Part shown: positions 1 through 64,000 of the stretch, piece by piece
Layout: each line of letters starts with the position of its first letter
How positions within the stretch are numbered: position 1 is the first letter of the stretch
From: Alphaproteobacteria bacterium
GTDB taxonomy: Bacteria; Pseudomonadota; Alphaproteobacteria; Rs-D84
DNA length: 64,000 nucleotides
Direction: 5' to 3'
NCBI GenBank assembly: GCA_015062495.1
Contig: SUUN01000001.1
Span: forward strand, 223,069-287,068
Notes under the pieces: generated by a model
What the model saw: the letters and a program-made list of their open reading frames with translations, nothing else
Databases searched by the model: none
Told to the model about the DNA's origin: nothing
Translations under genes and position numbers: made by a program

Positions 1-676
1 TGCCGTCGCCCCCGTTAAACACAGCGGAATATACGCTGTGGATGGCGTGCATATCTTCGTTTGTAAATCCGTGGCGCATTAATCCAACACGATTAATGGT
101 TCGGTATACGGCGCGCGGACTGCCGTCATAAATGGCATATGGTAATACATCGTTACCAACGCCCGACATGCCACCAATAAACGCATTACGACCAATGCGT
201 GCGAACTGCAAAACCATTGCGCCACCACTTATAATTGCGAAATCTTCAACCTCTACATGGCCGGCAAGTTGCACCAAGTTGGACATAACAACACTGTTAC
301 CAACGCGACAGTCGTGCGCAACGTGCGCGTTAACCATAATCTGGCAATCATCGCCAATCACAGTTCCATCAGACGCAGGTGTGCCCGAATGAATGGTTGC
401 ATATTCACGAATCTTGCAACGTTTGCCAATGCGGACACCGGTCATGGTGGCTTCGTCCTGCCACTTTAAATCCTGGCTCATTACGCCGACGACGGCAAAT
501 GGATAGATAATAGAATCATCGCCGATGGACGTTTTCCCTTCGACAACAACATGTGAAACCAATTCGACGCGATCGCCCAAGACCACGTTCGCACCCACAA
601 TGCAATATGGGCCAATTTTACAATCTGCGCCCAGTTTTGCGTCTGGATGAATAATTGCTGTTGGATGTATAGCCAT
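1..676 (-). CDS. lpxA: UDP-N-acetylglucosamine O-acyltransferase LpxA, 3' end cut by window edge
   Basis: LpxA transfers an R-3-hydroxyacyl chain from acyl-ACP to UDP-GlcNAc, the first cytoplasmic step of lipid A synthesis. Translation from the ATG at 674-676 gives hexapeptide repeats of a left-handed beta-helix and the family signature NAHVAHDC, whose His is the catalytic base. LAGHVEVEDFAI and a C-terminal segment of the form RHGFTNEDMHAIH follow. About 225 codons are present, and the last part of the C-terminal helical domain lies outside the window. The gene implies a lipid A-containing outer membrane. The hexapeptide register and NAHVAHDC separate it from LpxD. Its 5' leader holds a small inverted repeat (AACCCGT/ACGGGTT, about 688-714) of unknown role. 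Confidence 0.95.
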   Translation of the reverse strand, partial: MAIHPTAIIHPDAKLGADCKIGPYCIVGANVVLGDRVELVSHVVVEGKTSIGDDSIIYPFAVVGVMSQDLKWQDEATMTGVRIGKRCKIREYATIHSGTPASDGTVIGDDCQIMVNAHVAHDCRVGNSVVMSNLVQLAGHVEVEDFAIISGGAMVLQFARIGRNAFIGGMSGVGNDVLPYAIYDGSPRAVYRTINRVGLMRHGFTNEDMHAIHSVYSAVFNGGDG

Positions 677-758
677 AATAAAACCCGTTTTTTTAATTAC
701 TAACGGGTTGAATAATATATTATATCAATATAAATTGTTATTAAATAAATATAACCAA

Positions 759-1745
759 TTATAACAAACGCTTGCTTTCAGCCCAAATTTTTATATCTGA
801 CGCGTTCGTCCAATACAAAATACCAATCGACGTTATTACCGGCATAACCGTTATTGCGCCAAACATCATCAGCGCAATCGCAAAATATTTATCGCCCAGA
901 ACAGGATTTACAACATCTGTGTGCCATACAGACATTGCAATGGACAGGAATACCGCAATCATTGTGCCGATGAATACTGGGACTGCTTCGGTCAAAATAA
1001 ACAAGGCAACGCCCAATGCGCACACAACACGCATCAGCCATTTCAGTTTAATGTATACACTGTGACGGATTTTGCCGCGTGGATTTATATTCTGGACCGC
1101 AATCGTCGTCATGCATGCGCCCCCCAGAATCAACATAGCCAGCAAATGCACCACCGTCAGGTTGCCCAGTTGTCCAAAACGAAAAAATTCAGGCTGCATT
1201 AAAATCGCAATTGCGACCATCATCATAATTAAGACAGAACCACCGAATGGACGCATTTCCCCACGCGCAATGCGCCCCAGCAATACCCCCAGTATTAATG
1301 CGCCAATCTGTAATAGTGGCCCCCACCATGCGTGCGTGTCCGACGCACCAACCACAACCAACAAACCAATAATCAACAGCCAACGCCACCAATTCATATG
1401 TGGTATAATACGTTCATGTAAATGTGATGACACAAACAAAGATGTCAAAAACAAAATTGTCGCCATCATCATTGGCAATACAGATAAACTGTCACGCAGA
1501 ACAGCATAATTGCCACCAAACAAAATAGCCCACACACACGTCAGGCCAGCGACCCACATTGACGCACGGTTTATCAGGTTTTGTTTATTCCACCCAATTC
1601 GGGTCATAATTGTGTCTGCGCACCAATATACAACAACAAACAAAGGCAGTGCCAAAATTGACCACCACAAGAATGCCGGCATCCATAATGCAGCGTTGTT
1701 GAATGCGCTGATGGCACTTTCGACGATGATTATATCATTTAACAT
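759..1745 (-). CDS. polytopic membrane protein of unknown function
   Basis: The 328-residue product is mostly hydrophobic, with roughly nine or ten predicted membrane spans running almost to the C-terminus and short charged loops. No catalytic motif or transporter signature was recognised. It lies upstream of lpxA on the same strand, with an 82-bp gap that has its own AT-rich region and inverted repeat, so co-transcription is possible but not shown. It is certainly an integral inner-membrane protein, but its substrate and role cannot be read from the sequence. Confidence 0.75.
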   Translation of the reverse strand: MLNDIIIVESAISAFNNAALWMPAFLWWSILALPLFVVVYWCADTIMTRIGWNKQNLINRASMWVAGLTCVWAILFGGNYAVLRDSLSVLPMMMATILFLTSLFVSSHLHERIIPHMNWWRWLLIIGLLVVVGASDTHAWWGPLLQIGALILGVLLGRIARGEMRPFGGSVLIMMMVAIAILMQPEFFRFGQLGNLTVVHLLAMLILGGACMTTIAVQNINPRGKIRHSVYIKLKWLMRVVCALGVALFILTEAVPVFIGTMIAVFLSIAMSVWHTDVVNPVLGDKYFAIALMMFGAITVMPVITSIGILYWTNASDIKIWAESKRLL

Positions 1746-1785
1746 ATACTTGCCTTTTGTTTTTGTTGTTTTATTATAAATACAG

Positions 1786-2469
1786 ATGAATATAAAACAA
1801 GAAATTTTTACCCTGATGGGCGGACGCGTTAAAATGCGTCGTGGTTGCTATAATCCGACGTCGGACGCGGTGTGGTTGGCGGCGTTTGCGCCGACGCACG
1901 CAAAAACAGTACTGGATGTTGGGGTTGGAACAGGCGGTGTATCATTGTGTATTTGGGCAAATAATAATGATGCAAAAATTACTGGGATTGATATATCGGA
2001 TGAAATGCTGACCGCGTGTCGCGGGAATGCGGAACTGAATGGTGTGGACATAGATTTAATCAATGCAGACATTACCACGTGGCGCACAAACCAGACTTTT
2101 GATTTAGTGGTGACCAACCCGCCTTATTTCAACGGTACGCCCGCCCGACATAACGCACACCATAACGCAGATTTAAAGACGTGGGTTGCGCGTTGCGTTG
2201 CACGCGTGCGGCCAATGGGTACATTCTGTATTATCACAGATGCCGCAACCGTCGGCACAGTTATTGCCGAAATGGCCAAGAAGTTAGGCGACATCACAAT
2301 AATGCCACTGTTTGGCGCGCGCGATGTGGCGGAACGCGTACTGATATCGGGGCGGCTGGGGTCGCGGGGTGTGACGGTGATGCATCGTGGTTTGCCTATG
2401 AATTATGAACCTGTTTTGCGCGATGGCTTGACTATTGCGGATACTTTGTCTAAACTATCCCAGAAATGA
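1786..2469 (+). CDS. TrmN6-like SAM-dependent methyltransferase
   Basis: A 227-residue class I methyltransferase. The SAM-binding motif I (LDVGVGTGGVSL) lies near residues 43-54, an acidic ribose-binding residue sits in GIDIS, and the adenine/N6-methyltransferase signature NPPY lies near residue 110. The NPPY motif and C-terminal PMNYEPVLRDG segment match the tRNA1(Val) adenine-37 N6-methyltransferase (YfiC/TrmN6) group, so tRNA modification is likely. An rRNA or protein-glutamine target cannot be excluded. The gene overlaps the next one by 4 bp (ATGA), suggesting translational coupling. A TATAAA box lies 5 bp upstream of the ATG, so the mRNA may have almost no leader. Confidence 0.8.
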   Translation: MNIKQEIFTLMGGRVKMRRGCYNPTSDAVWLAAFAPTHAKTVLDVGVGTGGVSLCIWANNNDAKITGIDISDEMLTACRGNAELNGVDIDLINADITTWRTNQTFDLVVTNPPYFNGTPARHNAHHNADLKTWVARCVARVRPMGTFCIITDAATVGTVIAEMAKKLGDITIMPLFGARDVAERVLISGRLGSRGVTVMHRGLPMNYEPVLRDGLTIADTLSKLSQK

Positions 2470-3743
2470 TAAATTTTATAACGCGATATTTTACGTCCCT
2501 GTGGGCGTTTATTACATCCCCTTTTCGTGCCATTTGGCGCGTGATTGTGCGTGTGTTTCCACCACGTGAATTTACGGTTATGGACACGCCACGTGGCAAT
2601 GTGTACACATATGGGCAAAGCAGTTTTTGGCGTTTCACACGCTTCTGTGGCAAGGTTGGTTTAATTCTGTGGGCATCATGGTCAACATATGTGTTTGTAT
2701 ATCACCGGCCATTGCTGCAAAAGCGCACAGAACAACTGGAAGAAGCGCGCGCCACACACACGCGCCACATGTCTGAGTTGCAGACGTATTTAACAAAATA
2801 CAACAACCTGGTGCGGGATTTGAATGTCATTGATGACAAGGTTCTGAACGCCAAAGATTTAAAAGAAGGCGAACGTGAAAAATTGATGAATTCACGTATC
2901 AAAACATGGGGGGAATTAGATTTCTTGCGGACGCGTATTGTCGAAATGTTGCGCGACGAAGAATTTACCCCAGAATATACTAAAATGTCGGAACTGTCGG
3001 CGGAATATGAACTGACACGTGCCGAAAACGAAGAATTAAAAAGACGCAATGCACAAATGGTTGAAACTGTGTTACAGATTGCAGATGCCGACAACATAAT
3101 CGTCGATACAGTGTCTGCACTGACCAAGGAAAACACCGACGAATTACAGAAAAATATCAAACGAATAAACAGCACATTGGTGACGCTGGGATTGAATCAG
3201 ACAACATTGTTGCGAAATGCGAATAAATACAACAATCCATTGGTTGGGTCGGCATTTACACCGATTGAATTTGACAAGACTTTGGATGAAAAATACCAGA
3301 AATTAGCAGACGGTCTGGAACGTTGGAATGGGTTGCGTCGTTTAAACGAAATTCTGCCCCTGGGCAAGCCTGTAAATTCCCGTATCACATCAAACTTTGG
3401 TACGCGCAAAGATCCGTTTACAGGCAAACCGAAAAAGCATCGCGGAATTGACTTTGCAGGCAAGATTGGAACAGAACTGATGGCGGTTGCGCCAGGACGT
3501 GTTGTGTCGGCAGGCGAACGCGTGGGATATGGCACAACGGTTGAAATCGATCATGGATTGGGATTCACGACATTGTATGCGCATCTGTCCCAGATTCTGG
3601 TGTCGCGTGGCGATTGGGTACGCCCAGGAACGGTTATTGGATTGGCGGGTTCATCGGGACGATCAACGGGGCCACACCTGCACTATGAAATTCGGTACAA
3701 GGGCGCACCATTTGACCCGACGAAATTTATAAAGGAAGAATAG
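2466..3743 (+). CDS. M23 (LytM-type) murein endopeptidase with coiled coil
   Basis: A 425-residue membrane-anchored peptidoglycan hydrolase. A basic N-terminal segment is followed by one membrane span (about residues 59-76). A long coiled coil rich in Glu and Leu spans about 80-245, and a C-terminal LytM/peptidase M23 domain follows. Zinc ligands are visible as HRGIDFAG and HLHYEI, and the domain contains GSSGRSTGPHLHY. Such proteins cleave or regulate cleavage of peptide cross-links (MepM/EnvC type). All ligand residues are present, so it may be active. It is the second gene of a run trmN6-like / M23 / bactofilin / rpiB, and M23-bactofilin pairing is common in cell-shape loci. Confidence 0.9.
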   Translation: MINFITRYFTSLWAFITSPFRAIWRVIVRVFPPREFTVMDTPRGNVYTYGQSSFWRFTRFCGKVGLILWASWSTYVFVYHRPLLQKRTEQLEEARATHTRHMSELQTYLTKYNNLVRDLNVIDDKVLNAKDLKEGEREKLMNSRIKTWGELDFLRTRIVEMLRDEEFTPEYTKMSELSAEYELTRAENEELKRRNAQMVETVLQIADADNIIVDTVSALTKENTDELQKNIKRINSTLVTLGLNQTTLLRNANKYNNPLVGSAFTPIEFDKTLDEKYQKLADGLERWNGLRRLNEILPLGKPVNSRITSNFGTRKDPFTGKPKKHRGIDFAGKIGTELMAVAPGRVVSAGERVGYGTTVEIDHGLGFTTLYAHLSQILVSRGDWVRPGTVIGLAGSSGRSTGPHLHYEIRYKGAPFDPTKFIKEE

Positions 3744-3744
3744 A

Positions 3745-4095
3745 ATGCTGGCATTTACAAATTCAAGTGAAAAGCAGTCACCAACCGTTATTGGCGCGGG
3801 GTGTAAGTTAACAGGCGACATCAAAACAGATCACACCGTACAAATCCACGGCGAAGTTATCGGTAATATCACCGCAGAAACCGTCGTTATCGGGCGTGGC
3901 GGACGCGTTGTTGGCGAAATAAAAACACCAGTACTGTTTTTACACGGCGAACTGGACGGGCCAGCGACGGTGAATACTGCGAATATTTTTAGCGCGGCGA
4001 AAATGGTTGGGACGTTGTCATATCGTACGCTGAATATCACAGGTAACACAGGCCTGGAATGTAAATTACAGAAAAGAAAGGATAAGGAAAAATGA
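3745..4095 (+). CDS. bactofilin
   Basis: A 116-residue bactofilin, a cytoskeletal protein that polymerises through a right-handed beta-helix and organises cell-wall enzymes. A short disordered N-terminus is followed by repeated short strands with Gly and Val periodicity (VIGAGCKLTGDI, VQIHGEVIGNI, VIGRGGRVVGEI). The tail is Lys-rich. It starts 1 bp after the stop of the M23 peptidase gene, and in known shape systems bactofilins recruit this kind of peptidase. The 3' end overlaps the start of rpiB by 4 bp. The family call is firm and the specific role is inferred from the neighbour. Confidence 0.92.
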   Translation: MLAFTNSSEKQSPTVIGAGCKLTGDIKTDHTVQIHGEVIGNITAETVVIGRGGRVVGEIKTPVLFLHGELDGPATVNTANIFSAAKMVGTLSYRTLNITGNTGLECKLQKRKDKEK

Positions 4096-4538
4096 ATAAA
4101 ACTGTATCCAAAGTATTTATCGCGGCCGACCATCGTGGGGTTGGTTTGAAATTGTACCTGATTGAAATGTTGGCGGCGGCGGGTTATAATGTTGTGAACC
4201 TGGGGGTAGACGACCCGAATACACCCGCTGATTACCCAGATGTGGCGGCGGCGTTGGCCGATGCAATGTTGGATGTGCCGGATTCACGTGGCATAATCGT
4301 TTGTGGCACAGGGGCCGGTGTTATGATTGCAGCAAACCGTTATCGCCACATTCGCGCATCGCGCTGTGACACACCGGGCCAGGCACGCGATGACCGTTTT
4401 CATGATGATACAAACGTTTTAGCGTTGGCCGCCGACGATATTGATATCGAAGTTGCATTTTTGTGCGCCCAGACTTTCCTGGAAAGCCCATTTGACGCAA
4501 TCGAACGCCGCATCAGACGCATTGAAAAGATTTCGTAA
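4092..4538 (+). CDS. rpiB: ribose-5-phosphate isomerase B
   Basis: RpiB interconverts ribose 5-phosphate and ribulose 5-phosphate in the pentose phosphate pathway. The 148-residue protein shows the family motifs: IAADHRG near the N-terminus, CGTGAG with the catalytic cysteine, AANRYRHIRAS, and a His in RFHDDTNVLALAA. The usual GSGIG is here GTGAG. The gene overlaps the bactofilin gene by 4 bp and ends just before a strong bidirectional terminator, so it closes the operon. Length is normal for the family. Confidence 0.92.
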   Translation: MNKTVSKVFIAADHRGVGLKLYLIEMLAAAGYNVVNLGVDDPNTPADYPDVAAALADAMLDVPDSRGIIVCGTGAGVMIAANRYRHIRASRCDTPGQARDDRFHDDTNVLALAADDIDIEVAFLCAQTFLESPFDAIERRIRRIEKIS

Positions 4539-4542
4539 ACAA

Positions 4543-4567
4543 AATCCCCCGTTTGGGGGATTTTTTA
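4543..4567. terminator. bidirectional Rho-independent terminator between rpiB and groEL
   Basis: The hairpin AATCCCCC-GTTT-GGGGGATT is followed by a T-run on the plus strand. An A-run on the left side gives a T-run on the minus strand, so it can end both convergent transcripts. Confidence 0.9.
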
Positions 4568-4573
4568 TTGCCA

Positions 4574-6193
4574 TTACATCATGCCGGGCATGCCACCAGA
4601 CATTTGTGGATTGGCCGGCTTTTCATCCGGAATTTCAGTCATAACCGCGCCGGTGGTCAGCATTACACCCGCAGTAGATGCCGCGGCGGCGATTGCGGTT
4701 TTTACAACCTTGGCCGGGTCAATGATGCCCGCCGCCATCATATCGACATATTCGCCGGTCTGGGCGTTGTAACCAAAATTGTAATCGGATGCATCCATAA
4801 CCTTGCCTACGACAATTTCGCCAGATGTGCCAGCGTTTTCAGCAATCTGGGCGCATGGCGCGATGATTGCGCGACGAACGATGTCAATGCCGACATCTTG
4901 GTCAGAATTTGCGCCATGTAAATCGTTCAGGGCCGATGTGGCGCGCACCAATGCAATACCACCACCGGCAACAATGCCATTGGACACCGCCGCGCGCGTT
5001 GCAGCCAACGCGTCGTCAACGCGGTCTTTCTTTTCTTTGACCTCTACTTCGGTCATGCCGCCAACCTTGATAACGGCAACACCACCAACCAATTTAGCCA
5101 GACGTTCAGACAGTTTTTCACGGTCATAATCGCTGGTTGTCGTGGAAATTGCGTTGCGAATTTCATCAGCACGGGCGGCGATTGCGGTTTTGTCCCCTGC
5201 CCCGTGTGCCAATAATGTTGAATCCTTGGACACAATAACTTTCTTGGCCGAGCCCAATACCGCCGGTGTAATGTTTTCAAATGTCATGCCCATATCATCG
5301 GAAATAACTGTGGCCCCCGTCAGAATTGCGATGTCTTTTAACATTTCTTTGCGACGGTCGCCATAGCCAGGTGCTTTGACTGCGCAGACTTTCAAACCGC
5401 CACGCAGACGGTTCAAGACCAATGTTGCCAAGGCTTCGGATTCGACATCTTCGGCGATAATCAACAATGGTTTACCAGACTGGGCAATCGGTTCAAGAAT
5501 TGGCAATAATGCCTGCAGGCCTGTGATTTTCTTTTCAGACACCAGGATTTGCGCACCGTCCAATTCCGACAACATTTTTTCACTGTTGGTGACAAAGTAT
5601 GGCGACATGAACCCCTGGTCGAATTGCATACCTTCGACAACATCGATTTCTGTGTCCAGACCCTTGGCCTCTTCAACGGTGATGACGCCTTCTTGGCCAA
5701 CGCGCGCCATGGCGTTTGCGATTTTTTCGCCAATGTCCGCATCGCCGTTCGCAGAAATTGTCGCAACCTGGGCGATTTCCGCACTGTCACGAACCGGGCG
5801 GGCGTGCGCATCAATGTCGGCAATAACCGCGGCGGTTGCCAGGTCAATACCGCGCTTTACATCCATTGGATTCATGCCAGCGGCGATTACACGGCGACCT
5901 TCGCGGATTAATTTTTGCGCCAGCACTGTCGCAGTTGTTGTGCCGTCACCGGCATCATCGCCGGCCTTTTTCGCAACTTCTTGGACCATGCGGGCACCGA
6001 TGTTTTCCGCCGGGTCTTTCAGGGATACCGCGCGCGCCACGGTAACACCGTCCTTGGTCGCGACGGGTGCGCCGTATGATTTTTCAATTACAACTGTGCG
6101 CCCCTTGGGCCCCATAGTGATTTTAACCGCGTTCGCTAATTTATCGACGCCCGCCGCCATTTTATCTGTATCAAAAACAATTTCTTTTGCCAT
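4574..6193 (-). CDS. groEL: 60 kDa chaperonin GroEL
   Basis: The 539-residue chaperonin subunit forms the double-ring ATP-dependent folding machine. The start [10 protein letters not shown], the ATP-binding [10 protein letters not shown] segment near residue 86, GGGIALVRA near 413 and the C-terminal GGMPGMM tail are all canonical. It follows groES by 12 bp in the usual groES-groEL order. Length and motifs are normal and no second-copy features are evident. Expression is probably heat-inducible from the promoter in front of groES. Confidence 0.98.
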
Positions 6194-6205
6194 TTTTATT
6201 TCCCC

Positions 6206-6493
6206 TTAGTCAATAATTCCCAAAATATCTGTTTCGCGAATCAGGACATAATCGCGACCGTCCAACTTAATTTCGTTCGCAGACGATGCCCATTTCGCAA
6301 ATAAAACAATATCGTCTGTTTTTACAGTCATTGGAATCAATTCATCGCCATCGTACAGCCCCGGTCCAGCCGCAATTACACGACCACGTGATGGCTTTTC
6401 ACGGGCGTTATCTGGGATAATAATTCCACCAGCGGTGGTTGTTTCTTCGTTAATTCTTTCAAGTAATACATAATTGTGTAAAGGTTTAAACAT
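6206..6493 (-). CDS. groES: 10 kDa co-chaperonin GroES
   Basis: The 95-residue co-chaperonin caps the GroEL cage. It has the N-terminal PLHNYVLLERI strand, the mobile loop (residues about 17-33, GGIIIPD) that docks to GroEL, and the C-terminal ILGIID. An AAGGAG ribosome binding site lies 7 bp before the ATG. It is the first gene of the groESL operon and is preceded by a promoter resembling alphaproteobacterial heat-shock promoters. Confidence 0.98.
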   Translation of the reverse strand: MFKPLHNYVLLERINEETTTAGGIIIPDNAREKPSRGRVIAAGPGLYDGDELIPMTVKTDDIVLFAKWASSANEIKLDGRDYVLIRETDILGIID

Positions 6494-6530
6494 AAATACA
6501 CTCCTTGGGATGATAAAACCTGTACGATTG

Positions 6531-6558
6531 ATATAGTCTGAAATTTATTGATTTCAAG
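6531..6558 (-). promoter_or_regulatory. putative RpoH (heat-shock sigma) promoter of groESL
   Basis: Reading the minus strand, CTTG (6555-6558) is separated by 17 bp from ACTATAT (6531-6537). This matches six of seven positions of the alphaproteobacterial RpoH -10 (CYTATNT) at the expected spacing. No CIRCE inverted repeat (HrcA operator) is present, which favours sigma-factor control. Confidence 0.6.
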
Positions 6559-6601
6559 TCTGTATTTTAATATGCTGATACAGAAAAACAAGGGGAATAA
6601 A

Positions 6602-6982
6602 ATGATGTACGATGTAAATAATGTTTTCGCGAAAATGATACGCGGCGAAATTCCAACAAATAAAGTCTGCGAAAATGATTTCGCGATGAGTTTTTATGAT
6701 ATTAACCCTATGTTCAAAACACATGTTCTGGTAATCCCCAAGGGACAATATCAAAACATTCTGGATTTTGCAAAAAACGCATCGGCCGATGAACAGGCGG
6801 GATTCTGGGATTGCTTTGCCCAGACCGCGGAAAAATTGGGGATTAATTGCGAATTTAACTGTCTGGCAAATGCGGGGGCGAATGCACCGTTTGTTAAGCA
6901 GTCTGTGTTTCATTTTCACCTGCATTTGGTCGCGGGCGAACGCACACCAGCATTTGATGAAATGGCGGCGGAATTTAAATAG
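6602..6982 (+). CDS. HIT-family nucleotide hydrolase
   Basis: A histidine-triad protein of about 126 residues, the family that hydrolyses adenosine phosphoramidates and dinucleoside polyphosphates. The active-site triad is visible as HFHLHLVAG near the C-terminus, and the N-terminal segment FAKMIRGEIPTNKV is typical of Hint-like proteins. The start is placed at 6602, 6 bp after AAGGGG; the upstream in-frame codons lack a ribosome binding site and family similarity. The next gene starts 2 bp after the stop. The gene is divergent from groESL. Confidence 0.9.
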   Translation: MMYDVNNVFAKMIRGEIPTNKVCENDFAMSFYDINPMFKTHVLVIPKGQYQNILDFAKNASADEQAGFWDCFAQTAEKLGINCEFNCLANAGANAPFVKQSVFHFHLHLVAGERTPAFDEMAAEFK

Positions 6983-6984
6983 AT

Positions 6985-7200
6985 ATGAGAGTAAACGTTC
7001 GGGTTATTCCACGCGCGAAAATAAATCGGGTTGAAGTTCAGCCCGATGGCACACTGCGCGTACACACAACCACCGCACCAACCGACGGCAAGGCAACCGC
7101 GGATGTAATAAAAATGCTGGCGGGGCACTATGGCGTGCCAAAAACCAGCATTAAATTAATTCGTGGTGAAACGTCGCGCGATAAGGTGTTTGAAATTTAA
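6985..7200 (+). CDS. DUF167/YggU family protein
   Basis: A 71-residue protein of the widespread YggU/DUF167 family, whose biochemical role is unknown. The recognisable core is RVIPRAKINRV, VHTTTAPTDGKA and LIRGETSRDK. It is joined to the HIT gene (2-bp gap), and its stop overlaps by 4 bp the stop of the convergent LOG-family gene. Length is slightly short for the family but the domain is complete. Confidence 0.88.
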   Translation: MRVNVRVIPRAKINRVEVQPDGTLRVHTTTAPTDGKATADVIKMLAGHYGVPKTSIKLIRGETSRDKVFEI

Positions 7201-7751
7201 TACTTTAAAATCTGTTTCTTTAATTCTGCGACGGTGTCAGCAGTATGCATATTATAAACATCCAGATTTGCAACCATAAATCCATGTTTACGCATATGTT
7301 TAATCAAACGCGCCAATGGATTCCAGAATCCGTTCGTGTTTAAAAAGAATAATGGCTTGTCCGTTTCGCCAATTTGCTGCATCGTCATTATATCGGTCAG
7401 TTCGTTTAGTGTACCAATGCCACCGGGCAAAATAATAAAGGCGTCTGATTCATTAAACATAATTTGTTTACGTTCGTTTACACCGTCAACAACCTGGACA
7501 CTGATGCCGTTATGGGCAGGTTCTTGCATGGCAATAACGTCGTCGGTTGACACACCAATAACGTCGCCACCATTGTCCAATGCCGCCGACGCAACCGTTC
7601 CCATTAAACCAACGTCGCCACCACCAAAGACCATACGGATTCCATTTTTTGCCAACATGCGACCAACCGCACGGGCATCACGCTTGAACTGGGGGTCGTC
7701 GCCCAGTTGATGACCACAATATACCGCGATTGATTTTAATGTACACGCCAT
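7197..7751 (-). CDS. LOG family (lysine-decarboxylase-like fold) protein
   Basis: A protein of about 184 residues with the LOG-family motif PGGIGTLNE and a Rossmann-like N-terminus (IAVYCGHQLGDD). Family members are nucleotide 5'-monophosphate phosphoribohydrolases (cytokinin-activating in plants and some bacteria), so release of a free base from a nucleoside monophosphate is likely. The start at 7751 follows an AAAGGG-type site; upstream in-frame codons are unlikely to be used. It is convergent with the YggU gene and divergent from tilS across a 49-bp gap. Confidence 0.88.
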   Translation of the reverse strand: MACTLKSIAVYCGHQLGDDPQFKRDARAVGRMLAKNGIRMVFGGGDVGLMGTVASAALDNGGDVIGVSTDDVIAMQEPAHNGISVQVVDGVNERKQIMFNESDAFIILPGGIGTLNELTDIMTMQQIGETDKPLFFLNTNGFWNPLARLIKHMRKHGFMVANLDVYNMHTADTVAELKKQILKY

Positions 7752-7800
7752 TTTCTTTTTCCCTTTATTTTTGTAAATTATAACATAAAATACCCATACA

Positions 7801-8796
7801 ATGAACGAAAAGTTTTTGGATTTTGTTCGCAAATATTCAACGCAACGCGTGGCGGTCGCCGTCAGCGGTGGTGTGGATTCAATTTGTCTGTTGCACTGGT
7901 TGGTGGAACAAAAAATGGATATTGTTGCATTACATGTGCATCACCACCTGCGCGCGGTGGCGGATATTGAAGCCGCACATGTCGCATATGTGTGCGCAGA
8001 ACTGGGTGTGCCGTGCCACACGTTTCATTGGGACGAAAAAAAACCAAGCACCGGGATTGAGGTTGCCGCACGAAATGCACGATATAAATTTATGACAGAT
8101 TTTTGTCACGAAAATAATATTGATGTGTTAATGGTCGCACACCAGGCCGACGACCAAATTGAAACATTCTTGATGAATTTGGCGCGTGGCAGTGGGGTTG
8201 TTGGACTGGCCGGGATGCAGGCAGAATCGTATCGTGACGGAATTAAAATTGCACGACCGTTGTTGGGCGTTTTTCGACGAGAACTGGTTCAATACTGTGA
8301 TGAAAATAATATCAAATATTTTAATGACGAAATGAATTTTGACGATAAATACACACGTGTCAAAATTCGGCAAAATCGTCATTTACTGGCGGACAAGTTA
8401 GGAATCTCAGACGACCGAATTTTGTTGGCCATTGATAACCTGGGGCGGGCGCGGGACGCACTGGAAAACGATGTAGGGGCGCGGGTTAAATCTGTTATTT
8501 ATGATGGATATGCATTATTTACTGATTCTTTTCTGTTTGACGTGCCGTGCCATATTGGTTTAAAGTTGCTGGGGATGTTAATTCAAACCATCGGGGGGGA
8601 CGAGTATCAGCCACGCTTGAATTCACTGAATTTCGCACTAAGTAAATTGCACACAGATTGTAAATTTACGTTGGGGCATTGCGCAATTCGGCGATTCAAA
8701 GACCAAATTTTAATTGTGCCCGAAGGTGAAAAAACAAGTATCAGGAAGAAAAATGAAAAAATTAAAAGACTTCACAAAAAACAAATCAACAAATAA
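7801..8796 (+). CDS. tilS: tRNA(Ile)-lysidine synthase
   Basis: TilS converts cytidine 34 of tRNA-Ile(CAU) to lysidine so that it reads AUA codons. The 331-residue protein has the PP-loop SGGVDS at residues 22-27. Further conserved segments include HVHHHLR, the HQADDQIETFLMNLARGSG stretch and DDKYTRVKIRQ. The C-terminal RNA-binding part is short. Its last 44 bp overlap the ftsH start, an arrangement that couples tilS and ftsH, two genes often adjacent in bacteria. Confidence 0.93.
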   Translation: MNEKFLDFVRKYSTQRVAVAVSGGVDSICLLHWLVEQKMDIVALHVHHHLRAVADIEAAHVAYVCAELGVPCHTFHWDEKKPSTGIEVAARNARYKFMTDFCHENNIDVLMVAHQADDQIETFLMNLARGSGVVGLAGMQAESYRDGIKIARPLLGVFRRELVQYCDENNIKYFNDEMNFDDKYTRVKIRQNRHLLADKLGISDDRILLAIDNLGRARDALENDVGARVKSVIYDGYALFTDSFLFDVPCHIGLKLLGMLIQTIGGDEYQPRLNSLNFALSKLHTDCKFTLGHCAIRRFKDQILIVPEGEKTSIRKKNEKIKRLHKKQINK

Positions 8797-10669
8797 ACAA
8801 AATCGTCGTGATGGGGCGAACTGGTTTTTAATGCTGTTTGGGGTGATTTTTGTCGCAATGGCGGCACGTATATTCTTGTTCGGCGGGTTTACGCCGGCCA
8901 ATATGCCGACGATGCCAAACACAGCCCAGGCAAAGCCAATTGAATTATCGTTTTCAGATGTTCTGCGTCGCGCACCAGAAATCAAAACAATGAAGATTAA
9001 TGGTAATGATGCGTCGGGCACGTTAAGTGACGGAACAAAATATACCGCAACAATTACATATGACCCAGAAATGCTGGCAAAATTGTCTGAATCGGGTACG
9101 GCGATTACGATTGATACATCGCGCGGGTGGTTGGACGCGGTGGCGACATTTGCACCACTGGCGTTGACATTGTTGTTTATATTCTGGATTTTGCGCGGAT
9201 TTCGCCGTGGGGGCGCAGGTGGAATCAGTCGCAGTTTGATTGGACAAAACCCAACTAAAATCGCGACCGGAAAACCAAAAACAACGTTCGCAGATGTCGC
9301 AGGCATCGATTCTGAAAAACAGGAACTGTCCGAAATTGTGGATTTCTTGAAAAACAAGGATAAATACAAGTCATTGGGCGCACGTGTGCCACGTGGTGTT
9401 CTGTTATCGGGACAGCCGGGGACGGGAAAAACATTATTGGCGCGCGCAATCGCAGGAGAGGCAAATGTGCCGTTCTTTGCCGCGTCGGGGTCGGACTTTT
9501 CGGGGATTATCGTTGGACTGGGCGTTGCCAAGATAAAAGAAATCTTTGAAATGGCAAAACGCAATGCGCCGTGTATTCTGTTTATTGATGAAATCGACGC
9601 GATTGGTCAGAAACGTTCGACGCATTCGTATAACGACCAAGACCGCGAACAGACCCTGAATCAATTGTTGATTGAAATGGATGGGTTCGCCAATGACACG
9701 GGTATTATTGTGATTGGTGCGACAAATCGTGTGGATATGTTAGATGCGGCGTTGTTGCGCCCAGGTCGCTTTGACCGCCAGGTTTATATCGAATTGCCAG
9801 ATATGGCGGGGCGGCGTGAAATCTTGGATTTGTATGCAAAAAAGGTTAAGGTTGGCGACAACGTTAATCTGCAAGATATTGCGCGTGGGACAACCGGTTT
9901 TTCGGGTGCGGATTTGGAAAACCTGTTGAACGAGGCAGCCCTGCATGCAGTTCGAAATGGACGTGATAAAATTACCCCAGATGATATTGAAGAAGCGCGC
10001 GATAAAATCATTATGGGACCGCGCAAGATTCGCAAAATGCGCCCCGAAGATATTAAATTGACCGCATATCACGAAGCCGGTCACGCATTCGTCAGCATGA
10101 TGTACGAAGACGTTGCAGATCCGGTTCACAAAGCAACGATTATCCCACGTGGACGTGCGCTGGGGATGGTGCAGCATCTGCCGATTGATGACAAGGTGTC
10201 TATGACATTGGCCGAAGTGCGGGCGAACCTGTCAATCGCGTTGGCGGGCCGGTGTGCCGAAGAAATATTCTTTGGCGCAGACAAAATTACAACCGGTGCA
10301 GAAAGCGATATCGCCATGGCGACACGGTTGGCGCGTTATTCAATTACAACCGCAGGTCTGTCCAAGAAAGTTGGATTGCCGGCAATTAACCAGGTTGGCA
10401 CATTTGGTGTGCGTGGCGCGTTGGAAAACGCGTCTGAAAAGACCGCCGAATTAGTTGATGCGGAAATTCGCGCGTGGCTGGATGCGGCGCATATGGATGC
10501 GACAAAGCACCTGACAAAAAACAAAAAGACAGTTGAAAAGTTGGCAAATGAACTGTTGACGCGCGAGACGTTGACCGGCGCAGAAATTCGCGAAATTGTT
10601 TTTGGCAGCAAAACCAAATCAGACAAAAAGAAAACCGTGCGCAAAAATGCAAAACCTAAGAAACAGTAA
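8753..10669 (+). CDS. ftsH: ATP-dependent zinc metalloprotease FtsH, with divergent pore loop
   Basis: FtsH is the membrane AAA+ protease that extracts and degrades membrane and regulatory proteins. Start at 8753 (638 residues), 4 bp after AGGAAGAA and inside the end of tilS. Visible parts are two membrane spans flanking a short periplasmic domain, a Walker A (GQPGTGKT), Walker B (LFIDEIDAIG), the second-region-of-homology arginines (LLRPGRFDRQ) and the zinc site HEAGH. The substrate-gripping loop, normally FVGVG, is IVGLG here, with the preceding residues also changed. The C-terminal tail is Lys-rich. Catalytic motifs are intact, so the protease should be active. Confidence 0.95.
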   Translation: MKKLKDFTKNKSTNKQNRRDGANWFLMLFGVIFVAMAARIFLFGGFTPANMPTMPNTAQAKPIELSFSDVLRRAPEIKTMKINGNDASGTLSDGTKYTATITYDPEMLAKLSESGTAITIDTSRGWLDAVATFAPLALTLLFIFWILRGFRRGGAGGISRSLIGQNPTKIATGKPKTTFADVAGIDSEKQELSEIVDFLKNKDKYKSLGARVPRGVLLSGQPGTGKTLLARAIAGEANVPFFAASGSDFSGIIVGLGVAKIKEIFEMAKRNAPCILFIDEIDAIGQKRSTHSYNDQDREQTLNQLLIEMDGFANDTGIIVIGATNRVDMLDAALLRPGRFDRQVYIELPDMAGRREILDLYAKKVKVGDNVNLQDIARGTTGFSGADLENLLNEAALHAVRNGRDKITPDDIEEARDKIIMGPRKIRKMRPEDIKLTAYHEAGHAFVSMMYEDVADPVHKATIIPRGRALGMVQHLPIDDKVSMTLAEVRANLSIALAGRCAEEIFFGADKITTGAESDIAMATRLARYSITTAGLSKKVGLPAINQVGTFGVRGALENASEKTAELVDAEIRAWLDAAHMDATKHLTKNKKTVEKLANELLTRETLTGAEIREIVFGSKTKSDKKKTVRKNAKPKKQ

Positions 10670-11294
10670 ATTTGAATTGTTCCAAATGCCCCCACAGAAT
10701 ACACAGTCAATAATGTTGACGGTGGGGGATGCGTGCGTTATTTTTGATCCATGGGGGCGCGCGGATGATTGGGCGCGGATTCTGGATGGGCGCGGGTTGA
10801 AATTGCGTGCAATATACGCGACACATGGACATCCAGACCACATTGCGTGCGCGCCGACATTGGCAAAAAAATATGGTGTGCCGTGGTATCTGCACACAGG
10901 GGATTTCAGATTAGTTGGTTGGGGAAACGATTTGCTGGAATATTTTGGGTTGCAAAAAATCAGCCTGGACGATATGCGCCCCACCCCGTTGGATTTAAAT
11001 CGTACTGAAATTTTACCGGGTATGTTTATGGATATTATTGAAACGCCGGGACATACACCGGGTGGTGTGGCATATCATTTCCCAGATGAAAAAATATTGC
11101 TGATTGGTGATACGGTATTCCAGGATTCGTTTGGGCGATATGATTTGCCGGGTGGCGATAAAAATATGCTGATGAAATCAATCGCGAATATTTATAACAT
11201 GGATTTGCCTGATGACACAGCGGTTGTACATGGGCATGGGATGGACACGTCCATCGGATGGCTGAAACAAAACAACCCTTTTTTTCACAGTTAA
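10647..11294 (+). CDS. metallo-beta-lactamase fold hydrolase (glyoxalase II-like)
   Basis: A protein of about 215 residues with the complete MBL-fold metal motifs: THGHPDHIA, TPGHTPGG, IGDTVFQ...GRYDLPGG and VHGHG. The ending WLKQNNPF is typical of YcbL/glyoxalase II-like proteins that hydrolyse thioesters. The start is uncertain: the ATG at 10647 overlaps the end of ftsH by 23 bp, and an internal ATG at 10686 is possible. The substrate is not determined by the sequence. Confidence 0.85.
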   Translation: MQNLRNSKFELFQMPPQNTQSIMLTVGDACVIFDPWGRADDWARILDGRGLKLRAIYATHGHPDHIACAPTLAKKYGVPWYLHTGDFRLVGWGNDLLEYFGLQKISLDDMRPTPLDLNRTEILPGMFMDIIETPGHTPGGVAYHFPDEKILLIGDTVFQDSFGRYDLPGGDKNMLMKSIANIYNMDLPDDTAVVHGHGMDTSIGWLKQNNPFFHS

Positions 11295-11295
11295 T

Positions 11296-11772
11296 TTAAC
11301 GATGAACTGCATCGGCACGTACAGCGCGTGCGCCGGGTGTGTTACTTTCACACATAACCCAGTTTGTATTTGTACCATTAACGTGAACTGTTCTGAAATA
11401 GTTCGGTGTTCTTACCAACAACATTACAATCACCACACCCCAGAATAACATCTTGGTTAATCCCCAGGGGGTTTTAAATGCATCACGGACAAATTTGTCC
11501 TTTAATAAATTCTGGTACATGGCCCACGCCCATGAAAAGCATAATAAAATCACCGCAAAGAAAAATCCAATTATCAATGGGCGCGTAAATTGCCCCAAGC
11601 CACGCGCCAACATATCCCATGTGTTACTGGCCGCGGGGCATACAAACAGTGCGTTTGGTGCGTTTTCCGCACTTAATACAATCGGGGTTGTGGGCGATAA
11701 ATTTATATCAAAAACCGTCATCAAAACAATTGATGTTAACAGTATAATCGCAAACAACATTGTCGGCTTCAT
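11296..11772 (-). CDS. small membrane protein of unknown function
   Basis: A 158-residue protein starting at the ATG 11770-11772, which is preceded by GGGGGG at good spacing. Three hydrophobic segments are visible: residues about 4-22, 66-90 and 106-124. A periplasmic loop containing a single Cys follows the first span, and a short C-terminal tail contains another. No family was recognised. It is convergent with the MBL hydrolase gene, only 1 bp separating the stops. The T4SS-like topology is noted but not sufficient for a call. Confidence 0.65.
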   Translation of the reverse strand: MKPTMLFAIILLTSIVLMTVFDINLSPTTPIVLSAENAPNALFVCPAASNTWDMLARGLGQFTRPLIIGFFFAVILLCFSWAWAMYQNLLKDKFVRDAFKTPWGLTKMLFWGVVIVMLLVRTPNYFRTVHVNGTNTNWVMCESNTPGARAVRADAVHR

Positions 11773-11820
11773 AGACAATCCCCCCGTTTTGGGTTTATTA
11801 TATCATAAATAACTATGTAA

Positions 11821-11849
11821 TTGCAATTTTTCAAATTTTTATCTAAGAT
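11821..11849 (+). promoter_or_regulatory. sigma-70 type promoter giving a leaderless transcript
   Basis: TTGCAA (11821-11826), a 17-bp spacer and TAAGAT (11844-11849). The start codon at 11856 sits 6 bp beyond the -10 box, where transcription should begin, and no ribosome binding site is visible. Confidence 0.5.
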
Positions 11850-11855
11850 TTTCAT

Positions 11856-12692
11856 ATGTTTTATAAGCGCACACGAATTATTGTGGGGATGACCACGTTG
11901 TATAACGAATACCTGGGGATATCAATTCCGGGGTTGGCGCGACTGGGGAAAAAAATTACACTAATTATCTATAACGACAACCCAGATACCAAAGTAAAGA
12001 AAAGTTATATTCGAAGACTGGGGTATCGGGGAAAACTGTATATTGTGAATGGCGGACATAATCTGGGGCAACTGCGGGCGCGATTGGCAATTGTGGATTT
12101 CGTGCGCAAGAAAAAATTAAAAGCAGACTGGTTCGTGTTTGTGGATGATGATGACATATTGACCAATGTCGTAATCCCAAATGTGTCAGAAAATAATTTC
12201 GCAATTATTCAGAATATGGCGGTGATTCGAACACGACTGATTGATGTGTTACGCGTTGCGCGGGACGCGACCAATTACACAATTGATAATGAAAATATCT
12301 ATCTGGTGCGACCGCATGTTGGATTGGCGGGGACTTTGGTGCGATATTCCGCGATACTGCGTATGGCAGATATTATGAACAACGCATTACAATCAATATC
12401 AGATGTAGATGAATCGCTGACATTTCGGCCGCCGGTTGATATGATGATGTGGTCGGCGTTAAATATTATCGCACGGCATGATAACGAACGCGCCACGCCA
12501 ATTTATATGGATACTATAAATTATATTGCGACCGATGTTGATACATGCCCCACTAAGTACGGGATGAAGATTCAACCAGCAAAGAATCCGACACAACAAA
12601 TATCACGCGCAATCGCACGTTATGACGCCGCGATACGTGCCACGTTGCGTGACAACAATGCCGCCCCCACGGGGCAAGAATTAGACGCATAA
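11856..12692 (+). CDS. GT-A fold glycosyltransferase-like protein
   Basis: A 278-residue protein with an N-terminal nucleotide-sugar-binding arrangement (IIVGMTTLYNEY, LIIYNDNPD) and an acidic DxD-type motif (VFVDDDD) near residue 96, consistent with family 2-like glycosyltransferases. The later part keeps HVGLAGTLVRY and DMMMWSALN, but the acceptor cannot be predicted. No ribosome binding site precedes the ATG, which coincides with the predicted transcription start. It may take part in surface polysaccharide or glycoprotein synthesis; that is inference. Confidence 0.6.
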   Translation: MFYKRTRIIVGMTTLYNEYLGISIPGLARLGKKITLIIYNDNPDTKVKKSYIRRLGYRGKLYIVNGGHNLGQLRARLAIVDFVRKKKLKADWFVFVDDDDILTNVVIPNVSENNFAIIQNMAVIRTRLIDVLRVARDATNYTIDNENIYLVRPHVGLAGTLVRYSAILRMADIMNNALQSISDVDESLTFRPPVDMMMWSALNIIARHDNERATPIYMDTINYIATDVDTCPTKYGMKIQPAKNPTQQISRAIARYDAAIRATLRDNNAAPTGQELDA

Positions 12693-12777
12693 AAAATTTT
12701 CCAGAAAATTAAAATATATGATTGAAACAGTGGGGTAATCTTTATACAATACCCCCGATAATAAAAGGAATTGAAAG

Positions 12778-14856
12778 ATGACATACAATGAAATTCGCAA
12801 AGCATTTTTAGACTATTTTGAATCCAAGGGACACAAGATTGTGCCGTCTGCGTCATTGATACCGAATGATCCAACACTGTTATTCACGGTTGCTGGCATG
12901 GTTCCATGGAAGGGAATTTTACAAGGCACAGAACCGGCGTTCGCGCCACGCGTCGCAGACGTTCAAAAATGTATTCGCGCAGGCGGAAAACACAACGACC
13001 TGGAAGATGTGGGTTTTGATGGCCGTCATCATACGTTCTTTGAAATGATGGGGAATTGGTCGTTTGGGGACTATTTCAAAGAAGGCGCGATTGAAATGTC
13101 GTGGGAACTGTTGACACGCGTGTTCGGACTGGACCCAAATCGTATTGTTGTGACGACGCATTACAGCGATGACGAGGCGGCAAAAATCTGGAAAAAAGTT
13201 TCGGGCAAAGATGCGATTTTGCTGGGTGACAAAGATAACTGGTGGTCGGCGGGCGAAACAGGCCCATGTGGGCCGTGCACCGAAATGCACTATGATATGG
13301 GCGACCATTTGCCGGGTGGCATGCCGGGTTCGGCGGACGAAGATGGCGGACGCTGGGTCGAAATTTGGAACGATGTATTTATGCAGTATGACCGCGATGC
13401 AAATGGTAATTTAACACCACTGCCAAAACAAAATGTTGATACAGGTGCGGGTTTGGAACGTTTTGCGTCCATTATGCAGGGCAAGACGGATAACTATGAC
13501 ACGGATTTGTTTGTAAATCTGAAACGCGCGGTGTCCGATGTCACTGGCGTCGCAGAAACAGCCGAAAATATCGCCAGTTTCAAGGTTATCACAGACCACC
13601 TGCGGTCGGTTGGGTTCGCAATCGCAGATGGTGTAATTCCGTCAAACACAGACCGCGGATATGTAATTCGCCGTATATTGCGTCGCGCAATGCGTCACGG
13701 CCAGATTCTGGGGCACAAGGGGGCGTTGTTGTCAAAACTGTACCCGGCGCTGATTACAGAAATGGGCGATGCGTATCCTGAATTGGCACGTGAACAGGCG
13801 CGTGTTGTTGACATTCTGCAAAACGAAGAAAATGCGTTTGCGGATATGTTACAAAATGGAATGAAGTTATTGGAAAATGAAATTCCAAAGTTAAACAACA
13901 ATGTGTTGCCGGGGGATGTCGCGTTCAAATTATTTGATACGTATGGTTTCCCACTGGATTTGACCCAGATGATTTTGCGCGACCGCAATATTGATGTTGA
14001 TGTGGCGGAATTTGAAAAATCAATGGCTGAACAAAAAGAACGTTCGCGTGCAGACACACGTGGAACACGTATTTTCTGGGAATCCCAGACAGATCTGGCC
14101 GGCACGGACGACAGCGCGAAATACGCACCAATCGATATGGAATCGCGCGTGTTATCAATTCTGCGCAACGGTGAATTTGTTGACAGTGCAAACGCCGGTG
14201 ACGAAGTCGAAGTTGCGTTGGATAAAACCAATTTCTATGGCACACAGGGTGGTCAGGTTGGTGATAGTGGCGAATTAAAAATTGGGAACGACACGGTTAT
14301 GAACGTAGCAGAGGCCGCACGTGTTGACAATGTTGTTATTCACAAGGGCACATTGGTCGCAACACTGAGAGTTGGCGACACTGTAAAGCCGGTTATTAAT
14401 TCAGCCGTGCGCCAGCAGACTGCACGCGCACACACGGCAACGCACCTGTTGCAGGCGGCATTGCGCAGCGTGCTGAACGAAGACGTGGAACAGCGCGGAT
14501 CAAAAGTTTCGCCAGATTCAGTTCGATTTGACTTTCGATTTGGGCGTGCGATGACGGCGGATGAAAAACAGGCCGTGGAAGATTTAGTTAACAAGTGGAT
14601 TGCCATGGATATGCCGGTTGAACACGATGAAATGTCAATGGAAGATGCGGTTAAGAAAGGTGCAATGGCATTGTTTGGCGAAAAGTATGGCGACACAGTC
14701 AAGGTTATTACCGCAGGTGATGTTTCGTGCGAACTGTGCGGTGGGACACACGTGTATCACACAGGTGAAATTTTGAAAGCCAAAGTGAACAAGGAAAAAT
14801 CAATCAGCAGCGGTATTCGCCGCATTACTATGTCGGTTGGAACACTGGCCGAATAA
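12778..14856 (+). CDS. alaS: alanyl-tRNA synthetase lacking the C-terminal C-Ala domain
   Basis: AlaRS charges tRNA-Ala and edits mischarged Ser/Gly. The 692-residue protein contains the class II catalytic core (KCIRAGGKHNDLEDVG, FFEMMGNWSFGDYFK), the tRNA-recognition helices, and the full editing domain with HTATH (about residues 551-555) and CGGTH (about 653-657). It then stops shortly after SSGIRRI. The usual coiled linker and C-Ala domain (about 170-180 residues) are absent, with no remnant before the terminator. Bacterial AlaRS is normally about 860-880 residues. The stop is followed at once by a strong terminator, arguing for a natural short form rather than a frameshift. Confidence 0.95.
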   Translation: MTYNEIRKAFLDYFESKGHKIVPSASLIPNDPTLLFTVAGMVPWKGILQGTEPAFAPRVADVQKCIRAGGKHNDLEDVGFDGRHHTFFEMMGNWSFGDYFKEGAIEMSWELLTRVFGLDPNRIVVTTHYSDDEAAKIWKKVSGKDAILLGDKDNWWSAGETGPCGPCTEMHYDMGDHLPGGMPGSADEDGGRWVEIWNDVFMQYDRDANGNLTPLPKQNVDTGAGLERFASIMQGKTDNYDTDLFVNLKRAVSDVTGVAETAENIASFKVITDHLRSVGFAIADGVIPSNTDRGYVIRRILRRAMRHGQILGHKGALLSKLYPALITEMGDAYPELAREQARVVDILQNEENAFADMLQNGMKLLENEIPKLNNNVLPGDVAFKLFDTYGFPLDLTQMILRDRNIDVDVAEFEKSMAEQKERSRADTRGTRIFWESQTDLAGTDDSAKYAPIDMESRVLSILRNGEFVDSANAGDEVEVALDKTNFYGTQGGQVGDSGELKIGNDTVMNVAEAARVDNVVIHKGTLVATLRVGDTVKPVINSAVRQQTARAHTATHLLQAALRSVLNEDVEQRGSKVSPDSVRFDFRFGRAMTADEKQAVEDLVNKWIAMDMPVEHDEMSMEDAVKKGAMALFGEKYGDTVKVITAGDVSCELCGGTHVYHTGEILKAKVNKEKSISSGIRRITMSVGTLAE

Positions 14857-14860
14857 GAAA

Positions 14861-14887
14861 AACCCGCCAAATGGCGGGATTTTTTTG
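14861..14887 (+). terminator. Rho-independent terminator of alaS
   Basis: CCCGCC-AAAT-GGCGGG stem followed by seven T residues. Confidence 0.92.
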
Positions 14888-14951
14888 AGATATGAGACAG
14901 GAAATATGAGATAGTAATACTTAGCTAAACTTTTATTTATCGAAGTAATTG
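14886..14951 (+). repeat. terminator-linked dispersed repeat, copy 1
   Basis: Directly after the alaS terminator: GAGATATGAGACA-type units, then ATACTTAGCTAAAC and TTTTATTTATCGAAG. Related copies occur near 32039, 37256 (reverse), 46479 and 59511, always beside a terminator. Confidence 0.6.
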
Positions 14952-14977
14952 AATTTATGGCGAGTATGGCGTATAAT
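14949..14977 (+). promoter_or_regulatory. promoter of leader RNA A
   Basis: TTGAAT (14949-14954), 17-bp spacer, TATAAT (14972-14977). It predicts transcription from about G14984 into the structured leader. Confidence 0.75.
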
Positions 14978-14983
14978 GGATAT

Positions 14984-15193
14984 GTCGCCGGGTGTTCCGG
15001 TGATGGGGTGTCAAGACCCGTGCCAACGCGTCGACGGACATATTTAGTGACGCATGTATGCGTCTTTTTTGTTGACCAAGACGTAAAAACTCCTGAACCC
15101 GGTTGGGTCAGGAGGGTTGCGATATATATAAATAAGCACACAATTCGTTGGATTGTCTTGAACCTCCTGACCACCTGATATTGGTGGTTTTTT
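14984..15193 (+). ncRNA. structured leader RNA A with two terminator-like modules
   Basis: This is the gene-free stretch between alaS and the secreted-protein gene. The 5' domain is a three-way junction: helix GTCG/CGAC (14984-14987 with 15032-15035), hairpin CCGG-GTGTT-CCGG and hairpin GGGT/ACCC (15006-15019). GACGC at 15049-15053 can pair upstream with GCGTC (15028-15032) or downstream with GCGTC, forming a terminator with a T-run ending at 15070. The second module has a stem CTCCTGA/TCAGGAG (15090-15114). TCAGGAGG (15108-15115) can instead pair with CCTCCTGA (15163-15170), which abuts a second terminator, ACCACC/GGTGGT plus six T. The element is homologous to leader B (37000-37214, minus). 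No known riboswitch class was recognised. Confidence 0.7.
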
Positions 15194-15249
15194 AATTACC
15201 CAATTATGCAGGGGCAAAATTGGGATTAACAAAATTCAGGAGTGAAAAG

Positions 15250-15756
15250 ATGAAACATTTTTTACCAATAACAATATCAATGTTGTTAATACCAGGTGTG
15301 GCCAGCAGTATCGTTACTGGAATAACGTGCCAAACCGGTCAGGTTTGCTGTTACTATAACAATGCAGGCGGATGTATGAAATGCGCTGCGGCGGGTTCTT
15401 GTCCCACATGCACATGCCCATTAAATACGGATAATGATCCGACCATATGTTCCAGCACGGAATGGACCGCCAATGGGACCGAGGGAACATATCACCGTTG
15501 TTTACAGGTACAAAGTAACGCTGCACTGGAAATATGCGGATGTCAATATAGTTGTATGCCGGGGTATTATATGACATACGACGCAACCGCAGCCAAAAAC
15601 ATATGCGTCAGATGCCCGTCTATAAATGGCGTGTATGGTACAACGGTTGATCATAACATCAACGGTATTACAAGTTGCTATATCCCCACAGGGACAAGCC
15701 TGAGCGACGACACAGGAACGTTCGAATTTACAAGCCAGTGCAATTACACAAACTAA
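15250..15756 (+). CDS. secreted Cys-rich protein of unknown function
   Basis: A 168-residue protein starting at 15250, 7 bp after CAGGAGTG. A signal peptide (about residues 1-20) is followed by a mature part with many Cys in CxxC-like spacings. Near the C-terminus it has ITSCYIPTG and the motif DDTGTFEF followed by Cys, also found in the two Cys-rich proteins encoded near 28.3 and 36.3 kb. Disulfide-bonded export to the periplasm or surface is likely, but no function is known. Expression probably passes through leader RNA A, which ends 56 bp upstream. Confidence 0.75.
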   Translation: MKHFLPITISMLLIPGVASSIVTGITCQTGQVCCYYNNAGGCMKCAAAGSCPTCTCPLNTDNDPTICSSTEWTANGTEGTYHRCLQVQSNAALEICGCQYSCMPGYYMTYDATAAKNICVRCPSINGVYGTTVDHNINGITSCYIPTGTSLSDDTGTFEFTSQCNYTN

Positions 15757-15759
15757 AAA

Positions 15760-15782
15760 CCCGCCAAATGGCGGGATTTTTA
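15760..15782. terminator. bidirectional terminator between the Cys-rich gene and ybaB
   Basis: CCCGCC-AAAT-GGCGGG stem with T-run to the right and A-run to the left. Confidence 0.88.
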
Positions 15783-15789
15783 TATTTTA

Positions 15790-16086
15790 TTATGGCATTG
15801 GTATGCCGGCGGTTGCGTCACCCATGACACGGTCTATCATAGCGTCGGCTTTTTGTTTAGCATCCATGTATGCCGCAGCAACCGCAGTTTCAACTGCAGA
15901 CACGCCACCCGACAATACGTCTGGATTAATCGTCAGTTTAACCAGGTCGTATTTGCCAGTCATATCAACGACGCATGCGCCATTCGGCGCGATGCCCTTG
16001 ACAACAGTTTTTGCCAATTGGTCCTGGGCGGCGGCGACTTTGTTTTGCAATTCGGCGGCCTGGGCCATTAATGCGTCCATATCCAT
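15790..16086 (-). CDS. YbaB/EbfC family nucleoid-associated protein
   Basis: A 98-residue DNA-binding protein of the YbaB/EbfC family. The start at 16086 is preceded by GGGGGG. Typical features are the N-terminal helix MAQAAELQNKVAAAQDQL, the central strand VVDMTGKYDLVKLTINP and the C-terminal helix with AAYMDAKQKADAM. These proteins form tweezer-like dimers on DNA. It is the last gene of pnp / 16103-16465 / ybaB on the minus strand; the usual partners dnaX and recR are not in the window. Confidence 0.88.
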   Translation of the reverse strand: MDMDALMAQAAELQNKVAAAQDQLAKTVVKGIAPNGACVVDMTGKYDLVKLTINPDVLSGGVSAVETAVAAAYMDAKQKADAMIDRVMGDATAGIPMP

Positions 16087-16102
16087 TTTAATCCCCCCGT
16101 TT

Positions 16103-16465
16103 CTATTTCTGTTTGCTGTAAATATGCAACATCTGAATCGCACGTGTTGGAACACCAATAAGCGCCGCATAAGAATCCGAGAAAGCCATACGTGGTAAAA
16201 CCTCTTCATTGGCATAGCGGGTTGCACGTTCGGATGATTCAAATTCTTTGTCCGACGATACAAATGGCTGAACACGTTTCGCACCAGATGGCGCAACATC
16301 CAGTTTGGTCATTTGAAATGAATACATGCCCGTTTTCATATCGCGGGCAATTGCCGGAAAATAATTTTCCGTCATATATTGGCGTAACACCGGGACGTCT
16401 TGGGCATCACACCCCAGGTGTGACGCCCATTGTTTGTCCGTCCAGGTTAATTGTTCTGGTCTCAT
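16103..16465 (-). CDS. conserved-looking small cytoplasmic protein, function unknown
   Basis: A 120-residue soluble protein with no signal peptide or membrane span. It has mixed charged composition (TWTDKQWASHLGC at the N-terminus, RVQPFVSSDKEFE in the middle). It starts 1 bp after the pnp stop and ends 16 bp before ybaB, so it is surely co-transcribed with both. Its codon use matches neighbours. No domain was recognised. Confidence 0.65.
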   Translation of the reverse strand: MRPEQLTWTDKQWASHLGCDAQDVPVLRQYMTENYFPAIARDMKTGMYSFQMTKLDVAPSGAKRVQPFVSSDKEFESSERATRYANEEVLPRMAFSDSYAALIGVPTRAIQMLHIYSKQK

Positions 16466-16466
16466 A

Positions 16467-18638
16467 TTATTCCTTTACAATTTCTGCGCCGGTTTTCTGG
16501 TCAATGCCAACCATGGACATACGTGTTTTGCCACGTTTGTCGGCACCCAGATAACGAACATAGACTGTATCGCCTTCTTTGATTTTTGTGTCTTCGATTT
16601 TTGCGATACGTTCGCCGGTGATTTCAGAAATGTGAACCATGGCTTCGAATCCGTTCATGATTTTTACAAACAGACCAAAGTCTTTCATACCAGATACAGT
16701 ACCTTTGTAAATCTGGCCAACTTCTGGTTCGGCAACAATGTCTTTGATGCGTTGGATTGCGTTGTCCGCATCTTCGCGTGTTGTTGCCATGATTTTGACT
16801 GTACCGTCATCTTCCAGGTCAATAATCGTGTTTGTTTCACGAACCAGGGCCTGAATTACAGAACCACCCTTGCCGATTACGTCACGAACCTTGTCTGGGT
16901 TGATTTTCATGGTGTATGCCTGGGGCGCGTATTCAGAAACAGATGCGCGTGGCTTTTTAATCGCCTTTTCAATTTTGCCCAGGATGTGCATACGGCCGTC
17001 TTTGGCCTGGGCCAAGGCACGTTCCATGATTTCAAATGTAATGGATGTGATTTTGATATCCATCTGTAATGCGGTAATACCCTGGTCTGTACCGGTCACT
17101 TTGAAGTCCATGTCGCCCAGGTGATCTTCGTCGCCCAAGATATCGGTCAAGATTGCGTAATCGTCGCCCTCTTTAATCAACCCCATTGCGATACCCGCAA
17201 CCGGACGCTTCATAGGAACACCACCGTCCATCATCGCCAATGTTGCACCGCATGTTGTTGCCATGGACGATGAACCGTTCGATTCCAAAATGTCCGACAC
17301 AATGCGGATTACATAGTCAAATTCACTGCGACTTGGAACCATTGGATGAACCGCACGCCATGCCAAGTTACCGTGACCAATTTCACGACGACCTGGGGAT
17401 TTCAAGCCTTTGCATTCACCAACGGAATAGCCAGGGAAGTTATAGTTCAGGATGAAATCGCGCTCTTCAGCCCCGTCCAGGGATTCGATTGGCAATGCGT
17501 CTTTGCCACCGCCCAATGTCAATGACACCAGGGCCTGGGTTTCGCCGCGTGTAAATAACGCAGAACCGTGTGCGCGTGGCATAACACCCAATTCGATTTC
17601 AATCGGACGTACCGTTTTATTATCGCGACCGTCGATACGTGGTTTACCCGCCAAGATATTGCCACGCATAATGCGTGCCGTCAGGTTTTCAACCACTTCG
17701 TCCGCCCATGATTCCAATGTGGACGTGGCACGTTCGGATTCTGGGAATAATTCTGGGATACGCGCCTTGGCATCGGCATGGATAGATGCCAATGTTTCCA
17801 AACGAACCAGTTTTTCTTTGATTTGCAGGGCCGCTTCTATTGCAGGTGCAAATTGTTCAAAGTCAGATTCCATTGTCAACTGTTCTGGTGTTTTTTCAGG
17901 TGTCGCCCAGCGTTCTTTGCCCGCGCGTTCCGCCAATTCGTTAATGGCGTTGATAACCGCCTGTTGCGCGTCAAAACCAAATTTAACCGCGCCCAAAACA
18001 GTCTTTTCATCCAGTTCACCAATTTCAGATTCAACCATCAGAACGCCGTCTTTGGTTGCAGCAACAACCAAGTCCATTTCAGAACTTTCTGTTTCTTTTT
18101 TCGATGGGTTCAAGATATATTTGCCGTCGGCATAGCCAACACGCGCCGCACCGATTGGGCCCTGGAATGGAACACCAGACAATGCCAATGCCGCAGATGA
18201 TGCAATCATTGCCAAAATGTCAGGCTGGTTCACTTTGTCATATGAAAATACCTGGGCAATAATTTGAACTTTGTTTTTAAATGTTTCTGGGAACAGCGGA
18301 CGAATTGGACGGTCAATCAAACGCGCAGTTAATGTTTCGGCGGTTGATGCCTTGCCTTCGCGGCGATCGCGTGAACCAGGAATGCGACCCGCGGACGCAA
18401 ACTTTTCCTGGTAATCAACGGTTAATGGGAAGAAATCTTGGCCTTCGACGGCAGCCTTTTCGGCGCAAACCGTTGCCAGCACCATTGTTTCACCCAATGT
18501 CGCCAAAACAGAACCGTTCGCCTGTTTCGCCATACGACCCGTTTCCAAGCGCAGTGTTGTATTGCCATATGGAATTTCAACCACGATTGGATTGTTTAAT
18601 TTAGCCTGTTCATCTTTCTTGAATAAACCAAATACCAT
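16467..18638 (-). CDS. pnp: polynucleotide phosphorylase
   Basis: PNPase is the phosphorolytic 3'-5' exoribonuclease of RNA decay. The 723-residue protein starts at 18638 behind a GGAG site. It shows two RNase PH-like cores separated by the helical domain. Conserved features are FFPLTVDYQEKFASAG, SPGRREIGHG and GSSSMATTCG, then VIGKGGSVIQ of the KH domain (about residues 566-580) and a C-terminal S1 domain (YKGTVSGMKDFGLFVKI). Length is normal. rpsO is not upstream, unlike in many bacteria; the gene has its own promoter and a structured leader. Confidence 0.97.
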   Translation of the reverse strand: MVFGLFKKDEQAKLNNPIVVEIPYGNTTLRLETGRMAKQANGSVLATLGETMVLATVCAEKAAVEGQDFFPLTVDYQEKFASAGRIPGSRDRREGKASTAETLTARLIDRPIRPLFPETFKNKVQIIAQVFSYDKVNQPDILAMIASSAALALSGVPFQGPIGAARVGYADGKYILNPSKKETESSEMDLVVAATKDGVLMVESEIGELDEKTVLGAVKFGFDAQQAVINAINELAERAGKERWATPEKTPEQLTMESDFEQFAPAIEAALQIKEKLVRLETLASIHADAKARIPELFPESERATSTLESWADEVVENLTARIMRGNILAGKPRIDGRDNKTVRPIEIELGVMPRAHGSALFTRGETQALVSLTLGGGKDALPIESLDGAEERDFILNYNFPGYSVGECKGLKSPGRREIGHGNLAWRAVHPMVPSRSEFDYVIRIVSDILESNGSSSMATTCGATLAMMDGGVPMKRPVAGIAMGLIKEGDDYAILTDILGDEDHLGDMDFKVTGTDQGITALQMDIKITSITFEIMERALAQAKDGRMHILGKIEKAIKKPRASVSEYAPQAYTMKINPDKVRDVIGKGGSVIQALVRETNTIIDLEDDGTVKIMATTREDADNAIQRIKDIVAEPEVGQIYKGTVSGMKDFGLFVKIMNGFEAMVHISEITGERIAKIEDTKIKEGDTVYVRYLGADKRGKTRMSMVGIDQKTGAEIVKE

Positions 18639-18742
18639 TTGTTTTCTCCATTTTTTATTATTTTTGATTCTGCGAAGAAAAATCATTCGTTTCTGCATTC
18701 TGGACAAATGCACAAATGAACAATTTCAACTTCGCCATGTGA

Positions 18743-18770
18743 ATTATAAAAAATATTTAGGCCATTGCAA
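18743..18770 (-). promoter_or_regulatory. promoter of pnp
   Basis: Minus strand TTGCAA (18765-18770), 16-bp spacer, TATAAT (18743-18748). The roughly 100-nt leader that follows can close into a GCGAAG/CTTCGC helix (18730-18735 with 18672-18677). Confidence 0.55.
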
Positions 18771-18772
18771 GT

Positions 18773-19696
18773 CTAATCCGCATCGTTTGCACGTGGGTGG
18801 GCGGCGGCATATATGTTCGAAATTTCCGCCATGTTTACCTTGGTATACAACTGGGTTGTGGACAGGGATGAATGCCCCAGTAACTCTTGCAGGCTGCGCA
18901 AATCTGCGCCGTCGGATAATAATGCCGTCGCAAAAGTATGACGCAGGGCGTGTGGGGTCACGTAATCGGGCAACTGCAGATAATTACGCAAGGATTCAAC
19001 AACCTTTTCCGCCATGCGCGCCGACATCGGCAGGCCACGCACACTGCGAAACAATTCATCGTCGGGCATGTTGCCGTATGGGCGCGCCGATATATATTTA
19101 TCAATCGCGTTCCATACCGCCGGCAGGACAGGCACCAGGCGTTCTTTGCCGCCCTTGCCCAAAATGCGCAGGACGGTGGGACGACCCATAATGTCGCGAT
19201 TGCGCAGAGATAACGCTTCGGATATGCGCAGGCCGCAGCCAAACAACAGTACAACCAACGCCCAATCGCGCGCAGCAATCCACGGTTCGCGCGCGTCAAT
19301 TTCACGAATTGCGTCGTGCATGTTTTCAACGTCGATTGGGTCAATGGCCTTGGACAATTTGCGGGGGACGCGGGGTGATGAAATCAGTGTAATCGCATCA
19401 TTTTTCACCCCGTGATTTTTTGCCAGGAATTTATAAAACCCACGCAACGATGACAGTGCACGCGCCGTCGATTTGGGCGATAGACCGCGACGCTGGCGAT
19501 CGGCCAGGAATGAACGAAAGCATATTGTATCAACACGCGATAAGTCCGATGGAAATGGTGGCGCGCCGTTAAACCGCTCATAAAACCCCAGGAAATCGCG
19601 CACGTCGTTTTCATAGGCCGTCCGGGTGTGGGATGAATAGTTTTTCACCCCCGTCAGATAGTCCAGAAAGTCCGCGACAACATTTTCCATACGCAC
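18773..19696 (-). CDS. xerC: tyrosine recombinase XerC/XerD
   Basis: A 307-residue site-specific recombinase that resolves chromosome dimers at dif. It has the N-terminal SAM-like core-binding domain (about residues 1-90) and the catalytic domain with all residues. Arg lies in GCGLRISEAL, Lys in GKGGKERLVP, the HxxR in HALRHTFAT, and the final His and Tyr in LGHSSLSTTQLYTKV. Whether it is the C or D paralogue cannot be settled without the other copy. It follows the SIMPL gene by 1 bp, in an operon with trpS. Confidence 0.88.
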   Translation of the reverse strand: MRMENVVADFLDYLTGVKNYSSHTRTAYENDVRDFLGFYERFNGAPPFPSDLSRVDTICFRSFLADRQRRGLSPKSTARALSSLRGFYKFLAKNHGVKNDAITLISSPRVPRKLSKAIDPIDVENMHDAIREIDAREPWIAARDWALVVLLFGCGLRISEALSLRNRDIMGRPTVLRILGKGGKERLVPVLPAVWNAIDKYISARPYGNMPDDELFRSVRGLPMSARMAEKVVESLRNYLQLPDYVTPHALRHTFATALLSDGADLRSLQELLGHSSLSTTQLYTKVNMAEISNIYAAAHPRANDAD

Positions 19697-19697
19697 C

Positions 19698-20429
19698 CTA
19701 TTTTATTTCAAACACCGCTGATACAGATACAGAAACATCTGTGTCGCGTGATACAATTGTGCCGCCGGTATCGACCATGGCGGATGTGGCAACCATTTTA
19801 GTGCGCATCAGACCGTTTTCAGGACGCGAAATATCATTTGCATTTGTGCCGTATGACACGGTCAGCAATTTGCCCACACTGCGACCATCACCCGCCGCCA
19901 ATGCTGCGGCACGCGTACGCGCATTTTCAACCGCAACCGACAGACATTCTTCCATTATTGGGGTCAGGACCTGCGGACTGGTGTACATGCGCAGATTTTC
20001 CGAAAAAACATTTGGCGCGCCTGCAAACCGCGACAGGATGTTTTCAATTACATCGATACTGTTTGCAGAAACTTCGACCGCAAGTGTTGTTTCAATGCCC
20101 AGCGTTATGGATTTTTGTTCGTCGCGATTCCATTCTGTTTTTTCGTATGAATTAAACTGGGTTGTCTGCATTTCAACAGGTTGCGTTTTCAGATATTCTG
20201 TTATTTGTGCCATTTGTGTGGTTGCCGCACGCATAGACGCAACCGCCGTTGGCGCCAATGTCGTCACACGCAATGTGATTGCCGTTTTATCGCGTGGCGC
20301 AGTTGTCAGACATTCGCCATTTACCGCAACTGTGCGTGGCGTGGCGCGGCGTTCCAACGCGCCAAATGCCAGTGCCAGCACCGCCGCCACACCGATAACA
20401 GTTCCAATCCAGATAATTGTTTTTTTCAT
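19698..20429 (-). CDS. SIMPL (DUF541) domain protein
   Basis: A 243-residue envelope protein. An N-terminal membrane anchor or uncleaved signal (about residues 5-24) is followed by a SIMPL/DUF541 domain with the characteristic VSVSVSAVFEI strand at the end. Family members form periplasmic oligomeric rings or cages, but their function is poorly defined. It sits between trpS (21-bp gap) and xerC (1-bp gap) and is clearly part of that operon. Codon use is like its neighbours. Confidence 0.8.
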   Translation of the reverse strand: MKKTIIWIGTVIGVAAVLALAFGALERRATPRTVAVNGECLTTAPRDKTAITLRVTTLAPTAVASMRAATTQMAQITEYLKTQPVEMQTTQFNSYEKTEWNRDEQKSITLGIETTLAVEVSANSIDVIENILSRFAGAPNVFSENLRMYTSPQVLTPIMEECLSVAVENARTRAAALAAGDGRSVGKLLTVSYGTNANDISRPENGLMRTKMVATSAMVDTGGTIVSRDTDVSVSVSAVFEIK

Positions 20430-20450
20430 TTTTCCCCCCTGGTGTTTTAT

Positions 20451-21449
20451 TTAGCCCAGCATGGCGTGCTTTACACGCGCCAATGTTTCGTGCGCAACCA
20501 CGCGTGCACGTGCCGCACCCGATGCCAGGATTTTATCAATTTCATCTGTATTCGCCATCAAACGTTCATATTCCGCACGTGGCGCGGACAGAACAGAATT
20601 GATTTGTTCGAACAGAATCTTTTTCGCATCGCCATAACCCATGCCGCCTGCGCTGAATTTTTCAGCAAATTCAGCGGTTTGTTCCGGGGTTGCGAAGTGT
20701 TTATACAACTGGTAAATCGAGGATTCATCTGGGTCTTTTTTATCGGCTGGTAATTTTGAATCTGTGATAATGCGCATAACCTTTTTCTTTAATTCAGATT
20801 CAGGCGCAAATAATGGGATGATGTTGTCGTAAGACTTGCTCATTTTCCGGCCATCTAATCCGGGGATTAAACCAGTATCTGAACCAATTACAGGTTCGGG
20901 TAACTTGAACGTATTGCCGTATGTGCGATTGAAATATTCCGCAATATCACGCGCGAATTCAACGTGCTGTTTCTGGTCTGCGCCGACGGGGACGATGTCG
21001 GAATTGTATAACAGGATATCCGCACTCATCAAAATAGGATATGTGTACAGCCCCATGTTAATACCCGCATCAACATCCAAGCCCGCGGCCGTGTTTTTAT
21101 CCATCGCGGCTTTGTACGAGTGGGCACGATTCATCAGCCCCTTGGGCGTGACGTTCATCAGCAATGTGTTTAACTGATAAATTTCATCAATATCCGACTG
21201 GCGGAACAGGACTGCATTTTCCAGATTCAGCCCCAACGCCACCAATAACGCAGCGATTTCGTATGTGTGTTGCCGTATCTGTGACGCATCGTGGATTGTG
21301 TTTAACGCATGTAAATCTGCGATAAACATGAATGTTTTATGCGTTTGCGAACGTTCAATCAGTGGCTTTAACGCACCAACATAATTGCCCAGGTGTGGCA
21401 TACCGGTGGGCTTGATTCCAGTTAAAACAATTTTATTTGTATCGGACAT
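20451..21449 (-). CDS. trpS: tryptophanyl-tRNA synthetase
   Basis: A class I aminoacyl-tRNA synthetase of 332 residues that charges tRNA-Trp. Signatures are GIKPTGMPHLGNYVGAL, containing the HIGH-equivalent HLGN, the Trp-pocket region around YPILMSADILLY, and GRKMSKS (KMSKS loop). Length is typical of bacterial TrpRS. It is the first gene of trpS / SIMPL / xerC. Confidence 0.97.
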   Translation of the reverse strand: MSDTNKIVLTGIKPTGMPHLGNYVGALKPLIERSQTHKTFMFIADLHALNTIHDASQIRQHTYEIAALLVALGLNLENAVLFRQSDIDEIYQLNTLLMNVTPKGLMNRAHSYKAAMDKNTAAGLDVDAGINMGLYTYPILMSADILLYNSDIVPVGADQKQHVEFARDIAEYFNRTYGNTFKLPEPVIGSDTGLIPGLDGRKMSKSYDNIIPLFAPESELKKKVMRIITDSKLPADKKDPDESSIYQLYKHFATPEQTAEFAEKFSAGGMGYGDAKKILFEQINSVLSAPRAEYERLMANTDEIDKILASGAARARVVAHETLARVKHAMLG

Positions 21450-21638
21450 AATAAATACCTTTGCTTAGTATGTAATTTTAATGAATTTTTCGATAAATTA
21501 AAAGCCCTAAATTTGATTTTGGGTGGCAAAACAGTTCAGGCGGCAATGCGCCAACAATTTACATACGAAAAGATATCTAAACATTTCATCATACCCGTAA
21601 TTATAATTTATATTTTGCCGGTTTTCAATAATTATATG

Positions 21639-22235
21639 CTAGCGTTGCTTTAACAAACGGTTCACATGCGCGGTCAGGCGCGGATTATACAGTCCACAAC
21701 GTGGCATCAGGATGTAATCTGGATCGATGCCAGCATTCAGAAAATCGACCGGGTCACATGTGTTTGTGCGACGAACATCGGCATCATTTGGCATGTTGGC
21801 GCGGGCGCGCGCGGTTTCCAGATTCTGTTCAGGTGACAAAAAGTACGCAACACGGAAATTATAATGACGCGCCAAGTCGTTTTTATAAAACCAATCTATC
21901 ATTTGGCGGGTATAGCGTGGCTGAATCACATCATAAATCAGATTTTCGCCCAAATGCGCCATAATTTCAGATTCCGGAACGCCGTACAGCCATTTTGGTG
22001 TACCGGGTGTCCAGAACAATTCATTTACCCACAGGTGCGTCGCCAAGGGGGTGGTTTCAAAATACGCTTCGTCGCGGAAAAAGTATGGTGCACCTTCGGA
22101 TTCGCCGGGACGCATGGGGCGCGTTGTCGCAGAACGCAGGTTATAAAACAGCCCCGACGGTAAAGTGTTCTGGATAAAATATGTTTTGCCAGACCCCGAC
22201 AGACCATTACAAAACAACAATGTATTTTTCTTCAT
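21639..22235 (-). CDS. guanylate-kinase-like P-loop protein
   Basis: A 198-residue P-loop NTPase with LSGSGKT near residue 12. The segment RSATTRPMRPGESEG corresponds to the GMP-binding signature of guanylate kinase. The rest diverges, and the usual LDIDVQG Walker B-like segment is replaced by ENLIYDVIQPRY, so nucleoside monophosphate kinase activity on GMP is uncertain. It stands alone, with a 189-bp AT-rich stretch before trpS in which nothing clear was seen, and lies 47 bp downstream of rpoD on the same strand. Confidence 0.7.
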   Translation of the reverse strand: MKKNTLLFCNGLSGSGKTYFIQNTLPSGLFYNLRSATTRPMRPGESEGAPYFFRDEAYFETTPLATHLWVNELFWTPGTPKWLYGVPESEIMAHLGENLIYDVIQPRYTRQMIDWFYKNDLARHYNFRVAYFLSPEQNLETARARANMPNDADVRRTNTCDPVDFLNAGIDPDYILMPRCGLYNPRLTAHVNRLLKQR

Positions 22236-22282
22236 TTATTCCCCCAAAAGTATGCCCCGCACATATGTGGCGGGGCGGGTTG

Positions 22283-24367
22283 TTAATCTTCCAAGAAACT
22301 GCGCAATTTACGGGCGCGGGTTGGATGCTTTAACTTGTTCAGCGCCTTTTGTTCAATCTGACGGATACGTTCACGGGTAACACCGATGTATTCACCGACC
22401 TCTTCTAGGGTGCTGGTCTTGTTCGTGGACATTCCGAAACGCTGGCGCAGGACGGTTTCTTCCTTGGGATCTAGTTCAGACAGAATTTGCGTCACGATTT
22501 TACGCAGATTCTTTTGCGCGGCGGACGTGAACGGGTTTTTCGCCGTTTCGTCTGCAATAATTTCAATACGCGAACTGTCATCTTCGGTGCCGACGGGCGC
22601 TTCTAATGAGATTGGTTTCAGATTAACCTTCATAGCCTTGTGAATCTTGTCCACCGGCAGATAGATAATCTTGGACAATTCTTCGGCGGTTGGTTGACGG
22701 CCATATTTATGCATAAACTGGCGCGTGGCACGCTGAATCTTGTGAATATTATCAATCATATGAACCGGGATACGGATTGTGCGGGCCTGGTCCGCGATAC
22801 TGCGGGAAATACCCTGCTGAATCCAGTTGGTTGCATATGTTGAAAATTTATTACCCAAACGATAATCGAATTTATCCACAGCCTTCATCAAGCCGATGTT
22901 TCCGTCCTGGACCAAGTCCGAGAAGTCCAAGCCCAATCCACGGTTGCTGGATTTTTTCGCAAATTTGATAACAAGGCGCAGGTTAGCCTCAATCATTTCG
23001 CGTTTGGCGCGGGCGGCTTCGGTTTGGCCACGACGAACCAGTTCAACAACCTTTTTATATTCTGATGTTGGTTGACCGGTTTCAACGGCGATGGCGGTGA
23101 TATCGTCTTGGATTTTTAGGATGTCCGCTTCGTGTTTTTTCGCAAAATTAGACCAGGTTGGATTCTTGTGTTTTGCCAACTTTTTAACCCAGTTACGGTT
23201 CAATTCGTTGCCGGTGTATTCGGCCAAGAAATCTTCGCGTTTAATCTTGTTTGCAATTGCCAGGCGCAACAGTTTACCTTCTAGTCCCATTAACAACTGG
23301 TCGCGTTTGGTTAACTGTTCCAGGATTTCGGCAACACGGTCGTCGTTCAGGCGAATCTTGCTGACGTGTTCAAATAATTCCAGGCGCAGTTTTGTGTATT
23401 TCTTTTCCAATGCCGCGTCAGGTGTGTCAGACGTCAACAGGTTGTCCAGACGTTTTGCCTGAAGCTTTTGCATACTGTTAAATATGCGTTTGATTTTGGC
23501 AAACAGTTCCAGAACCATTGGCATCAGGGATTCTTCCATCACAGGGATTGGAACACCCGATGTGCTGCGTGGGGTGTCTTCTTTTTTGATACCGTCTTCG
23601 TCGTCGTCCAGTTCGTCTTCTTCGTCGTCACCTTCGACAGATGCGTCCGCCAAGTCATCCAAGTCGTCATCGTCCAATTCGTCGACATGTTCAACACCCT
23701 TGGATTTTAATGCTTCGGACAAGGCAGCCAGTGATTTTTGTTCAGAATCACTGGAATACATAACTTCCAAATTCACGATGTAACGCAGACGGATGTCTTC
23801 GTTCAACAACTGCTGATACCAATCTAGCATGGCCTGGATTGTCATTGGGCTTTCGCACAGGCCATAGACCATTAGGCGGGATGCCGCTTCGATACGTTGG
23901 GCAATGGCAACTTCGCCGGCGGCGGTCAACAATTGTACCGTGCCAATTTGTTTCAGGTATGATTGAACAGAATCCTGAACCCCCAGAACCAGCGAACCGG
24001 TCTGGCTGCGTTCCAATTGTTTGGCATAGTGTTCATAGTCATCGTCGTTGACATCAACCTGTTCGGCATCAGCGTTCAGCAAATTGCGCGTTTTGTCGCG
24101 CGGTTCGTCATCTTCATCGGTGCCATAGTACCGATCCAGATCCTGGGGATAATTATCCGATTCCAGTATTTCCAGCCCCAGGTCCTGTTGAAAGAAATCC
24201 AAGACTTCGTCATGTTCGTCCGATGGAACTTCGTCCGCATCGGTGGCGGCTGTAAAGTCCATGCGTGACATATAGCCGACCTCTATCGCGCTGTATGCCA
24301 GTTTTTGCAGATTTTCCGGTAAAGAATCAATCAATAAACGTGTTGCTTCGTCCAGTTTTTTTACCAT
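22283..24367 (-). CDS. rpoD: primary RNA polymerase sigma factor (sigma-70)
   Basis: The 694-residue housekeeping sigma factor. Region 1.1 is at the N-terminus, region 1.2 at about 130-165, and a long acidic non-conserved insert (about 230-270, Asp/Glu-rich) follows. Regions 2.1-2.4 are recognisable by the [20 protein letters not shown] stretch and [11 protein letters not shown], region 3 by RIPVHMIDN, and region 4.2 by the helix-turn-helix with [16 protein letters not shown]. The start is the ATG at 24367, after GGGG; an in-frame TTG just before it is unlikely to be used. dnaG is not adjacent. Confidence 0.97.
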
Positions 24368-24415
24368 CAATTACCCCGTCGCAGTTTTTATGTTTATATC
24401 AAAGGTTTGGCAAAA

Positions 24416-24970
24416 TTATTTCTTTTTGCTTTTCTTTTTAGGTGCGGCGGCCGCCTTTTGCGCCTTGGCCACGGCATCGTGGATTGCGGATTCAGACACT
24501 AGGCCCAAAACAATCGGGCTTTGGATTTGAATGATTGAATATGATGCGTGTGTTTTATTGCGGACAGACGCAACCGTTGGATTTGTACTGCGCATCAGGC
24601 GCGCAACCTGACCGTCGGACAATTCTGGATAGTTTTTCAAAATCCACAAAATGCCGCCCAGACGGTTCTGGCGATGTAATTTTGGTGTATAGCCAACGCC
24701 GCGTTTGTTCTGTTTCTGTTGGGCTTCAACAATTTCACGACGCAGGGTCAGGCGCGCGGAAGTGTCCGCTTCGCAATTTTCAATATCTTCGCGTGTTAAT
24801 TGGCCACTTAAAATTGGGTTTAAAGGTTGAATTTTATATGTTTCGGCGTCTGCGATATTTTTGACTTCCAATTCATGCAGACCGCAGAATTCCGCAATTT
24901 GTTCAAACGTCAATGCTGTGTTTTCAATTAACCACAGGGCTGTTGATTTTGGCATATATGGATAGTTCAT
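24416..24970 (-). CDS. trcR: DUF1013 / TrcR-type cell-cycle transcriptional regulator
   Basis: A 184-residue protein matching the alphaproteobacterial DUF1013 family, to which Caulobacter TrcR belongs. Features are an N-terminal MPKSTALWLIENTALTF-like helix-turn-helix segment, then IADAETYKIQPLNPILSGQL, and LHRQNRLGGILWILKNYPEL in the second half. The tail is Lys/Ala-rich. The family is essentially restricted to Alphaproteobacteria, so it is one of the best taxonomic markers here. A GAGGAAA site precedes the start. It lies just upstream of rpoD on the same strand. Confidence 0.8.
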   Translation of the reverse strand: MNYPYMPKSTALWLIENTALTFEQIAEFCGLHELEVKNIADAETYKIQPLNPILSGQLTREDIENCEADTSARLTLRREIVEAQQKQNKRGVGYTPKLHRQNRLGGILWILKNYPELSDGQVARLMRSTNPTVASVRNKTHASYSIIQIQSPIVLGLVSESAIHDAVAKAQKAAAAPKKKSKKK

Positions 24971-25092
24971 GGAAATTTCCTCTATTGTTAACGTGGGGCA
25001 ATATACACCAATATTGCCCCAATTTCAACCGATTTTTATTATTTTTTTGTATTTTTAGGAATTTATGCCTGCTTGACGATTTTATAGCCGTT

Positions 25093-25245
25093 TTAAGCCG
25101 CACGCTGTTTTGACATTTGTTGTTTCAATACACATTTAGGCAACTGAACAATTTTAACAAAACCGTCCACTCCCCCACTCCAACCACTACCGTTACACGA
25201 GGCGCAACACGCTTTTATTTCGCTTGCTTTTTTAATAATTTTCAT
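25093..25245 (-). CDS. putative Cys-rich RiPP precursor peptide
   Basis: An open frame of 50 codons encoding a peptide with a Lys-rich leader (MKIIKKASEIKA), a Cys/Gly core (CCASCNGSGWSGG) and a further Cys in LPKC. Cys are at positions 13, 14, 17 and 38. The ATG (25243-25245) lies 6 bp after an AGGAG site and overlaps the 3' end of the radical SAM gene by 14 bp. The downstream position, coupling and Cys/Gly/Trp core fit a substrate of the adjacent SPASM maturase. The link is inferred from position and composition; no sequence family was recognised. Confidence 0.65.
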   Translation of the reverse strand: MKIIKKASEIKACCASCNGSGWSGGVDGFVKIVQLPKCVLKQQMSKQRAA

Positions 25246-26536
25246 CACCATCTCCTTTTTCTATCGTTTTCGTAAAAGAGAACAAACTCGCATACCCTTG
25301 TGCGCTATATTTTACATAACGCTTCAAGAAGTCCGACAAATTTATCAATCCATAGTCGCACGGCTTCTTTTTACAAAAAATCTTTCCGCCACACAAACAA
25401 AAATCTTTGCAACGGAAACACGTATCTTGCAATCCCGCTAAACCGCTTCGCCCAGGCAACTCTTCTACTTTCTCGAGGTTATCGCAAACATCACGTATTG
25501 TCAAACAACTTTTATGTGGGTCAAAAGCATCGCAACAGCCCAAACGACCGTTTGAGAATATTTTTATATTCTGTCCAGCATATCCATGGCATGGAAAACG
25601 TATAAGTTTTGGAGCCGCATCCACAATTAAGCCGTGCTTTATCAAGATATCTATGGCAACAGTAGAATTCCACTTCCTAAAATCATGTAGCGGCAATAGG
25701 TTTATATAATTTGCACTTGAATCAAATTCTTCCAAATAAGCAATATCTACAACTATATTTGGATGTAATTGGCTTACTGTTTGAACAAAATCCTCAAAAT
25801 GATTTATATTGGAATGATCTGTGTTAAAACGCAAAGACAATTTATATTTTTCAAAATCCAAGATATCCACAATGTTTTTAATATTATTCAAAACTATATC
25901 ATGCGAAGAGCCACTTTGGATATGTCTTTTAATATCATGATCTGCTTTATTTGATAACGTTATGCTTAAACTCAACTCTTCAAATTCTTGCACAATATCC
26001 TTTGTCAATAACAAACCGTTAGTTGTCAATACGGTTTTTAATTTGACACTGTGTTGTTTGCATAGTGTATTAATTTTTCTATAAATATAAAAAAGCTTGT
26101 CTTTTTGAAGTAAGGGCTCGCCCCCAAATAAACTTAATCTGAGGGTTTCATACTTGTTTTTCTTCAGACAGTTCTGTACATATACAAAAATACAGTCCAA
26201 TGTTTCTATAGAAATTTCATTTTTTCTGCCCCAAGCGCTTTGATAGCAATACGGACATCGCAAATTACACTTTTGAGTGAACTCTATAATAATATCCAAC
26301 TCTGTTGGCCCTGTATCCAAATACATTCTTTTTAAAACGGATTCACACTCTTGATTAGTTTCAAAAAAACCTAACCGCTTTAATTCATTATTATCTTGTG
26401 GCGACATATTTTGAAAATGCGTTTCTATATCCGTCATATCTACAAGAACAACCGCACCATTCAAAGAGTTATACAAAATAATCTCTTTGTCTTCACTCTG
26501 ACATAAGAATACATATCTATTTAAATAATTTGACAT
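25232..26536 (-). CDS. radical SAM/SPASM peptide maturase
   Basis: A 434-residue radical SAM enzyme. The N-terminal part (LYNSLNGAVVLVD) resembles the leader-binding region of peptide-modifying SPASM proteins. The SAM [4Fe-4S] motif is C90-x3-C94-x2-C97 (CNLRCPYC), followed by FGGEP at about 137-141. The C-terminal SPASM region holds many Cys (CHGYAGQ, GRLGCCDAF, CFRCKDFCLCGG) for auxiliary clusters. Such enzymes form thioether, C-C or epimer modifications on ribosomal peptides. It lies 8 bp after cysS and overlaps a small Cys-rich ORF. The gene is more AT-rich than its neighbours, suggesting acquisition by transfer. Confidence 0.9.
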   Translation of the reverse strand: MSNYLNRYVFLCQSEDKEIILYNSLNGAVVLVDMTDIETHFQNMSPQDNNELKRLGFFETNQECESVLKRMYLDTGPTELDIIIEFTQKCNLRCPYCYQSAWGRKNEISIETLDCIFVYVQNCLKKNKYETLRLSLFGGEPLLQKDKLFYIYRKINTLCKQHSVKLKTVLTTNGLLLTKDIVQEFEELSLSITLSNKADHDIKRHIQSGSSHDIVLNNIKNIVDILDFEKYKLSLRFNTDHSNINHFEDFVQTVSQLHPNIVVDIAYLEEFDSSANYINLLPLHDFRKWNSTVAIDILIKHGLIVDAAPKLIRFPCHGYAGQNIKIFSNGRLGCCDAFDPHKSCLTIRDVCDNLEKVEELPGRSGLAGLQDTCFRCKDFCLCGGKIFCKKKPCDYGLINLSDFLKRYVKYSAQGYASLFSFTKTIEKGDGDENY

Positions 26537-26544
26537 ATTGTTCC

Positions 26545-27978
26545 TTACAACTCAACGTCCCAAACAGTCCCAGCAACAGTATCTTTTAAGATAATGCCCT
26601 TTTTACGCAAATTATCACGTATCAAATCCGCTGTCGCCCAGTCTTTGTTTAATTTAGCTTCATTTCGCGCTTCAATCGCAGTTATAATATCCGATGCAGA
26701 CATATTGTTTGTTGTCAAAACAGATTGTTTAATACTGTTTACATACTTGTCTGAGTCATTTTGTAATATGTTTAGCACAGACATCAAAGATATTATTTTT
26801 TTTACAATCCGGCTCAAATCATATGCCGTTGTCTTTTTTGACATTTCTGAGGCTATAAAATTGAACCAACTAAATAAAGATGCGGTTACACCTGAGGTGT
26901 TAAAATTATCATCCATAGCGGCTTCAAATTCAGATGTAATCTTTTCAATCACTCGGTCTGTCTGGTCAGTATCAGCATCGTTAAACACACGCTTTTTAAC
27001 ATCTGAGATTATTGAATACATCTTATACACATGACGTTTTGCCTCTGGGAAAAAACTATCCGTAATATCAATATCTGCCGAATAAGTATTGCGCAGTAAA
27101 GCGAACCTAATTACATCTGAATCATATTTTGCTAATACATCCTGCAACAAGATTCCATTACCAAGCGACTTGCTCATTTTTTGACCATTCACTTTGACAA
27201 GTCCACAATGAATCCAATATTTAGCAAACTGCTTCCCGGTCAATGCCTCGGTCTGAGCGATTTCGTTTTCATGATGCGGAAACACCAAATCGCGCCCACC
27301 ACCGTGAATATCTATTTGTTCTCCCAAATATTTTAAATTCATAGCGCTACATTCAATGTGCCATCCTGGTCGCCCACTTCCCCATGGAGACTCCCACGAC
27401 ACCTCGCCCGGTTTGGCGGCTTTCCACAGAGCAAAATCGCCATCATTTAATTTGCCCGGCTCAACCGACTTGCGAACGCCAGCTTCGTTTTTATTTGTTT
27501 GTATGTGTGATAATTTGCCATACTCAGTAAAACTGTTCAATTTAAAATAAACGTCCCCAAATTCGGTTACATATGCATGTCCAGAATCAATTAATTTCTT
27601 TACAAAGTTAATAATATCATTAATACAATGTGTAGCACGCGCCATAATCGTTGGGATGGCGTTGCCTAGCGCCAGCATTTCCGCATCTGTTTTAACAATA
27701 TTCTGTTCTGCAAATTCTATTGGGTCTACTCCAGCTGCATTAGCATTAGCAATAATTTTATCGTCCACATCGGTATAGTTCCGCACATAACGCACATCAT
27801 AGCCACGATAGCGTAGATAACGTGTAATGACATCAAATGCCACGGATTGGTATGCGTGTCCTATATGCGCATCAGCCGACACGGTAATACCACATGCATA
27901 CATTTTTACTATTCCAGAAGTTAACGGTTGAAATTCTTGTTTTTTGCGTGCCATAACATTATAAACTTTCAGTGTCAT
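26545..27978 (-). CDS. cysS: cysteinyl-tRNA synthetase
   Basis: A class I synthetase of 477 residues, start at 27978 behind AAAAGGA. HIGH-like AHIGHAY, the zinc ligands (Cys in MYACGIT and WHIECSAM, His/Glu in HHENEIAQ) and the KMSKS loop in GQKMSKS are all visible. It is complete and probably active. The gene is AT-rich like the following radical SAM gene and unlike the surrounding housekeeping genes. Whether it is the only cysS of the genome or a second, possibly resistant, copy belonging to the peptide operon cannot be decided from this window. Confidence 0.93.
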   Translation of the reverse strand: MTLKVYNVMARKKQEFQPLTSGIVKMYACGITVSADAHIGHAYQSVAFDVITRYLRYRGYDVRYVRNYTDVDDKIIANANAAGVDPIEFAEQNIVKTDAEMLALGNAIPTIMARATHCINDIINFVKKLIDSGHAYVTEFGDVYFKLNSFTEYGKLSHIQTNKNEAGVRKSVEPGKLNDGDFALWKAAKPGEVSWESPWGSGRPGWHIECSAMNLKYLGEQIDIHGGGRDLVFPHHENEIAQTEALTGKQFAKYWIHCGLVKVNGQKMSKSLGNGILLQDVLAKYDSDVIRFALLRNTYSADIDITDSFFPEAKRHVYKMYSIISDVKKRVFNDADTDQTDRVIEKITSEFEAAMDDNFNTSGVTASLFSWFNFIASEMSKKTTAYDLSRIVKKIISLMSVLNILQNDSDKYVNSIKQSVLTTNNMSASDIITAIEARNEAKLNKDWATADLIRDNLRKKGIILKDTVAGTVWDVEL

Positions 27979-28145
27979 ATACGTCATTCCTTTTGATTTG
28001 TATTTGTGGAGTTTAATAAAACAGTGTTTGAAATGCAAACGAATTAAGTTTGCGAAAGTGTATTATTAGCGACAACAGTAAAAATTAATAAAACGAATTG
28101 TCATACCCCTATTATGGCACGATTGCCCCGAATAAGTCAAGACAC

Positions 28146-28173
28146 AAAAATTAAACCCGACAAAAGTCGGGTT
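28146..28173 (-). terminator. terminator of tRNA-Ser(GCU)
   Basis: AACCCGAC-AAAA-GTCGGGTT stem followed on the minus strand by TTTAATTTTT. Confidence 0.85.
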
Positions 28174-28180
28174 GAATTTG

Positions 28181-28268
28181 TGGCGGAGCGTATAGGACTC
28201 GAACCTATGGACCGAAAAATCCGGTCACAGATTAGCAATCTGCTGCATTACCACTCTGCCAACGCTCC
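28181..28268 (-). tRNA. tRNA-Ser (anticodon GCU)
   Basis: An 88-nt class II tRNA with encoded CCA. The acceptor is GGAGCGT/ACGCTCC, the anticodon loop contains TTGCTAA (GCU, reading AGC/AGU), there is a long variable arm, and the T-arm is GGTTCGAGTCC. Its terminator follows directly. The roughly 200 bp between it and cysS hold only this terminator and AT-rich sequence. Confidence 0.96.
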
Positions 28269-28320
28269 GTGCAGGGGGTATTATATAGAAACACAAAAAT
28301 AATTGCAAGTGAGAAAATTA

Positions 28321-28345
28321 TAAAAAATCCCCCAAATGGGGGATT
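28321..28345 (-). terminator. terminator of the knottin-like secreted protein gene
   Basis: AATCCCCC-AAAT-GGGGGATT stem, with an A-run on the left giving T residues on the minus strand. Confidence 0.85.
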
Positions 28346-28347
28346 CT

Positions 28348-29328
28348 TTACAATGATAGCCCGCAACAATTCGTTGAGGTGTTACAATAACCACTGTCAC
28401 AGTCTGAGTCGGACAGGCAAAAGTTAGCAGTACCTATTGTACATGTTAATGTGCCGATACTGCCCGAACGTGTGCAACAACCGTTTGTGCACTTTGGTTT
28501 AAGAAGTGGACAATCATCATCAGTTATACATGCAGTGCCACCCGTGCCGCAATTAATTGATACACAACATCCAGAAAAACACGAACCACTGGCACAATCA
28601 GAGTGGCTGACGCATGATTGGCCACCGCTGCACTTGGCGTCGCACGTATCATCACAACAACATGCCGTCGAGTATTCAAATGTGCCGACATCGTCGGTGA
28701 ATTCCGTAGCCGCCGGCGCACGACATTGTTCATATGATGTCGCGCCCGCCACACCCGTTGTGTGCCCCACACCACATGTGCTACTGCAAGAAACACAGTC
28801 CACGTCCGCCAGACTTAGCATGGTCGCGTTACCCGAGGCGGAATAATAACCACTGGCACAACGATATTGATATACCGTTGATGAAGTACCACAATTATAT
28901 AAAGTGCCCGACTGGCGTTCTGTTGCCACATTATAACTGGCCCAATCCAGATTCCACACATACTGATCCGCACAGACGCATTTATAATATGTCAAACTTT
29001 GCGTTTTATCACCTGTTGAGTCATCCATACACATAGATAGCGTTCCAGCCGACGTGTGTGAATATCCAGTATTGCATGTAAGGCTGGTTATAACCTTGAC
29101 ATGGCGGTTCAGCGTCCAGACCGGTGTCGTAGAACCGACAGGTGTCATGTTCTCATACAGGCCAAAACATTTGGCTGTGCTGCTGCTTGCGTTGTTGGTG
29201 TTACCATAAACAGTATAGGTATACGAAGAACTGCAAGTTTCTGCTACGTAATACCGGGCGCACTGTTCAGCGGCATTCGCCATGTTTGGCAGCATTATCG
29301 CCACCATCAATATCAGTAATTTTTTCAT
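28348..29328 (-). CDS. secreted Cys-rich protein with knottin-like repeats
   Basis: A 326-residue exported protein. The start at 29328 is preceded by AAGGGGGAC. A signal peptide (residues 1-19, ending MANA) is followed by a Cys-poor-to-rich mature chain. The motif DDVGTFEYSTAC lies near residue 240. Then come about three tandem Cys modules built on the pattern C-x(n)-C-x-S-D-x-D-C-x(2)-G-x-C-x(n)-CC (for example FCLSDSDCDSGYC). The modules resemble small disulfide-rich repeats. Nothing identifies an enzyme. It shares the TGTFEF-type motif with the Cys-rich genes at 15.3 and 36.3 kb and has its own structured 5' leader. Confidence 0.75.
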   Translation of the reverse strand: MKKLLILMVAIMLPNMANAAEQCARYYVAETCSSSYTYTVYGNTNNASSSTAKCFGLYENMTPVGSTTPVWTLNRHVKVITSLTCNTGYSHTSAGTLSMCMDDSTGDKTQSLTYYKCVCADQYVWNLDWASYNVATERQSGTLYNCGTSSTVYQYRCASGYYSASGNATMLSLADVDCVSCSSTCGVGHTTGVAGATSYEQCRAPAATEFTDDVGTFEYSTACCCDDTCDAKCSGGQSCVSHSDCASGSCFSGCCVSINCGTGGTACITDDDCPLLKPKCTNGCCTRSGSIGTLTCTIGTANFCLSDSDCDSGYCNTSTNCCGLSL

Positions 29329-29344
29329 TTTGTCCCCCTTTGCC

Positions 29345-29500
29345 GACCGAAAACGGTGGTTTAGATTCGGCATAAAATGGGATTGACTTTTATGGGGAAT
29401 TGCGCCAGAATTAGGTCAGAAAATGTGCTGAAAACAAACCACCGTTTGGATTCGGCAGTAGAAATACGACTCAAAAGCATAGAATCCGCGCAGTTGCGCG
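29345..29500 (-). promoter_or_regulatory. structured 5' leader of the knottin-like gene
   Basis: On the minus strand, GGATTC/GAATCC can close a 5' hairpin. It is followed by a perfect 12-nt long-range pairing, AAACGGTGGTTT with AAACCACCGTTT, about 90 nt apart. The 3' partner can instead sit in a GCCGA/TCGGC hairpin next to the ribosome binding site. On the plus strand the region ends with a CGCGC/GCGCG hairpin and seven T (29487-29507), so a transcript on the opposite strand is also conceivable. Confidence 0.45.
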
Positions 29501-29517
29501 TTTTTTTATTATAAAAA

Positions 29518-29545
29518 AATCCCCGCGGGTGCGGGGATTTAATTT
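29518..29545 (-). terminator. terminator of rho
   Basis: AATCCCCGC-GGGT-GCGGGGATT stem with a seven-base A-run on its left side (29513-29519), giving T residues on the minus strand. Confidence 0.88.
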
Positions 29546-30813
29546 TACTGATTCATAGAACTGAAAAAGTCCGAATTTGTTTTCGTCAGACGCAATTTAT
29601 CCAACAGGAACTCCATCGCCTCTAATGTGCCCATTGGGTTGATAATGCGGCGCAGGACATACATTTTTGACAGGATGTCTTTGCCAACCAACAGGTCTTC
29701 TTTGCGTGTGCCGGATTTTGTGATGTCAATCGCAGGATACACGCGTTTGTCGGATAACTTTCTATCCAAAATAATTTCACTGTTGCCCGTCCCTTTGAAT
29801 TCTTCAAAGATAACTTCGTCCATTTTAGAACCGGTATCAACCAATGCGGTTGCGATAATCGTCAACGAACCGCCACCTTCGATATTACGGGCGGCACCAA
29901 AGAAACGCTTTGGACGTTGCAGTGCGTATGCATCAACACCACCAGTTAAAACCTTGCCACTGGATGGGACACAGGTGTTGTACGCACGACCCAGACGCGT
30001 GATAGAATCCAACAGGATGACGACATCTTGGCCCGCTTCGACCAGGCGTTTGGCCTTTTCAATAACCATTTCGGCAACCTGGATATGGCGCGCGGCTGGC
30101 TCGTCAAATGTGGATGATATAACTTCGCCTTTGACACTGCGTTGCATGTCAGTCACTTCTTCGGGGCGTTCGTCAATCAACAGAACAATCAGTTTTACGT
30201 CTGGGTAATTCGTTGCAATAGAATGCGCGATATTTTGCAGCATAACCGTTTTACCGGTGCGTGGCGGCGCAACAATCAGTGAACGCTGGCCCTTGCCCGT
30301 GGGGGAAATCAGGTCGATAACGCGCGCGGACAGATTGCGGCCGCGGTCGGTGTCAGACGGCACTTCCATTTTTAACTGTTCATCTGGGTACAATGGGGTC
30401 ATGTCATCAAACGACACACGGTGTTTTAACTTTTCAGGATTGTCGCCGTTGACGCGCTCGATTGTTTCCAGTGCAAAATAACGTTCGGTTTCGGCGGCTG
30501 GGGCCTGAATCTGGCCTTCGACATAGTCGCCGGTTTTCAAGCCATATTTCTTAATCAACTGGGGCGACACATACAAATCGTCAGGGCCGGCCAGATAATT
30601 CGATTCCGGTGCGCGCAGAAAACCAAAACCGTCCTGCATACGTTCCAGTACGCCGTCACCAATCAATGTAACCTTTTTATCCGCCGCATAGACGCGCATA
30701 ACCGCAAAACGCAGTTGTTGGACGTTCAACTGGGACGGATTTTCAATTCCCATATCTTCTGCCATTTTCAGCAGTTGTTGAGGCGATTTCGCCTTTAATT
30801 CATTAATATGCAT
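29545..30813 (-). CDS. rho: transcription termination factor Rho
   Basis: Rho is the hexameric RNA-dependent helicase that terminates untranslated transcripts. The 422-residue protein has the N-terminal SAP-like helices, an RNA-binding cold-shock/OB fold ([13 protein letters not shown]), the P-loop (APPRTGKT), Walker B ([11 protein letters not shown]) and the Q/R-loop region with [16 protein letters not shown]. Length is normal. The start MHINELK is supported by family similarity; only weak ribosome binding sequence (GGAAAA) precedes it. Confidence 0.97.
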
Positions 30814-30902
30814 AAATTTTCCTTTTCTGGGGGTTCGGGCATCAGAATTGCGCCCATTTCACGTTTAATTATAGGACAAACGCGACAAAAGTCAAGTAAT
30901 TA

Positions 30903-30935
30903 ACAAACAAAACACCCGCCGAAACGGCGGGTGCC
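30903..30935 (-). terminator. terminator of rplM-rpsI
   Basis: CACCCGCC-GAAAC-GGCGGGTG stem followed on the minus strand by TTTTGTTTGTT. Confidence 0.85.
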
Positions 30936-30953
30936 ACCTTTCCACAAACGCGA

Positions 30954-31439
30954 TTAACGTTTGCTGAACTGTGTTGAACGACGTGCCTTGCGGAAACCAT
31001 AGTGCTTGCGTTCTACAACACGGCTGTCGCGTGTCAAGAAGCCCGCAGATTTCAACGATGCGCGCAATTCTGGTTCGATTTTTTCCAAAGCCTTGGAAAT
31101 ACCGTGCTTAACCGCGCCGGCCTGGCCAGATAAACCGCCGCCTTCGACCATGGCAACGATATCATATGATGTTTCGCGTTTTGTTACGCCAAATGGCTGG
31201 GCGATAATCATCTGTAATACAGCGCGACGGAAGTATTCAGCCGCAGGTTTGCCGTTAACGATGATGTTGCCTTTGCCCGGCATCAAATATACGCGTGCAA
31301 CGGAATCTTTACGTTTGCCGGTTGCATATGTTGCGTCATTTAATTTTGGTGCAACAACTGGTGCCTTTTTGGCAGCAGTTTTCTTAACAGTCGCAGTCTT
31401 TTTAACTGTCTTGGTCGCTGTTTTCTTTGCTTCTGCCAT
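30954..31439 (-). CDS. rpsI: 30S ribosomal protein S9 with Lys/Ala-rich N-terminal extension
   Basis: The S9 core is complete ([30 protein letters not shown]) and ends in the P-site-contacting SKR tail. It is preceded by an extension of about 35 residues of repeated Lys, Ala and Thr, making 161 residues against about 130 for the usual protein. The start codon overlaps the rplM stop (TAATG). Alphaproteobacterial S9 proteins often have such extensions. Confidence 0.96.
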
Positions 31440-31912
31440 TATTCGCCCCTTTTGTTTTTACGATTCAAGCCTGCGAAATCAATAACAACTGGTTTCTGGG
31501 CTTCGTGTTTGTGTTCTGCGCCTGCATAAACGTGCAGTTTGGTCAAACGCTGGTTCGCCAGGGCGACCGCTGTGCGACGACCCATCATGCGCTTTACAGC
31601 GTTGAAAACCAATTTTTCTGGTTTTTCAGAGCGCATCTGACCCAATGTGCGGGATTTCAAAGAACCAGTCCACAAAGAGTGCCAAAAGAAACGATCTTTG
31701 TCAGCCTTGTGACCAGACAGTGCAACCTTGTCCGCGTTGATGATGATAACATGATCACCACAATCCATGTTTGGTGTCCATGTTGGCTTATGCTTGCCAC
31801 GCAGGATGTTCGCAGTGTATGCCGCCAAACGCCCCAGCGTACAATCAGTCGCGTCAATCAGATACCATTTGGCATCCAATTCACACTTTTTTAACGATTT
31901 TGTCGCTGCCAT
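31439..31912 (-). CDS. rplM: 50S ribosomal protein L13
   Basis: L13 of 157 residues, starting at 31912. Visible signatures are [32 protein letters not shown] and AVKRMMGRR. It forms the classical rplM-rpsI operon, with the two genes overlapping by one base. Nothing unusual is seen in length or motifs. The 216-bp stretch upstream holds a hairpin (CGGTAT/ATACCG near 31993), an AAATCTCCC/GGGAGATTT hairpin and repeat copy 2. Confidence 0.97.
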
Positions 31913-32012
31913 TTTTATTTTACCCTTGGTTTTATAAATTAAAGCGCGGCTATTATGCCCCAACCCTGCGGAAAAGTCAAGAAAAAATCATACGGTATTA
32001 TTATACCGCAAC

Positions 32013-32040
32013 AAATCTCCCGACTGGGAGATTTATTTTG
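32013..32040 (+). other. intergenic hairpin
   Basis: AAATCTCCC-GACT-GGGAGATTT perfect 9-bp stem followed by ATTTTGAG. It is terminator-like on the plus strand, but no plus-strand gene precedes it. It adjoins repeat copy 2. Confidence 0.5.
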
Positions 32041-32099
32041 AGACATGAGACAAGAGATACGAGACATGACATACCGCGCTAAATAAAAGTTTATCGAAG
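32039..32099 (+). repeat. terminator-linked dispersed repeat, copy 2
   Basis: GAGACATGAGACAAGAGATACGAGACATG-type units followed by GCGCTAAATAAAAGTTTATCGAAG, matching the layout of copy 1 at 14886. Confidence 0.55.
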
Positions 32100-32124
32100 A
32101 AAAAAATCCCCCGAACGGGGGGAT
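32097..32124 (-). terminator. terminator of rnj
   Basis: AATCCCCC-GAAC-GGGGGATT-type stem with an A-run at 32098-32105, giving a T-run on the minus strand. Confidence 0.88.
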
Positions 32125-32128
32125 TGTT

Positions 32129-33925
32129 TTATTTCTGGACAAAATGAACGCTGTATTGCGGTTTCTTGTCCGCGCCCAGGGCTGCACGAACAACCTTGTT
32201 CGAGGCAATTTGCACGGCGCGAACCAGATTATTTCTGTCTTTGCGTTCCGCCTTGGTCAGATTGTCAATCGCGCGTGTGATTTCAATCTGAATCTGACGC
32301 TTCATAAATCCGGTTTCGTCCGTTTCAAAGATGCCAGCACTGGAAACCTCGGGCGTGCCTTTTAGGAATCCGCGCTTATCCACCGGCAGGGTCACAAACA
32401 CCGCACCGTTGGATGCAATCTTTTTACGGTTCTTGTAAACCTGGTCGTTGGCACTGCGTTCGGTTTCACCCTCCATCACAACATAACTGGTTTCGATTGT
32501 TTCAGCGACATATGGTTCATTCCCATCGGACAGCGCAACCATTTCACCGTTGTGGACAACCATCATATGTTTTGCACCACCGCGTTCCATTGCCATTTTA
32601 CCGTTTAACATTTCGTTGATATAGTCACCGTGCATCGGGATGGACACCTGGGGGTGAACCATATCATAAAAACGTTCCAATTCAGGACGGCCGGCGTGAC
32701 CACTGGCGTGCAGGTTATCTGTATCGAATATGGTATGTGTTTTTACACCCATACGTGCCAATTTGTTGTACAGGTATGATACATCCTGTTCGCGGCCCGG
32801 GATGATAATAGCACTGAACACAACGGTATCGGTTGGTTGTAATTTTAACTCTTTTACCTGGCCATGGCACAGACGTGTTAGCATTGCAAACTTTTCACCC
32901 TGCGAACCGGTCAAGAATATTGCCTGTTTTTCCGCCGGCAGGTCTTTGATTTCGCTGTGCAGATATACATCGTCTTTGTTGATATAGCCGAACTGAATAC
33001 CCAATTCGCGGAATTCAGGCAGACCAACATATGGCACAGGATTTGGATTACTGCGTTCCTTGATACACGCAATGCGGCCGGCGGCACGGGCCGCTTCGGC
33101 AAACATTTTCATACGTGCCAAACTGCGCGAATAACCTGTTACCAAGACGCGACCCGGGGCGTTCTTCATGATTTCGGTCAAAGTTTCACGAACCTGGGTT
33201 TCGGTGGTCTGTTTTGTCTGACGCGATGAATTCGTTGAATCGCACATACACGCCAACAATTTTGGATCAGAACCAATCGCCGCCAGACGCGCAAAATCAG
33301 TTGGCGCTTCGATTGGAATATCGTCGTTAAATGTCCAGTCGCCTGTGTGCAGGATTTTACCTGCATCGGTTTTGATGATTAACATTTGCGCTTCGGGTAC
33401 GCTGTGTGTGACGTGGAAAGTTTCAACCGTAAATGGGTCTAAATCCAATGTTGCACCATTGTGATCGAATTCAACAATATCGCGGTGTGGATCAAAGTCC
33501 ATTTCAATGCCCGCAAACGTACGGCGTAAAATTTCCGCTGGGAAGCGTGTACAATGAATTGGCTTTCTGAATTTTGGCCAAATGTATTTTAATGCGCCAA
33601 TGTGGTCTTCGTGGCCGTGGGTGATAACAAATCCAACAACGTCTTTTTTACGTTTTTCCAACCATGTTGTGTCACAGTATTGAACGTCCCCTGCCCCGAT
33701 TTCTTCGTCCAGGAAACCCATACCACAATCAACAACCAGATATTTGCCACGATATTTATAGACATACATATTCTGGCCGATGTGTTCCAGACCACCCAAC
33801 GCCATAAAATAAATCTTGTCGTCGTTCGCGTCTGTTTCGTGTTTGTTCATGCCCCGAATAGACCGCGGTGTTTTTGGTTTGTCGCCTTTGGATGGCGCAG
33901 ATTTTTTTTCACGTACTTTTACCAT
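32129..33925 (-). CDS. rnj: ribonuclease J
   Basis: RNase J is a metallo-beta-lactamase/beta-CASP ribonuclease with 5'-3' exo- and endonuclease activity, central to RNA decay in many Alphaproteobacteria. The 598-residue protein has a basic N-terminal extension, the metal motif THGHEDHIGAL, a second metal His in HTGDW, the beta-CASP segment with TGSQGE, and ASGHAGRPELERF...PMHGD. All catalytic residues are present. The leader contains a long perfect-ended hairpin, which may relate to autoregulation. Confidence 0.95.
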   Translation of the reverse strand: MVKVREKKSAPSKGDKPKTPRSIRGMNKHETDANDDKIYFMALGGLEHIGQNMYVYKYRGKYLVVDCGMGFLDEEIGAGDVQYCDTTWLEKRKKDVVGFVITHGHEDHIGALKYIWPKFRKPIHCTRFPAEILRRTFAGIEMDFDPHRDIVEFDHNGATLDLDPFTVETFHVTHSVPEAQMLIIKTDAGKILHTGDWTFNDDIPIEAPTDFARLAAIGSDPKLLACMCDSTNSSRQTKQTTETQVRETLTEIMKNAPGRVLVTGYSRSLARMKMFAEAARAAGRIACIKERSNPNPVPYVGLPEFRELGIQFGYINKDDVYLHSEIKDLPAEKQAIFLTGSQGEKFAMLTRLCHGQVKELKLQPTDTVVFSAIIIPGREQDVSYLYNKLARMGVKTHTIFDTDNLHASGHAGRPELERFYDMVHPQVSIPMHGDYINEMLNGKMAMERGGAKHMMVVHNGEMVALSDGNEPYVAETIETSYVVMEGETERSANDQVYKNRKKIASNGAVFVTLPVDKRGFLKGTPEVSSAGIFETDETGFMKRQIQIEITRAIDNLTKAERKDRNNLVRAVQIASNKVVRAALGADKKPQYSVHFVQK

Positions 33926-33954
33926 TTATAATCCTTTTGTTTTGTTTCACATTT

Positions 33955-34020
33955 GTGCGACCATCAAATTCATTACTAATAAAGAAAAAATCTTTATTTG
34001 CAGTGAATCCATGGTCGCAC
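33955..34020 (-). promoter_or_regulatory. long inverted repeat in the rnj leader
   Basis: GTGCGACCAT (33955-33964) and its exact complement ATGGTCGCAC (34011-34020) enclose an inner stem rich in AAATAAAGA/TCTTTATT, forming an imperfect hairpin of about 66 nt just before the rnj ribosome binding region. The rest of the 257-bp gap holds a TGGAC/GTCCA hairpin near 34079-34096 and a TATAAT-like box near 34117. Confidence 0.55.
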
Positions 34021-34151
34021 GACTTATACCCCATGGTAATTTATTATCGTTAATAAAGACATAGGGGTAAATACCTGGTGGACATAGTTTTTGTCCAAAT
34101 ATTTCAAGCACAAATTATATAATAGTGCATTTGACACCAAAATCAAGACAA

Positions 34152-34182
34152 TAATAAAATCCCCGCAAGTGGGGATTTTATT
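34152..34182 (-). terminator. terminator of the cvpA-like gene
   Basis: AAAATCCCC/GGGGATTTT stem flanked by T/A-rich sequence, immediately after the stop of the cvpA-like gene. Confidence 0.85.
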
Positions 34183-34929
34183 TTAATCGTCAGATTCCAC
34201 GTCGTTTGCATGTTCTTCGACGGCGCGTGCCACGGTTTCGATTTGCAACAACTGATTTTCCAATGCCGCGCGTTCGGATGATTTATAGCCGGTTTCTGCA
34301 TCTGGGGCAACAGTTGTTTTTTCAGATGCATTATCTGATTTCTTGGTCGCAGAAATCGCGGGATTTATCAGATTATTATAAATTTCAATCGCCTGGTGCG
34401 TGCCGGCCATATCACGTGCCAACAATTTGTTTTCAGGGCCAGGGAAAAACCAATCGTCCAGTTTTACCGCCGTGATTTGCATAATTGGGCGCGTGCGCGA
34501 CTGGGCCAACCATTTTGGCAGGAAAGGCACGTCTGAATAGTACCACAGCGCACCCCAATAGAATATCCCCATAACGACAATGCCGCGGATAATACCAAAT
34601 ATAACCCCCAGCGTTTTATCAGTGACATTCATAATGCTGTCCTGAATTTTGTCGCGTAATTTCTGGTTCAAGAATCCAACCAACATCAATATCGCAAAAA
34701 ATACGATAAAATATGACGCAACCAATGTGCCAACCGTGGAATCAGACAAATCAAACCAAGACTGTAATAATTTATCCAGCCACGGGGACGCAAATCGTGC
34801 AGAAATTGCCGCAACAACCCATGACAATGTTGCAATTGTTTCATACACACCGCCACGGATTGTCGCCCAAATTGTGGACGCCAATATGACGCCCACATAA
34901 ATATAATCAAGTGTTGTTAAATCAAACAT
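34183..34929 (-). CDS. cvpA: CvpA family membrane protein
   Basis: A 248-residue protein with four membrane spans in the first 130 residues and the family pattern LDYIYVGVILASTIWATIRG near the N-terminus and FGIIRGIVVMG in span four. A soluble C-terminal tail rich in Glu, Ala and Lys follows. CvpA proteins were first linked to colicin V production and more recently to envelope homeostasis. It lies 20 bp after the thiol oxidoreductase gene on the same strand, so the two may form an operon. Confidence 0.85.
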   Translation of the reverse strand: MFDLTTLDYIYVGVILASTIWATIRGGVYETIATLSWVVAAISARFASPWLDKLLQSWFDLSDSTVGTLVASYFIVFFAILMLVGFLNQKLRDKIQDSIMNVTDKTLGVIFGIIRGIVVMGIFYWGALWYYSDVPFLPKWLAQSRTRPIMQITAVKLDDWFFPGPENKLLARDMAGTHQAIEIYNNLINPAISATKKSDNASEKTTVAPDAETGYKSSERAALENQLLQIETVARAVEEHANDVESDD

Positions 34930-34949
34930 ATTTGTTCCGGTTTAGATGA

Positions 34950-35543
34950 TTATTTTTTGTTGTCTTTGCGAACCAAAACATAACCCAAGCCCGCAACCAA
35001 AACAATCAACAGTCCCCAGAACCAAACTGTGCTGCCGCCTTCATTTTTTTTTGCAGGTTCGGCTGCAGGTTCATCCGCAGGTTCGGCAACAGTTGCAGTA
35101 TATTCAACAACTGCGTTCGCACGATCAGCATGTTCGGATTTAAATTTTTCCGCATCTGCCGCCATGGCTGCTTTGTTTTCAGCGGCAACAGCCTTTTGTT
35201 CATCAGACAGGTCAACTTCGATATATTCACGCATTGTGTCCTGCATAAAGTCTGCATAGCCCTGTTCGCATTTGTCACCGATTACCATAACAGGCACACC
35301 ACCGTTATCGAATTCACATTTCTTTAACGCGTCCTGGAATGCAGGCAGATTGGCCTGGTCCATAACGTTGACGGCGGTTACCTTTAATTCTGGGTATTCA
35401 TAGACCAAAGTGTTGGAAATAAATTCACGTGCGTGATGACAGTGTGGGCATGATGGCGAATAATAAATTGTAATATCAGCCGCAGATGCCGCGCCCGCAA
35501 ATGTTAAACCCATAATAGCAGATAAAAATGATAATTTTTTCAT
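34950..35543 (-). CDS. membrane-anchored periplasmic thioredoxin-fold protein (CPHC)
   Basis: A 197-residue protein: signal peptide (residues 1-22, ending ASA), then a thioredoxin/glutaredoxin-like fold with YYSPSCPHCHH, a linker rich in Ala, Glu and Lys, and a C-terminal membrane span (about 170-188) ending RKDNKK. CPHC is the DsbA-type active site, an oxidising dithiol. GVPVMVIGD carries the cis-Pro. The start at 35543 follows AAAGGAGT. A tethered disulfide oxidant fits the several secreted Cys-rich proteins in this window, but that link is inference. Confidence 0.8.
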   Translation of the reverse strand: MKKLSFLSAIMGLTFAGAASAADITIYYSPSCPHCHHAREFISNTLVYEYPELKVTAVNVMDQANLPAFQDALKKCEFDNGGVPVMVIGDKCEQGYADFMQDTMREYIEVDLSDEQKAVAAENKAAMAADAEKFKSEHADRANAVVEYTATVAEPADEPAAEPAKKNEGGSTVWFWGLLIVLVAGLGYVLVRKDNKK

Positions 35544-35670
35544 AAGTAAGACTCCTTTCACTGGTTCGATTATAGAAAATATTTTTATATACACGCAAGT
35601 GGTTTTTGATAAATCTTTCCTGTTGAAATTTTAATAAAAAAACACAATATTTGGGCAAAGGAGTTTCATT

Positions 35671-36261
35671 ATGTTTACATTAACACAATTTCCATTGCCG
35701 TATGCAACAGACGCACTGATGCCATACATATCCCAGGAAACAATCCAAACACATCACGGTAAACATGTGGCGGGATATATTGATAATCTGAACAAACTGA
35801 TAGAAAACACACCGTATAAAAATGTTTCACTGGTAGAAATTATACAAGAATCTGCCGGCAAGCCAGATGAACAGAAAATATTTAACAACGCAGCACAAAT
35901 TTATAATCATGACTTTTTCTTTCACGGAATGTGTCCAAAATGTACCGCCCAAATACCAGATGAAATTATTGAACAATTTGGCAGTGTGGAAAATTTCAAA
36001 GAACAATTCAAGTCGGCGGCAACATCACTGTTCGGCAGTGGATATACGTGGCTGGTGCGCGATGGCGATAATACATTGCGTATCATAAACACCGCAAATG
36101 CAGATACACCAATTGCACATAATATGAAACCGATATTAAACCTGGATGTGTGGGAACATGCGTACTATTTAGATTACAAGAATAAACGCGCAGATTTTAT
36201 TGATTCGTTTTTGAATAATTTAGTTAATTGGAATTTTGTTGCAGAAAATTTGAAACAATAA
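35671..36261 (+). CDS. sodB: iron/manganese superoxide dismutase
   Basis: SOD converts superoxide to peroxide and oxygen. The 196-residue protein has HHGKH (first metal ligand), NHDFFFHG (second), and DVWEHAYYLDY (Asp and His ligands). FGSGYTWLV is typical of the family. FFFHGMCPKC replaces the more usual FYWxxL segment, so the metal (Fe likely) is not certain. A good AAGGAG site lies before the start. It is convergent with the Cys-rich gene pair. Confidence 0.9.
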   Translation: MFTLTQFPLPYATDALMPYISQETIQTHHGKHVAGYIDNLNKLIENTPYKNVSLVEIIQESAGKPDEQKIFNNAAQIYNHDFFFHGMCPKCTAQIPDEIIEQFGSVENFKEQFKSAATSLFGSGYTWLVRDGDNTLRIINTANADTPIAHNMKPILNLDVWEHAYYLDYKNKRADFIDSFLNNLVNWNFVAENLKQ

Positions 36262-36289
36262 AACAACCGCCATTTGGCGGTTGTTTTAT
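36262..36289. terminator. bidirectional terminator between sodB and the Cys-rich pair
   Basis: AACAACCGCC-ATTT-GGCGGTTGTT stem with T-run right and A-run left. Confidence 0.88.
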
Positions 36290-36564
36290 TGATACATCAT
36301 ACACGCTTCTGAAAATTCATATGTACCAGTTGCGTCTGTGTACGACACACCCGCCGGCGCGTACATTATACAAGCACCAACTGGATTTGCCACCAGGCAC
36401 GATTCCGCGTCACCCGCAGAACTTGTGCCCGCAGGACAGCTGGATCTGACCAGCATATACCGTTCGTTAACTGCAACGTATCCTGTGGGACATTCGGTCG
36501 CAGGCGCAATAGCCACAGCAACCGATGGCACGATGAAACAAAATATCATTAAAATTGTTTTCAT
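36286..36564 (-). CDS. small secreted Cys-rich protein
   Basis: A 92-residue protein with a signal peptide (MKTILMIFCFIVPSVAVA) and five Cys in the mature part. It ends with PAGVSYTDATGTYEF followed by Cys, the motif shared with the genes at 15.3 and 28.3 kb. The start at 36564 follows GGGGGG. It lies 10 bp after the preceding secreted-protein gene and shares its leader RNA. Function unknown. Confidence 0.7.
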   Translation of the reverse strand: MKTILMIFCFIVPSVAVAIAPATECPTGYVAVNERYMLVRSSCPAGTSSAGDAESCLVANPVGACIMYAPAGVSYTDATGTYEFSEACMMYQ

Positions 36565-36574
36565 AATCCCCCCA

Positions 36575-36970
36575 CTAGTCCGAAAATGATGCCAGAATAA
36601 AACTGCGAAATTCAGATTCATTGACCATTGAAGTGGCGCACGCATGAGAGCAACTTTGATGTCCGGTCGCAACATGGCTCGCCCATGCCCATTTTGTAAC
36701 AACCGGGGATACAATTTTGCACCAACATTCGGTTGTGCCATTGGCAGAACTTACGCTGTCTGCGACATCATCGTCAACATTGTCAGCAGCGACCGCAATA
36801 CCCTGGATGGGCAGTCTATTGCAAGTGACAGACCAATCATAAGACGAAGTTTGGAACACAGGGTCAGCACATGTGATTTCTGGGGTTAAAGGGACACATT
36901 TTTGCACCGCGGCAAATGTGGGAACAGTTAAAATTGCGCCAAGCGCAGTTAAAAATAATTTGGTTTTCAT
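36575..36970 (-). CDS. secreted Cys-containing protein of unknown function
   Basis: A 131-residue protein with a signal peptide (MKTKLFLTALGAILTVPTFA). The mature chain contains paired Cys (QKCVP, EITCAD, SVTCNR, ECWCKI, QSCSHAC) and ends in a hydrophobic-acidic tail. The start is the ATG at 36970, 10 bp after AGGAG; an in-frame TTG at 36979 is too close to that site. It is first of a two-gene unit with the downstream small Cys-rich gene and is preceded at 30 bp by leader RNA B. No family was recognised. Confidence 0.68.
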   Translation of the reverse strand: MKTKLFLTALGAILTVPTFAAVQKCVPLTPEITCADPVFQTSSYDWSVTCNRLPIQGIAVAADNVDDDVADSVSSANGTTECWCKIVSPVVTKWAWASHVATGHQSCSHACATSMVNESEFRSFILASFSD

Positions 36971-36999
36971 GTTTTTCAATCTCCTGTTTATTTGTTTGT

Positions 37000-37214
37000 A
37001 AAAACAAAACCACTGTTTTTACACGAGTGGTCAGGAGGCTGATAACAATTGCTAGAATTGCGTGCTTATTCGATATATTCGCAACCCTCCTGACACCAAT
37101 ATCAGGAGTTATTTCCGTCGCAAGAATAAAAAATAGCGCGTCGCATGCGCCATAGGTTTATATTCCGACGCTAGCACAAGGGTTATCAGGCCCCATTATG
37201 GTAACCACCATAAC
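37000..37214 (-). ncRNA. structured leader RNA B, homologue of leader A
   Basis: This is the gene-free stretch upstream of the Cys-rich pair. It reads like leader A: a 5' hairpin (ATGGT-GGTT-ACCAT), a GGG/CCC hairpin, GTGC(T)AGCGTCG, and a GCGTCG/CGACGC pairing before a T-run. CTCCTGA/TCAGGAG follows, then GGGTTGCGA-AATAAGCAC and a CAATT/AATTG hairpin. CCTCCTGA at 37031-37038 is complementary to TCAGGAGG and abuts a CCACT/AGTGG terminator with a T-rich tail. The inner hairpin covaries with leader A (ACAAT/ATTGT there). Confidence 0.7.
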
Positions 37215-37220
37215 ACATTT

Positions 37221-37249
37221 ATTATACAAGATAAAATAATATTGTGCAA
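37221..37249 (-). promoter_or_regulatory. promoter of leader RNA B
   Basis: Minus strand TTGCAC (37244-37249), 17-bp spacer, TATAAT (37221-37226); predicted start near 37214. Confidence 0.75.
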
Positions 37250-37255
37250 CAGTTT

Positions 37256-37286
37256 GATAAATAAAAGTATTCATATCTCAAAAAAA
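37256..37286 (-). repeat. terminator-linked dispersed repeat, short copy
   Basis: On the minus strand TTTTTTTGAGATATGA is followed by ATACTTTTATTTATC, a shortened version of copy 1, directly after the accDA terminator. Confidence 0.5.
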
Positions 37287-37304
37287 TCCCCCGGTTGGGG
37301 GATT
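37279..37304 (-). terminator. terminator of accDA
   Basis: AATCCCCC-GGTT-GGGGGATT stem with an A-run on the left. Confidence 0.9.
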
Positions 37305-37308
37305 TTGT

Positions 37309-39054
37309 TTAGTGTTCTTCGCCAATGTGTTCGGGTTGATATATTTCAACGTCGCGTGTCATTGCCAAGAATTTATCCGCGCGTTTTGACGGTAATTCAT
37401 CGACCGGAATTTGCTGTAATTCAGCAATCTGGGCGGCAACAGAATTGGCTAATAATTCCATTGTTGTTTGCCAATCTGTGTGTGCACCACCGGCCGGTTC
37501 ATGAACAATTTCATCAATCACGTTCATGTCCGCCATATCGCGCGCGGTCAATTTCATTGCTGCAGATGCAGTTGCGCGATATTTATTGTCGCGCCACAAA
37601 ATACTGGCGCATGATTCAGGGGCAATTACAGAATAAATTGCGTTTTCCATCATCAATACACGGTCGCCCGTTCCAATCGCAATCGCACCGCCCGAACCAC
37701 CCTGGCCGGTGTTGACGGCAACGTATGGCGCGCGCATTGACAGCCCCGCCGCAATTGATGACGCAACCGCCTGGGATTGACCGCGTTCTTCGCCTTCGCG
37801 GCCAGCGAATGCGCCGGCGGTATCAAACAGCGAAATCAATGGTAACTGGAATTTTTCCGCCAGGCGCATCATGCGAACCGCCTTGCGATAGCCGTCGGGA
37901 TTGGCCATACCGAAACGATGTTTCTGACGGGTTTCGATGGTACGACCCTGTTCCTGGCCAATAATGACGGCAGGAATACCGCGCCAGAACCCAATACCAG
38001 AACCCATTGCCGCATCTTCGGCATATAATCTGTCGCCGGCCAGATATGTCCAATCGTCAACAATACCATTGATGTAATCCAGGAAATGCGGGCGATTTTC
38101 ATGACGTGCCAGCAATACTTTGTCATATGCTTCGTTTTCACCCATGCCACGAATCTTTTTCGATGCGTCATGCGCAGGCGTCGTGGCAACAATTTGTTTT
38201 GGGGCGCGTTCTTGCTTGGTCAAAACCGCCAGGATTTTCGCAATCGCATCATGCAGGTCACCACGTGCCACAACCATATCGACCATACCGTGTTCGTACA
38301 GGTATTCAGCCGTCTGGAAATTTGATGGCAATTTTTCGCGAATGTTTTGTTCAATGACACGACGACCGGCGAAACCGATACGTGCACCCTTTTCCGCAAT
38401 ATGGATGTCGCCCAGCATCGCAAAAGACGCCGTTACACCACCAAATGTCGGATCGGTCAACAAAACGATGTACGGAATGCCGTTTGCGTGCAATTTATTC
38501 ACAGCGGCCGTTGTGCGTGCCATTTGCATTAATGACAAAATGTTTTCCTGCATACGAGCGCCGCCACTGGATGTGACCATAATAAACGGACGGCGTTCTG
38601 CAACCGCATGTTCCATCGCTGCAACAATTGCATCGCCCGCCGCACGTCCCATAGACCCCATCATAAACAGGCCATTCAAAACGCAAACCGTCGATGGAAC
38701 ACCACCAATTGTTCCGTCCGCCGCAGATACCGCGTCATAACACCCCGTTTCAGAACGCGCATCATCCAGGCGTTCGGTGTACGCAATGCGATCGACAAAC
38801 TTTAATGGGTCGTCCGATACATTTGGTGGGGTTAATTTTTCCCAGGTATTATCGTCAAACAGTAAATCAAAACGCTGTTTCGGGGTCATGATAAATGCAC
38901 GACCGCAACTGGGGCAAATGTATTTATTATCCTTGTAATCTTTATAGTAAACCAGTTTGCCACACGATTCACATTTTATCCACATCAGGCGACGAACACG
39001 TTCATAGCGTTCGCGATTTCGATTTTTAATGCCTGATTTTTTGCCAAATAACAT
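37309..39054 (-). CDS. accDA: fused acetyl-CoA carboxylase carboxyltransferase beta-alpha (AccDA)
   Basis: One 581-residue chain carries both carboxyltransferase subunits, normally separate proteins. AccD part: zinc ribbon C28-x2-C31...C47-x2-C50, then GGARMQE and GGVTASFAMLGD. AccA part from about residue 300: LARHENRPHFLDYI, RGIPAVIIGQEQGR, FGMANPDGYRKA, FDTAGAFAG and NTGQGGSGGAIAIG. The enzyme transfers carboxyl groups from carboxybiotin to acetyl-CoA to make malonyl-CoA for fatty acids. Catalytic elements of both halves look intact. The fusion ensures equal stoichiometry. It lies 2 bp after the IHF-like gene on the same strand. Confidence 0.95.
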   Translation of the reverse strand: MLFGKKSGIKNRNRERYERVRRLMWIKCESCGKLVYYKDYKDNKYICPSCGRAFIMTPKQRFDLLFDDNTWEKLTPPNVSDDPLKFVDRIAYTERLDDARSETGCYDAVSAADGTIGGVPSTVCVLNGLFMMGSMGRAAGDAIVAAMEHAVAERRPFIMVTSSGGARMQENILSLMQMARTTAAVNKLHANGIPYIVLLTDPTFGGVTASFAMLGDIHIAEKGARIGFAGRRVIEQNIREKLPSNFQTAEYLYEHGMVDMVVARGDLHDAIAKILAVLTKQERAPKQIVATTPAHDASKKIRGMGENEAYDKVLLARHENRPHFLDYINGIVDDWTYLAGDRLYAEDAAMGSGIGFWRGIPAVIIGQEQGRTIETRQKHRFGMANPDGYRKAVRMMRLAEKFQLPLISLFDTAGAFAGREGEERGQSQAVASSIAAGLSMRAPYVAVNTGQGGSGGAIAIGTGDRVLMMENAIYSVIAPESCASILWRDNKYRATASAAMKLTARDMADMNVIDEIVHEPAGGAHTDWQTTMELLANSVAAQIAELQQIPVDELPSKRADKFLAMTRDVEIYQPEHIGEEH

Positions 39055-39056
39055 AA

Positions 39057-39338
39057 TTACTGTCCGTTCATCTTTTTAGTTAATTCACGACTGGGTTTGA
39101 ACAAAATAGTCGTACTGGCCGGTAATGGCATAGGCTGACCCGTACAGGGGTTATATCCAATCTTCGTTGCGCGGGCGCGTGGTTGAAATGTGCCAAAACC
39201 ACGGATTTCAATACGATCGCCGTTGGCGACGGATTCAATCATATGATCCGATACCGTGTCTAGAATCGCGGCCGCGTCGCCGGCACGCATGTGTTTAAAA
39301 CGAACCTGAATAGAACGTACAATGTCTGACCTTTTCAT
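39057..39338 (-). CDS. HU/IHF family DNA-binding protein (IHF-beta-like)
   Basis: A 93-residue DNABII protein with the helical dimerisation part and GDRIEIRGFGTFQPRARATKIGYNPCTGQ-type beta arm (shown here only by its parts GDRIEIRGFG and YNPCTGQ). RGFG and the acidic start of the arm resemble IHF-beta more than HU. The arm has YNPCTG where most have RNPRTG. It is directly upstream of accDA. Confidence 0.85.
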   Translation of the reverse strand: MKRSDIVRSIQVRFKHMRAGDAAAILDTVSDHMIESVANGDRIEIRGFGTFQPRARATKIGYNPCTGQPMPLPASTTILFKPSRELTKKMNGQ

Positions 39339-39484
39339 AATTTATATCCTTTGTTCTTGCACTGTATTATTAATATCTTAGCACATTTTATCAAGAGTAA
39401 AGTTTTTTATTTATTTGGAATACGTTCCTGTGCCGAAAATACGCTAAAAATGTTAAATTATTTGCAAGGACAAGAGGTGAAATT

Positions 39485-40201
39485 ATGCACGACTTATTCG
39501 ATTTATGCGATTGCGATGAACAGACGACGGAAACAACAATGCCACTGATTGGCGACGCAGCCCCCAGTTTTAGTGCCAGCACCACAAACGGCGCAATCAA
39601 ATTCCCAGGCGACTATGCCGGCAAATGGATTGTTTTCTTTTCGCATCCATCGGATTTTACGCCAGTTTGTACGTCTGAATTTATTGCATTTCAGCGTGAT
39701 TTAGCAGAATTTGAAAAACTGAATACCCAGTTGGTGGGATTATCGGTTGGGGCATTGTCATCGCACCTGGCATGGCTGGACGCAATTTCAAAAATGCCGG
39801 ATGGTATCGACATAACATTTCCACTGATTGATGATATGGGGGGCAAAATTGCAAAGATGTACGGAATGATTCAACCACACGCATCGGACACGCACGCCGT
39901 GCGCGCAGTCTTTGTTATTGATCCGGCGGGCATTGTGCGTGCGATTTTGTACTATCCGGCGGTTCTGGGGCGAAATATCGAAGAAATTCGGCGTATGATT
40001 GTCGGATTACAGACGGGCGACGCGTTTGGGGTGGCAGCGCCTGCGAATTGGATACCGGGCGATGACGTTTTGCGCCCTGCCCCGATGACAATGCGACAAA
40101 TGCGCAAAGACAAACATACACCATGGTTTATAACGTACAAAAAGTTGGACAAGGATGTTATTTATAGCAAAATCGGAAAACAAAAACCTGAGCAAAAATA
40201 A
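39485..40201 (+). CDS. peroxiredoxin, 1-Cys/Prx6-type
   Basis: A 238-residue peroxidase that reduces hydroperoxides via the peroxidatic Cys in FTPVCTSEF. The domain starts at MPLIGDAAPSF (residue 19), preceded by an 18-residue Cys/Asp-rich extension (LCDCDEQ). The chosen start at 39485 has AAGAGGTGA upstream; an internal ATG at 39539 would remove the extension. The C-terminal part (GDDVLRPAPMT) matches Prx6/AhpC-like long forms. It is a stand-alone gene. Confidence 0.88.
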   Translation: MHDLFDLCDCDEQTTETTMPLIGDAAPSFSASTTNGAIKFPGDYAGKWIVFFSHPSDFTPVCTSEFIAFQRDLAEFEKLNTQLVGLSVGALSSHLAWLDAISKMPDGIDITFPLIDDMGGKIAKMYGMIQPHASDTHAVRAVFVIDPAGIVRAILYYPAVLGRNIEEIRRMIVGLQTGDAFGVAAPANWIPGDDVLRPAPMTMRQMRKDKHTPWFITYKKLDKDVIYSKIGKQKPEQK

Positions 40202-40233
40202 TCCAGGCGCAGACAGACCGGTTTATTTCTGGT

Positions 40234-40578
40234 TCAAAATACCAGCGGAAAGTCGCGTATGTCCAGTGGCACGCCGTCGCGTTCAGGATTCCACTGATAC
40301 ATCGACATAATGACGCGTTTTTCGTTGTCGAATTTGACACCTTCGGCGCGCAGGGCGCGGTATTGTTCCGCCGCCATGCCGGAACACAGCGTGCCGTCTT
40401 TGAACACAACACGATGCCACGGCAGATGCCATGACGACTTATTGTTTGAAGCATATCCGACAAAGCGCGCCATACGTGGACGGCCAATCATTTGTGCGAT
40501 TTGACCAAACGACGCAACGCGTCCGGCAGGAATGCGGGCGACGGTATCATAGACTTTTTCATTGAATGTTTTTTCCAT
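40234..40578 (-). CDS. alkyltransferase-like (ATL) protein
   Basis: A protein of about 114 residues with the winged-helix DNA-binding domain of MGMT (RIPAGRVASFGQIAQMIG, helix RMARFVGYA). The alkyl-acceptor Cys of PCHR is replaced by Trp (LPWHRVV). ATL proteins bind O6-alkylguanine without repairing it and hand it to nucleotide excision repair. The start at 40578 fits family length; a second in-frame ATG at 40599 is possible and neither has a clear ribosome binding site. Confidence 0.82.
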   Translation of the reverse strand: MEKTFNEKVYDTVARIPAGRVASFGQIAQMIGRPRMARFVGYASNNKSSWHLPWHRVVFKDGTLCSGMAAEQYRALRAEGVKFDNEKRVIMSMYQWNPERDGVPLDIRDFPLVF

Positions 40579-40661
40579 GGAATTTAGTTTATCAGTCATG
40601 ATGAAAATGTCAAATATTTGGTCTTGCAAAATAATCCGGGGGTGGTTATAATGCGTGGCAC

Positions 40662-40752
40662 GGAGACGTGGCAGAGCGGTTGAATGCGCGCGACTCGAAA
40701 TCGTGTATACGGTAACCCCGTATCAAGGGTTCAAATCCCTTCGTCTCCGCCA
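40662..40752 (+). tRNA. tRNA-Ser (anticodon CGA)
   Basis: A 91-nt class II tRNA with encoded CCA. The acceptor is GGAGACG/CGTCTCC, the anticodon loop is CTCGAAA (CGA, reading UCG), and there is a long variable arm and a GGTTCAAATCC T-arm. Its last 13 nt (TTCGTCTCCGCCA) recur at 41140-41152. Confidence 0.96.
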
Positions 40753-41152
40753 CCCGTCTTTGCTAGCGCAAAGCCGCGGTTAAGCGGATTTAAGTGTAGC
40801 AAAACGGAGTGCCGCGGCTTTTGGGTCGCAGTTTTTTTTATAAAAAACAAGACAAAAAGACGGGCAAAACATGTATTATGTGTACATTTTACAATCAATA
40901 AATAATCCAGATTCCTTTTATATTGGTTTTACAACTGATTTAAAACAGAGATTAGCGGAACACAATTCTGGAAAATCGATACATACAAATAAATACAGAC
41001 CTTGGCGAATAAAAAATTATTTTGCATTTGGTGATGAACAAAAAGCCAAAGATTTTGAATCTTACTTTAAAACTCATTCTGGACGTAAATTTTGTAAAAA
41101 TCATTTTTGATTTTTATTATTGTGTATCGAGGACAGGAATTCGTCTCCGCCA
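40753..41152 (+). mobile_element. 400-bp GIY-YIG mini-element inserted at the 3' end of tRNA-Ser(CGA)
   Basis: Begins directly after the tRNA CCA with CCCGTCTTT, whose complement AAAGACGGG is at 40856-40864. A perfect 10-bp stem AAAGCCGCGG/CCGCGGCTTT (40770-40779, 40812-40821) lies inside. Then comes a GIY-YIG ORF, and the element ends with a 13-bp copy of the tRNA 3' end. The presumed original tRNA terminator (CGCCCC-AAAC-GGGGCG plus T-run) now lies after the second copy. This supports insertion with target duplication. Confidence 0.65.
40871..41110 (+). CDS. small GIY-YIG nuclease-domain protein
   Basis: A 79-residue protein that is essentially one GIY-YIG domain (YYVYILQS, FYIGFTTDLKQRLAEHN, then KAKDFESYFKT). 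It carries the two Tyr, the Arg and a Glu expected of the fold. Codon use is much more AT-rich than neighbours. Stand-alone GIY-YIG proteins of this size are usually nucleases with unknown targets. Its position between duplicated tRNA ends suggests it promotes insertion of its own element; that is inference. Confidence 0.85.
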   Translation: MYYVYILQSINNPDSFYIGFTTDLKQRLAEHNSGKSIHTNKYRPWRIKNYFAFGDEQKAKDFESYFKTHSGRKFCKNHF

Positions 41153-41168
41153 GGATTAAAATAAGATG

Positions 41169-41192
41169 CGCCCCAAACGGGGCGTGTTTTTT
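41169..41192 (+). terminator. probable original terminator of tRNA-Ser(CGA)
   Basis: CGCCCC-AAAC-GGGGCG stem followed by TGTTTTTT, displaced about 400 bp from the tRNA by the mini-element. Confidence 0.75.
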
Positions 41193-42363
41193 AAACTTCG
41201 AAATTGTAATTTTTTACCGATTTGACGATGGCGTTGACCAATTTGTCCTGGTGTGCGGATGTTTTTAACAATTTTTCTTCGGCCGCGTTGGACAGATGCC
41301 CCAATTCCAGTAACGCCCCTGGAACAGTTGAACGCAAAACCGCAAATGGCGCATGACGTACGTCAGGACCGGGCTGTTGTTCAATGGATGCACGCTTGAA
41401 CGATTTGGCACAGCCGGTGGCGTATTCTTCACTCATTTCCGCGACGGCGTGTTGTTGCAACGAAGACAAGGCAATGCGGATGTTTTCTTCGAATTCGGTG
41501 AATCCAGACACCCCGATTTTGTCGGCGGCGTTTTCAGCCTCGGCCAGTTTTTTCGCCTCTTCATCCGATGCCTTTTCCGACAGGGTATAGATTGAAAAAC
41601 CCTTCATCTTGCGGCTGGGGTTTGCGTTGGCGTGCAGGGATATAAACAGGTCAGCCTTGCGCTTTTCGGCAATGCTGGCACGTTCAGCCAATTTTAAATA
41701 TGTGTCACCACTGCGTGTCAGGTATGTTTTAAAGCCGTTCGCGTCCAGTTTGTTTTTTAATTTTTTCGCAACTGATAGCACAATGTCTTTTTCACGAGTG
41801 CCACCTTTGCCGATACAGCCAGGATCTTTGCCCCCGTGGCCGGCATCAACAACAATCACATATTTGCGCGATGCAGTAATCGCAGTGGTTGTCGCCGCAG
41901 ACGACGTTGTGTACTGGGGCGGTTCAGACGGCGCGTTCGTTGCACCTGCGACAAAATCCAGCACCAGACGATAATCATTATCGCCATTCGGTTCAAGGAC
42001 CAGAATCGATGCCTTAGGAATTTGGGCGATTGACTGTTTTAAAGTGGCAACAATTTGCAGGGCGTCACCATTTTGCACCTGGGCAATGGATTTTACCAGG
42101 CCGCCCGATGCCAGTTTTGGCGATACAGACATATTTGTGGTGGCGTTCGCAATATTTACGACCAACTGGCCCGCAGGATATGACAGCGAATACGACGGAC
42201 GTGCGGATGTTTCAATCACCAGGCGTGTTTTATCGCCGGGCTGAATCCCAGTGCGCAAGGAACGCAAAGAATTGCGCGCAGCAAACGCCATACGTGGCAA
42301 CAATGCCGTTGCCATAATTGAAAAACCAGTCAACTTTAATAAATTTCTGCGGGTGATTTTCAT
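41191..42363 (-). CDS. Tat-exported N-acetylmuramoyl-L-alanine amidase with AMIN domain
   Basis: A 390-residue AmiA/B/C-type amidase that cleaves the amide bond between MurNAc and the stem peptide during cell separation. A twin-arginine signal (TRRNLLKLTGF) is followed by an AMIN domain (about 30-130), a linker, and the Amidase_3 domain. Zinc ligands lie in VVDAGHGGKDPG, the TREKD glutamate and ISLHANANPS, and the catalytic Glu in LLELGHL. The start at 42363 coincides with the predicted transcription start and has no ribosome binding site. Confidence 0.92.
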   Translation of the reverse strand: MKITRRNLLKLTGFSIMATALLPRMAFAARNSLRSLRTGIQPGDKTRLVIETSARPSYSLSYPAGQLVVNIANATTNMSVSPKLASGGLVKSIAQVQNGDALQIVATLKQSIAQIPKASILVLEPNGDNDYRLVLDFVAGATNAPSEPPQYTTSSAATTTAITASRKYVIVVDAGHGGKDPGCIGKGGTREKDIVLSVAKKLKNKLDANGFKTYLTRSGDTYLKLAERASIAEKRKADLFISLHANANPSRKMKGFSIYTLSEKASDEEAKKLAEAENAADKIGVSGFTEFEENIRIALSSLQQHAVAEMSEEYATGCAKSFKRASIEQQPGPDVRHAPFAVLRSTVPGALLELGHLSNAAEEKLLKTSAHQDKLVNAIVKSVKNYNFEV

Positions 42364-42370
42364 AGATTCT

Positions 42371-42399
42371 ATTATATCAAAATTCACAGTATTCTTCAA
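42371..42399 (-). promoter_or_regulatory. promoter giving leaderless amidase mRNA
   Basis: Minus strand TTGAAG (42394-42399), 17-bp spacer, TATAAT (42371-42376). The expected start, about 42364, falls at the ATG (42363). Confidence 0.65.
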
Positions 42400-42420
42400 G
42401 CCCGTTTCAGGAATATATGG

Positions 42421-42449
42421 TTGCGTATGGGAATTAATTCCGATAAAAT
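42421..42449 (+). promoter_or_regulatory. promoter of the GT6 leader
   Basis: TTGCGT (42421-42426), 17-bp spacer, TAAAAT (42444-42449); transcription expected near 42456. Confidence 0.6.
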
Positions 42450-42455
42450 GTAAGT

Positions 42456-42650
42456 GTCAGTTAGCAGTTGGGCATCGATACCCCAGATAACTAACAAAAA
42501 TTTGTTTTAACCAACCGTCCCGACATAAAAGTCGGGAAGTTGTGGCCATACAACAGGGTGCGTTAAGAGCATCTAAAAACCACAAGGTCAAAGTTATCTG
42601 ACTTATCGAACTTCCCGACTCCTATTCCTGATGTAAAATAGGAGTTTTAT
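42456..42650 (+). promoter_or_regulatory. 195-nt structured leader before the GT6 gene
   Basis: A GTTAG/CTAAC hairpin lies at the 5' end. The stem TCCCGAC-ATAAAA-GTCGGGA (42518-42537) follows. GTCGGGAAGTT (42531-42541) can instead pair perfectly with AACTTCCCGAC (42609-42619). CAGATAACT near 42484 is complementary to AGTTATCTG near 42592. The last hairpin, CTCCTATT/AATAGGAG (42619-42626 with 42637-42644), contains the AGGAG ribosome binding site and is followed by TTTTAT, so it could block translation or end transcription. Same design as leaders A and B without obvious sequence homology. Confidence 0.6.
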
Positions 42651-43532
42651 ATGAAAAAAGTTGCCGTTTTATATATTGCACTGGGGCGATATGTATCTTT
42701 CTGGAAAGGGTTCTATGAATCATGCGAAAAATACCTGGGGCCATGTGAAAAGGAATACTTTATATGGACCGACAATAATGTCTTTGATTATTCAGACGCA
42801 AAAAATGTACATGTTATACACGCCCAGAAAAAGGGATGGCCATATGATACACTGTTGCGGTTTGAAATGTTTTTGCAACGCGAAAAAGAACTGAAAGAAT
42901 TTGATTATATCTATTTCTTTAATGCAAATATGGAATTTGTAAATCCTGTGGATTTAGCCGAAATTACACCACGCGAATGGCACGACGGATTGGTCGCGGG
43001 CAGTCACCCGGGACGCCGTGGCGACGTGTTGTCAGGCAATCCAGACGCATTCGGATACGAACGCAGACCAGAATCAACCGCATACGTACCATACGGCAAG
43101 GGAAAACACTATGTCTGTGGCGCATTTAACGGCGGGACAAGTGAAGCGTTTCTGGAAATGTGCAGAAAACTGAAAAAGAATATCCAAATCGATTTAGATA
43201 ACGACATTATTGCACGCGTTGATGATGAATCGCACCTGAATGCATATTTAATAGATAAAAAATATCTGCTGTGTGGGCGCGCGTACGGATTCCCAGAAAA
43301 AAAGATAAAATATGTAAACCCAATTGAAATGGCGATGATTAAAATTGTCTCGCGGCACAAGGGACACCCAAAATACGGCGGTGTACGGTGGCTGCGCGGA
43401 CAGACAGAACGAAAAATTCCAAACAATTGGTTCATACGCAATGTTATGATACCGGGATGCAAGGTTGTGTCTGTGTTTATTCCGTCGAAAAAATATAGAA
43501 ATAAAGTAAAAAAATATTTCGGTTCAATTTAA
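42651..43532 (+). CDS. GT6 family glycosyltransferase (ABO/alpha-1,3-Gal(NAc) transferase-like)
   Basis: A 293-residue retaining glycosyltransferase resembling vertebrate histo-blood-group ABO transferases. Features in order: VAVLYIALGRYVSFW, RFEMFLQ, the FFNANMEF motif in which NAN replaces the metal-binding DxD as in other bacterial GT6 enzymes, GSHPG, YVCGAFNGGTSEAF, and DDESHLNAYLIDKK. The C-terminus is basic, suggesting membrane association. The likely reaction is transfer of Gal or GalNAc in alpha-1,3 linkage to a surface glycan without a metal. AGGAG lies 6 bp before the ATG inside a hairpin. Confidence 0.85.
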   Translation: MKKVAVLYIALGRYVSFWKGFYESCEKYLGPCEKEYFIWTDNNVFDYSDAKNVHVIHAQKKGWPYDTLLRFEMFLQREKELKEFDYIYFFNANMEFVNPVDLAEITPREWHDGLVAGSHPGRRGDVLSGNPDAFGYERRPESTAYVPYGKGKHYVCGAFNGGTSEAFLEMCRKLKKNIQIDLDNDIIARVDDESHLNAYLIDKKYLLCGRAYGFPEKKIKYVNPIEMAMIKIVSRHKGHPKYGGVRWLRGQTERKIPNNWFIRNVMIPGCKVVSVFIPSKKYRNKVKKYFGSI

Positions 43533-43560
43533 AAATCCCGCCAATCGGCGGGATTTTTAT
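43533..43560. terminator. bidirectional terminator between the GT6 and HU genes
   Basis: ATCCCGCC-AATC-GGCGGGAT stem with A-run left and T-run right. Confidence 0.9.
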
Positions 43561-43576
43561 TATAAATCGAAACGAT

Positions 43577-43849
43577 TTAGTTCAAAGCTTCTTTCAATGC
43601 TTTACCTGGTTTGAATTTAGGCTGGGTAGAAGCTGGGATTTTGATAGCAGCACCAGTCTGAGGATTGCGGCCTGTTGTTGCTTTGCGTTTTGCAGTTGCA
43701 AATGTACCAAAACCAACCAAGCGAACTTCGCCTTTCTTTTTCAAAACTTTTGTAACTGTGTTGATGAATGCATCCAAGCATGCAGCGGCAGTTGCCTTGG
43801 TAACGTCAACTTCGTTTGCGATTGCTTCAATCAATTGCTGTTTGTTCAT
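43577..43849 (-). CDS. hupB: HU family DNA-binding protein
   Basis: A 90-residue HU. It has MNKQQLIEAIANEV, LVGFGTFATAKRKA and the DNA-binding arm with GRNPQTGAAIKIPAS, ending with FKPGKALKEALN. The start at 43849 follows AAAGGAG. Length and motifs are canonical, and the gene is monocistronic. Confidence 0.95.
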   Translation of the reverse strand: MNKQQLIEAIANEVDVTKATAAACLDAFINTVTKVLKKKGEVRLVGFGTFATAKRKATTGRNPQTGAAIKIPASTQPKFKPGKALKEALN

Positions 43850-44043
43850 GTTGTTTCTCCTTTCATAGAATTTTATTATAAGGTGTCCCGCAGTTCCAAT
43901 GGACATTCCTTGTACTGCTTGTCCGAATCGTAGAGAATTCCGCGCTTTAAGTCAAGTCAATAATTAAAAAATCCCAGATTTTTGCAATGTTGACAAATTC
44001 TGGTTTAAAAAAACCGCCGATTGGCGGTTCGATTAGCAACTTA

Positions 44044-45291
44044 TTATTTACTTAGACAGTTTGCAAATGATTGCGACACCAACGATTCTTCGGCATCGGT
44101 CATTTGCGCAACCGGAACAACAAAACAGCGCGCACTGTCACGCAGTACAAATACCTTGGTCCCGCGGGTGTATGCCGTTTTCATATTGTCAATCTGGGCA
44201 CTGGTCAAGAATGCGTTCTGGGTCGTTGATGGCAACGACATTGCCGCATTTATAATCTGAAACGCGCGATCGAATGTATAGATTTCATCGCTGAGGGATC
44301 GAACCTCCATCCAAATTGACTGATTTTCATATGGATTTTCGATTCTTTGATCCGTTGTTGGGAATGCAGCGTTTACCGCCAGGGCCGCAACCGTTTGCAG
44401 GGCCGTTGGCTGGGACGAATCTGTACCATGCGATACTGTGTTCAACTGCATATTATCGCCACACGCCAGATTCATGCGATTTGTATAGCCCGCCAAGACT
44501 GCGTCAACGGCAGCCTGCCAATCTTCGCCCTTTTTGTTTAAATCCAGACTGACGATTTTTTCGGCCCAGCCCCAAATGTTTGCACCAACATTACCGGCAT
44601 TGGCAAAGCGGGTAACCATTTCCGCACTGCCCCCCGGGACACCTGCGCCACAATAATCGGTCAATTGTGTGGTTAGCATACTGGACGTTTCGTTACCATA
44701 GGCAAGCGCGACAGAATGACATGACATCGCGGCTTCTAGTTCCTGGCGACGCTGAATACACAGGTCGGAATTAGATTTTGACAACTGGGTCGCCATATTT
44801 GACATCGACAGATATGACATTAATTCCTGTTGCACATATGACGGGCACAGACGCGCAGCCGTATTCATGCCACCGGTGGAATTTTTTGTGTTTGCGCCAT
44901 ACTGGGGCAATAAAATTTCCGTATCACGTTGCAGACACAACAATGCATAATTGTACAATTCGCTTTCCGTTGCATACTGGCACTTTGATTCACGCTGGCC
45001 AGGGACGACGGTGACGTCACCGCAATAATCCGACAGGCATTTGAAAATCTTTTCCCGACAGGCCGTATCAACATCAGGCTGGGTCACCATGAAATAATTG
45101 TTACGTTGGTTCATTTTATAGGTATTCGCAATGCCCGCGTTACCACGCAGACCACCCGATGACGTTGGGGTCTGAATCGCCAGACCGCGATTGCGATCCG
45201 ATGCGCCAACCGTACCGGCAGATACCGCAAATGCGCCGTTTGCCAACAAACATGCGCCAACCAAGCCAAAAACACACAGAAAATGCTTCAT
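44044..45291 (-). CDS. secreted protein of unknown function
   Basis: A 415-residue exported protein with a signal peptide (residues about 1-22, ending GAFA) and a disordered Gly/Ser/Thr-rich start. The chain is predominantly helical with about a dozen scattered Cys (FKCLSDYCGD, LLCLQRD, DLCIQRRQEL, MSCHS, SARCFVV). No catalytic motif was recognised. The FKCLSDYCG and CIQRRQELEAAMSC segments suggest disulfide-stabilised helices. It is monocistronic and divergent from prfB. Confidence 0.7.
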   Translation of the reverse strand: MKHFLCVFGLVGACLLANGAFAVSAGTVGASDRNRGLAIQTPTSSGGLRGNAGIANTYKMNQRNNYFMVTQPDVDTACREKIFKCLSDYCGDVTVVPGQRESKCQYATESELYNYALLCLQRDTEILLPQYGANTKNSTGGMNTAARLCPSYVQQELMSYLSMSNMATQLSKSNSDLCIQRRQELEAAMSCHSVALAYGNETSSMLTTQLTDYCGAGVPGGSAEMVTRFANAGNVGANIWGWAEKIVSLDLNKKGEDWQAAVDAVLAGYTNRMNLACGDNMQLNTVSHGTDSSQPTALQTVAALAVNAAFPTTDQRIENPYENQSIWMEVRSLSDEIYTFDRAFQIINAAMSLPSTTQNAFLTSAQIDNMKTAYTRGTKVFVLRDSARCFVVPVAQMTDAEESLVSQSFANCLSK

Positions 45292-45352
45292 GGTAAAATC
45301 CCTCTCGTTGCGTTCATTTTATCACAACCGTTTGCAAAAGGCAAACATTCAT

Positions 45353-45380
45353 TTGATTTAGAAAAATTAACTGATATGAT
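45353..45380 (+). promoter_or_regulatory. promoter of prfB with near-zero leader
   Basis: TTGATT (45353-45358), 16-bp spacer, TATGAT (45375-45380). The prfB ATG is at 45388, at the expected start point. Confidence 0.5.
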
Positions 45381-45387
45381 ATGTGTT

Positions 45388-46456
45388 ATGATTATAGCAA
45401 CAGAAGTTTTATCGCAAATCCACGACGACATTTCTGCCGTCAGGGGGTTTCTTTGACCCCGAAAAATTACAATCACAGATTGACGAACTGAATATTCAGG
45501 CAAACGACCCGGAACTGTGGAATAATCCAGATAATGCACGGGCAATTTTACAAAAGAAATCCGGTTTGGAAAAGACGTTGGACGAACTGGTTCACATGGA
45601 ATCAGAATATGCGACACTGCGCGAGTTGTACGAAATAGCACCAGATGATGCGGATGTGTTGGGCGCAATCGAAAAACTGGGCGATATGGCGCACCGGGCA
45701 AAGTTTATTACCCTGTTTCGTGAACCTGCCGATGGAAACGGGGCGTTTTTGTTTATCCAGGCCGGCGCAGGCGGGACGGAGGCACAAGACTGGGCCCAGA
45801 TGATGTCCCGAATGTATGCACGCTGGGCCGAACGGCACGGATTTACAACCGAAGTTATCGAAGAACACGAAGGCGATACAGCCGGAATTAAAAATATCAC
45901 TTATCGTATATCTGGTGAACGGGCGTATGGATGGTTAAAGAACGAGATTGGCGTACACAGACTGGTACGTATTTCCCCATTTAATGCGAACGGAAAACGA
46001 CAGACCAGTTTCGCGTCTGTTGATGTTTGGCCGGATATTGATGATACAATCGAAATCGAAATTAACGACAAGGATTTACGTATCGATACATATCGCGCAT
46101 CGGGCGCAGGTGGCCAGCACGTTAACAAAACTGACAGCGCGGTTCGCATTACCCATATACCAACCAATACTGTTGTAACATGTCAAAACGAACGCAGCCA
46201 GATTCAGAACAAAGAAATGGCGATGAAGATGCTGCGCAGCAAGTTGTATGAACTGGAAATGCAAAAACGCGCCGAGGCCGAAGATGCCGCCAAGGCCGCC
46301 CAGAAAAAAATTGAGTGGGGCAGCCAGATTCGAAACTATGTCCTGTATCCGTATCAGTTGGTAAAAGATGTGCGGACGGGTGTTGAAAAGACCGATTCCG
46401 ACGCCGTACTGGATGGCGATTTAGACGATTTTATGTTGGCAAGTTTACAGCAATAA
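45388..46456 (+). CDS. prfB: peptide chain release factor 2, with programmed +1 frameshift
   Basis: RF2 releases the nascent chain at UGA and UAA. The first 22 codons (from ATG 45388) end at an in-frame TGA (45454-45456) inside the classical sequence AGGGGG-TTT-CTT-TGA-C. Slipping +1 on CTT continues with LDPEKLQ and gives 355 residues in total. Domain features are GAGGTEAQDW, the catalytic GGQ in SGAGGQHVNKT and the anticodon-mimic region. The shift autoregulates RF2. Many sequences lose the first 22 residues if the shift is ignored. Confidence 0.95.
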
Positions 46457-46457
46457 A

Positions 46458-46484
46458 AAATCCCGCATTTTGCGGGATTTTTTG
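46458..46484 (+). terminator. terminator of prfB
   Basis: AATCCCGCA-TTT-TGCGGGATT stem with a T-run. Confidence 0.9.
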
Positions 46485-46512
46485 AGACATGAGATATGAG
46501 ACATGAGATATG
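46479..46512 (+). repeat. terminator-linked dispersed repeat, tandem copy
   Basis: GAGACAT GAGATAT GAGACAT GAGATAT GAGA directly after the prfB terminator: a run of 7-8 bp GAGAYAT units. Confidence 0.6.
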
Positions 46513-46523
46513 AGAAAAATAGG

Positions 46524-46548
46524 AATCCCCCAGGTGGGGGATTTTTAT
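46524..46548. terminator. hairpin at the end of the class A PBP gene
   Basis: AATCCCCC-AGGT-GGGGGATT stem overlapping the PBP stop; the T-run is stronger on the plus strand. Confidence 0.65.
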
Positions 46549-48317
46549 TTAGTCACTATTTCACGAAATATTTCCGCCGGGATTGTGCCACCTGTGATTT
46601 TAGAATCCATGGGGGCAAAGTCGTCGTTGCCCATCCAGATACCAATAATCAATTCACGCGTTGCGCCAACAAACCATGCGTCGCGATTTTCATTACTGGT
46701 GCCGGTTTTACCACCCAAAACACCGTCTGCGCGGGCGCGACCGCCCGTGCCACCCGGCGCAATTACATCCGCCAATAATGCCGTCATTGATGCGACCGTG
46801 TGGGGCTGTAATATAGTAATCGGGTCGGATGGATTGCGTTCATAGATTATGTTGCCAGACATGTCTGTGATTTTCGTAATCGAATAAGGTCGCACAGATT
46901 GACCTTTGTTCCAGATAACCGCATAGATCTTTGTTAAATCCAGCAAACTCATTTCCGACGCACCCAGGACCGTTGAATATTCGCGACGCAATTTCGTACC
47001 AACACCCAAACGCCCCGCCATAGACAACACCGAATCAATACCATATAATTCGGTCAACTTTAACGGAACGGAATTAACACTTTTTGCGAATGCGGTCGCC
47101 AATGTAATATCGCCATAATATCGTTCGTTATAATTTTTTGGGTTGTAATCGCCAATTGCAAATGGGGAATCATTAACATAACTGTCCGGCAACAATCCGT
47201 TTTCAAGCGCAACCAGATAGACCACAGGTTTAAACGTACTGCCCGGTTGACGTGGGGATGTGGCACGATTAAACTGGCTGTGCTGATAATCTGTTCCGCC
47301 TGACATTGCACGAATTGCACCATCGGGATTCATGGCAACAACAGCGGCCTGGTGCGGGGTGGCGCGGGATGGCAAAATCGCGGCAATGTGGTCCTGTAAC
47401 TTCATATCCAGGGTGGTATGGACATACATGTCTGAATCAAATGTCCCGATTGTCGATTTTAATTCATCCATTACAAAGTCAGTCCAATAACGATACAGGT
47501 TTGTATCAATCGCGCCAGTTGCAGGTTTTAATGACTGGGCGGCGGCACGGGCCTGGTTTATTGTGATGTAGCCCTGGTGTACCATTTGGGTTAAAACCGT
47601 GCGGGCGCGCGCGATATTTTTTTCAGGATTACGCAGGGGGCTGTACGTGGTGGGTGCTTTTAACATAGCGGCGATCTGGGCCGATTGCCCGATTGATAAC
47701 CCGGTTGCCGGCACACCGAACATAGCACGCGACGCAGCATCAATACCACGCAAACCACCAACCAAAGACACACGGTTCATATATAAATCCAAAATCTGAT
47801 TTTTGTTAAAACGATTTTCCAACCAATATGACAAGATTAATTCTTGGACTTTGCGGGAAATCTTTTTTTCGCGCGATAAAAATATATTCTTGGCCGTTTG
47901 TTGGGTGATGGTTGAACCACCCGACGCCATGCGACCAGACGCCAAATTGCCAAATACCGCGCGTGTTATGCCACGGATATCAATTGGGCCATGTTGAAAA
48001 AATCGTTTATCTTCGATTGCGACAATCGCCTGCCATACATGTGGGGGCAATGTTTCGACCGATACAGGCGTGCCCATAATACGATTAGCACTGCGGATTT
48101 CATGACCGTCTTTATCCAAAAACACAACCGCCGCATCGCGCGTTTCGTGCAGTATTGCGTCCAACGACGGCATACGCAGGTATATCACCGAAACATAGCC
48201 AGCAATCGCCACACATCCCAACAAGAATAAATTTAAACACCATACCAACAATCGCCGTTTTAGCGACGGCGTCGGACGTTCACAATTAATCTTTTTTTCA
48301 GATTTACGTGGCAACAT
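46545..48317 (-). CDS. class A penicillin-binding protein
   Basis: A 590-residue bifunctional peptidoglycan synthase. A cytoplasmic basic tail and one membrane span are followed by the GT51 domain with EDKRFF (catalytic Glu), GGSTITQQTAKN and KNQILDLYMN. The transpeptidase domain has SPRQPGSTFKP (catalytic Ser), SVNS and GGKTGTS. It is shorter than E. coli PBP1a and lacks its large insertions. The start at 48317 has GGGGG close upstream. It polymerises and cross-links glycan strands. Confidence 0.93.
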   Translation of the reverse strand: MLPRKSEKKINCERPTPSLKRRLLVWCLNLFLLGCVAIAGYVSVIYLRMPSLDAILHETRDAAVVFLDKDGHEIRSANRIMGTPVSVETLPPHVWQAIVAIEDKRFFQHGPIDIRGITRAVFGNLASGRMASGGSTITQQTAKNIFLSREKKISRKVQELILSYWLENRFNKNQILDLYMNRVSLVGGLRGIDAASRAMFGVPATGLSIGQSAQIAAMLKAPTTYSPLRNPEKNIARARTVLTQMVHQGYITINQARAAAQSLKPATGAIDTNLYRYWTDFVMDELKSTIGTFDSDMYVHTTLDMKLQDHIAAILPSRATPHQAAVVAMNPDGAIRAMSGGTDYQHSQFNRATSPRQPGSTFKPVVYLVALENGLLPDSYVNDSPFAIGDYNPKNYNERYYGDITLATAFAKSVNSVPLKLTELYGIDSVLSMAGRLGVGTKLRREYSTVLGASEMSLLDLTKIYAVIWNKGQSVRPYSITKITDMSGNIIYERNPSDPITILQPHTVASMTALLADVIAPGGTGGRARADGVLGGKTGTSNENRDAWFVGATRELIIGIWMGNDDFAPMDSKITGGTIPAEIFREIVTK

Positions 48318-48410
48318 TTCCCCCTGGTACAGGAATATTAGCATAAACAACTTGCGTTTTGCAAAAGTTTATATTTATAATCTTAGCACAGAATGAAAGG
48401 ATTGGGAAAT

Positions 48411-49061
48411 ATGAAAAAATTAGCATTTATTTTGGCGGTTTTAACGGCTGTGCCGGCATGCGCCGAAGAATACTGGGATGACGGATATGATTATACGGCC
48501 ACGAACGTGGCGACGGTTCGTCGTGACAACTATGTTGGTATTCGGTTGCATAAAAACGAAAGCATCGCGTTTAAATATGATGTGAGTGGTGGTGGCGACA
48601 CAACATTACGCAAAGACAACTGGGGTTTCGGGGCGGTTGTTGGCAATCGATTAAGCGACCATGTCAAGGTTGAATTTGAAACAATGTACACCGGTGCAAG
48701 CCAGGTGAAACGCGGCAACGATTTTGACTTTGATATTTGGGCGAATATGTTCAATGTATACCTGTTCCAGGAATACGCGGGGGCAATTGCGCCGTATGCA
48801 GGACTGGGGATTGGTTTTGCCAGCATTTGGGGCGACGTAGGTGCGCCGGGCGGACATATGTCTGATTCTGTGTTTGATTTGTCATTCAGCGCAATGATTG
48901 GTGTTAACTTTGCGTTAAACGAACGGGTGGATTTAAACCTGGGGATAAAATACCAGTACTATGGCGAGGTAGAACACGAATTACACGGCGCAGAATTTGC
49001 CACCACAGATGTTGATGCGACCGAATTCTATTTCGGGGCGGTATATAAATTTGGGATGTAA
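48411..49061 (+). CDS. outer-membrane beta-barrel protein
   Basis: A 216-residue protein with a signal peptide (MKKLAFILAVLTAVPACA) and alternating hydrophobic strands typical of an eight-stranded barrel (VGIRLHKN, FGAVVGNRL, VKVEFETMYTG, APYAGLGIGFASIWG, LNLGIKYQYYG). It ends with VYKFGM, close to the aromatic end needed for barrel insertion. It resembles small OmpA/OmpW-like or surface-antigen barrels, but the ligand is unknown. Confidence 0.85.
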   Translation: MKKLAFILAVLTAVPACAEEYWDDGYDYTATNVATVRRDNYVGIRLHKNESIAFKYDVSGGGDTTLRKDNWGFGAVVGNRLSDHVKVEFETMYTGASQVKRGNDFDFDIWANMFNVYLFQEYAGAIAPYAGLGIGFASIWGDVGAPGGHMSDSVFDLSFSAMIGVNFALNERVDLNLGIKYQYYGEVEHELHGAEFATTDVDATEFYFGAVYKFGM

Positions 49062-51101
<2,040 letters not shown>

Positions 51102-51103
51102 GT

Positions 51104-51126
51104 AAAAACCCGCCAAATGGCGGGTT
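51104..51126. terminator. bidirectional terminator between ligA and secG
   Basis: AACCCGCC-AAAT-GGCGGGTT stem; T-rich tail to the right, A-run to the left. Confidence 0.85.
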
Positions 51127-51128
51127 TG

Positions 51129-51455
51129 TTATTCGGATATTGGTGTTGGTTCAGATTGTGGTTGGGGCGCGGATTCCTGGTGCACAATTTCGTTGCGCAA
51201 ATCACTTTGTGGTGCGGACATATCCGATTTTGCCGACACAAGTGCCAACGCAGCACACAAAACAAAGAATATCGTCGCCAACCATGCCGTCGCACGCGTC
51301 AAGAAATTACCCGCCGCCGCGCCAGTTAACGCGCCACCAAACATCGATGCCGCAGAAGAACCAGACATGCCAGACCCTTCGGATTTTTGTAATAAAATCA
51401 GGCCAATCATCATAACTGCAACGATAATTAATAATACCAATAAAATAGAAAACAT
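51129..51455 (-). CDS. secG: preprotein translocase subunit SecG
   Basis: A 108-residue SecG, part of the SecYEG channel. Two membrane spans (about 4-22 and 54-74) flank the conserved loop LLQKSEGSGMSGSSAASMFGG (given here in parts: LLQKSEGSG and AASMFGG). A polar tail with Pro/Gln/Glu follows. Length and order are normal. It is followed by rnc and lepB upstream on the same strand, forming a possible lepB-rnc-secG transcription unit. Confidence 0.93.
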   Translation of the reverse strand: MFSILLVLLIIVAVMMIGLILLQKSEGSGMSGSSAASMFGGALTGAAAGNFLTRATAWLATIFFVLCAALALVSAKSDMSAPQSDLRNEIVHQESAPQPQSEPTPISE

Positions 51456-51488
51456 TTCTTACCCTTATGTTTGTTGTTTGCGTTGATT

Positions 51489-52136
51489 TTAATTCGCGCC
51501 ATTGGTTTTTGCAAGCATTTTCAATAATTCGGCCGCGGCGGCGGTACTGGCCGCCTTTTTAGAATCACCAGACGCGATTGCAAATTGTCCCAATGCCGTC
51601 ACACGAACGTGGAAAATCGGATTGTGGGATTCGCCGTGTCCGATTCCGTATTCGTATAAAGGCAATTGGCCCTTGGCGGTTTTTTGAACCAATTCTTGCA
51701 ATTCTGTTTTAGGATCTTTTGGGGCAACAATGTCGCGGGCGGCCAGTTCGCGCCACAAATTCGCAATCACAGCACACGCGGCATCAAACCCACCGTCAAT
51801 ATAGATTGCGCCGAATATAGCCTCCATCGCGTTGGCCAACATGTGTTTTGTGCGCCCCGCAGTCATATGACCATGACGTACACGCTGGTGCAGGTTCAGA
51901 CTGCGCGCCATTGAACCAAGTGTTTCGGTCGACACCAATTGCGCGTGACGACGCGCCAATTCGCCTTCGTTTTCACATGGATACATTTCCATCAGCAAAT
52001 CTGCAACAGACAACCCCAATACACGGTCGCCAATAAATTCCAATCGTTCGTTATTGTGTATCGAATTTACACCACTTTGTGTTAAAGCCAAATCCAACAG
52101 TGATTTATTCTTGAATTCGTATCCTAGTTCTTTCAT
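51489..52136 (-). CDS. rnc: ribonuclease III
   Basis: RNase III cleaves double-stranded RNA, including rRNA precursors. The 215-residue protein has the nuclease signature NERLEFIGDRVLGL, the metal-binding Glu in NAMEAIFGAIYID, and a C-terminal dsRNA-binding domain (DPKTELQELVQ, ASGDSKKAASTAAA). Its start lies 1 bp from the lepB stop, the common lepB-rnc arrangement. Confidence 0.96.
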   Translation of the reverse strand: MKELGYEFKNKSLLDLALTQSGVNSIHNNERLEFIGDRVLGLSVADLLMEMYPCENEGELARRHAQLVSTETLGSMARSLNLHQRVRHGHMTAGRTKHMLANAMEAIFGAIYIDGGFDAACAVIANLWRELAARDIVAPKDPKTELQELVQKTAKGQLPLYEYGIGHGESHNPIFHVRVTALGQFAIASGDSKKAASTAAAAELLKMLAKTNGAN

Positions 52137-52137
52137 T

Positions 52138-53016
52138 TTAATCTATCCCCATACCAAATCTGTCCCAACGCATTTTGTTGCCCCAGTTCCAAACGGCCAA
52201 CATAGGCGCATAATAATTGTGCGAGTACCAGATAAACCAAACATCACCCAAAACATTATCGCGGGGCACAAAACCAACGTCACCGCGGCTGTCGCCACTG
52301 TTGTCGCGATTATCACCCATAAAGAAGTAATGGTTTTCAGGCACAACAAATAATTCTGTGTTATCAAAATAGGCATTGTCCGCCATTTCAATTATACTGT
52401 GCGAAACACCGTTCGGCAGCGTTTCTGTATATTCGGTCGCATTAAATACACCGCACGCGCCGTTGTACATGTGGCAAAAATCATCAGGCTTGTACTCAAT
52501 CGTGTAATTAAATTCAGCCGGTTTATTATCAACCCAGATTTTATTACCCTTAATCGACATGTTGTCGCGATAGTATCCGACCGAACGCATAGACTTAGGC
52601 AACACAGCAACAATATATGGACGCGGATTTTCACGCGGAACAATCGTGCCATTGATATGCAGACGACCATCAATCATCTGAATTTTATCGCCAGGTTTGC
52701 CAATCAGACGTTTGACGTAATCCTGGTGTTCATTAATGGGATTACGGAATACTATAACGTCGCCGATTTCAGGTTCTGTGGCCCAGAAACGGCCGTCCCA
52801 CATTTTCCAAGAACCAAATGGGAACGAATAACGCGAATAACCATATGCCCATTTTTCTACGAAAATATGGTCGCCAACGTGCAGTGTCGGTATCATCGAC
52901 CCAGACGGAATGTTAAATGGTTCAAGCAGAAAACTGCGGAAAACAATCGCAATCAACGCCCCATAAAAAATCGTATTAAACCATTCACGGGCAGCATTTT
53001 TATTCTTGGCAGGCAT
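52138..53016 (-). CDS. lepB: signal peptidase I
   Basis: LepB removes signal peptides from exported proteins. The 292-residue enzyme has one N-terminal membrane span, the catalytic Ser in PSGSMIPTL, the catalytic Lys in DYVKRLIG, and GDNRDNSGDSR. A Cys-containing insertion of about 60 residues lies before GDNRDNS. Its role matches the many secreted proteins here. It is coupled to rnc. Confidence 0.96.
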   Translation of the reverse strand: MPAKNKNAAREWFNTIFYGALIAIVFRSFLLEPFNIPSGSMIPTLHVGDHIFVEKWAYGYSRYSFPFGSWKMWDGRFWATEPEIGDVIVFRNPINEHQDYVKRLIGKPGDKIQMIDGRLHINGTIVPRENPRPYIVAVLPKSMRSVGYYRDNMSIKGNKIWVDNKPAEFNYTIEYKPDDFCHMYNGACGVFNATEYTETLPNGVSHSIIEMADNAYFDNTELFVVPENHYFFMGDNRDNSGDSRGDVGFVPRDNVLGDVWFIWYSHNYYAPMLAVWNWGNKMRWDRFGMGID

Positions 53017-53087
53017 ATATAATCCTTTGGTTATCGTGAGTATATTAAAACTTGCGCAAAGTTAATTCAAGTTATAATATGCAAAGC

Positions 53088-54608
53088 ATGATATCTTTGA
53101 ATTCAATCATATTTAATGGAATGGATGCGACACCAATCGATGTCCAGGTGCAATTGTCGGCGGGACTGTCAAAGCCGGAATTTAACATTATCGGGTTGGC
53201 CGACCGCGCGGTCAAAGAATCAGCCGAACGTATTCGTAATGTGTTGTCGGCAATGAACCTGTCGTTGCCACCAAAACGGTTGACGGTGAATTTGTCGCCT
53301 GCAGATGTGGAAAAAAGTGGTTCACACTTTGATTTACCGATATTGTGCGGAATTTTGTGTGCAATTGGCGTTTTGCCCGAAAATGAACTGGAAAAATATG
53401 TGATTTTGGGCGAAGTGGGGCTGAACGGTGCGATTGTTAAAACCGATGCAGTGTTGCCGGCATCCGTATGGGCAAATTCGCGCGGTCTGGGGATTATATG
53501 TCCCGGCGACCAGGGCGCACAGGCACGATGGGCGGGGCACGAAAATATACTGGCACCATTTCATGTTATGCAACTGATTAACCATTTCAAGGGAACACAG
53601 ATTTTGCCTGTGCCTGAACTAACCGCGCCGACGGGGGCACAGGATTCCACGCTGGATATGGCGGATGTACATGGCCAGGCGGCGGCAAAACGCGCATTGG
53701 AAATTGCGGCCGCCGGTGGGCATGCGATGCTGATGGTGGGGCCGCCGGGATCGGGAAAAACAATGCTGGCATCACGGTTGCCGACGATTATGCCTGAAAT
53801 GACCGCACACGAGATTCTGGAAACATCAACCATTTATTCAATCGCAGGGGAACTGGGGACACGGGGATTAATGTCAACGCGACCATTTCGCAGTGTTCAT
53901 CACACATCCAGTCCAGTCGCGTTGGCCGGCGGCGGTTCGGATGCGCGACCAGGTGAAATATCATTGGCACATAATGGGGTGCTGTTTCTGGACGAATTGC
54001 CCGAATTTAACCGCGCAACATTGGAAATCCTGCGCCAGCCGATGGAATCGGGGCGAATTCTGATTTCACGCGCAAAGCGTAATGCAACATATCCGGCGCG
54101 TTTTCAATTAATCGCTGCAATGAATCCGTGTCCGTGCGGACATCTGGGGAATGCAGCGTTGTCATGTTCGCGCGCGCCACGATGTGCCGAAGCGTATCAG
54201 AACAAGATTTCAGGCCCACTGTTGGACAGAATCGATTTACATGTGGATGTTGATGCCGTTAAACCGTGGGAAATGACAACAGATAATACGCCACGTGAAT
54301 CCAGCGCAGACATTCGCAAACGCGTTGTTGCCGCACGCGAACGTCAAAATACACGCCAGGGTTGCGTTAACGCGCACCTGGACGGGCCAGCACTGGAACA
54401 ATATGCCGCATTAACGCCAGAACTGACAACATTTTTAAATACAGCAGCCGAAAAAATGGGAATGTCGGCACGTGGATACAATCGTATAAAGCGACTGGCA
54501 CGAACAATTGCTGATTTACGTGGCGCAGACGACATAGAAATGCCAGATTTAGCCGAGGCTTTGTCATACCGCCCAATTAATCGCGGTAAGTATGGCGTAA
54601 AATTATAA
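53088..54608 (+). CDS. comM: ComM/YifB family magnesium-chelatase-like AAA+ ATPase
   Basis: A 506-residue AAA+ protein: N-terminal Lon-like domain (FNIIGLADRAVKESAERI), then Walker A (GPPGSGKT), Walker B (VLFLDELPEF), and the C-terminal Mg-chelatase domain (LLDRIDLHVDV, SARGYNRIKRLARTIADL). ComM acts in branch migration during transformation-linked recombination in competent bacteria. The start at 53088 is a few bases beyond a TATAAT box (53073-53078), so the leader is very short. Confidence 0.9.
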   Translation: MISLNSIIFNGMDATPIDVQVQLSAGLSKPEFNIIGLADRAVKESAERIRNVLSAMNLSLPPKRLTVNLSPADVEKSGSHFDLPILCGILCAIGVLPENELEKYVILGEVGLNGAIVKTDAVLPASVWANSRGLGIICPGDQGAQARWAGHENILAPFHVMQLINHFKGTQILPVPELTAPTGAQDSTLDMADVHGQAAAKRALEIAAAGGHAMLMVGPPGSGKTMLASRLPTIMPEMTAHEILETSTIYSIAGELGTRGLMSTRPFRSVHHTSSPVALAGGGSDARPGEISLAHNGVLFLDELPEFNRATLEILRQPMESGRILISRAKRNATYPARFQLIAAMNPCPCGHLGNAALSCSRAPRCAEAYQNKISGPLLDRIDLHVDVDAVKPWEMTTDNTPRESSADIRKRVVAARERQNTRQGCVNAHLDGPALEQYAALTPELTTFLNTAAEKMGMSARGYNRIKRLARTIADLRGADDIEMPDLAEALSYRPINRGKYGVKL

Positions 54609-54609
54609 T

Positions 54610-55215
54610 CTATTTTTGGTTTGTGTGGTTAATCCAGTCCTGAATCTGAGAACCGATAACATTATATTTGCGGGCGGCAGCCGCGATACCGTCTGTGTTG
54701 GCACAGTCAATGATTTCACGTTTTTGTTCTGGTGAAAATGTACGATGTTTGCGCGTTTCATATATGTGGTATGTATTATTCCACAGGCGGATTGTAGATG
54801 CGGCGATATTATATTCACGCGCCGCAGCAGATGGGCCAAATTCACGCGCGTATTTCAGAACCGCAATCTTTTCCGTTTCAGACACACGGACGGGTAATTT
54901 GTTTATCGTGTTGGTGCGTTTTGGGCCGTGCTGATTATAGATGTGCAGTTTTTCGTTCCATTTTTGAAGCGTTGCGGTATCTATGTCATAATGATTCATC
55001 GCATTAGTCAGGCCATGCGCGTTTGCGTATTCCAGGATTGCGATTTTTTGTTCCACTGAAAACACGCGCATTGTTTGGGTTTCGTATATCTGATATTTAC
55101 GATTCCAACGTATAACCGTTGATGAAGACACACCAAAGTGACGGGCGGCGGCAATTGTACCATTGTCGCGCGCGTATTCTAAAATTGCACATTTTTCTGC
55201 ATACGTATACGCCAT
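54610..55215 (-). CDS. protein of four tandem helix-turn-helix repeats
   Basis: A 201-residue protein made of four units of about 40-50 residues (about 5-45, 53-93, 113-152, 162-195). Each follows the pattern EK-x-A-I-L-x-YA-x-x-x-G-x-x-AAAR-x-[FY]-x-[VI]-x-x-ST[IV]-x-x-WN-x-x-Y-x-IYE. The units resemble transposase/Psq-type HTH domains (IS3 or IS630 style), but no nuclease domain is present. Repeat 2 is the most divergent. It probably binds DNA at repeated sites; the target is unknown. Its stop is 1 bp from the convergent comM stop. Confidence 0.72.
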   Translation of the reverse strand: MAYTYAEKCAILEYARDNGTIAAARHFGVSSSTVIRWNRKYQIYETQTMRVFSVEQKIAILEYANAHGLTNAMNHYDIDTATLQKWNEKLHIYNQHGPKRTNTINKLPVRVSETEKIAVLKYAREFGPSAAAREYNIAASTIRLWNNTYHIYETRKHRTFSPEQKREIIDCANTDGIAAAARKYNVIGSQIQDWINHTNQK

Positions 55216-55228
55216 TGTGTATCCCCCA

Positions 55229-56089
55229 TTATCGACTTAGAAACAGTGAACGACTTTTTTCCAGGAAATAACGACGGTTTGGCATCGCATGAATAAAACG
55301 CGACAGATATCGCAGGGAATTCTGAATCATCGTAGTTTCCAGGGTCTGGGTATTGCCCACCTGCAATCGCAGTGATTGCAGTTGGTGCAAATCAAACGCA
55401 TTGTCATTTTTGGCGTTGCCGGTGTTATATTTAATTTCAAGCATGAAATTGGGAACGTGCGAATTTATAAACTGCATGCGCTTAATCTGTTCGTCCAATG
55501 GCATATAATGCAATACGCCCATTGCGATAACTGTATCCAGTGTGTGTTGCATGGACATTTCTTTGGCATTGTCCCAGGTGATTGGCATCGGGATACGACC
55601 GCCAACCAATTCAGCCGTACGAACATAGGCATCCATGATTTCAGGTTCATCAATAATATATGCGCCCGGCATATTGTATTCTGTTTGAATGGCGGCCGCC
55701 AGTGGCGACAGCCCTGCCCCTAAATCAACGAAACTGTGCGTGGTGTTGCCGGCAACCTTGTCTGATAAAAAGCGGGCACTTTCTGAAAAACGCAATGCGT
55801 AATGCAACGAATGCATTGGAACGTTGGTTGCACCTTCGACACAACGGGATAAATATTCCGTGCTGCGAATTGAACCATTGATAATCTTTTGACCAACCTG
55901 GCCCAAGTGACGCTTCATACATGACATATTCATAACGTCTAACAAGGCGATATTCCATTCGTGGATATATTCTGTGGCAAATGTAGATATTGGCGACGTG
56001 TATTGTTTATGAAGTTCCAGCGCAGGTTCCATAAATAAACTGCACGACATGGGTATGTCCATTAAACCAAATGATAATTTCTGGGCCAT
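55229..56089 (-). CDS. SAM-dependent methyltransferase-like protein
   Basis: A 286-residue protein with a class I methyltransferase core: motif I SFVDLGAGLSPLAA near residue 120 and the motif IV region VIAMGVLHYMPLDEQI. The long N-terminal helical part is not recognised. The substrate is unknown. It follows the GNAT gene by 5 bp and precedes the four-HTH gene by 13 bp, so the three are likely co-transcribed. Confidence 0.7.
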   Translation of the reverse strand: MAQKLSFGLMDIPMSCSLFMEPALELHKQYTSPISTFATEYIHEWNIALLDVMNMSCMKRHLGQVGQKIINGSIRSTEYLSRCVEGATNVPMHSLHYALRFSESARFLSDKVAGNTTHSFVDLGAGLSPLAAAIQTEYNMPGAYIIDEPEIMDAYVRTAELVGGRIPMPITWDNAKEMSMQHTLDTVIAMGVLHYMPLDEQIKRMQFINSHVPNFMLEIKYNTGNAKNDNAFDLHQLQSLRLQVGNTQTLETTMIQNSLRYLSRFIHAMPNRRYFLEKSRSLFLSR

Positions 56090-56094
56090 TTTCG

Positions 56095-56841
56095 TTAACG
56101 CCCCCGTTCGTTCAGTTGTGCAATATTTGCACGATAATTATTAAATGTGCGCGTTAACGACAGGCGTGCCCAATCATTTGGATGATCGTTCTGGGTCTGT
56201 AATAACACGGGTTTATCACGGTGTGCAACGCCAACCAGCAAACCTTCGGCGGTGGCATCTACGTTAAAATACGCAAATAACGGTGCGTGTGGCACAATCA
56301 ATGCAGAAATGTCCAATCCATGCGACAATGGTGCGCACATACGCGCAATACGTGCCGGAAAACCAAACAATGCGACATCTGCACAATGTGGCAGTTCTAT
56401 TTTTTTGGCATAGGTGTTTGCACCATATATACTGGTATATTTATGCGCCTTGTAAAAATTTTCAGCATGCCACAATGATATTAGTTCTATGTTTTTATAG
56501 GCGGGCGCAATGCTGTGTTCGGCCGACAATAATAAATTATGACCGATATGTTGGCGCTGGTGTGATGGCAAGACATACAGACATTTAATGGTTGCCACAT
56601 TCCGCGCGCCATATCCACGAATAAAACCAACCATTTTGGCGTCATCATATGCACCAAATGCAAAATTATAGGACTTAGACTTAAATTCCTGTTTATATTC
56701 CGACAAAGCACGTGCCAGTTCGTCTGATTCCAGTTCGTAATTATAGTTAAATTCCATCGACGCCGCACGAATATGCAAAAAATCATCCCAGATTCCTGGG
56801 ACACTTTGGTCAAATATTGGAATGATACGTATGTCGCTCAT
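56095..56841 (-). CDS. GNAT family acetyltransferase-like protein
   Basis: A 248-residue protein with the GNAT core in the first 150 residues. Motif A, which binds acetyl-CoA, appears as IKCLYVLPSHQRQHIGHNLL (given as LYVLPSHQRQHIG), followed by the HAENFYKAHKY helix. A further domain of about 100 residues at the C-terminus is unrecognised. It is adjacent to the methyltransferase gene. The substrate is unknown. Confidence 0.75.
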   Translation of the reverse strand: MSDIRIIPIFDQSVPGIWDDFLHIRAASMEFNYNYELESDELARALSEYKQEFKSKSYNFAFGAYDDAKMVGFIRGYGARNVATIKCLYVLPSHQRQHIGHNLLLSAEHSIAPAYKNIELISLWHAENFYKAHKYTSIYGANTYAKKIELPHCADVALFGFPARIARMCAPLSHGLDISALIVPHAPLFAYFNVDATAEGLLVGVAHRDKPVLLQTQNDHPNDWARLSLTRTFNNYRANIAQLNERGR

Positions 56842-56882
56842 ACCTTAATATATAATACAAATACTTTGTTTTGTCAATATGA

Positions 56883-57605
56883 TTAAAAACTTAAATTTAT
56901 ATCTGGGATTTTGTCGTGCTTTGCGTTTGGTATCACAACGATGTTTTCATCAGCGACCCATCTGCGCGAAAGTGAATTTGGAACAACGCGATCGCCGGCA
57001 ATAATATAGTGTACCTGGGGGACGGTGGGCAATGCGGTCATATCCAATGATTTTGACAGGGGCATATCATTAAAATACGCAGTCCATTCTGAATGATTCA
57101 AAACGCCAGCAATTGTTATCCACCGGATAACATTCAGTTCTGGGGTCTGGTTTATTATTATACCAGATACCATCGCACCACCCGAATAACCAATCAGGAC
57201 AATAGGACGCTTTTGGGCAATTGTTTTGACCGCGCCAGATACAGAATCGATGATTTTATCCGAAAAACGGCCGTTTGTCCAATCTGTACGGGAACATGAT
57301 GCCGACATAATATACTGGCACGGGCGGGCAATATATGCCACATTTGGGGACGTGTCACGTGACGCCATGTCGCGTACCAACGTTCCGTTTGGCGTTGGAT
57401 CAGACGTTGGAATACCACGTGCGTCAAATGAATTTCCGTCGCCTTCGATATAAATATGGATGGGGGATGTGTTGTCAGATAAACGCTGGTACGTGGCAAG
57501 TGTGTATTCGCCCGAAACAATTGGCGCGTATATAAAATCAGATGGCGCATGCCACACAGGCGCACATCCAGACAACAATAAAGATAAAATGCCCCACTTC
57601 CTCAT
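56883..57605 (-). CDS. lipoprotein with alpha/beta-hydrolase fold
   Basis: A 240-residue protein with a lipobox (LLLSGC, lipidated Cys at about residue 14), so anchored to a membrane. The hydrolase fold shows HIYIEGDGN (oxyanion strand), the nucleophile elbow GYSGGA, and an acid/His pair possibly in AGDRVVPNS and NAKHDK. The catalytic triad looks complete, so an esterase or lipase role is likely; the substrate is unknown. Confidence 0.78.
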   Translation of the reverse strand: MRKWGILSLLLSGCAPVWHAPSDFIYAPIVSGEYTLATYQRLSDNTSPIHIYIEGDGNSFDARGIPTSDPTPNGTLVRDMASRDTSPNVAYIARPCQYIMSASCSRTDWTNGRFSDKIIDSVSGAVKTIAQKRPIVLIGYSGGAMVSGIIINQTPELNVIRWITIAGVLNHSEWTAYFNDMPLSKSLDMTALPTVPQVHYIIAGDRVVPNSLSRRWVADENIVVIPNAKHDKIPDINLSF

Positions 57606-57640
57606 TTAATGCACGTATTTTACATCATATTAAGATAAAG

Positions 57641-57688
57641 GTCAAAACATAAAAGTTTTGACAAAAAGACTTGACAAATGTATTGACA
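57641..57688 (+). promoter_or_regulatory. palindromic operator with three TTGACA boxes
   Basis: GTCAAAAC-ATAAAA-GTTTTGAC (57641-57662) is a perfect 8-bp inverted repeat overlapping the first of three TTGACA boxes (57658, 57671, 57683, spaced 13 and 12 bp). It lies upstream of the gene at 57739. Confidence 0.55.
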
Positions 57689-57738
57689 AATACTATTTTT
57701 GGGATAAAGAATTAAACAATCAGCCAAGGGGGCACATA

Positions 57739-58503
57739 ATGTTTGATAAACTGAAAATGAAATTTGCCGCACGTCGTGTCAAGGCAAAGAAGAAAGACAC
57801 CAAGAAGAAAACGTCGCGCAAAAACACAAAACGCAACGGATTTTGGGCGCGCGCGTGGAATATAATTTGTTGGCCATTTCGTATGATTGCTAAATTATGC
57901 AAGCGGTTTTGGAATTGGCTGTGCGGAATCAATTTAGTTGCAATGGTTAATTTGGCATTGTTGGTGGCGATTATCGTGCTGTTTTCAATGCTGATTATCG
58001 ATGTGGTTGGATGTCGCAAGCAAGTTGTGATTGTCGCAAAGCAGTCGCAGACTGCCGAACAGATCGTCGTTACAGATGCCGCCGCGCCACGCAATGTAAA
58101 ACCACGCCCGGTGTTGCCAATCAAGGTTAATGCCCAGACAAATAAAAAGGTAAATCAACCGGTCAATGTTGTGCCGGTAAAACGTAGCGAAGTTAAAATC
58201 GCACAGCAACAGACCGCAACGCGCAACAATACATTTTGGGGCGATGTAATCATCGACAGTCGTGGTGCGGGCACGATGCTGAAAAACGCGTCACAGGTTA
58301 ACGGTAATTTGTATCTGCAAAATATGCGTAAATACACACTGCCGTGTGATATTCGTATTAATGGGAATTTATTCCTGCGCGATGTCAATATGTTACAGTT
58401 CTGTGGCGATTTTGTCATCACTGGCAATATTTATGTAAGTCCGCGTTCATCATTTGGACCAATTCCAAAGACAGCGCGCCTGGGCGGACATGTAGTTTTG
58501 TAG
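57739..58503 (+). CDS. membrane-anchored protein with C-terminal bactofilin-like strands
   Basis: A 254-residue protein: a very basic N-terminus (residues 1-33), amphipathic and aromatic segments, one clear membrane span (about 69-91), a Pro/Val/Lys-rich linker, and a C-terminal domain of short strands with NGN-like turns (VNGNLYLQ, INGNLFLR, ITGNIYVS) as in beta-helical polymer-forming proteins. The start at 57739 follows AGGGGG. It shares the MFDKL start with the next gene. It may form envelope-associated polymers; inference. Confidence 0.65.
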   Translation: MFDKLKMKFAARRVKAKKKDTKKKTSRKNTKRNGFWARAWNIICWPFRMIAKLCKRFWNWLCGINLVAMVNLALLVAIIVLFSMLIIDVVGCRKQVVIVAKQSQTAEQIVVTDAAAPRNVKPRPVLPIKVNAQTNKKVNQPVNVVPVKRSEVKIAQQQTATRNNTFWGDVIIDSRGAGTMLKNASQVNGNLYLQNMRKYTLPCDIRINGNLFLRDVNMLQFCGDFVITGNIYVSPRSSFGPIPKTARLGGHVVL

Positions 58504-58523
58504 GTATAAAGTTTCCCCCGATT

Positions 58524-58553
58524 AATACCACCGTGAAAGCGGTGGTATTTTTT
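58524..58553 (+). terminator. terminator after the basic membrane protein gene
   Basis: AATACCACCG-TGAAAG-CGGTGGTATT perfect 10-bp stem with a T-run. Confidence 0.92.
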
Positions 58554-58618
58554 CGTGGAAATATCTGAAAAACATGTGTATAGTGTGCATATCCAAACAA
58601 TTACAAGGGGGAAATTCA

Positions 58619-58855
58619 ATGTTTGATAAACTGTTAGGCGTGCTGTCCAAAAATTTAGGTTATACAGTTGTACTGGTTGCGGCAATTCTGTTGTTTGCAG
58701 TATTTTCCGATGGATTGATTCCGGGATTGATTACCGCGGTGTCTGCACTGTTGGCATATACATGCATTATGGCACTGTACAAGGAATACAAGGCAACACC
58801 TGCAAAAAAAGCACCCGCGAAGGTCGCAAAAAAATCAGCGCCTAAGAAAAAATAA
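58619..58855 (+). CDS. small membrane protein with Lys/Ala-rich tail
   Basis: A 78-residue protein beginning MFDKLLGV, with two hydrophobic segments (about 16-30 and 33-52). The tail is rich in Lys, Ala and Pro (KKAPAKVAKKSAPKKK). AGGGGG precedes the start. No family was recognised. Tail composition resembles the N-terminus of the next gene product. Confidence 0.65.
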   Translation: MFDKLLGVLSKNLGYTVVLVAAILLFAVFSDGLIPGLITAVSALLAYTCIMALYKEYKATPAKKAPAKVAKKSAPKKK

Positions 58856-58860
58856 TACCA

Positions 58861-58883
58861 CCCCGCGATTATGCGGGGTTTTC
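58861..58883 (+). terminator. terminator of the small membrane protein gene
   Basis: CCCCGC-GATTAT-GCGGGG stem followed by TTTTCATTT. Confidence 0.82.
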
Positions 58884-58898
58884 ATTTGAAAAAATTTC

Positions 58899-58927
58899 TT
58901 TACAAGTTTTTTTTATTTGAATACAAT
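58899..58927 (+). promoter_or_regulatory. promoter of the Cys-cluster/EF-hand gene
   Basis: TTTACA (58899-58904), 17-bp spacer, TACAAT (58922-58927). Confidence 0.6.
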
Positions 58928-58956
58928 CAAGACGTCATAAAATAAAGGAAGGACAA

Positions 58957-59478
58957 ATGGCAGAAAAAACAACAAAAAAAGTAACAGCAAAAAAAACTGT
59001 TGCAAAGAAAACCGTTTCTAAACCAGCGGTGGCAAAAAAACCGGCTGCAAAGAAAGCCCCTGCAAAGAAAGTTGCAGAGGTTAAAAAGACAGTGGCCGCA
59101 CCAGTGGCTGATAAATTCCCATGTGGCTGTGACAAGGGTTGTGCATGTGGCGGTGAATGCGCATGCGCAAAAAAGAAATGCACATTTGGTCGTTTCCTGA
59201 AAAAATTAATCTTGGTCTTAATCATTTTCGCATTGGGTTTTGCGGCGGCAAAAATGTGTTGCTGTGACAAGCGCGCGGGCAAGCCACATCCAGAATTTGA
59301 AAATGGATGCCTGGTGGTGAAATGCCCAAAAATGGCTGAAAAAGTTCCAATGATGGATGCAAATAATGACGGATGCGTTTCCCGCGAAGAATTCCGTGCT
59401 GCACGCAAGGCGATGAAGCGTGCCCCACGCGAAGAAGCACCGGAAATGCCAGCACCAGCGCCACAGATGGCAGAATAA
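58957..59478 (+). CDS. Lys/Ala-rich, Cys-cluster, single-span protein with EF-hand
   Basis: A 173-residue protein of unusual build. Residues 1-50 are histone H1-like (Lys, Ala, Pro, Thr). Residues 55-75 hold seven Cys in a CGC-x3-C-x-C-style cluster. A membrane span covers about 82-99. It is followed by CCC (101-103), further Cys at 118 and 123, and an EF-hand loop at 134-145 (D134, N136, D138, G139, V141, S142, E145). The tail is Pro/Ala/Glu-rich. It may bind soft metals on one side and calcium on the other. No known family combines these parts. Confidence 0.75.
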   Translation: MAEKTTKKVTAKKTVAKKTVSKPAVAKKPAAKKAPAKKVAEVKKTVAAPVADKFPCGCDKGCACGGECACAKKKCTFGRFLKKLILVLIIFALGFAAAKMCCCDKRAGKPHPEFENGCLVVKCPKMAEKVPMMDANNDGCVSREEFRAARKAMKRAPREEAPEMPAPAPQMAE

Positions 59479-59481
59479 AAA

Positions 59482-59507
59482 AATCCCGCAATTGCGGGAT
59501 TTTTTTA
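59482..59507 (+). terminator. terminator of the Cys-cluster/EF-hand gene
   Basis: AATCCCGC-AATT-GCGGGATT stem with seven T. Confidence 0.92.
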
Positions 59508-59510
59508 GTG

Positions 59511-59560
59511 GTTAGTGGCGGAATCCATGATTACTTAGATAAATTTTTATTTATCAGAAT
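59511..59560 (+). repeat. terminator-linked dispersed repeat, divergent copy
   Basis: After the terminator: TTACTTAGATAAATTTTTATTTATC, close to the tail of copy 1 at 14886, but without clear GAGAYAT units. Confidence 0.45.
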
Positions 59561-59658
59561 AATAAATAGCGGATGGTGAGTATTCCCTCGGCATAAATGC
59601 CTGCGGGGCATTCCTGACGATTTCGCCGCGCAACGCTTGCAAAATCTACTCATTGTCG

Positions 59659-59684
59659 AACCCGACAACCAATGTTGTCGGGTT
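59659..59684. other. perfect 11-bp hairpin
   Basis: AACCCGACAAC-CAAT-GTTGTCGGGTT in the gene-free stretch downstream of tRNA-Ser(UGA). No T-run follows on either side, so it is not a simple terminator. Confidence 0.5.
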
Positions 59685-59704
59685 AATCCCGATGCCATAG
59701 GACG

Positions 59705-59743
59705 GTAATAAAAATATGCCCGCATGGGGCATATTTTTATTAC
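59705..59743. terminator. 17-bp palindromic terminator of tRNA-Ser(UGA)
   Basis: GTAATAAAAATATGCCC and GGGCATATTTTTATTAC form a perfect 17-bp stem with a 5-nt loop. It touches the tRNA 3' end and could act on both strands. Confidence 0.75.
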
Positions 59744-59833
59744 TGGCGGATGGTGAGGGATTCGAACCCCCGGTGGAGTTGCCCCCACAACGGTTTTCAA
59801 GACCGCCGCATTCGACCGCTCTGCCAACCATCC
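59744..59833 (-). tRNA. tRNA-Ser (anticodon UGA)
   Basis: A 90-nt class II tRNA with encoded CCA. The acceptor is GGATGGT/ACCATCC, the anticodon loop is CTTGAAA (UGA), there is a long variable arm, and the T-arm is GGTTCGAATCC. Its 5' half is duplicated twice upstream in the 153-bp repeat. Confidence 0.95.
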
Positions 59834-60195
59834 TAAACTTGTTCCCGTCGGTCTTTCTACCTACGGTTTTGTTCGCTGACCGTGCCTGACGGCACTGCTC
59901 ACCACTCGTTAGCGTTCGGCTGCACTGCGTTTGCCTTACTTACTCGTATGCAAGACCGCCGCATTCGACCGCTCTGCCAACCATCCTAAACTTGTTCCCG
60001 TCGGTCTTTCAACCTACGGTTTTGTTCGCTGACCGTGCCTGACGGCACTGCTCACCACTCGTTAGCGTTCGGCTACACTGCGTTTGCCTTACTTACTCGT
60101 ATGCAAGACCGCCGCAACGCCCCGCCTGCCAACCATCCTAAACTTGTTCCCGTCGGTCTTTCAACCTACGGTTTTGTTCGCTGACGCTGCGTAGT
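59798..60195 (-). repeat. 153-bp tandem repeat containing the 5' half of tRNA-Ser(UGA)
   Basis: CAAGACCGCCGC starts at 59798, 59951 and 60104, a period of 153 bp and about 2.6 copies. Each unit carries the first 36-37 nt of the tRNA (to the anticodon loop) plus a linker of about 116 bp with a GTGCC/GGCAC hairpin. Copies 1 and 2 are nearly identical. Copy 3 is degraded in the tRNA part and truncated. No ORF was seen in this gene-free stretch. Confidence 0.85.
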
Positions 60196-60236
60196 GTTCA
60201 CGTTACAAAGTTTTGGTCAACGGCGCATATTGTACA

Positions 60237-61034
60237 TTATTTTTTGCGTATTGCAAATATAAAAATTGCACCACCTGCAAAAAACATTATTAGCGATAAC
60301 AGTTGCCCCATCGTCAACCCCCACGATGTCAAGAAACCAATCTGGGCATCAGGGGCACGGAATATTTCACAAATCATTCGGAATACCGCATATCCCATAC
60401 CCATTATGCCCGCCAATGCCCCAGGTCGTTTTTTCAGGCTGGTATAACGATACAGGCAATACATGATTGCAAATAATAATATGCCTTCGGTGGTGGCTTC
60501 GTACAATGGGCTGGGGTGGCGCGGGATTGGCGTGTCACCATTAAATACAACTGCCCAGGGGACATCGGTGGGGCGACCCATGACCTCGCGATTAATAAAA
60601 TTCGCAATACGCCCAAAGAACAGGCCAATTGGCGCAACAACCGCCAGTAAATCCAGAATTTTCCATGCATTTACCGTGTGACGATGGCCATATATAAACG
60701 TCGCCATGATTACACCAATCAGTCCGCCATGAAAGCTCATCCCGCCATGCCAAACCGCCAGAATCTGTAACGGATGCGATAAAAAGTAGCCCAAATCATA
60801 AAACAGGACATACCCCAGACGTCCGCCTACAATCACACCGATTATTATCGCAGTCAGCAGATCATCCATCTGCTTTTTAGACAACGAAACAACGCTGTCT
60901 GCGCGGCGCATCAGCCGACAAAACAACCAATAACCAATGACAAACGCCGCCACATATGCCAGCGCATACCACCGGATATCCAGTCCAAAAATTGAAAATG
61001 CAACCGGTGAAATTGGATTAATTGTAATTGCCAT
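60237..61034 (-). CDS. lgt: prolipoprotein diacylglyceryl transferase
   Basis: Lgt attaches diacylglycerol to the lipobox Cys of preprolipoproteins in the inner membrane. The 265-residue protein has about seven membrane spans and the family signature GGRLGYVLFYD, WHGGMSFHGGLIG (essential His) and GRIANFINREVMGRPTDVPW, then HPSPLYEA. The start at 61034 is preceded only by a weak site. It follows a small gene by 7 bp on the same strand. Confidence 0.95.
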   Translation of the reverse strand: MAITINPISPVAFSIFGLDIRWYALAYVAAFVIGYWLFCRLMRRADSVVSLSKKQMDDLLTAIIIGVIVGGRLGYVLFYDLGYFLSHPLQILAVWHGGMSFHGGLIGVIMATFIYGHRHTVNAWKILDLLAVVAPIGLFFGRIANFINREVMGRPTDVPWAVVFNGDTPIPRHPSPLYEATTEGILLFAIMYCLYRYTSLKKRPGALAGIMGMGYAVFRMICEIFRAPDAQIGFLTSWGLTMGQLLSLIMFFAGGAIFIFAIRKK

Positions 61035-61041
61035 AGAATTA

Positions 61042-61392
61042 TTATTTCTGTTTTGTTGGTTGAATTGATGACAGAATACCGGTACGCATTGCACGATATT
61101 TTTCAACTATACCGGCATCCATTTGGTCTTGGACGACGATACCCTGGCGCAACAAAATTCCGGCAACTTCTTCGCGTTTGACAAATTTTGCCGCAATCGT
61201 TTTGTCGCATGGATATTTGCTGGTCATTTCCTTTTCAATCTGTCGGCCAATTTCATGATATCTGGCAACCAAGTGTTCCAAACCTTCGCGTTTGTTGGCA
61301 GACGCCTTTAATATTTCCCGATCCTGGCACATTTCGCGTGCAGATACACGTTTGCATACCGCTACGTATTGTGGTTCATTATAAGCGCTCAT
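61042..61392 (-). CDS. small soluble protein of unknown function
   Basis: A 116-residue, charged, probably helical protein with three Cys (VAVCKRV, EMCQDRE, KYPCDKT). No signal peptide or domain was recognised. Its stop is 7 bp before the lgt start, so they are likely co-transcribed. Codon use is like the neighbours. It may be an extracytoplasmic-independent accessory to lgt; nothing more can be said. Confidence 0.62.
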   Translation of the reverse strand: MSAYNEPQYVAVCKRVSAREMCQDREILKASANKREGLEHLVARYHEIGRQIEKEMTSKYPCDKTIAAKFVKREEVAGILLRQGIVVQDQMDAGIVEKYRAMRTGILSSIQPTKQK

Positions 61393-61470
61393 TATTAATT
61401 ACCCTTTTTAATCTTGAATTTGTGTGGGCATTGTATTATATATTTCGTAAATAACAAGGAGAATTATCAA

Positions 61471-62202
61471 ATGGCAAGACAAATGACACCAGTTCGCGAT
61501 ACAACCGCACGCAGTGTGGGGGGTATTGATTTATATCTGAAACGTATTTTCGCATTAATGTTTGGGGCGGTGGGACTGACCGCTGTGGCCGCATATATGA
61601 CAATTTGGGGTGGCGGACTGCAATACCTGTTTAATTTCCAGACGGGCGGAATGTCAGGATTGTACTATGTATTGTTGTTTGGTGGGCTGGCATTATCCAT
61701 ATGGGCCCAGGTTCGTATATTCAGCATGAAACACACAACAGGTGCGTTAATGTTAGCACTGTACGCAATTTTGATTGGTGTGACGATGACACCGTTGATT
61801 GCGGTGGCACTGGCGGTTAATCCGGCATCAATACTGATGGCGTTTATTGTTGCAGCACTGATGTTCGCATGTATGGCAATGTTTGGTTATAAAACGGTCA
61901 AAGACCTGTCGTTTATGGGTATATTTTTGATGATGGGGATGATCGGGCTGATTTTGGTTGGATTGCTGTCATTTATTTGGCCTGCAATGATGGGGGGGAC
62001 ATTTGGTACAATCGTATGCTTTATCGGCGTGTTGGTATTCGCACTGTTTACGGCGTATGATATGCAGAACCTGAAACGCGCATATGCCGTTATCGGGGAC
62101 GAATCCCAGAAAAATCAATTGGCGGTATTGGGGGCGTTGCACCTGTATATTTCATTTATTGCAATGTTCCAATATTTGTTAAGTTTGTTTAATCGTGAAT
62201 AA
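61471..62202 (+). CDS. Bax inhibitor-1 (YccA/YbhL) family membrane protein
   Basis: A 243-residue protein with seven membrane spans and family residues in FAYKTV-like and TAYDMQNLKR segments. BI-1/TMBIM proteins are pH-sensitive calcium-leak channels in some bacteria, and YccA modulates FtsH in E. coli; ftsH is present in this window but not linked. The start at 61471 follows AAGGAG. Confidence 0.9.
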   Translation: MARQMTPVRDTTARSVGGIDLYLKRIFALMFGAVGLTAVAAYMTIWGGGLQYLFNFQTGGMSGLYYVLLFGGLALSIWAQVRIFSMKHTTGALMLALYAILIGVTMTPLIAVALAVNPASILMAFIVAALMFACMAMFGYKTVKDLSFMGIFLMMGMIGLILVGLLSFIWPAMMGGTFGTIVCFIGVLVFALFTAYDMQNLKRAYAVIGDESQKNQLAVLGALHLYISFIAMFQYLLSLFNRE

Positions 62203-62221
62203 GCATAGGGAGAAAAATAAA

Positions 62222-62404
62222 ATGGCTTATAAAATTGATCCAAGTAAATGTATCGGATGTCATACATGCATGGGCACGTGTCCAGTATGTGCAATTTCAA
62301 CAGGCGCGGATGGCAAGTGCGTAATTGACCCAGCAAAATGTATTTCATGCGGGACATGTGCTGCGATTTGCCCAGTTGGCGCAATCGCACCAGATATGCA
62401 ATAA
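62222..62404 (+). CDS. 2[4Fe-4S] ferredoxin
   Basis: A 60-residue low-potential electron carrier with two cluster motifs: CIGCHTCMGTCP (with a further Cys at VCA) and CISCGTCAAICP. The length and spacing are those of clostridial-type ferredoxins, typical of anaerobic or fermentative metabolism. It is 19 bp after the BI-1 gene, with GGGAGAAA before the start. Confidence 0.95.
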   Translation: MAYKIDPSKCIGCHTCMGTCPVCAISTGADGKCVIDPAKCISCGTCAAICPVGAIAPDMQ

Positions 62405-62407
62405 TTA

Positions 62408-62429
62408 AAAACCGCCAAATGGCGGTTTT
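62408..62429. terminator. bidirectional terminator between ferredoxin and ldh
   Basis: AAAACCGCC-AAAT-GGCGGTTTT stem, T-run to the right and A-run to the left. Confidence 0.9.
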
Positions 62430-62434
62430 ATTTT

Positions 62435-63364
62435 TTATAACAAATCAAAATTTTTGCGAATTATACGACCGCTGCGACGAAGGGCGGCAGATTCGGACGC
62501 ATCCATTTTGGGCATTAACGTTGCAACAACGCCGCCACGTCCCACAATGCGCGGTAATGACATGGCCAATGCTTTATCCGCCACACCATCGACCGTGGAC
62601 ACAGTCAAAATTCTGCGTTCATCGTTCGCGATACAGCGCACCAGGTCGGCAACCGCCCCCGCAATACCGTCCCAGGTTGCCCCGCGTCCCTGGATAATTT
62701 CATACGCGGCATTATGAACACGGTGTTCGATTGTGTTGCGCGTAGTCTGGGGCAGACTGATTTTCGTCTGGCGACAGAATGAGGCCAAATCAACACCACC
62801 AACACACGCGGATGACCAGGCAATCATACTGCTGTCACCATGTTCGCCCAGGACATAGGCATTAATAGACTGGGTTGAAACCGACAATTGGCGTGACAAA
62901 ATTGTGCGCAGGCGCGCAGAATCCAACATTGTGCCCGTGCCAATGACGCGCGACGCGGGCAATTTTGATATTTTCTGGGCCAACATTACCATCACGTCCA
63001 ACGGATTGGTGACGATTACCAATTTTACATTTTTAGAATCAACATTTGCCATAACACGTGGCACGATGTCAGATATAACATCAGCATTTGCGTGCAATAA
63101 GTCAGTGCGGGTTTGTCCCGGTTTCTGATTTGCGCCGGCGGCAATAATAACAATTTCAGAACCACGGATTGCGCGATATGTGTTTACCGCGGTTATTTTT
63201 ATATCATATGAAAACGCGGCGGCGTGCCCCAAGTCTTCGGCGGCGGCGCGGGCGCGCACCCCGTTGCGGTCAAACAATACAATTTCATGCGCCAATCCAG
63301 TATTCGCAACCGCCGTCGCAACCGCAGAACCAACAGAACCAATGCCGATGATTGATATTTTCAT
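62435..63364 (-). CDS. ldh: L-lactate dehydrogenase
   Basis: A 309-residue NAD-dependent dehydrogenase. The Rossmann fingerprint is GIGSVGSAVA, the substrate-specificity loop is GANQKPGQTR (Gln at the position that separates lactate from malate enzymes, where MDH has Arg), catalytic Arg lies in DSARLR, and the catalytic His is in GEHGDSS. It reduces pyruvate to lactate and regenerates NAD+, consistent with fermentation. Length is normal. Confidence 0.93.
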   Translation of the reverse strand: MKISIIGIGSVGSAVATAVANTGLAHEIVLFDRNGVRARAAAEDLGHAAAFSYDIKITAVNTYRAIRGSEIVIIAAGANQKPGQTRTDLLHANADVISDIVPRVMANVDSKNVKLVIVTNPLDVMVMLAQKISKLPASRVIGTGTMLDSARLRTILSRQLSVSTQSINAYVLGEHGDSSMIAWSSACVGGVDLASFCRQTKISLPQTTRNTIEHRVHNAAYEIIQGRGATWDGIAGAVADLVRCIANDERRILTVSTVDGVADKALAMSLPRIVGRGGVVATLMPKMDASESAALRRSGRIIRKNFDLL

Positions 63365-63428
63365 ATTCCCCCCGTTAATCTTGTCATGGTTATTTTATCA
63401 TAAAAAAGCCGATTTATGTACGAGAAAA

Positions 63429-63453
63429 AAAACATGCGCCCGTAGGCGCATGG
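63429..63453 (-). terminator. terminator of rnpB
   Basis: Minus strand ATGCGCC-TACG-GGCGCAT stem followed by a long T-run. Confidence 0.9.
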
Positions 63454-63454
63454 T

Positions 63455-63783
63455 GTCAGATGTTCATATAAGCCGGATTCTGTACTGCCATCGGGCCAGT
63501 ATGTTTCGCATACCACCCCGCGGTAGTGGGCATGATTAATCTGCGTATCACATTACTGCGAAACGTCAAGCCTTCTACCCGCCCCCGATGTGGGACACAT
63601 ATAGGGGGCCTATTTGAAGTTGCTGCGCGCAGAGATTGCCCGTTTCACTCGAATTTAATCGTTTACGTCACTGTTGCTCTGATCGTCGGGTCGCCCCGCC
63701 CGGTATATTAGCCGGTACGCTGTCCCAAGCAGTCCGGACTTTCCTCCACCCGTTGCCGAATGGCCATGCCCAGAACATCTGAC
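63455..63783 (-). ncRNA. rnpB: RNase P RNA
   Basis: The catalytic RNA that matures tRNA 5' ends, about 329 nt. P1 is GTCAGATGTTC (5' end, 63783 downward) with GAACATCTGAC (3' end). The universal GAGGAAAGTCCGG segment is present near the 5' end (63735-63747 on the plus strand as its complement). Other conserved parts near the 3' end include AGAATCCGGCTTAT. It is type A. Confidence 0.97.
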
Positions 63784-63805
63784 AAGGGGTGATTTTAGCA
63801 GTTTT

Positions 63806-63835
63806 TTGCGACAATTCAACTTTTCTTTTTATTAT
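63806..63835 (+). promoter_or_regulatory. putative promoter of recG
   Basis: TTGCGA (63806-63811), 18-bp spacer, TATTAT (63830-63835). Candidate ATGs at 63845 (10 bp beyond the -10 box) and 63872. Confidence 0.4.
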
Positions 63836-63871
63836 TGAATATTTATGCTTTTTTCACTAAATTTATATGTG

Positions 63872-64000
63872 ATGAGGCGTGAAATTATTGATTTTTTAAC
63901 GACCGACCTGCAATTTATTCGCGGGGTTGGCCCGGCGTTAGCAGCGCGCCTGGAAGAAATTCTGGGGGGGCGACGGGTTATGGATTTTCTGCGGCATCGG
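63872..64000 (+). CDS. recG: ATP-dependent DNA helicase RecG, N-terminal fragment
   Basis: The last 43 codons of the window encode a start that resembles RecG: LQFIRGVGPALAARLEEI followed by DFLRHR (given in parts: RGVGPALAARL and FLRHR), matching the RecG N-terminal helix-hairpin-helix-like segment. RecG remodels stalled forks. The gene is cut by the window end. An upstream in-frame ATG at 63845 would add nine residues and sits near the expected transcription start. Neither start has a clear ribosome binding site. Confidence 0.75.
   Translation, partial: MRREIIDFLTTDLQFIRGVGPALAARLEEILGGRRVMDFLRHR

Follow-up and report, generated by a model that had tools for sequence, protein, structure and literature searches.

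Terminator leaders before secreted Cys-rich protein genes of gut Alphaproteobacteria, a probable cis-regulatory variant of the phage-immunity RNAs

Background

The closest described systems to the leaders considered here are the phage-immunity RNAs c4, CI and IsrK, together with sRNA-Xcc1. In phages P1 and P7, the c4 locus (RF01695, RF03163) runs from a promoter through the addresses a1 and b1 and a hairpin with a T-run to a stem enclosing two hairpins, with b' located in a loop and a' between the last hairpin and the closing strand; the c4 precursor is processed by RNase P. The record of phage P1 annotates a1, b1, C4, a2, b2 and icd-ant in this order, and its a1 and a2 are identical (TTGACAG). 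sRNA-Xcc1 (RF02221), an RNA of Xanthomonas integron cassettes, was reportedly described by Chen in 2011 as a trans-acting sRNA. It is an 88-nt RNA with mapped ends (PMC2996969), and RF02221 has been located in integron cassettes, where it precedes symE (PMC12444791). The CI RNA of phage P4, once processed, terminates transcription through pairing with sites both upstream and downstream; supplying IsrK in trans in Salmonella increases the level of the long transcript about 8-fold (both PMC4825925). The open-access literature yielded no link of sRNA-Xcc1 to the c4 mechanism and no report of the leader family described here.

This family is represented by two copies, A and B, in the window, which is the whole 64,000-nt stretch of contig SUUN01000001.1 (assembly GCA_015062495.1) that was analysed; coordinates count from its first letter. 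The family is c4-like in layout and is a homologue of sRNA-Xcc1, yet it falls within the Rfam definition of neither. It shares with c4 of P1 and P7 the whole order given above, including the positions of a' and b', and differs in having an intrinsic terminator and an additional strand, x, and in lacking both a2-b2 at the ribosome-binding site of the next gene and an antirepressor operon. (Membership in C4 was considered and rejected: there is no match to the C4 or c4-a1b1 models, both of which are matched by the positive control, P1.) As with P4 CI, an immunity RNA that acts on termination of its own leader (PMC4825925), the family is predicted to act on its own terminator. With IsrK of Salmonella Gifsy-1 (RF01394), the short form that ends at a first terminator, it shares the position of the first T-run. 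It differs from CI and IsrK in that its isrK match is weak (14.8 bits at 14985-15070 of copy A, far below the cut-off of 50), in that no prophage context is seen, and in that there are dozens of copies per genome.

Two homologous leaders in the window

A sequence-only reading of the window had described two homologous leaders on opposite strands, and the homology does extend along the whole leader, with a mean column identity of 76% between A and B. Two instances of the core CAGGAGGGTTGCGA-N-AATAAGCAC are present in the window, against 0.00 in shuffles; in the 0.9-Mb genome from which the window comes, the core pattern has 8 occurrences and a reversed-pattern control has 0. Strands x, y and z, the AATAAGCAC core and the second terminator were all found as that reading had them. 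The promoter that it gave for both copies, TTG-N17-TATAAT, is correct for A and wrong for B, which has TGCACA-N16-TATAAT, and what it took for a three-way-junction-like 5' domain is actually composed of the hairpins P1 and P2, the address b1 and the stem P3. The features are as follows.

Copy A, its gene and their signals
14949..14977, +, promoter TTGAAT-N17-TATAAT (-10 at 14972-14977), 10/12 consensus matches
14984-15193, +, leader, with the RNA start at about 14984
14985..15003, +, P1 hairpin, TCGCCG / CGGTGA, paired in 97.9% of cells of the family alignment
15005..15020, +, P2 hairpin, GGGG-loop-CCCG
T15009 with A15140, +, long-range pair
15011-15016, +, address a1, the 5' strand of K1, TCAAGA, in the P2 loop
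15023..15028, +, address b1, the 5' strand of K2, CCAACG
15029..15083, +, P3 stem, CGTC/GACG, and first T-run (IsrK-like position)
15049-15064, +, inner hairpin within P3
15090..15096, +, strand x, CTCCTGA, the 5' arm of P4 (anti-antiterminator)
15106..15115, +, strand y, GGTCAGGAGG, common to P4 and P4'
15116..15138, +, P5a stem, GTTGC / GCA-C-AC, around the conserved A-rich loop GATATATATAAATAA
15141..15155, +, P5 hairpin, CAAT/ATTG, 100% paired across the alignment
15146-15151, +, b', the 3' strand of K2, CGTTGG, in the P5 loop
15156..15161, +, a', the 3' strand of K1, TCTTGA
15163..15172, +, strand z, CCTCCTGACC, the 3' arm of P4'; its ACC also begins the terminator
15169..15193, +, intrinsic terminator, GACCACC..GGTGGTTTTTT
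15237..15242, +, SD of gene A, CAGGAG, complementary to CTCCTG within strand z
15250..15756, +, gene A, 168 aa, 17 Cys, signal-peptide-like start, without a Pfam match

Copy B, its gene and their signals
36981..37230, -, leader, with the homologous part at about 37214-37001
37226-37221, -, -10 box
37213-37196, -, P1
37189-37183, -, P2 loop with a1
37176-37171, -, b1
37108-37102, -, strand x
37093-37086, -, strand y
37055-37050, -, b'
37045-37039, -, a'
37038-37029, -, strand z
ending at 37001, -, terminator, its final hairpin read from the sequence
36986-36981, -, SD of gene B
36575..36970, -, gene B, 131 aa, 7 Cys, signal-peptide-like start, without a significant Pfam match

A second small gene with a signal-peptide-like start lies after gene B (36286-36564, -) and is probably on the same transcript.

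Distribution of the family

Two covariance models were used: R1, built on the 3' module, and R2, a multi-type model of the new family only. Where the sequence-only reading had seen just two copies, the window's genome holds 22-24, R2 finding 22 at E <=5.3e-6 plus two weaker ones. In a scan that scored 24 candidates per genome, R1 matches 167/183 genomes of the window's family; the highest count in the family is 46 places in one 1.1-Mb genome (G159). The search by covariance model that had been proposed with the earlier reading has produced further homologues in 13/13 genera of the family. R1 also matches a second family of order Rs-D84, and R2 matches 18 genomes of class Alphaproteobacteria beyond that order. 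Scanning for the exact pattern returned 68 stretches from named genomes, and nearly all of their titles refer to alphaproteobacterial MAGs obtained from the guts or faeces of animals; nearly all sequences in the analysis are metagenome-assembled genomes. The exact core was found in none of the viral contigs of IMG/VR.

Genes downstream of the leaders

The exported Cys-containing genes that the sequence-only reading placed behind the two leaders are there as genes A and B. A signal-peptide-like start is present in 76/77 type-1 genes vs 27% of background ORFs (the call uses simple hydropathy rules rather than SignalP), and Cys makes up 7.6% of the residues of type-1 proteins vs 1.8% of background. 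The gene starts 31-92 nt after z in all type-1 copies measured but one (136 nt, at a contig end). A Pfam scan of 13 proteins behind type-1 leaders found no family above its cut-off. Judged by eye, leaders of other types precede secreted proteins, XRE-like HTH proteins, a glycosyltransferase-like protein and others, and several fetched relatives have the same layout before Bro-N/KilA-N-like, XRE-like, pilin-like or lipoprotein-like genes.

The SD sequence CAGGAG is found at 36/69 type-1 genes, at 4/46 genes behind other types and at 14/1016 background ORFs. Because it is complementary to CTCCTG in z, an additional, translational layer of control is possible.

Pseudoknots K1 and K2

The type-1 set comprises 69 copies of less than 90% identity, taken from the exact-pattern stretches and from the window's own genome. 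In most of them the order is -10, P1, P2 (GGGG-loop-CCC), a 6-7-nt strand, P3, x = CTCCTGA and y = (GG)TCAGGAGG, followed by the P5a stem with its A-rich loop, P5, a 6-nt strand, z = CCTCCTGACC, the terminator, the SD and the gene; in most aligned copies a TATAAT-like -10 box lies at a constant distance from P1. In an all-against-all covariation scan of these copies, two pseudoknots are among the strongest signals: K1, formed by the P2 loop (a1) and the strand after P5 (a'), and K2, formed by the strand after P2 (b1) and the P5 loop (b'). Together they account for most of the covariation. Both are absent from the sequence-only reading, which rightly noticed a small covarying hairpin (P5) but missed that its loop pairs with the 5' domain and that the next 6 nt pair with the P2 loop.

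In a 64-sequence alignment (A3), K1 has 100% standard pairs, with 5/6 of them changed on both sides, K2 is 94% paired, and P1 is 98% paired with changes on both sides at all 6 pairs. P5a has three pairs, each changed on both sides and 100% paired, and the long-range pair between the base after GGGG and the base before P5 is T-A in 59 and C-G in 10 of the 69 copies. The covariation score for the whole structure is 0.469, vs 0.149 +/- 0.007 when shuffled and <=0.091 when slid; kinship among the copies inflates covariation counts, which the slide and swap controls address, although they are no substitute for R-scape. A further test used 73 copies, drawn from the genome of the window, from its genus and from 12 further genera. 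A complement of the K1 strand lies within a P2-like loop in 60/73 copies; exchanging strands among copies gives 0.02%. Of these 60, 55 have K2, vs 4.2% after the exchange. Because K1 and K2 are part of no covariance model, these tests are independent of the alignments.

K1 contains no G-U pair in 384 cells (A3 columns 36-41 with 220-225), and P1 contains about two dozen in the same sequences. This restriction to Watson-Crick pairs may reflect a constraint on the specificity of K1.

Exclusive helices and terminators

Within type 1, strands x, y and z are nearly invariant and hence uninformative. Among the other versions they change together: in additional copies that R1 found in the window's own genome, x/y/z are CTCCAAC/GTTGGAGG/CCTCCAAC, CTCCTGC/GCAGGAGG/CCTCCTGC, CTTCCGA/TCGGGAGG/CCTCCCGA and CTCCAAA/TTTGGAGG/CCTCCAAA, with others besides. 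Over 8 versions of y, P4 (x with y) has its full 7 bp in 63/73 copies and >=6 bp in 72/73, and P4' (y with z) has its full 8 bp in 71/73, a count favoured by the fitting of the 73-copy alignment (A5) to a model containing P4', which does not favour P4, K1 or K2. With strands swapped between versions, full pairing is 12.5% for P4 and 5% for P4'. Since x, y and z change jointly in >=8 versions, both x-y and y-z are supported. In 72/73 copies, 1-2 additional bases would let P4' reach the beginning of the terminator stem, and the pair G169-C236 (A3 columns) is kept in 63/64.

This three-strand covariation bears out the proposal of the sequence-only reading that a cis leader with mutually exclusive helices precedes a terminator, as does the energy balance of the two helices: P4' minus P4 (plus terminator) is computed as -0.5 +/- 3.2 kcal/mol, with P4' the lower in 33/68, as would be expected of a bistable switch. 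Like an attenuator, the leaders have an intrinsic terminator and a conserved alternative helix that overlaps its 5' arm. Of the two termination points first proposed, the second is general in type 1, where a hairpin and T-run equivalent to the final terminator follow z in nearly all copies, but the first T-run is found in 53/64 copies and is missing in 11/64, which means that not every copy has the first termination point.

CC follows z in 75/78 copies, and CCA in 62/78, which is compatible with RNase P processing and nothing more. A small ORF starting at a TTG in the core (TTGCGA...) was rejected by eye, as its spacing from AGGAGG is one base and its early stop is absent in some copies.

Relation to sRNA-Xcc1

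Scanned against Rfam with an E threshold of 10, copies A and B gave only chance-level matches; RF02221 gave no match at this threshold, and its gathering score of 53 bits was not reached. However, divergent relatives pass RF02221 (L236 at 66.2 bits and L234 at 54.1), and the window's own genome contains an RF02221 match of 49.5 bits (E 2.9e-8, below the cut-off of 53) at G000:C1:300683-300773, a copy in which x, y, z and the terminator are all present and which is followed by the gene for a 246-aa secreted Cys-rich protein. RF02221 matches 55/398 Pseudomonadota genomes, and in the reverse direction, R2 finds 12/24 RF02221 loci at E 1.8e-8 to 4e-3. By these sequence matches, which run through intermediates in both directions, the window family is homologous to RF02221. 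The statement of the sequence-only reading that no known family is present, and the comparison with Rfam that it proposed as a check, thus come out differently at two distances: the window copies themselves match no Rfam family by sequence, yet homology to RF02221 emerges through their divergent relatives.

The likeness to sRNA-Xcc1 includes the 3' module, i.e., a y-z stem enclosing P5a (AAUA..GAAUAA loop) and P5, as in the RF02221 consensus structure, and also upstream a1/b1 addresses with K1 and K2, which lie outside the Rfam model. A complement of the K1 strand (>=6 nt) is present upstream at 28/30 RF02221 loci and within 75 nt downstream at 17/30 (24.7% and 11.1% with swapped strands), and a complement of the K2 strand is present upstream at 25/30 and downstream at 18/30 (15.2% and 7.9%). 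The downstream addresses frame the SD of the next gene, e.g. TCGAAAAGGAGAATAGTAGCCATG in L248, a locus for which no similar phage records were found. The a1b1/module/a2b2 layout of the RF02221 loci is that of a1b1/c4/a2b2 in phage P1, and the genes behind them encode SymE, Bro-N, KilA-N, P22_AR_N or pRha proteins in 9/10 scanned. RF02221 may be misfiled as a trans sRNA, with a target that could be predicted from the ribosome site of the next gene; the comparisons suggest that only half of the RNA is covered by many RF02221 annotations, which would leave out the upstream addresses as well as the copies at the ribosome site that directly predict the target. Address pairs upstream and downstream in the manner of c4 were observed at many RF02221 loci (L237-L266).

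The two families differ in that sRNA-Xcc1 has downstream a2/b2 around the SD, which the window family is without, whereas the window family has strand x, a U-run terminator and secreted Cys-rich protein genes. Strand x in RF02221 loci is at chance level, not above shuffles, so the terminator with its x/y/z exchange looks like an alphaproteobacterial innovation. The best reading of these sequence comparisons is that the window family is an alphaproteobacterial variant that would have lost the downstream addresses and acquired a bistable terminator for locus-specific attenuation.

Addresses and their targets

Within genomes, 0/199 address pairs are identical, and between genomes 19/2727 are; with 1.27 collisions expected within genomes and 0 observed (P = 0.25), this uniqueness is not significant alone. 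In G159, 33/35 addresses are distinct. Two leaders of this genome, L272 and L273, have identical addresses and similar genes, and they are likely to be a recent duplication caught before the addresses diverged. The near-uniqueness of addresses within genomes suggests locus-specific feedback.

Combined a and b target sites elsewhere in the genome are at a mean of 34.8 observed vs 34.9 swapped, and downstream addresses in the window family are found at 4/69 loci for K1 (3.0 expected from swaps) and at 0/69 for K2. Since the downstream a2/b2 are absent and the genome holds no extra sites, any action in trans has only a1/b1 as its target.

Proposed mechanism

The leaders are probably a cis-regulatory variant of the c4/CI/IsrK phage-immunity RNAs, with sRNA-Xcc1 as the nearest relative, in which K1 and K2 would steer a terminator switch between P4 and P4' with feedback in trans. 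The helices, exclusive pairings, pseudoknots, terminator, mostly unique addresses and gene class come from the sequence comparisons given above; the ON/OFF assignment, the processing and the trans feedback are proposals, the direction of the switch being modelled from stacking geometry only.

In the proposed mechanism, the nascent leader would expose a1, located in the P2 loop, and b1, located after P2, as addresses of 6-7 nt each, and the 3' module (y, P5a, P5 with b', a' and z) would then pair back on them as K1 and K2. Because no linker separates K1 from z and P5 is directly adjacent to K1, the two pseudoknots should set z beside y and favour P4' in a stack P5-K1-P4'; P4' would capture the ACC/CC at the start of the terminator stem, which would allow the gene to be read. 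(In its 8-bp form P4' can coexist with the terminator and is therefore not necessarily an antiterminator.) When K1 and K2 are not formed, x would keep y in P4, z would be free, the terminator would fold and transcription would stop. As address pairs are particular to each copy, the module that a locus releases by processing or termination should compete for a1/b1 on newly made transcripts of that locus and switch it off, in a manner that would resemble the CI RNA of phage P4; a short RNA of the IsrK kind, with its end at the first T-run, could act oppositely and turn the locus on.

A purely cis-acting riboswitch or protein-binding attenuator, in which the P5a loop GA-AUAUAUU-GAAUAA binds a small molecule or protein that chooses P4 or P4' and the likeness to c4 is one of ancestry only, is unlikely, though some observations favour it. 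The P5a loop is nearly invariant in 13 genera and in all the main versions of the switch, despite having no address in it; a single regulon (secreted Cys-rich and HTH proteins) spread over 22-46 sites in each genome is what a global signal typically controls; and the downstream addresses are absent. However, RF02221 has the same loop before phage antirepressors and SymE, so the loop may be a structural or processing signal, and a global ligand leaves the locus-specific addresses unexplained. Riboswitches for c-di-GMP, a class in which a genome has numerous leaders with terminators ahead of genes for exported or surface proteins, resemble the family in this way of working only. They were rejected as candidates: there is no Rfam match, the addresses are locus-specific, and canonical GGDEF c-di-GMP synthases are absent from 6/6 genomes, with positive controls. 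A search for ANTAR antitermination gave no match in the genomes, and its control genomes were silent too.

It is quite improbable that the functional product is a stable trans-acting sRNA, as sRNA-Xcc1 is annotated, with the gene transcribed by terminator leakage only. The length of the 88-nt sRNA-Xcc1, with its mapped ends, does fit that of the 3' module (PMC2996969), and a promoter with a terminator is a complete sRNA unit; but the distance from z to the gene (in all but one type-1 copy) leaves little room for a second promoter, a single gene class with signal-peptide-like starts dominates downstream, and the addresses differ at nearly every copy, with no genome-wide enrichment of a+b targets. 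A mobile or cassette-borne repeat that spread with its genes, by integron- or prophage-like hitch-hiking, and whose structure acts at the DNA level is highly improbable, for although RF02221 is known on integron cassettes (PMC12444791) and the copies are many and dispersed, far-diverged copies preserve the helices by compensatory change, P1 tolerates G-U on the transcribed strand, promoter, terminator and SD keep a constant order, the exact core is in no viral contig, and inspection showed no array or flanking repeats.

Implications

The cis-regulatory variant favoured here joins three things that have been filed apart: the c4/CI/IsrK immunity RNAs, the 'trans-acting' sRNA-Xcc1, and a leader family of genome-reduced gut alphaproteobacteria. 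It offers a testable model of RNA control of a large secreted-protein repertoire in bacteria with genomes of about 0.9 Mb, and the insulated address pairs could double as orthogonal RNA switches. Possibly, although this is doubtful, a phage-immunity RNA has been domesticated into dozens of insulated bistable switches per small genome, each feeding back on its own gene through a two-part code, so that the secreted Cys-rich repertoire would vary without a protein regulator.

Additional observations

Two near-identical genes for XRE-like HTH proteins (MATLLVDA.YFGNYLRMARNS...) are each found behind a type-2 leader in the window's own genome, at L138 about 4886-5101 and L160 about 18101-18316. A short distance ahead of the leader promoters (14925-14945 and 37240-37275 in the window) there is a motif, CTTTTATTTATC, which is often part of a palindrome similar to GATAAA..TTTATC and occurs within 350 nt upstream of 13/23 own-genome copies, with 57 matches genome-wide; it could be a shared transcription-factor site.

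Follow-up and report, generated by a model that had tools for sequence, protein, structure and literature searches.

C4-like leader RNAs before secreted-protein genes in an order of host-associated Alphaproteobacteria and their proposed role as transcription attenuators

Introduction

The copy number of plasmids pT181 and pIP501 is under the control of antisense-RNA transcription attenuation, and the C4 RNA of bacteriophage P1 acts on icd/ant. The antisense role of P1 C4 at the ant ribosome site has been described (PMC12197685), and its release from a precursor by RNase P is cited in PMC11143913. The other RNA relevant here, sRNA-Xcc1, belongs to a symE cassette of a Xanthomonas integron, where it is located upstream of its own gene (PMC12444791), and was seen as a discrete RNA of about 100 nt (PMC2996969). 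Until now, C4 has been a curiosity of phages P1, P7 and their relatives, and sRNA-Xcc1 an unexplained RNA beside symE.

The present study concerns leader RNAs found in a stretch of 64,000 nucleotides of an alphaproteobacterial genome (contig SUUN01000001.1), referred to below as the window. The leaders constitute a large family of covarying C4-like RNAs, amplified in the order, in which a terminator replaces the antisense target. It is proposed that they work as bistable transcription attenuators.

Organisation of the leaders

Leader B occupies the minus strand at about 37226-36999 and is bounded by a predicted TATAAT promoter and the ATG at 36970 (Table 1). It aligns with leader A in the pairwise comparison that the initial annotation proposed, is closed by a terminator lying some 30 nt ahead of that ATG and, as annotated, precedes a two-gene cysteine-rich unit, two short Cys-rich genes following it. 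From 5′ to 3′, the layout of the family comprises the promoter, hairpin P1, a GRGG/CCYC hairpin whose loop holds word b1, then word a1, P3, P4, the C4 fold, the terminator, the Shine–Dalgarno (SD) sequence and the gene. In the C4 fold, an outer stem surrounds hairpin 1, hairpin 2, whose loop contains a′, and the free strand b′. The family P4 helix, CTCCTGA...TCAGGAG, uses the 5′ strand of the outer stem and therefore competes with the C4 fold. P3 often encloses a hairpin with a T run, and hairpin P1 is of the TCGTCGG/CCGATGA type in other copies. Of 53 copies, 49 have a -10-like hexamer ahead of b1, where 21.2 would be expected.

Alignment of leaders A and B revealed the fixed words AGGAGGGTTGCGA and AATAAGCAC. 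These had been regarded as fixed and single-stranded; the first part of this statement holds, but the words are partly paired, within the GTTGC stem and between TCAGGAGG and CCTCCTGA. In hairpin 1 of the leaders, GTTGC pairs with GCA(C)AC and encloses the conserved loop GAATATATTGAATAA. The b1/b′ words are TCAAGAC/GTCTTGA in leader A and TGATAAC/GTTATCA in leader B, and the a1/a′ words are CCAACG/CGTTGG and TGCTAG/CTAGCA, respectively. The a1/b1 words, the C4-like topology, the competing P4, the copy number and a third member of the window (42531-42619) had all escaped the initial annotation.

Table 1. Positions of leader RNA elements and adjacent genes in the window
Feature	Position	Strand	Basis or remark
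Leader B: sigma-70-like promoter, TGCACA-16-TATAAT	37221..37248 (TATAAT 37226-37221)	-	10/12 matches; predicted
Leader B: 5′ hairpin P1, TTATGG..CCATAA	37196..37213	-	sequence
Leader B: b1 word TGATAAC, within loop of GGGG/CCC hairpin	37182..37188	-	pairs with b′
Leader B: a1 word TGCTAG	37171..37176	-	pairs with a′ (CTAGCA)
Leader B: P3 helix GCGTCGGAATA..CGACG around terminator-like hairpin	37116..37171	-	sequence
Leader B: P4 5′ strand CTCCTGA	37102..37108	-	pairs with outer-stem 5′ strand
Leader B: C4-fold outer stem, 5′ strand TCAGGAGG	37086..37093	-	7/8 pairs with double changes family-wide
Leader B: hairpin 1, GTTGC / GCA(c)GC, conserved 15-nt loop GAATATATCGAATAA (37080-37066)	37060..37085	-	covariance, alignment
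Leader B: hairpin 2, CAAT[TCTAGCA]ATTG, loop holds a′ CTAGCA (37055-37050)	37046..37060	-	covariance
Leader B: b′ strand GTTATCA	37040..37046	-	pairs with b1
Leader B: C4-fold outer stem, 3′ strand CCTCCTGA	37031..37038	-	pairs with TCAGGAGG
Leader B: intrinsic terminator GACCACT / AGTGGTT, then TTTTGTTTTT	36999..37032	-	5′ arm overlaps outer-stem 3′ strand
Gene 1 after leader B: 131 aa, signal peptide, 5.3% Cys	36575..36970	-	no Pfam match
Gene 2 after leader B: about 92 aa, Cys-rich, signal peptide	36286..36564	-	start chosen at MKTILMI
Leader A, anatomy as leader B	14972..15195	+	TATAAT 14972-14977, b1 15011-15017, a1 15023-15028
Leader A, continued		+	P4 15090-15096, outer stem 15108-15115/15163-15170, hairpin-1 loop 15121-15135
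Leader A, continued		+	a′ 15146-15151, b′ 15155-15161, terminator 15169-15195
Gene after leader A: 168-aa Cys-rich protein with signal peptide	15250..15753	+	
Member C, sRNA-Xcc1-like subtype, more divergent	42484..42644 (fold 42531-42619)	+	RF02221 35.4 bits, E 6.5e-5, below gathering threshold 53
Member C, parts		+	a1 CAGATAACT 42484-42492; P4 CCCGAC 42519-42524; outer stem 42531-42540/42610-42619; a′ about 42592-42600
Gene after member C: glycosyltransferase family 6 (PF03414)	42651..43529	+	

A hairpin at the terminator position of member C (42619-42644) covers the SD sequence, which suggests translational rather than transcriptional control for this predicted structure. Member C and another copy of the same genome, C1:359228, have no clear overlapping terminator; thus, the copies are not all of one design.

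Some other features of the window were noted. Inside P3 of leader B, between a1 and P4, there is a second terminator-like hairpin with a T run (37153-37133, minus strand), and other copies have it likewise; phage P1 and locus L247 also carry a U/T-run hairpin at the P3 position (the P1 layout between a1 and C4 was read by eye). Directly upstream of leader B, accD and accA are fused in one 581-aa ORF (37312-39054, minus strand) containing a zinc ribbon and both carboxyltransferase halves. At positions 59798-60185, a 153-bp unit is present in 2.5 tandem copies (97% matches); the array begins within a tRNA-Ser(TGA) gene (59744-59833) and carries a piece of that gene, an arrangement such as might be left by repeated integration or slippage at the tRNA end.

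Covariation

In 43 aligned full-length type-1 copies, pairing is maintained in 100% of cells for the b1/b′ helix and in 99.2% for a1/a′, with double changes at five of six pairs in each. Altogether, 10 of the 12 long-range pairs are doubly changed, and there are no single-side changes, which is not the pattern of a recent duplication carrying only unpaired substitutions. The idea of a selected RNA structure, put forward in the initial annotation, is thus supported by these long-range helices and not by those named there. The supposed covariation of the inner hairpin (CAATT/AATTG against ACAAT/ATTGT) turned out to be one CAAT/ATTG helix read in two registers, and its four pairs, those of hairpin 2, are invariant in the 43 copies. 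The terminator difference, ACCACT/AGTGGT against ACCACC/GGTGGT, amounts to one compensatory pair only.

The outer stem and the hairpins vary little within type 1. When types 1 and 2, another family and phages were compared, 94.8% of cells in the C4 fold were paired, against 73.3% in shuffles and 28-53% when the fold was slid, with double changes at 14 of 16 pairs. In type 2, P4 changes together with the outer stem (CTCCAAC / GTTGGAG / CTCCAAC).

Upstream complementarity to a′ and b′ is copy-specific (5.62 and 5.67 nt against 4.17 and 4.15). In the copies read from the genome studied, b1 lies about 10-12 nt ahead of a1, and none shares both words with another copy, as read by eye from the table of copies. 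Downstream, complementarity to a′ and b′ reaches 4.08 and 4.16 nt in a copy's own region and 4.10 and 4.15 nt in the regions of other copies, none of it copy-specific among 107 copies of the genus; therefore, the antisense target a2/b2 is gone. A search of the whole genome for the word pair of leader B found nothing beyond its own a1b1 and the opposite strand of a′b′; the word pair of leader A is matched at one additional place, with wide spacing, which does not exceed the rate of the control pattern.

Terminator and downstream genes

An intrinsic terminator (a hairpin and a T run) is present in 105 of 106 copies of the genus, at the place where phages would have the b2 hairpin. It overlaps the outer stem in 102 copies, in most of them sharing 3-5 nt with its 3′ strand, and P4 of at least 5 bp with the 5′ strand is possible in all 106. 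Minimum-energy folding, which ignored pseudoknots and kinetics, predicted P4 in 91 of the 106 copies before the 3′ strand of the outer stem appears and the C4 stem in 89 once this strand is present; with the terminator included, P4 (60) and C4 (38) are near balance. The predicted passage from P4 to C4 and to near balance is the behaviour expected of an attenuator. As in a transcription attenuator, the terminator of the predicted structures lies between promoter and gene and is mutually exclusive with an alternative helix. The end of the RNA is about 45-60 nt from the ATG in most copies, and because of this short gap the gene seems to need read-through.

Among the proteins encoded downstream in the same genome, 16 of 24 possess a strongly hydrophobic N-terminus (10 of 53 control ORFs), and the mean cysteine content of the 24 is 6.25%, against 1.68% in the control ORFs. 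Twenty downstream proteins were scanned against Pfam, and the only families above the cut-off were glycosyltransferases (three) and one HTH family.

Copy number and distribution

A covariance model of the 81-nt core (R1) scored leader B with 92.6 bits (E 1.4e-18) and leader A with 88.0, both being in its training set. An exact search for the core words gave 8 copies in the 0.9-Mb genome under study and R1 gave 21; the RF02221 model adds five, including member C, to make about 26 copies, one of them weak. The initial annotation proposed a search for further copies before secreted-protein genes; such copies do exist, mostly before genes for secreted Cys-rich proteins. R1 has matches in 143 of 156 genomes of the genus, many with at least 29 candidates, and in one of 286 sampled genomes of the same class outside the genus. 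The scores, the 21 copies and the near absence outside the genus indicate that the leader match is not due to chance.

With R2, a wider model of the C4 fold, matches were obtained in 177 of the 201 genomes of the order and in 19 of its 23 genera, some genomes having at least 26 copies; of 396 genomes sampled from the phylum beyond the genus, 4 matched. The named assemblies that contain the exact core are MAGs of Alphaproteobacteria, and many of them come from the guts of roe deer, water deer, sheep, yak, buffalo, horse or rabbit. Two IMG/VR contigs (L173 and L174; 33187 and 17623 bp) carry a type-2 leader alongside phage tail and lysozyme-like genes, and this leader adjoins a gene for a 316-aa secreted protein similar to the product encoded after copy C1:27580 of the genome studied. 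By their gene content, such contigs are a possible vehicle for the spread of the leader.

No match to the leader RNA was found in Rfam at the gathering threshold (the window and nine loci of the same genus), and a lenient Rfam scan of leader B gave chance-like matches only. Known riboswitch classes were rejected, as there was no Rfam match. A leader peptide, TTG CGA ATA TAT TGA, was also considered and rejected: its form in leader B has no stop, and its start is too near AGGAGG.

Phage relatives

The GAATATAYTGAATAA part of the hairpin-1 loop is identical in phage copies. Many of the 53 IMG/VR hits of the loop pattern are due to chance, about 40 matches having no flanking stem; hits were therefore retained only where the fold was complete. 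The exact loop and fold precede BRO-N type antirepressor genes at L184 (twice), L212, L220, L223 and L192, a Rha-type gene at L196 and, in another alphaproteobacterial family, a BRO-type gene at L142, the gene names at phage and relative loci coming from reading the translations. Among the BRO phages, the a′ loop has two complementary sites, a word farther upstream and the SD sequence of the antirepressor gene (in L220, the partners of a′ CTATGTA are GTACATAG upstream and, over the SD, TACATAGGAG), and b′ likewise has one complementary word upstream and another downstream. The C4 antisense RNA of phage P1, for which the Rfam alignment shows an identical topology, follows this logic. Most phage copies contain a2/b2. 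The word-finding script also recovers a1, b1, a2, b2 and P4 in phage P1; P4/P5 of the distant copies L196, L245 and L271 were assigned by eye.

L227 and L271, from another alphaproteobacterial family, combine the fold with a terminator-like hairpin, so that the conversion is not confined to the order; L227, which lacks a2/b2, precedes a lipoprotein-like gene. The 15-nt loop is opened by an extra hairpin in L158 (C1:54844-54940 of the genome studied), L227 and L244, with GAATA and AATAA kept; it therefore probably constitutes a separate internal-loop motif and is not simply open.

The model of C4 (RF01695) gave no match in the genome studied at E<=10, the gathering threshold of 45 bits not being reached; the best relative, L227, scores 25.4 bits, and P1 itself 68.8. 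The model of sRNA-Xcc1 (RF02221) gave seven matches, all below the 53-bit threshold; the best has 49.5 bits (C1:300683-300773) and copy C1:99916 has 30.2; leaders A and B are missing from its matches at E<=1. Of 14 control genomes, two gave a signal, and only a weak one. Since the leader fails both curated thresholds and the C4 model finds nothing, the RNA is called here C4-like and not C4.

Two R2 matches in other proteobacteria, L244 and L247, exceed the RF02221 threshold. The GAATA...GAATAA loop within a C4-like fold is common to them and to the family, as judged by eye. L244 precedes a KilA-N type gene, and another R2 match, L245, a SymE-like gene. L245 (G668), L244 (G579) and L247 (G687) are sRNA-Xcc1-type RNAs, and words near the SD sequence at L245 look complementary to its own a′ and b′. 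With such words, sRNA-Xcc1 would be a cis-encoded RNA of the C4 type that controls symE.

Regulatory model and alternatives

It is proposed, with a probability of roughly 0.6, that the leaders are C4-type antisense RNAs converted to cis-acting bistable transcription attenuators. Such a leader would be a C4-type RNA that has lost its antisense target (a2/b2) at the gene start and gained a terminator overlapping the outer stem. RNA polymerase would start at the TATAAT promoter, and the nascent RNA would fold P4 (CTCCTGA:TCAGGAG) first. The emerging CCTCCTGA would then take TCAGGAGG from P4 to form the outer stem, and since this stem takes up the initial bases of the terminator as well, polymerase would read through (ON). 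If P4 were held or re-formed, the terminator would fold (OFF). Pairing of a′ and b′ with a1 and b1 would set the balance, either in cis, as a double pseudoknot, or in trans, with a second RNA transcribed from that locus, and the conserved loop may be the site at which a factor acts. The computations show how the RNA folds and covaries, which helices compete, that the terminator overlaps the outer stem and that a2/b2 are absent, as well as how many copies there are and which genes they precede. The promoter, regulated read-through and switching are predicted; transcription of the leader together with its switching is inferred from the model, and a signal, like the direction in which a/b pairing would act, is presumed.

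The derivation from C4 is supported by the same topology and P4 in phage P1 and by the location of phage relatives before BRO, Rha and KilA-N genes, most of them with a2/b2; the lack of an RF01695 match at E<=10 counts against it. The same phage evidence bears on another explanation, in which the leader is an attenuator of the riboswitch or protein-binding kind: the double pseudoknot formed by a1/a′ and b1/b′ would be purely structural, and the loop GAAUAUAUUGAAUAA with its helix would bind a ligand or a host protein common to the regulon. This would account for a loop that hardly differs between the genus, another family and phages, and for the address words of leader B being present only in cis, and one factor could co-regulate some 20 secreted-protein genes. 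However, in the phage relatives these a′ and b′ strands serve as antisense at the SD. In place of the loop, P1 C4 carries only a UUCG hairpin, and the loop of L158, L227 and L244 contains a longer hairpin, although this says little about a sensor. A riboswitch or protein-dependent device is possible but seems rather unlikely.

Still less probable is a free trans-acting antisense sRNA made by each copy and ending at the terminator, as was proposed for sRNA-Xcc1, its position before the gene being incidental or supplying the promoter only. The discrete ~100-nt sRNA-Xcc1 (PMC2996969) and the RNase P processing of P1 C4 (cited in PMC11143913) are in line with it, but the words of leader B have no second copy in the genome, the one match of leader A is at the control rate, the gene follows closely, leaving little room for its own promoter, and a2/b2 are not in excess downstream. 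Translational control through sequestration of the gene's own SD (TCAGGAG) by CTCCTGA or CCTCCTGA would suit several type-1 genes, whose SD is exactly complementary to both strands. Type-2 leaders contain CTCCAAC, yet the SD sequences of their genes are not GTTGGAG but GGGAGG, AGGAGG or, in C2:113638, ATCAGGAGG; the type-2 SDs do not co-vary, TCAGGAG therefore looks like a common SD, and this explanation appears very improbable. A recent duplication or a mobile promoter-leader cassette without selection for RNA structure would explain the many copies per genome, but each copy has different words that are still paired, two subtypes are deeply diverged and 19 of 23 genera of the order are involved, which leaves it hardly any credence.

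Returning to the C4-derived attenuator, one may tentatively go further and suppose that a phage RNA controlling an antirepressor was domesticated and amplified into genome-wide, self-addressed bistable switches, with an a/b code of its own at each locus and each secreted-protein gene switched independently. We consider this extension doubtful; if true, it would mean independent, e.g., stochastic, on/off states and cell-to-cell variation of the surface or secretome.

The shared layout (b1, a1, P3, P4 and the C4 fold) links C4 with sRNA-Xcc1 and offers a likely mechanism for the symE/sRNA-Xcc1 pair. In host-associated alphaproteobacteria with genomes of about 1 Mb, the terminator version stands before dozens of genes, mostly for secreted Cys-rich proteins, which gives a testable regulatory hypothesis for poorly known gut bacteria. 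The many fully paired address words also make up a naturally replicated set of candidate switches for the study of strand displacement and RNA-RNA specificity.

Comparison with known systems

No description of chromosomal amplification of a C4-like RNA was found in the open-access literature, where older phage papers are thinly covered. The leader has the architecture of C4 and sRNA-Xcc1, to both of which it is probably related. As in C4 of P1 and P7 (RF01695, with its c4-a1b1 motif), there are two hairpins in an outer stem, a′ in the loop of the second and a free 7-nt b′. The complementary a1 and b1 lie upstream in the same order as in P1, with a U-run hairpin between a1 and the C4 fold and an upstream strand of the P4 type. 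Unlike in P1/P7 C4, a2/b2 were not found at the SD in the 107 copies of the genus, and a terminator is present instead; the leaders precede genes of secreted Cys-rich proteins and not of antirepressors and number 20-30 per genome. Hairpin 1 of the leaders has the conserved GAAUA...GAAUAA loop, whereas that of P1 C4 is the plain UUCG hairpin. This loop, of the GAATA...GAATAA type, and the fold are shared with sRNA-Xcc1 (RF02221). Known copies of sRNA-Xcc1 stand before symE (here also before KilA-N), while those of the order have an overlapping terminator and no a2/b2. The proposed control resembles the attenuation in pT181 and pIP501, in that RNA pairing with the nascent leader would decide between termination and read-through. 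In these plasmids the antisense RNA comes from the opposite strand, whereas in the leaders the pairing partners are on one transcript.
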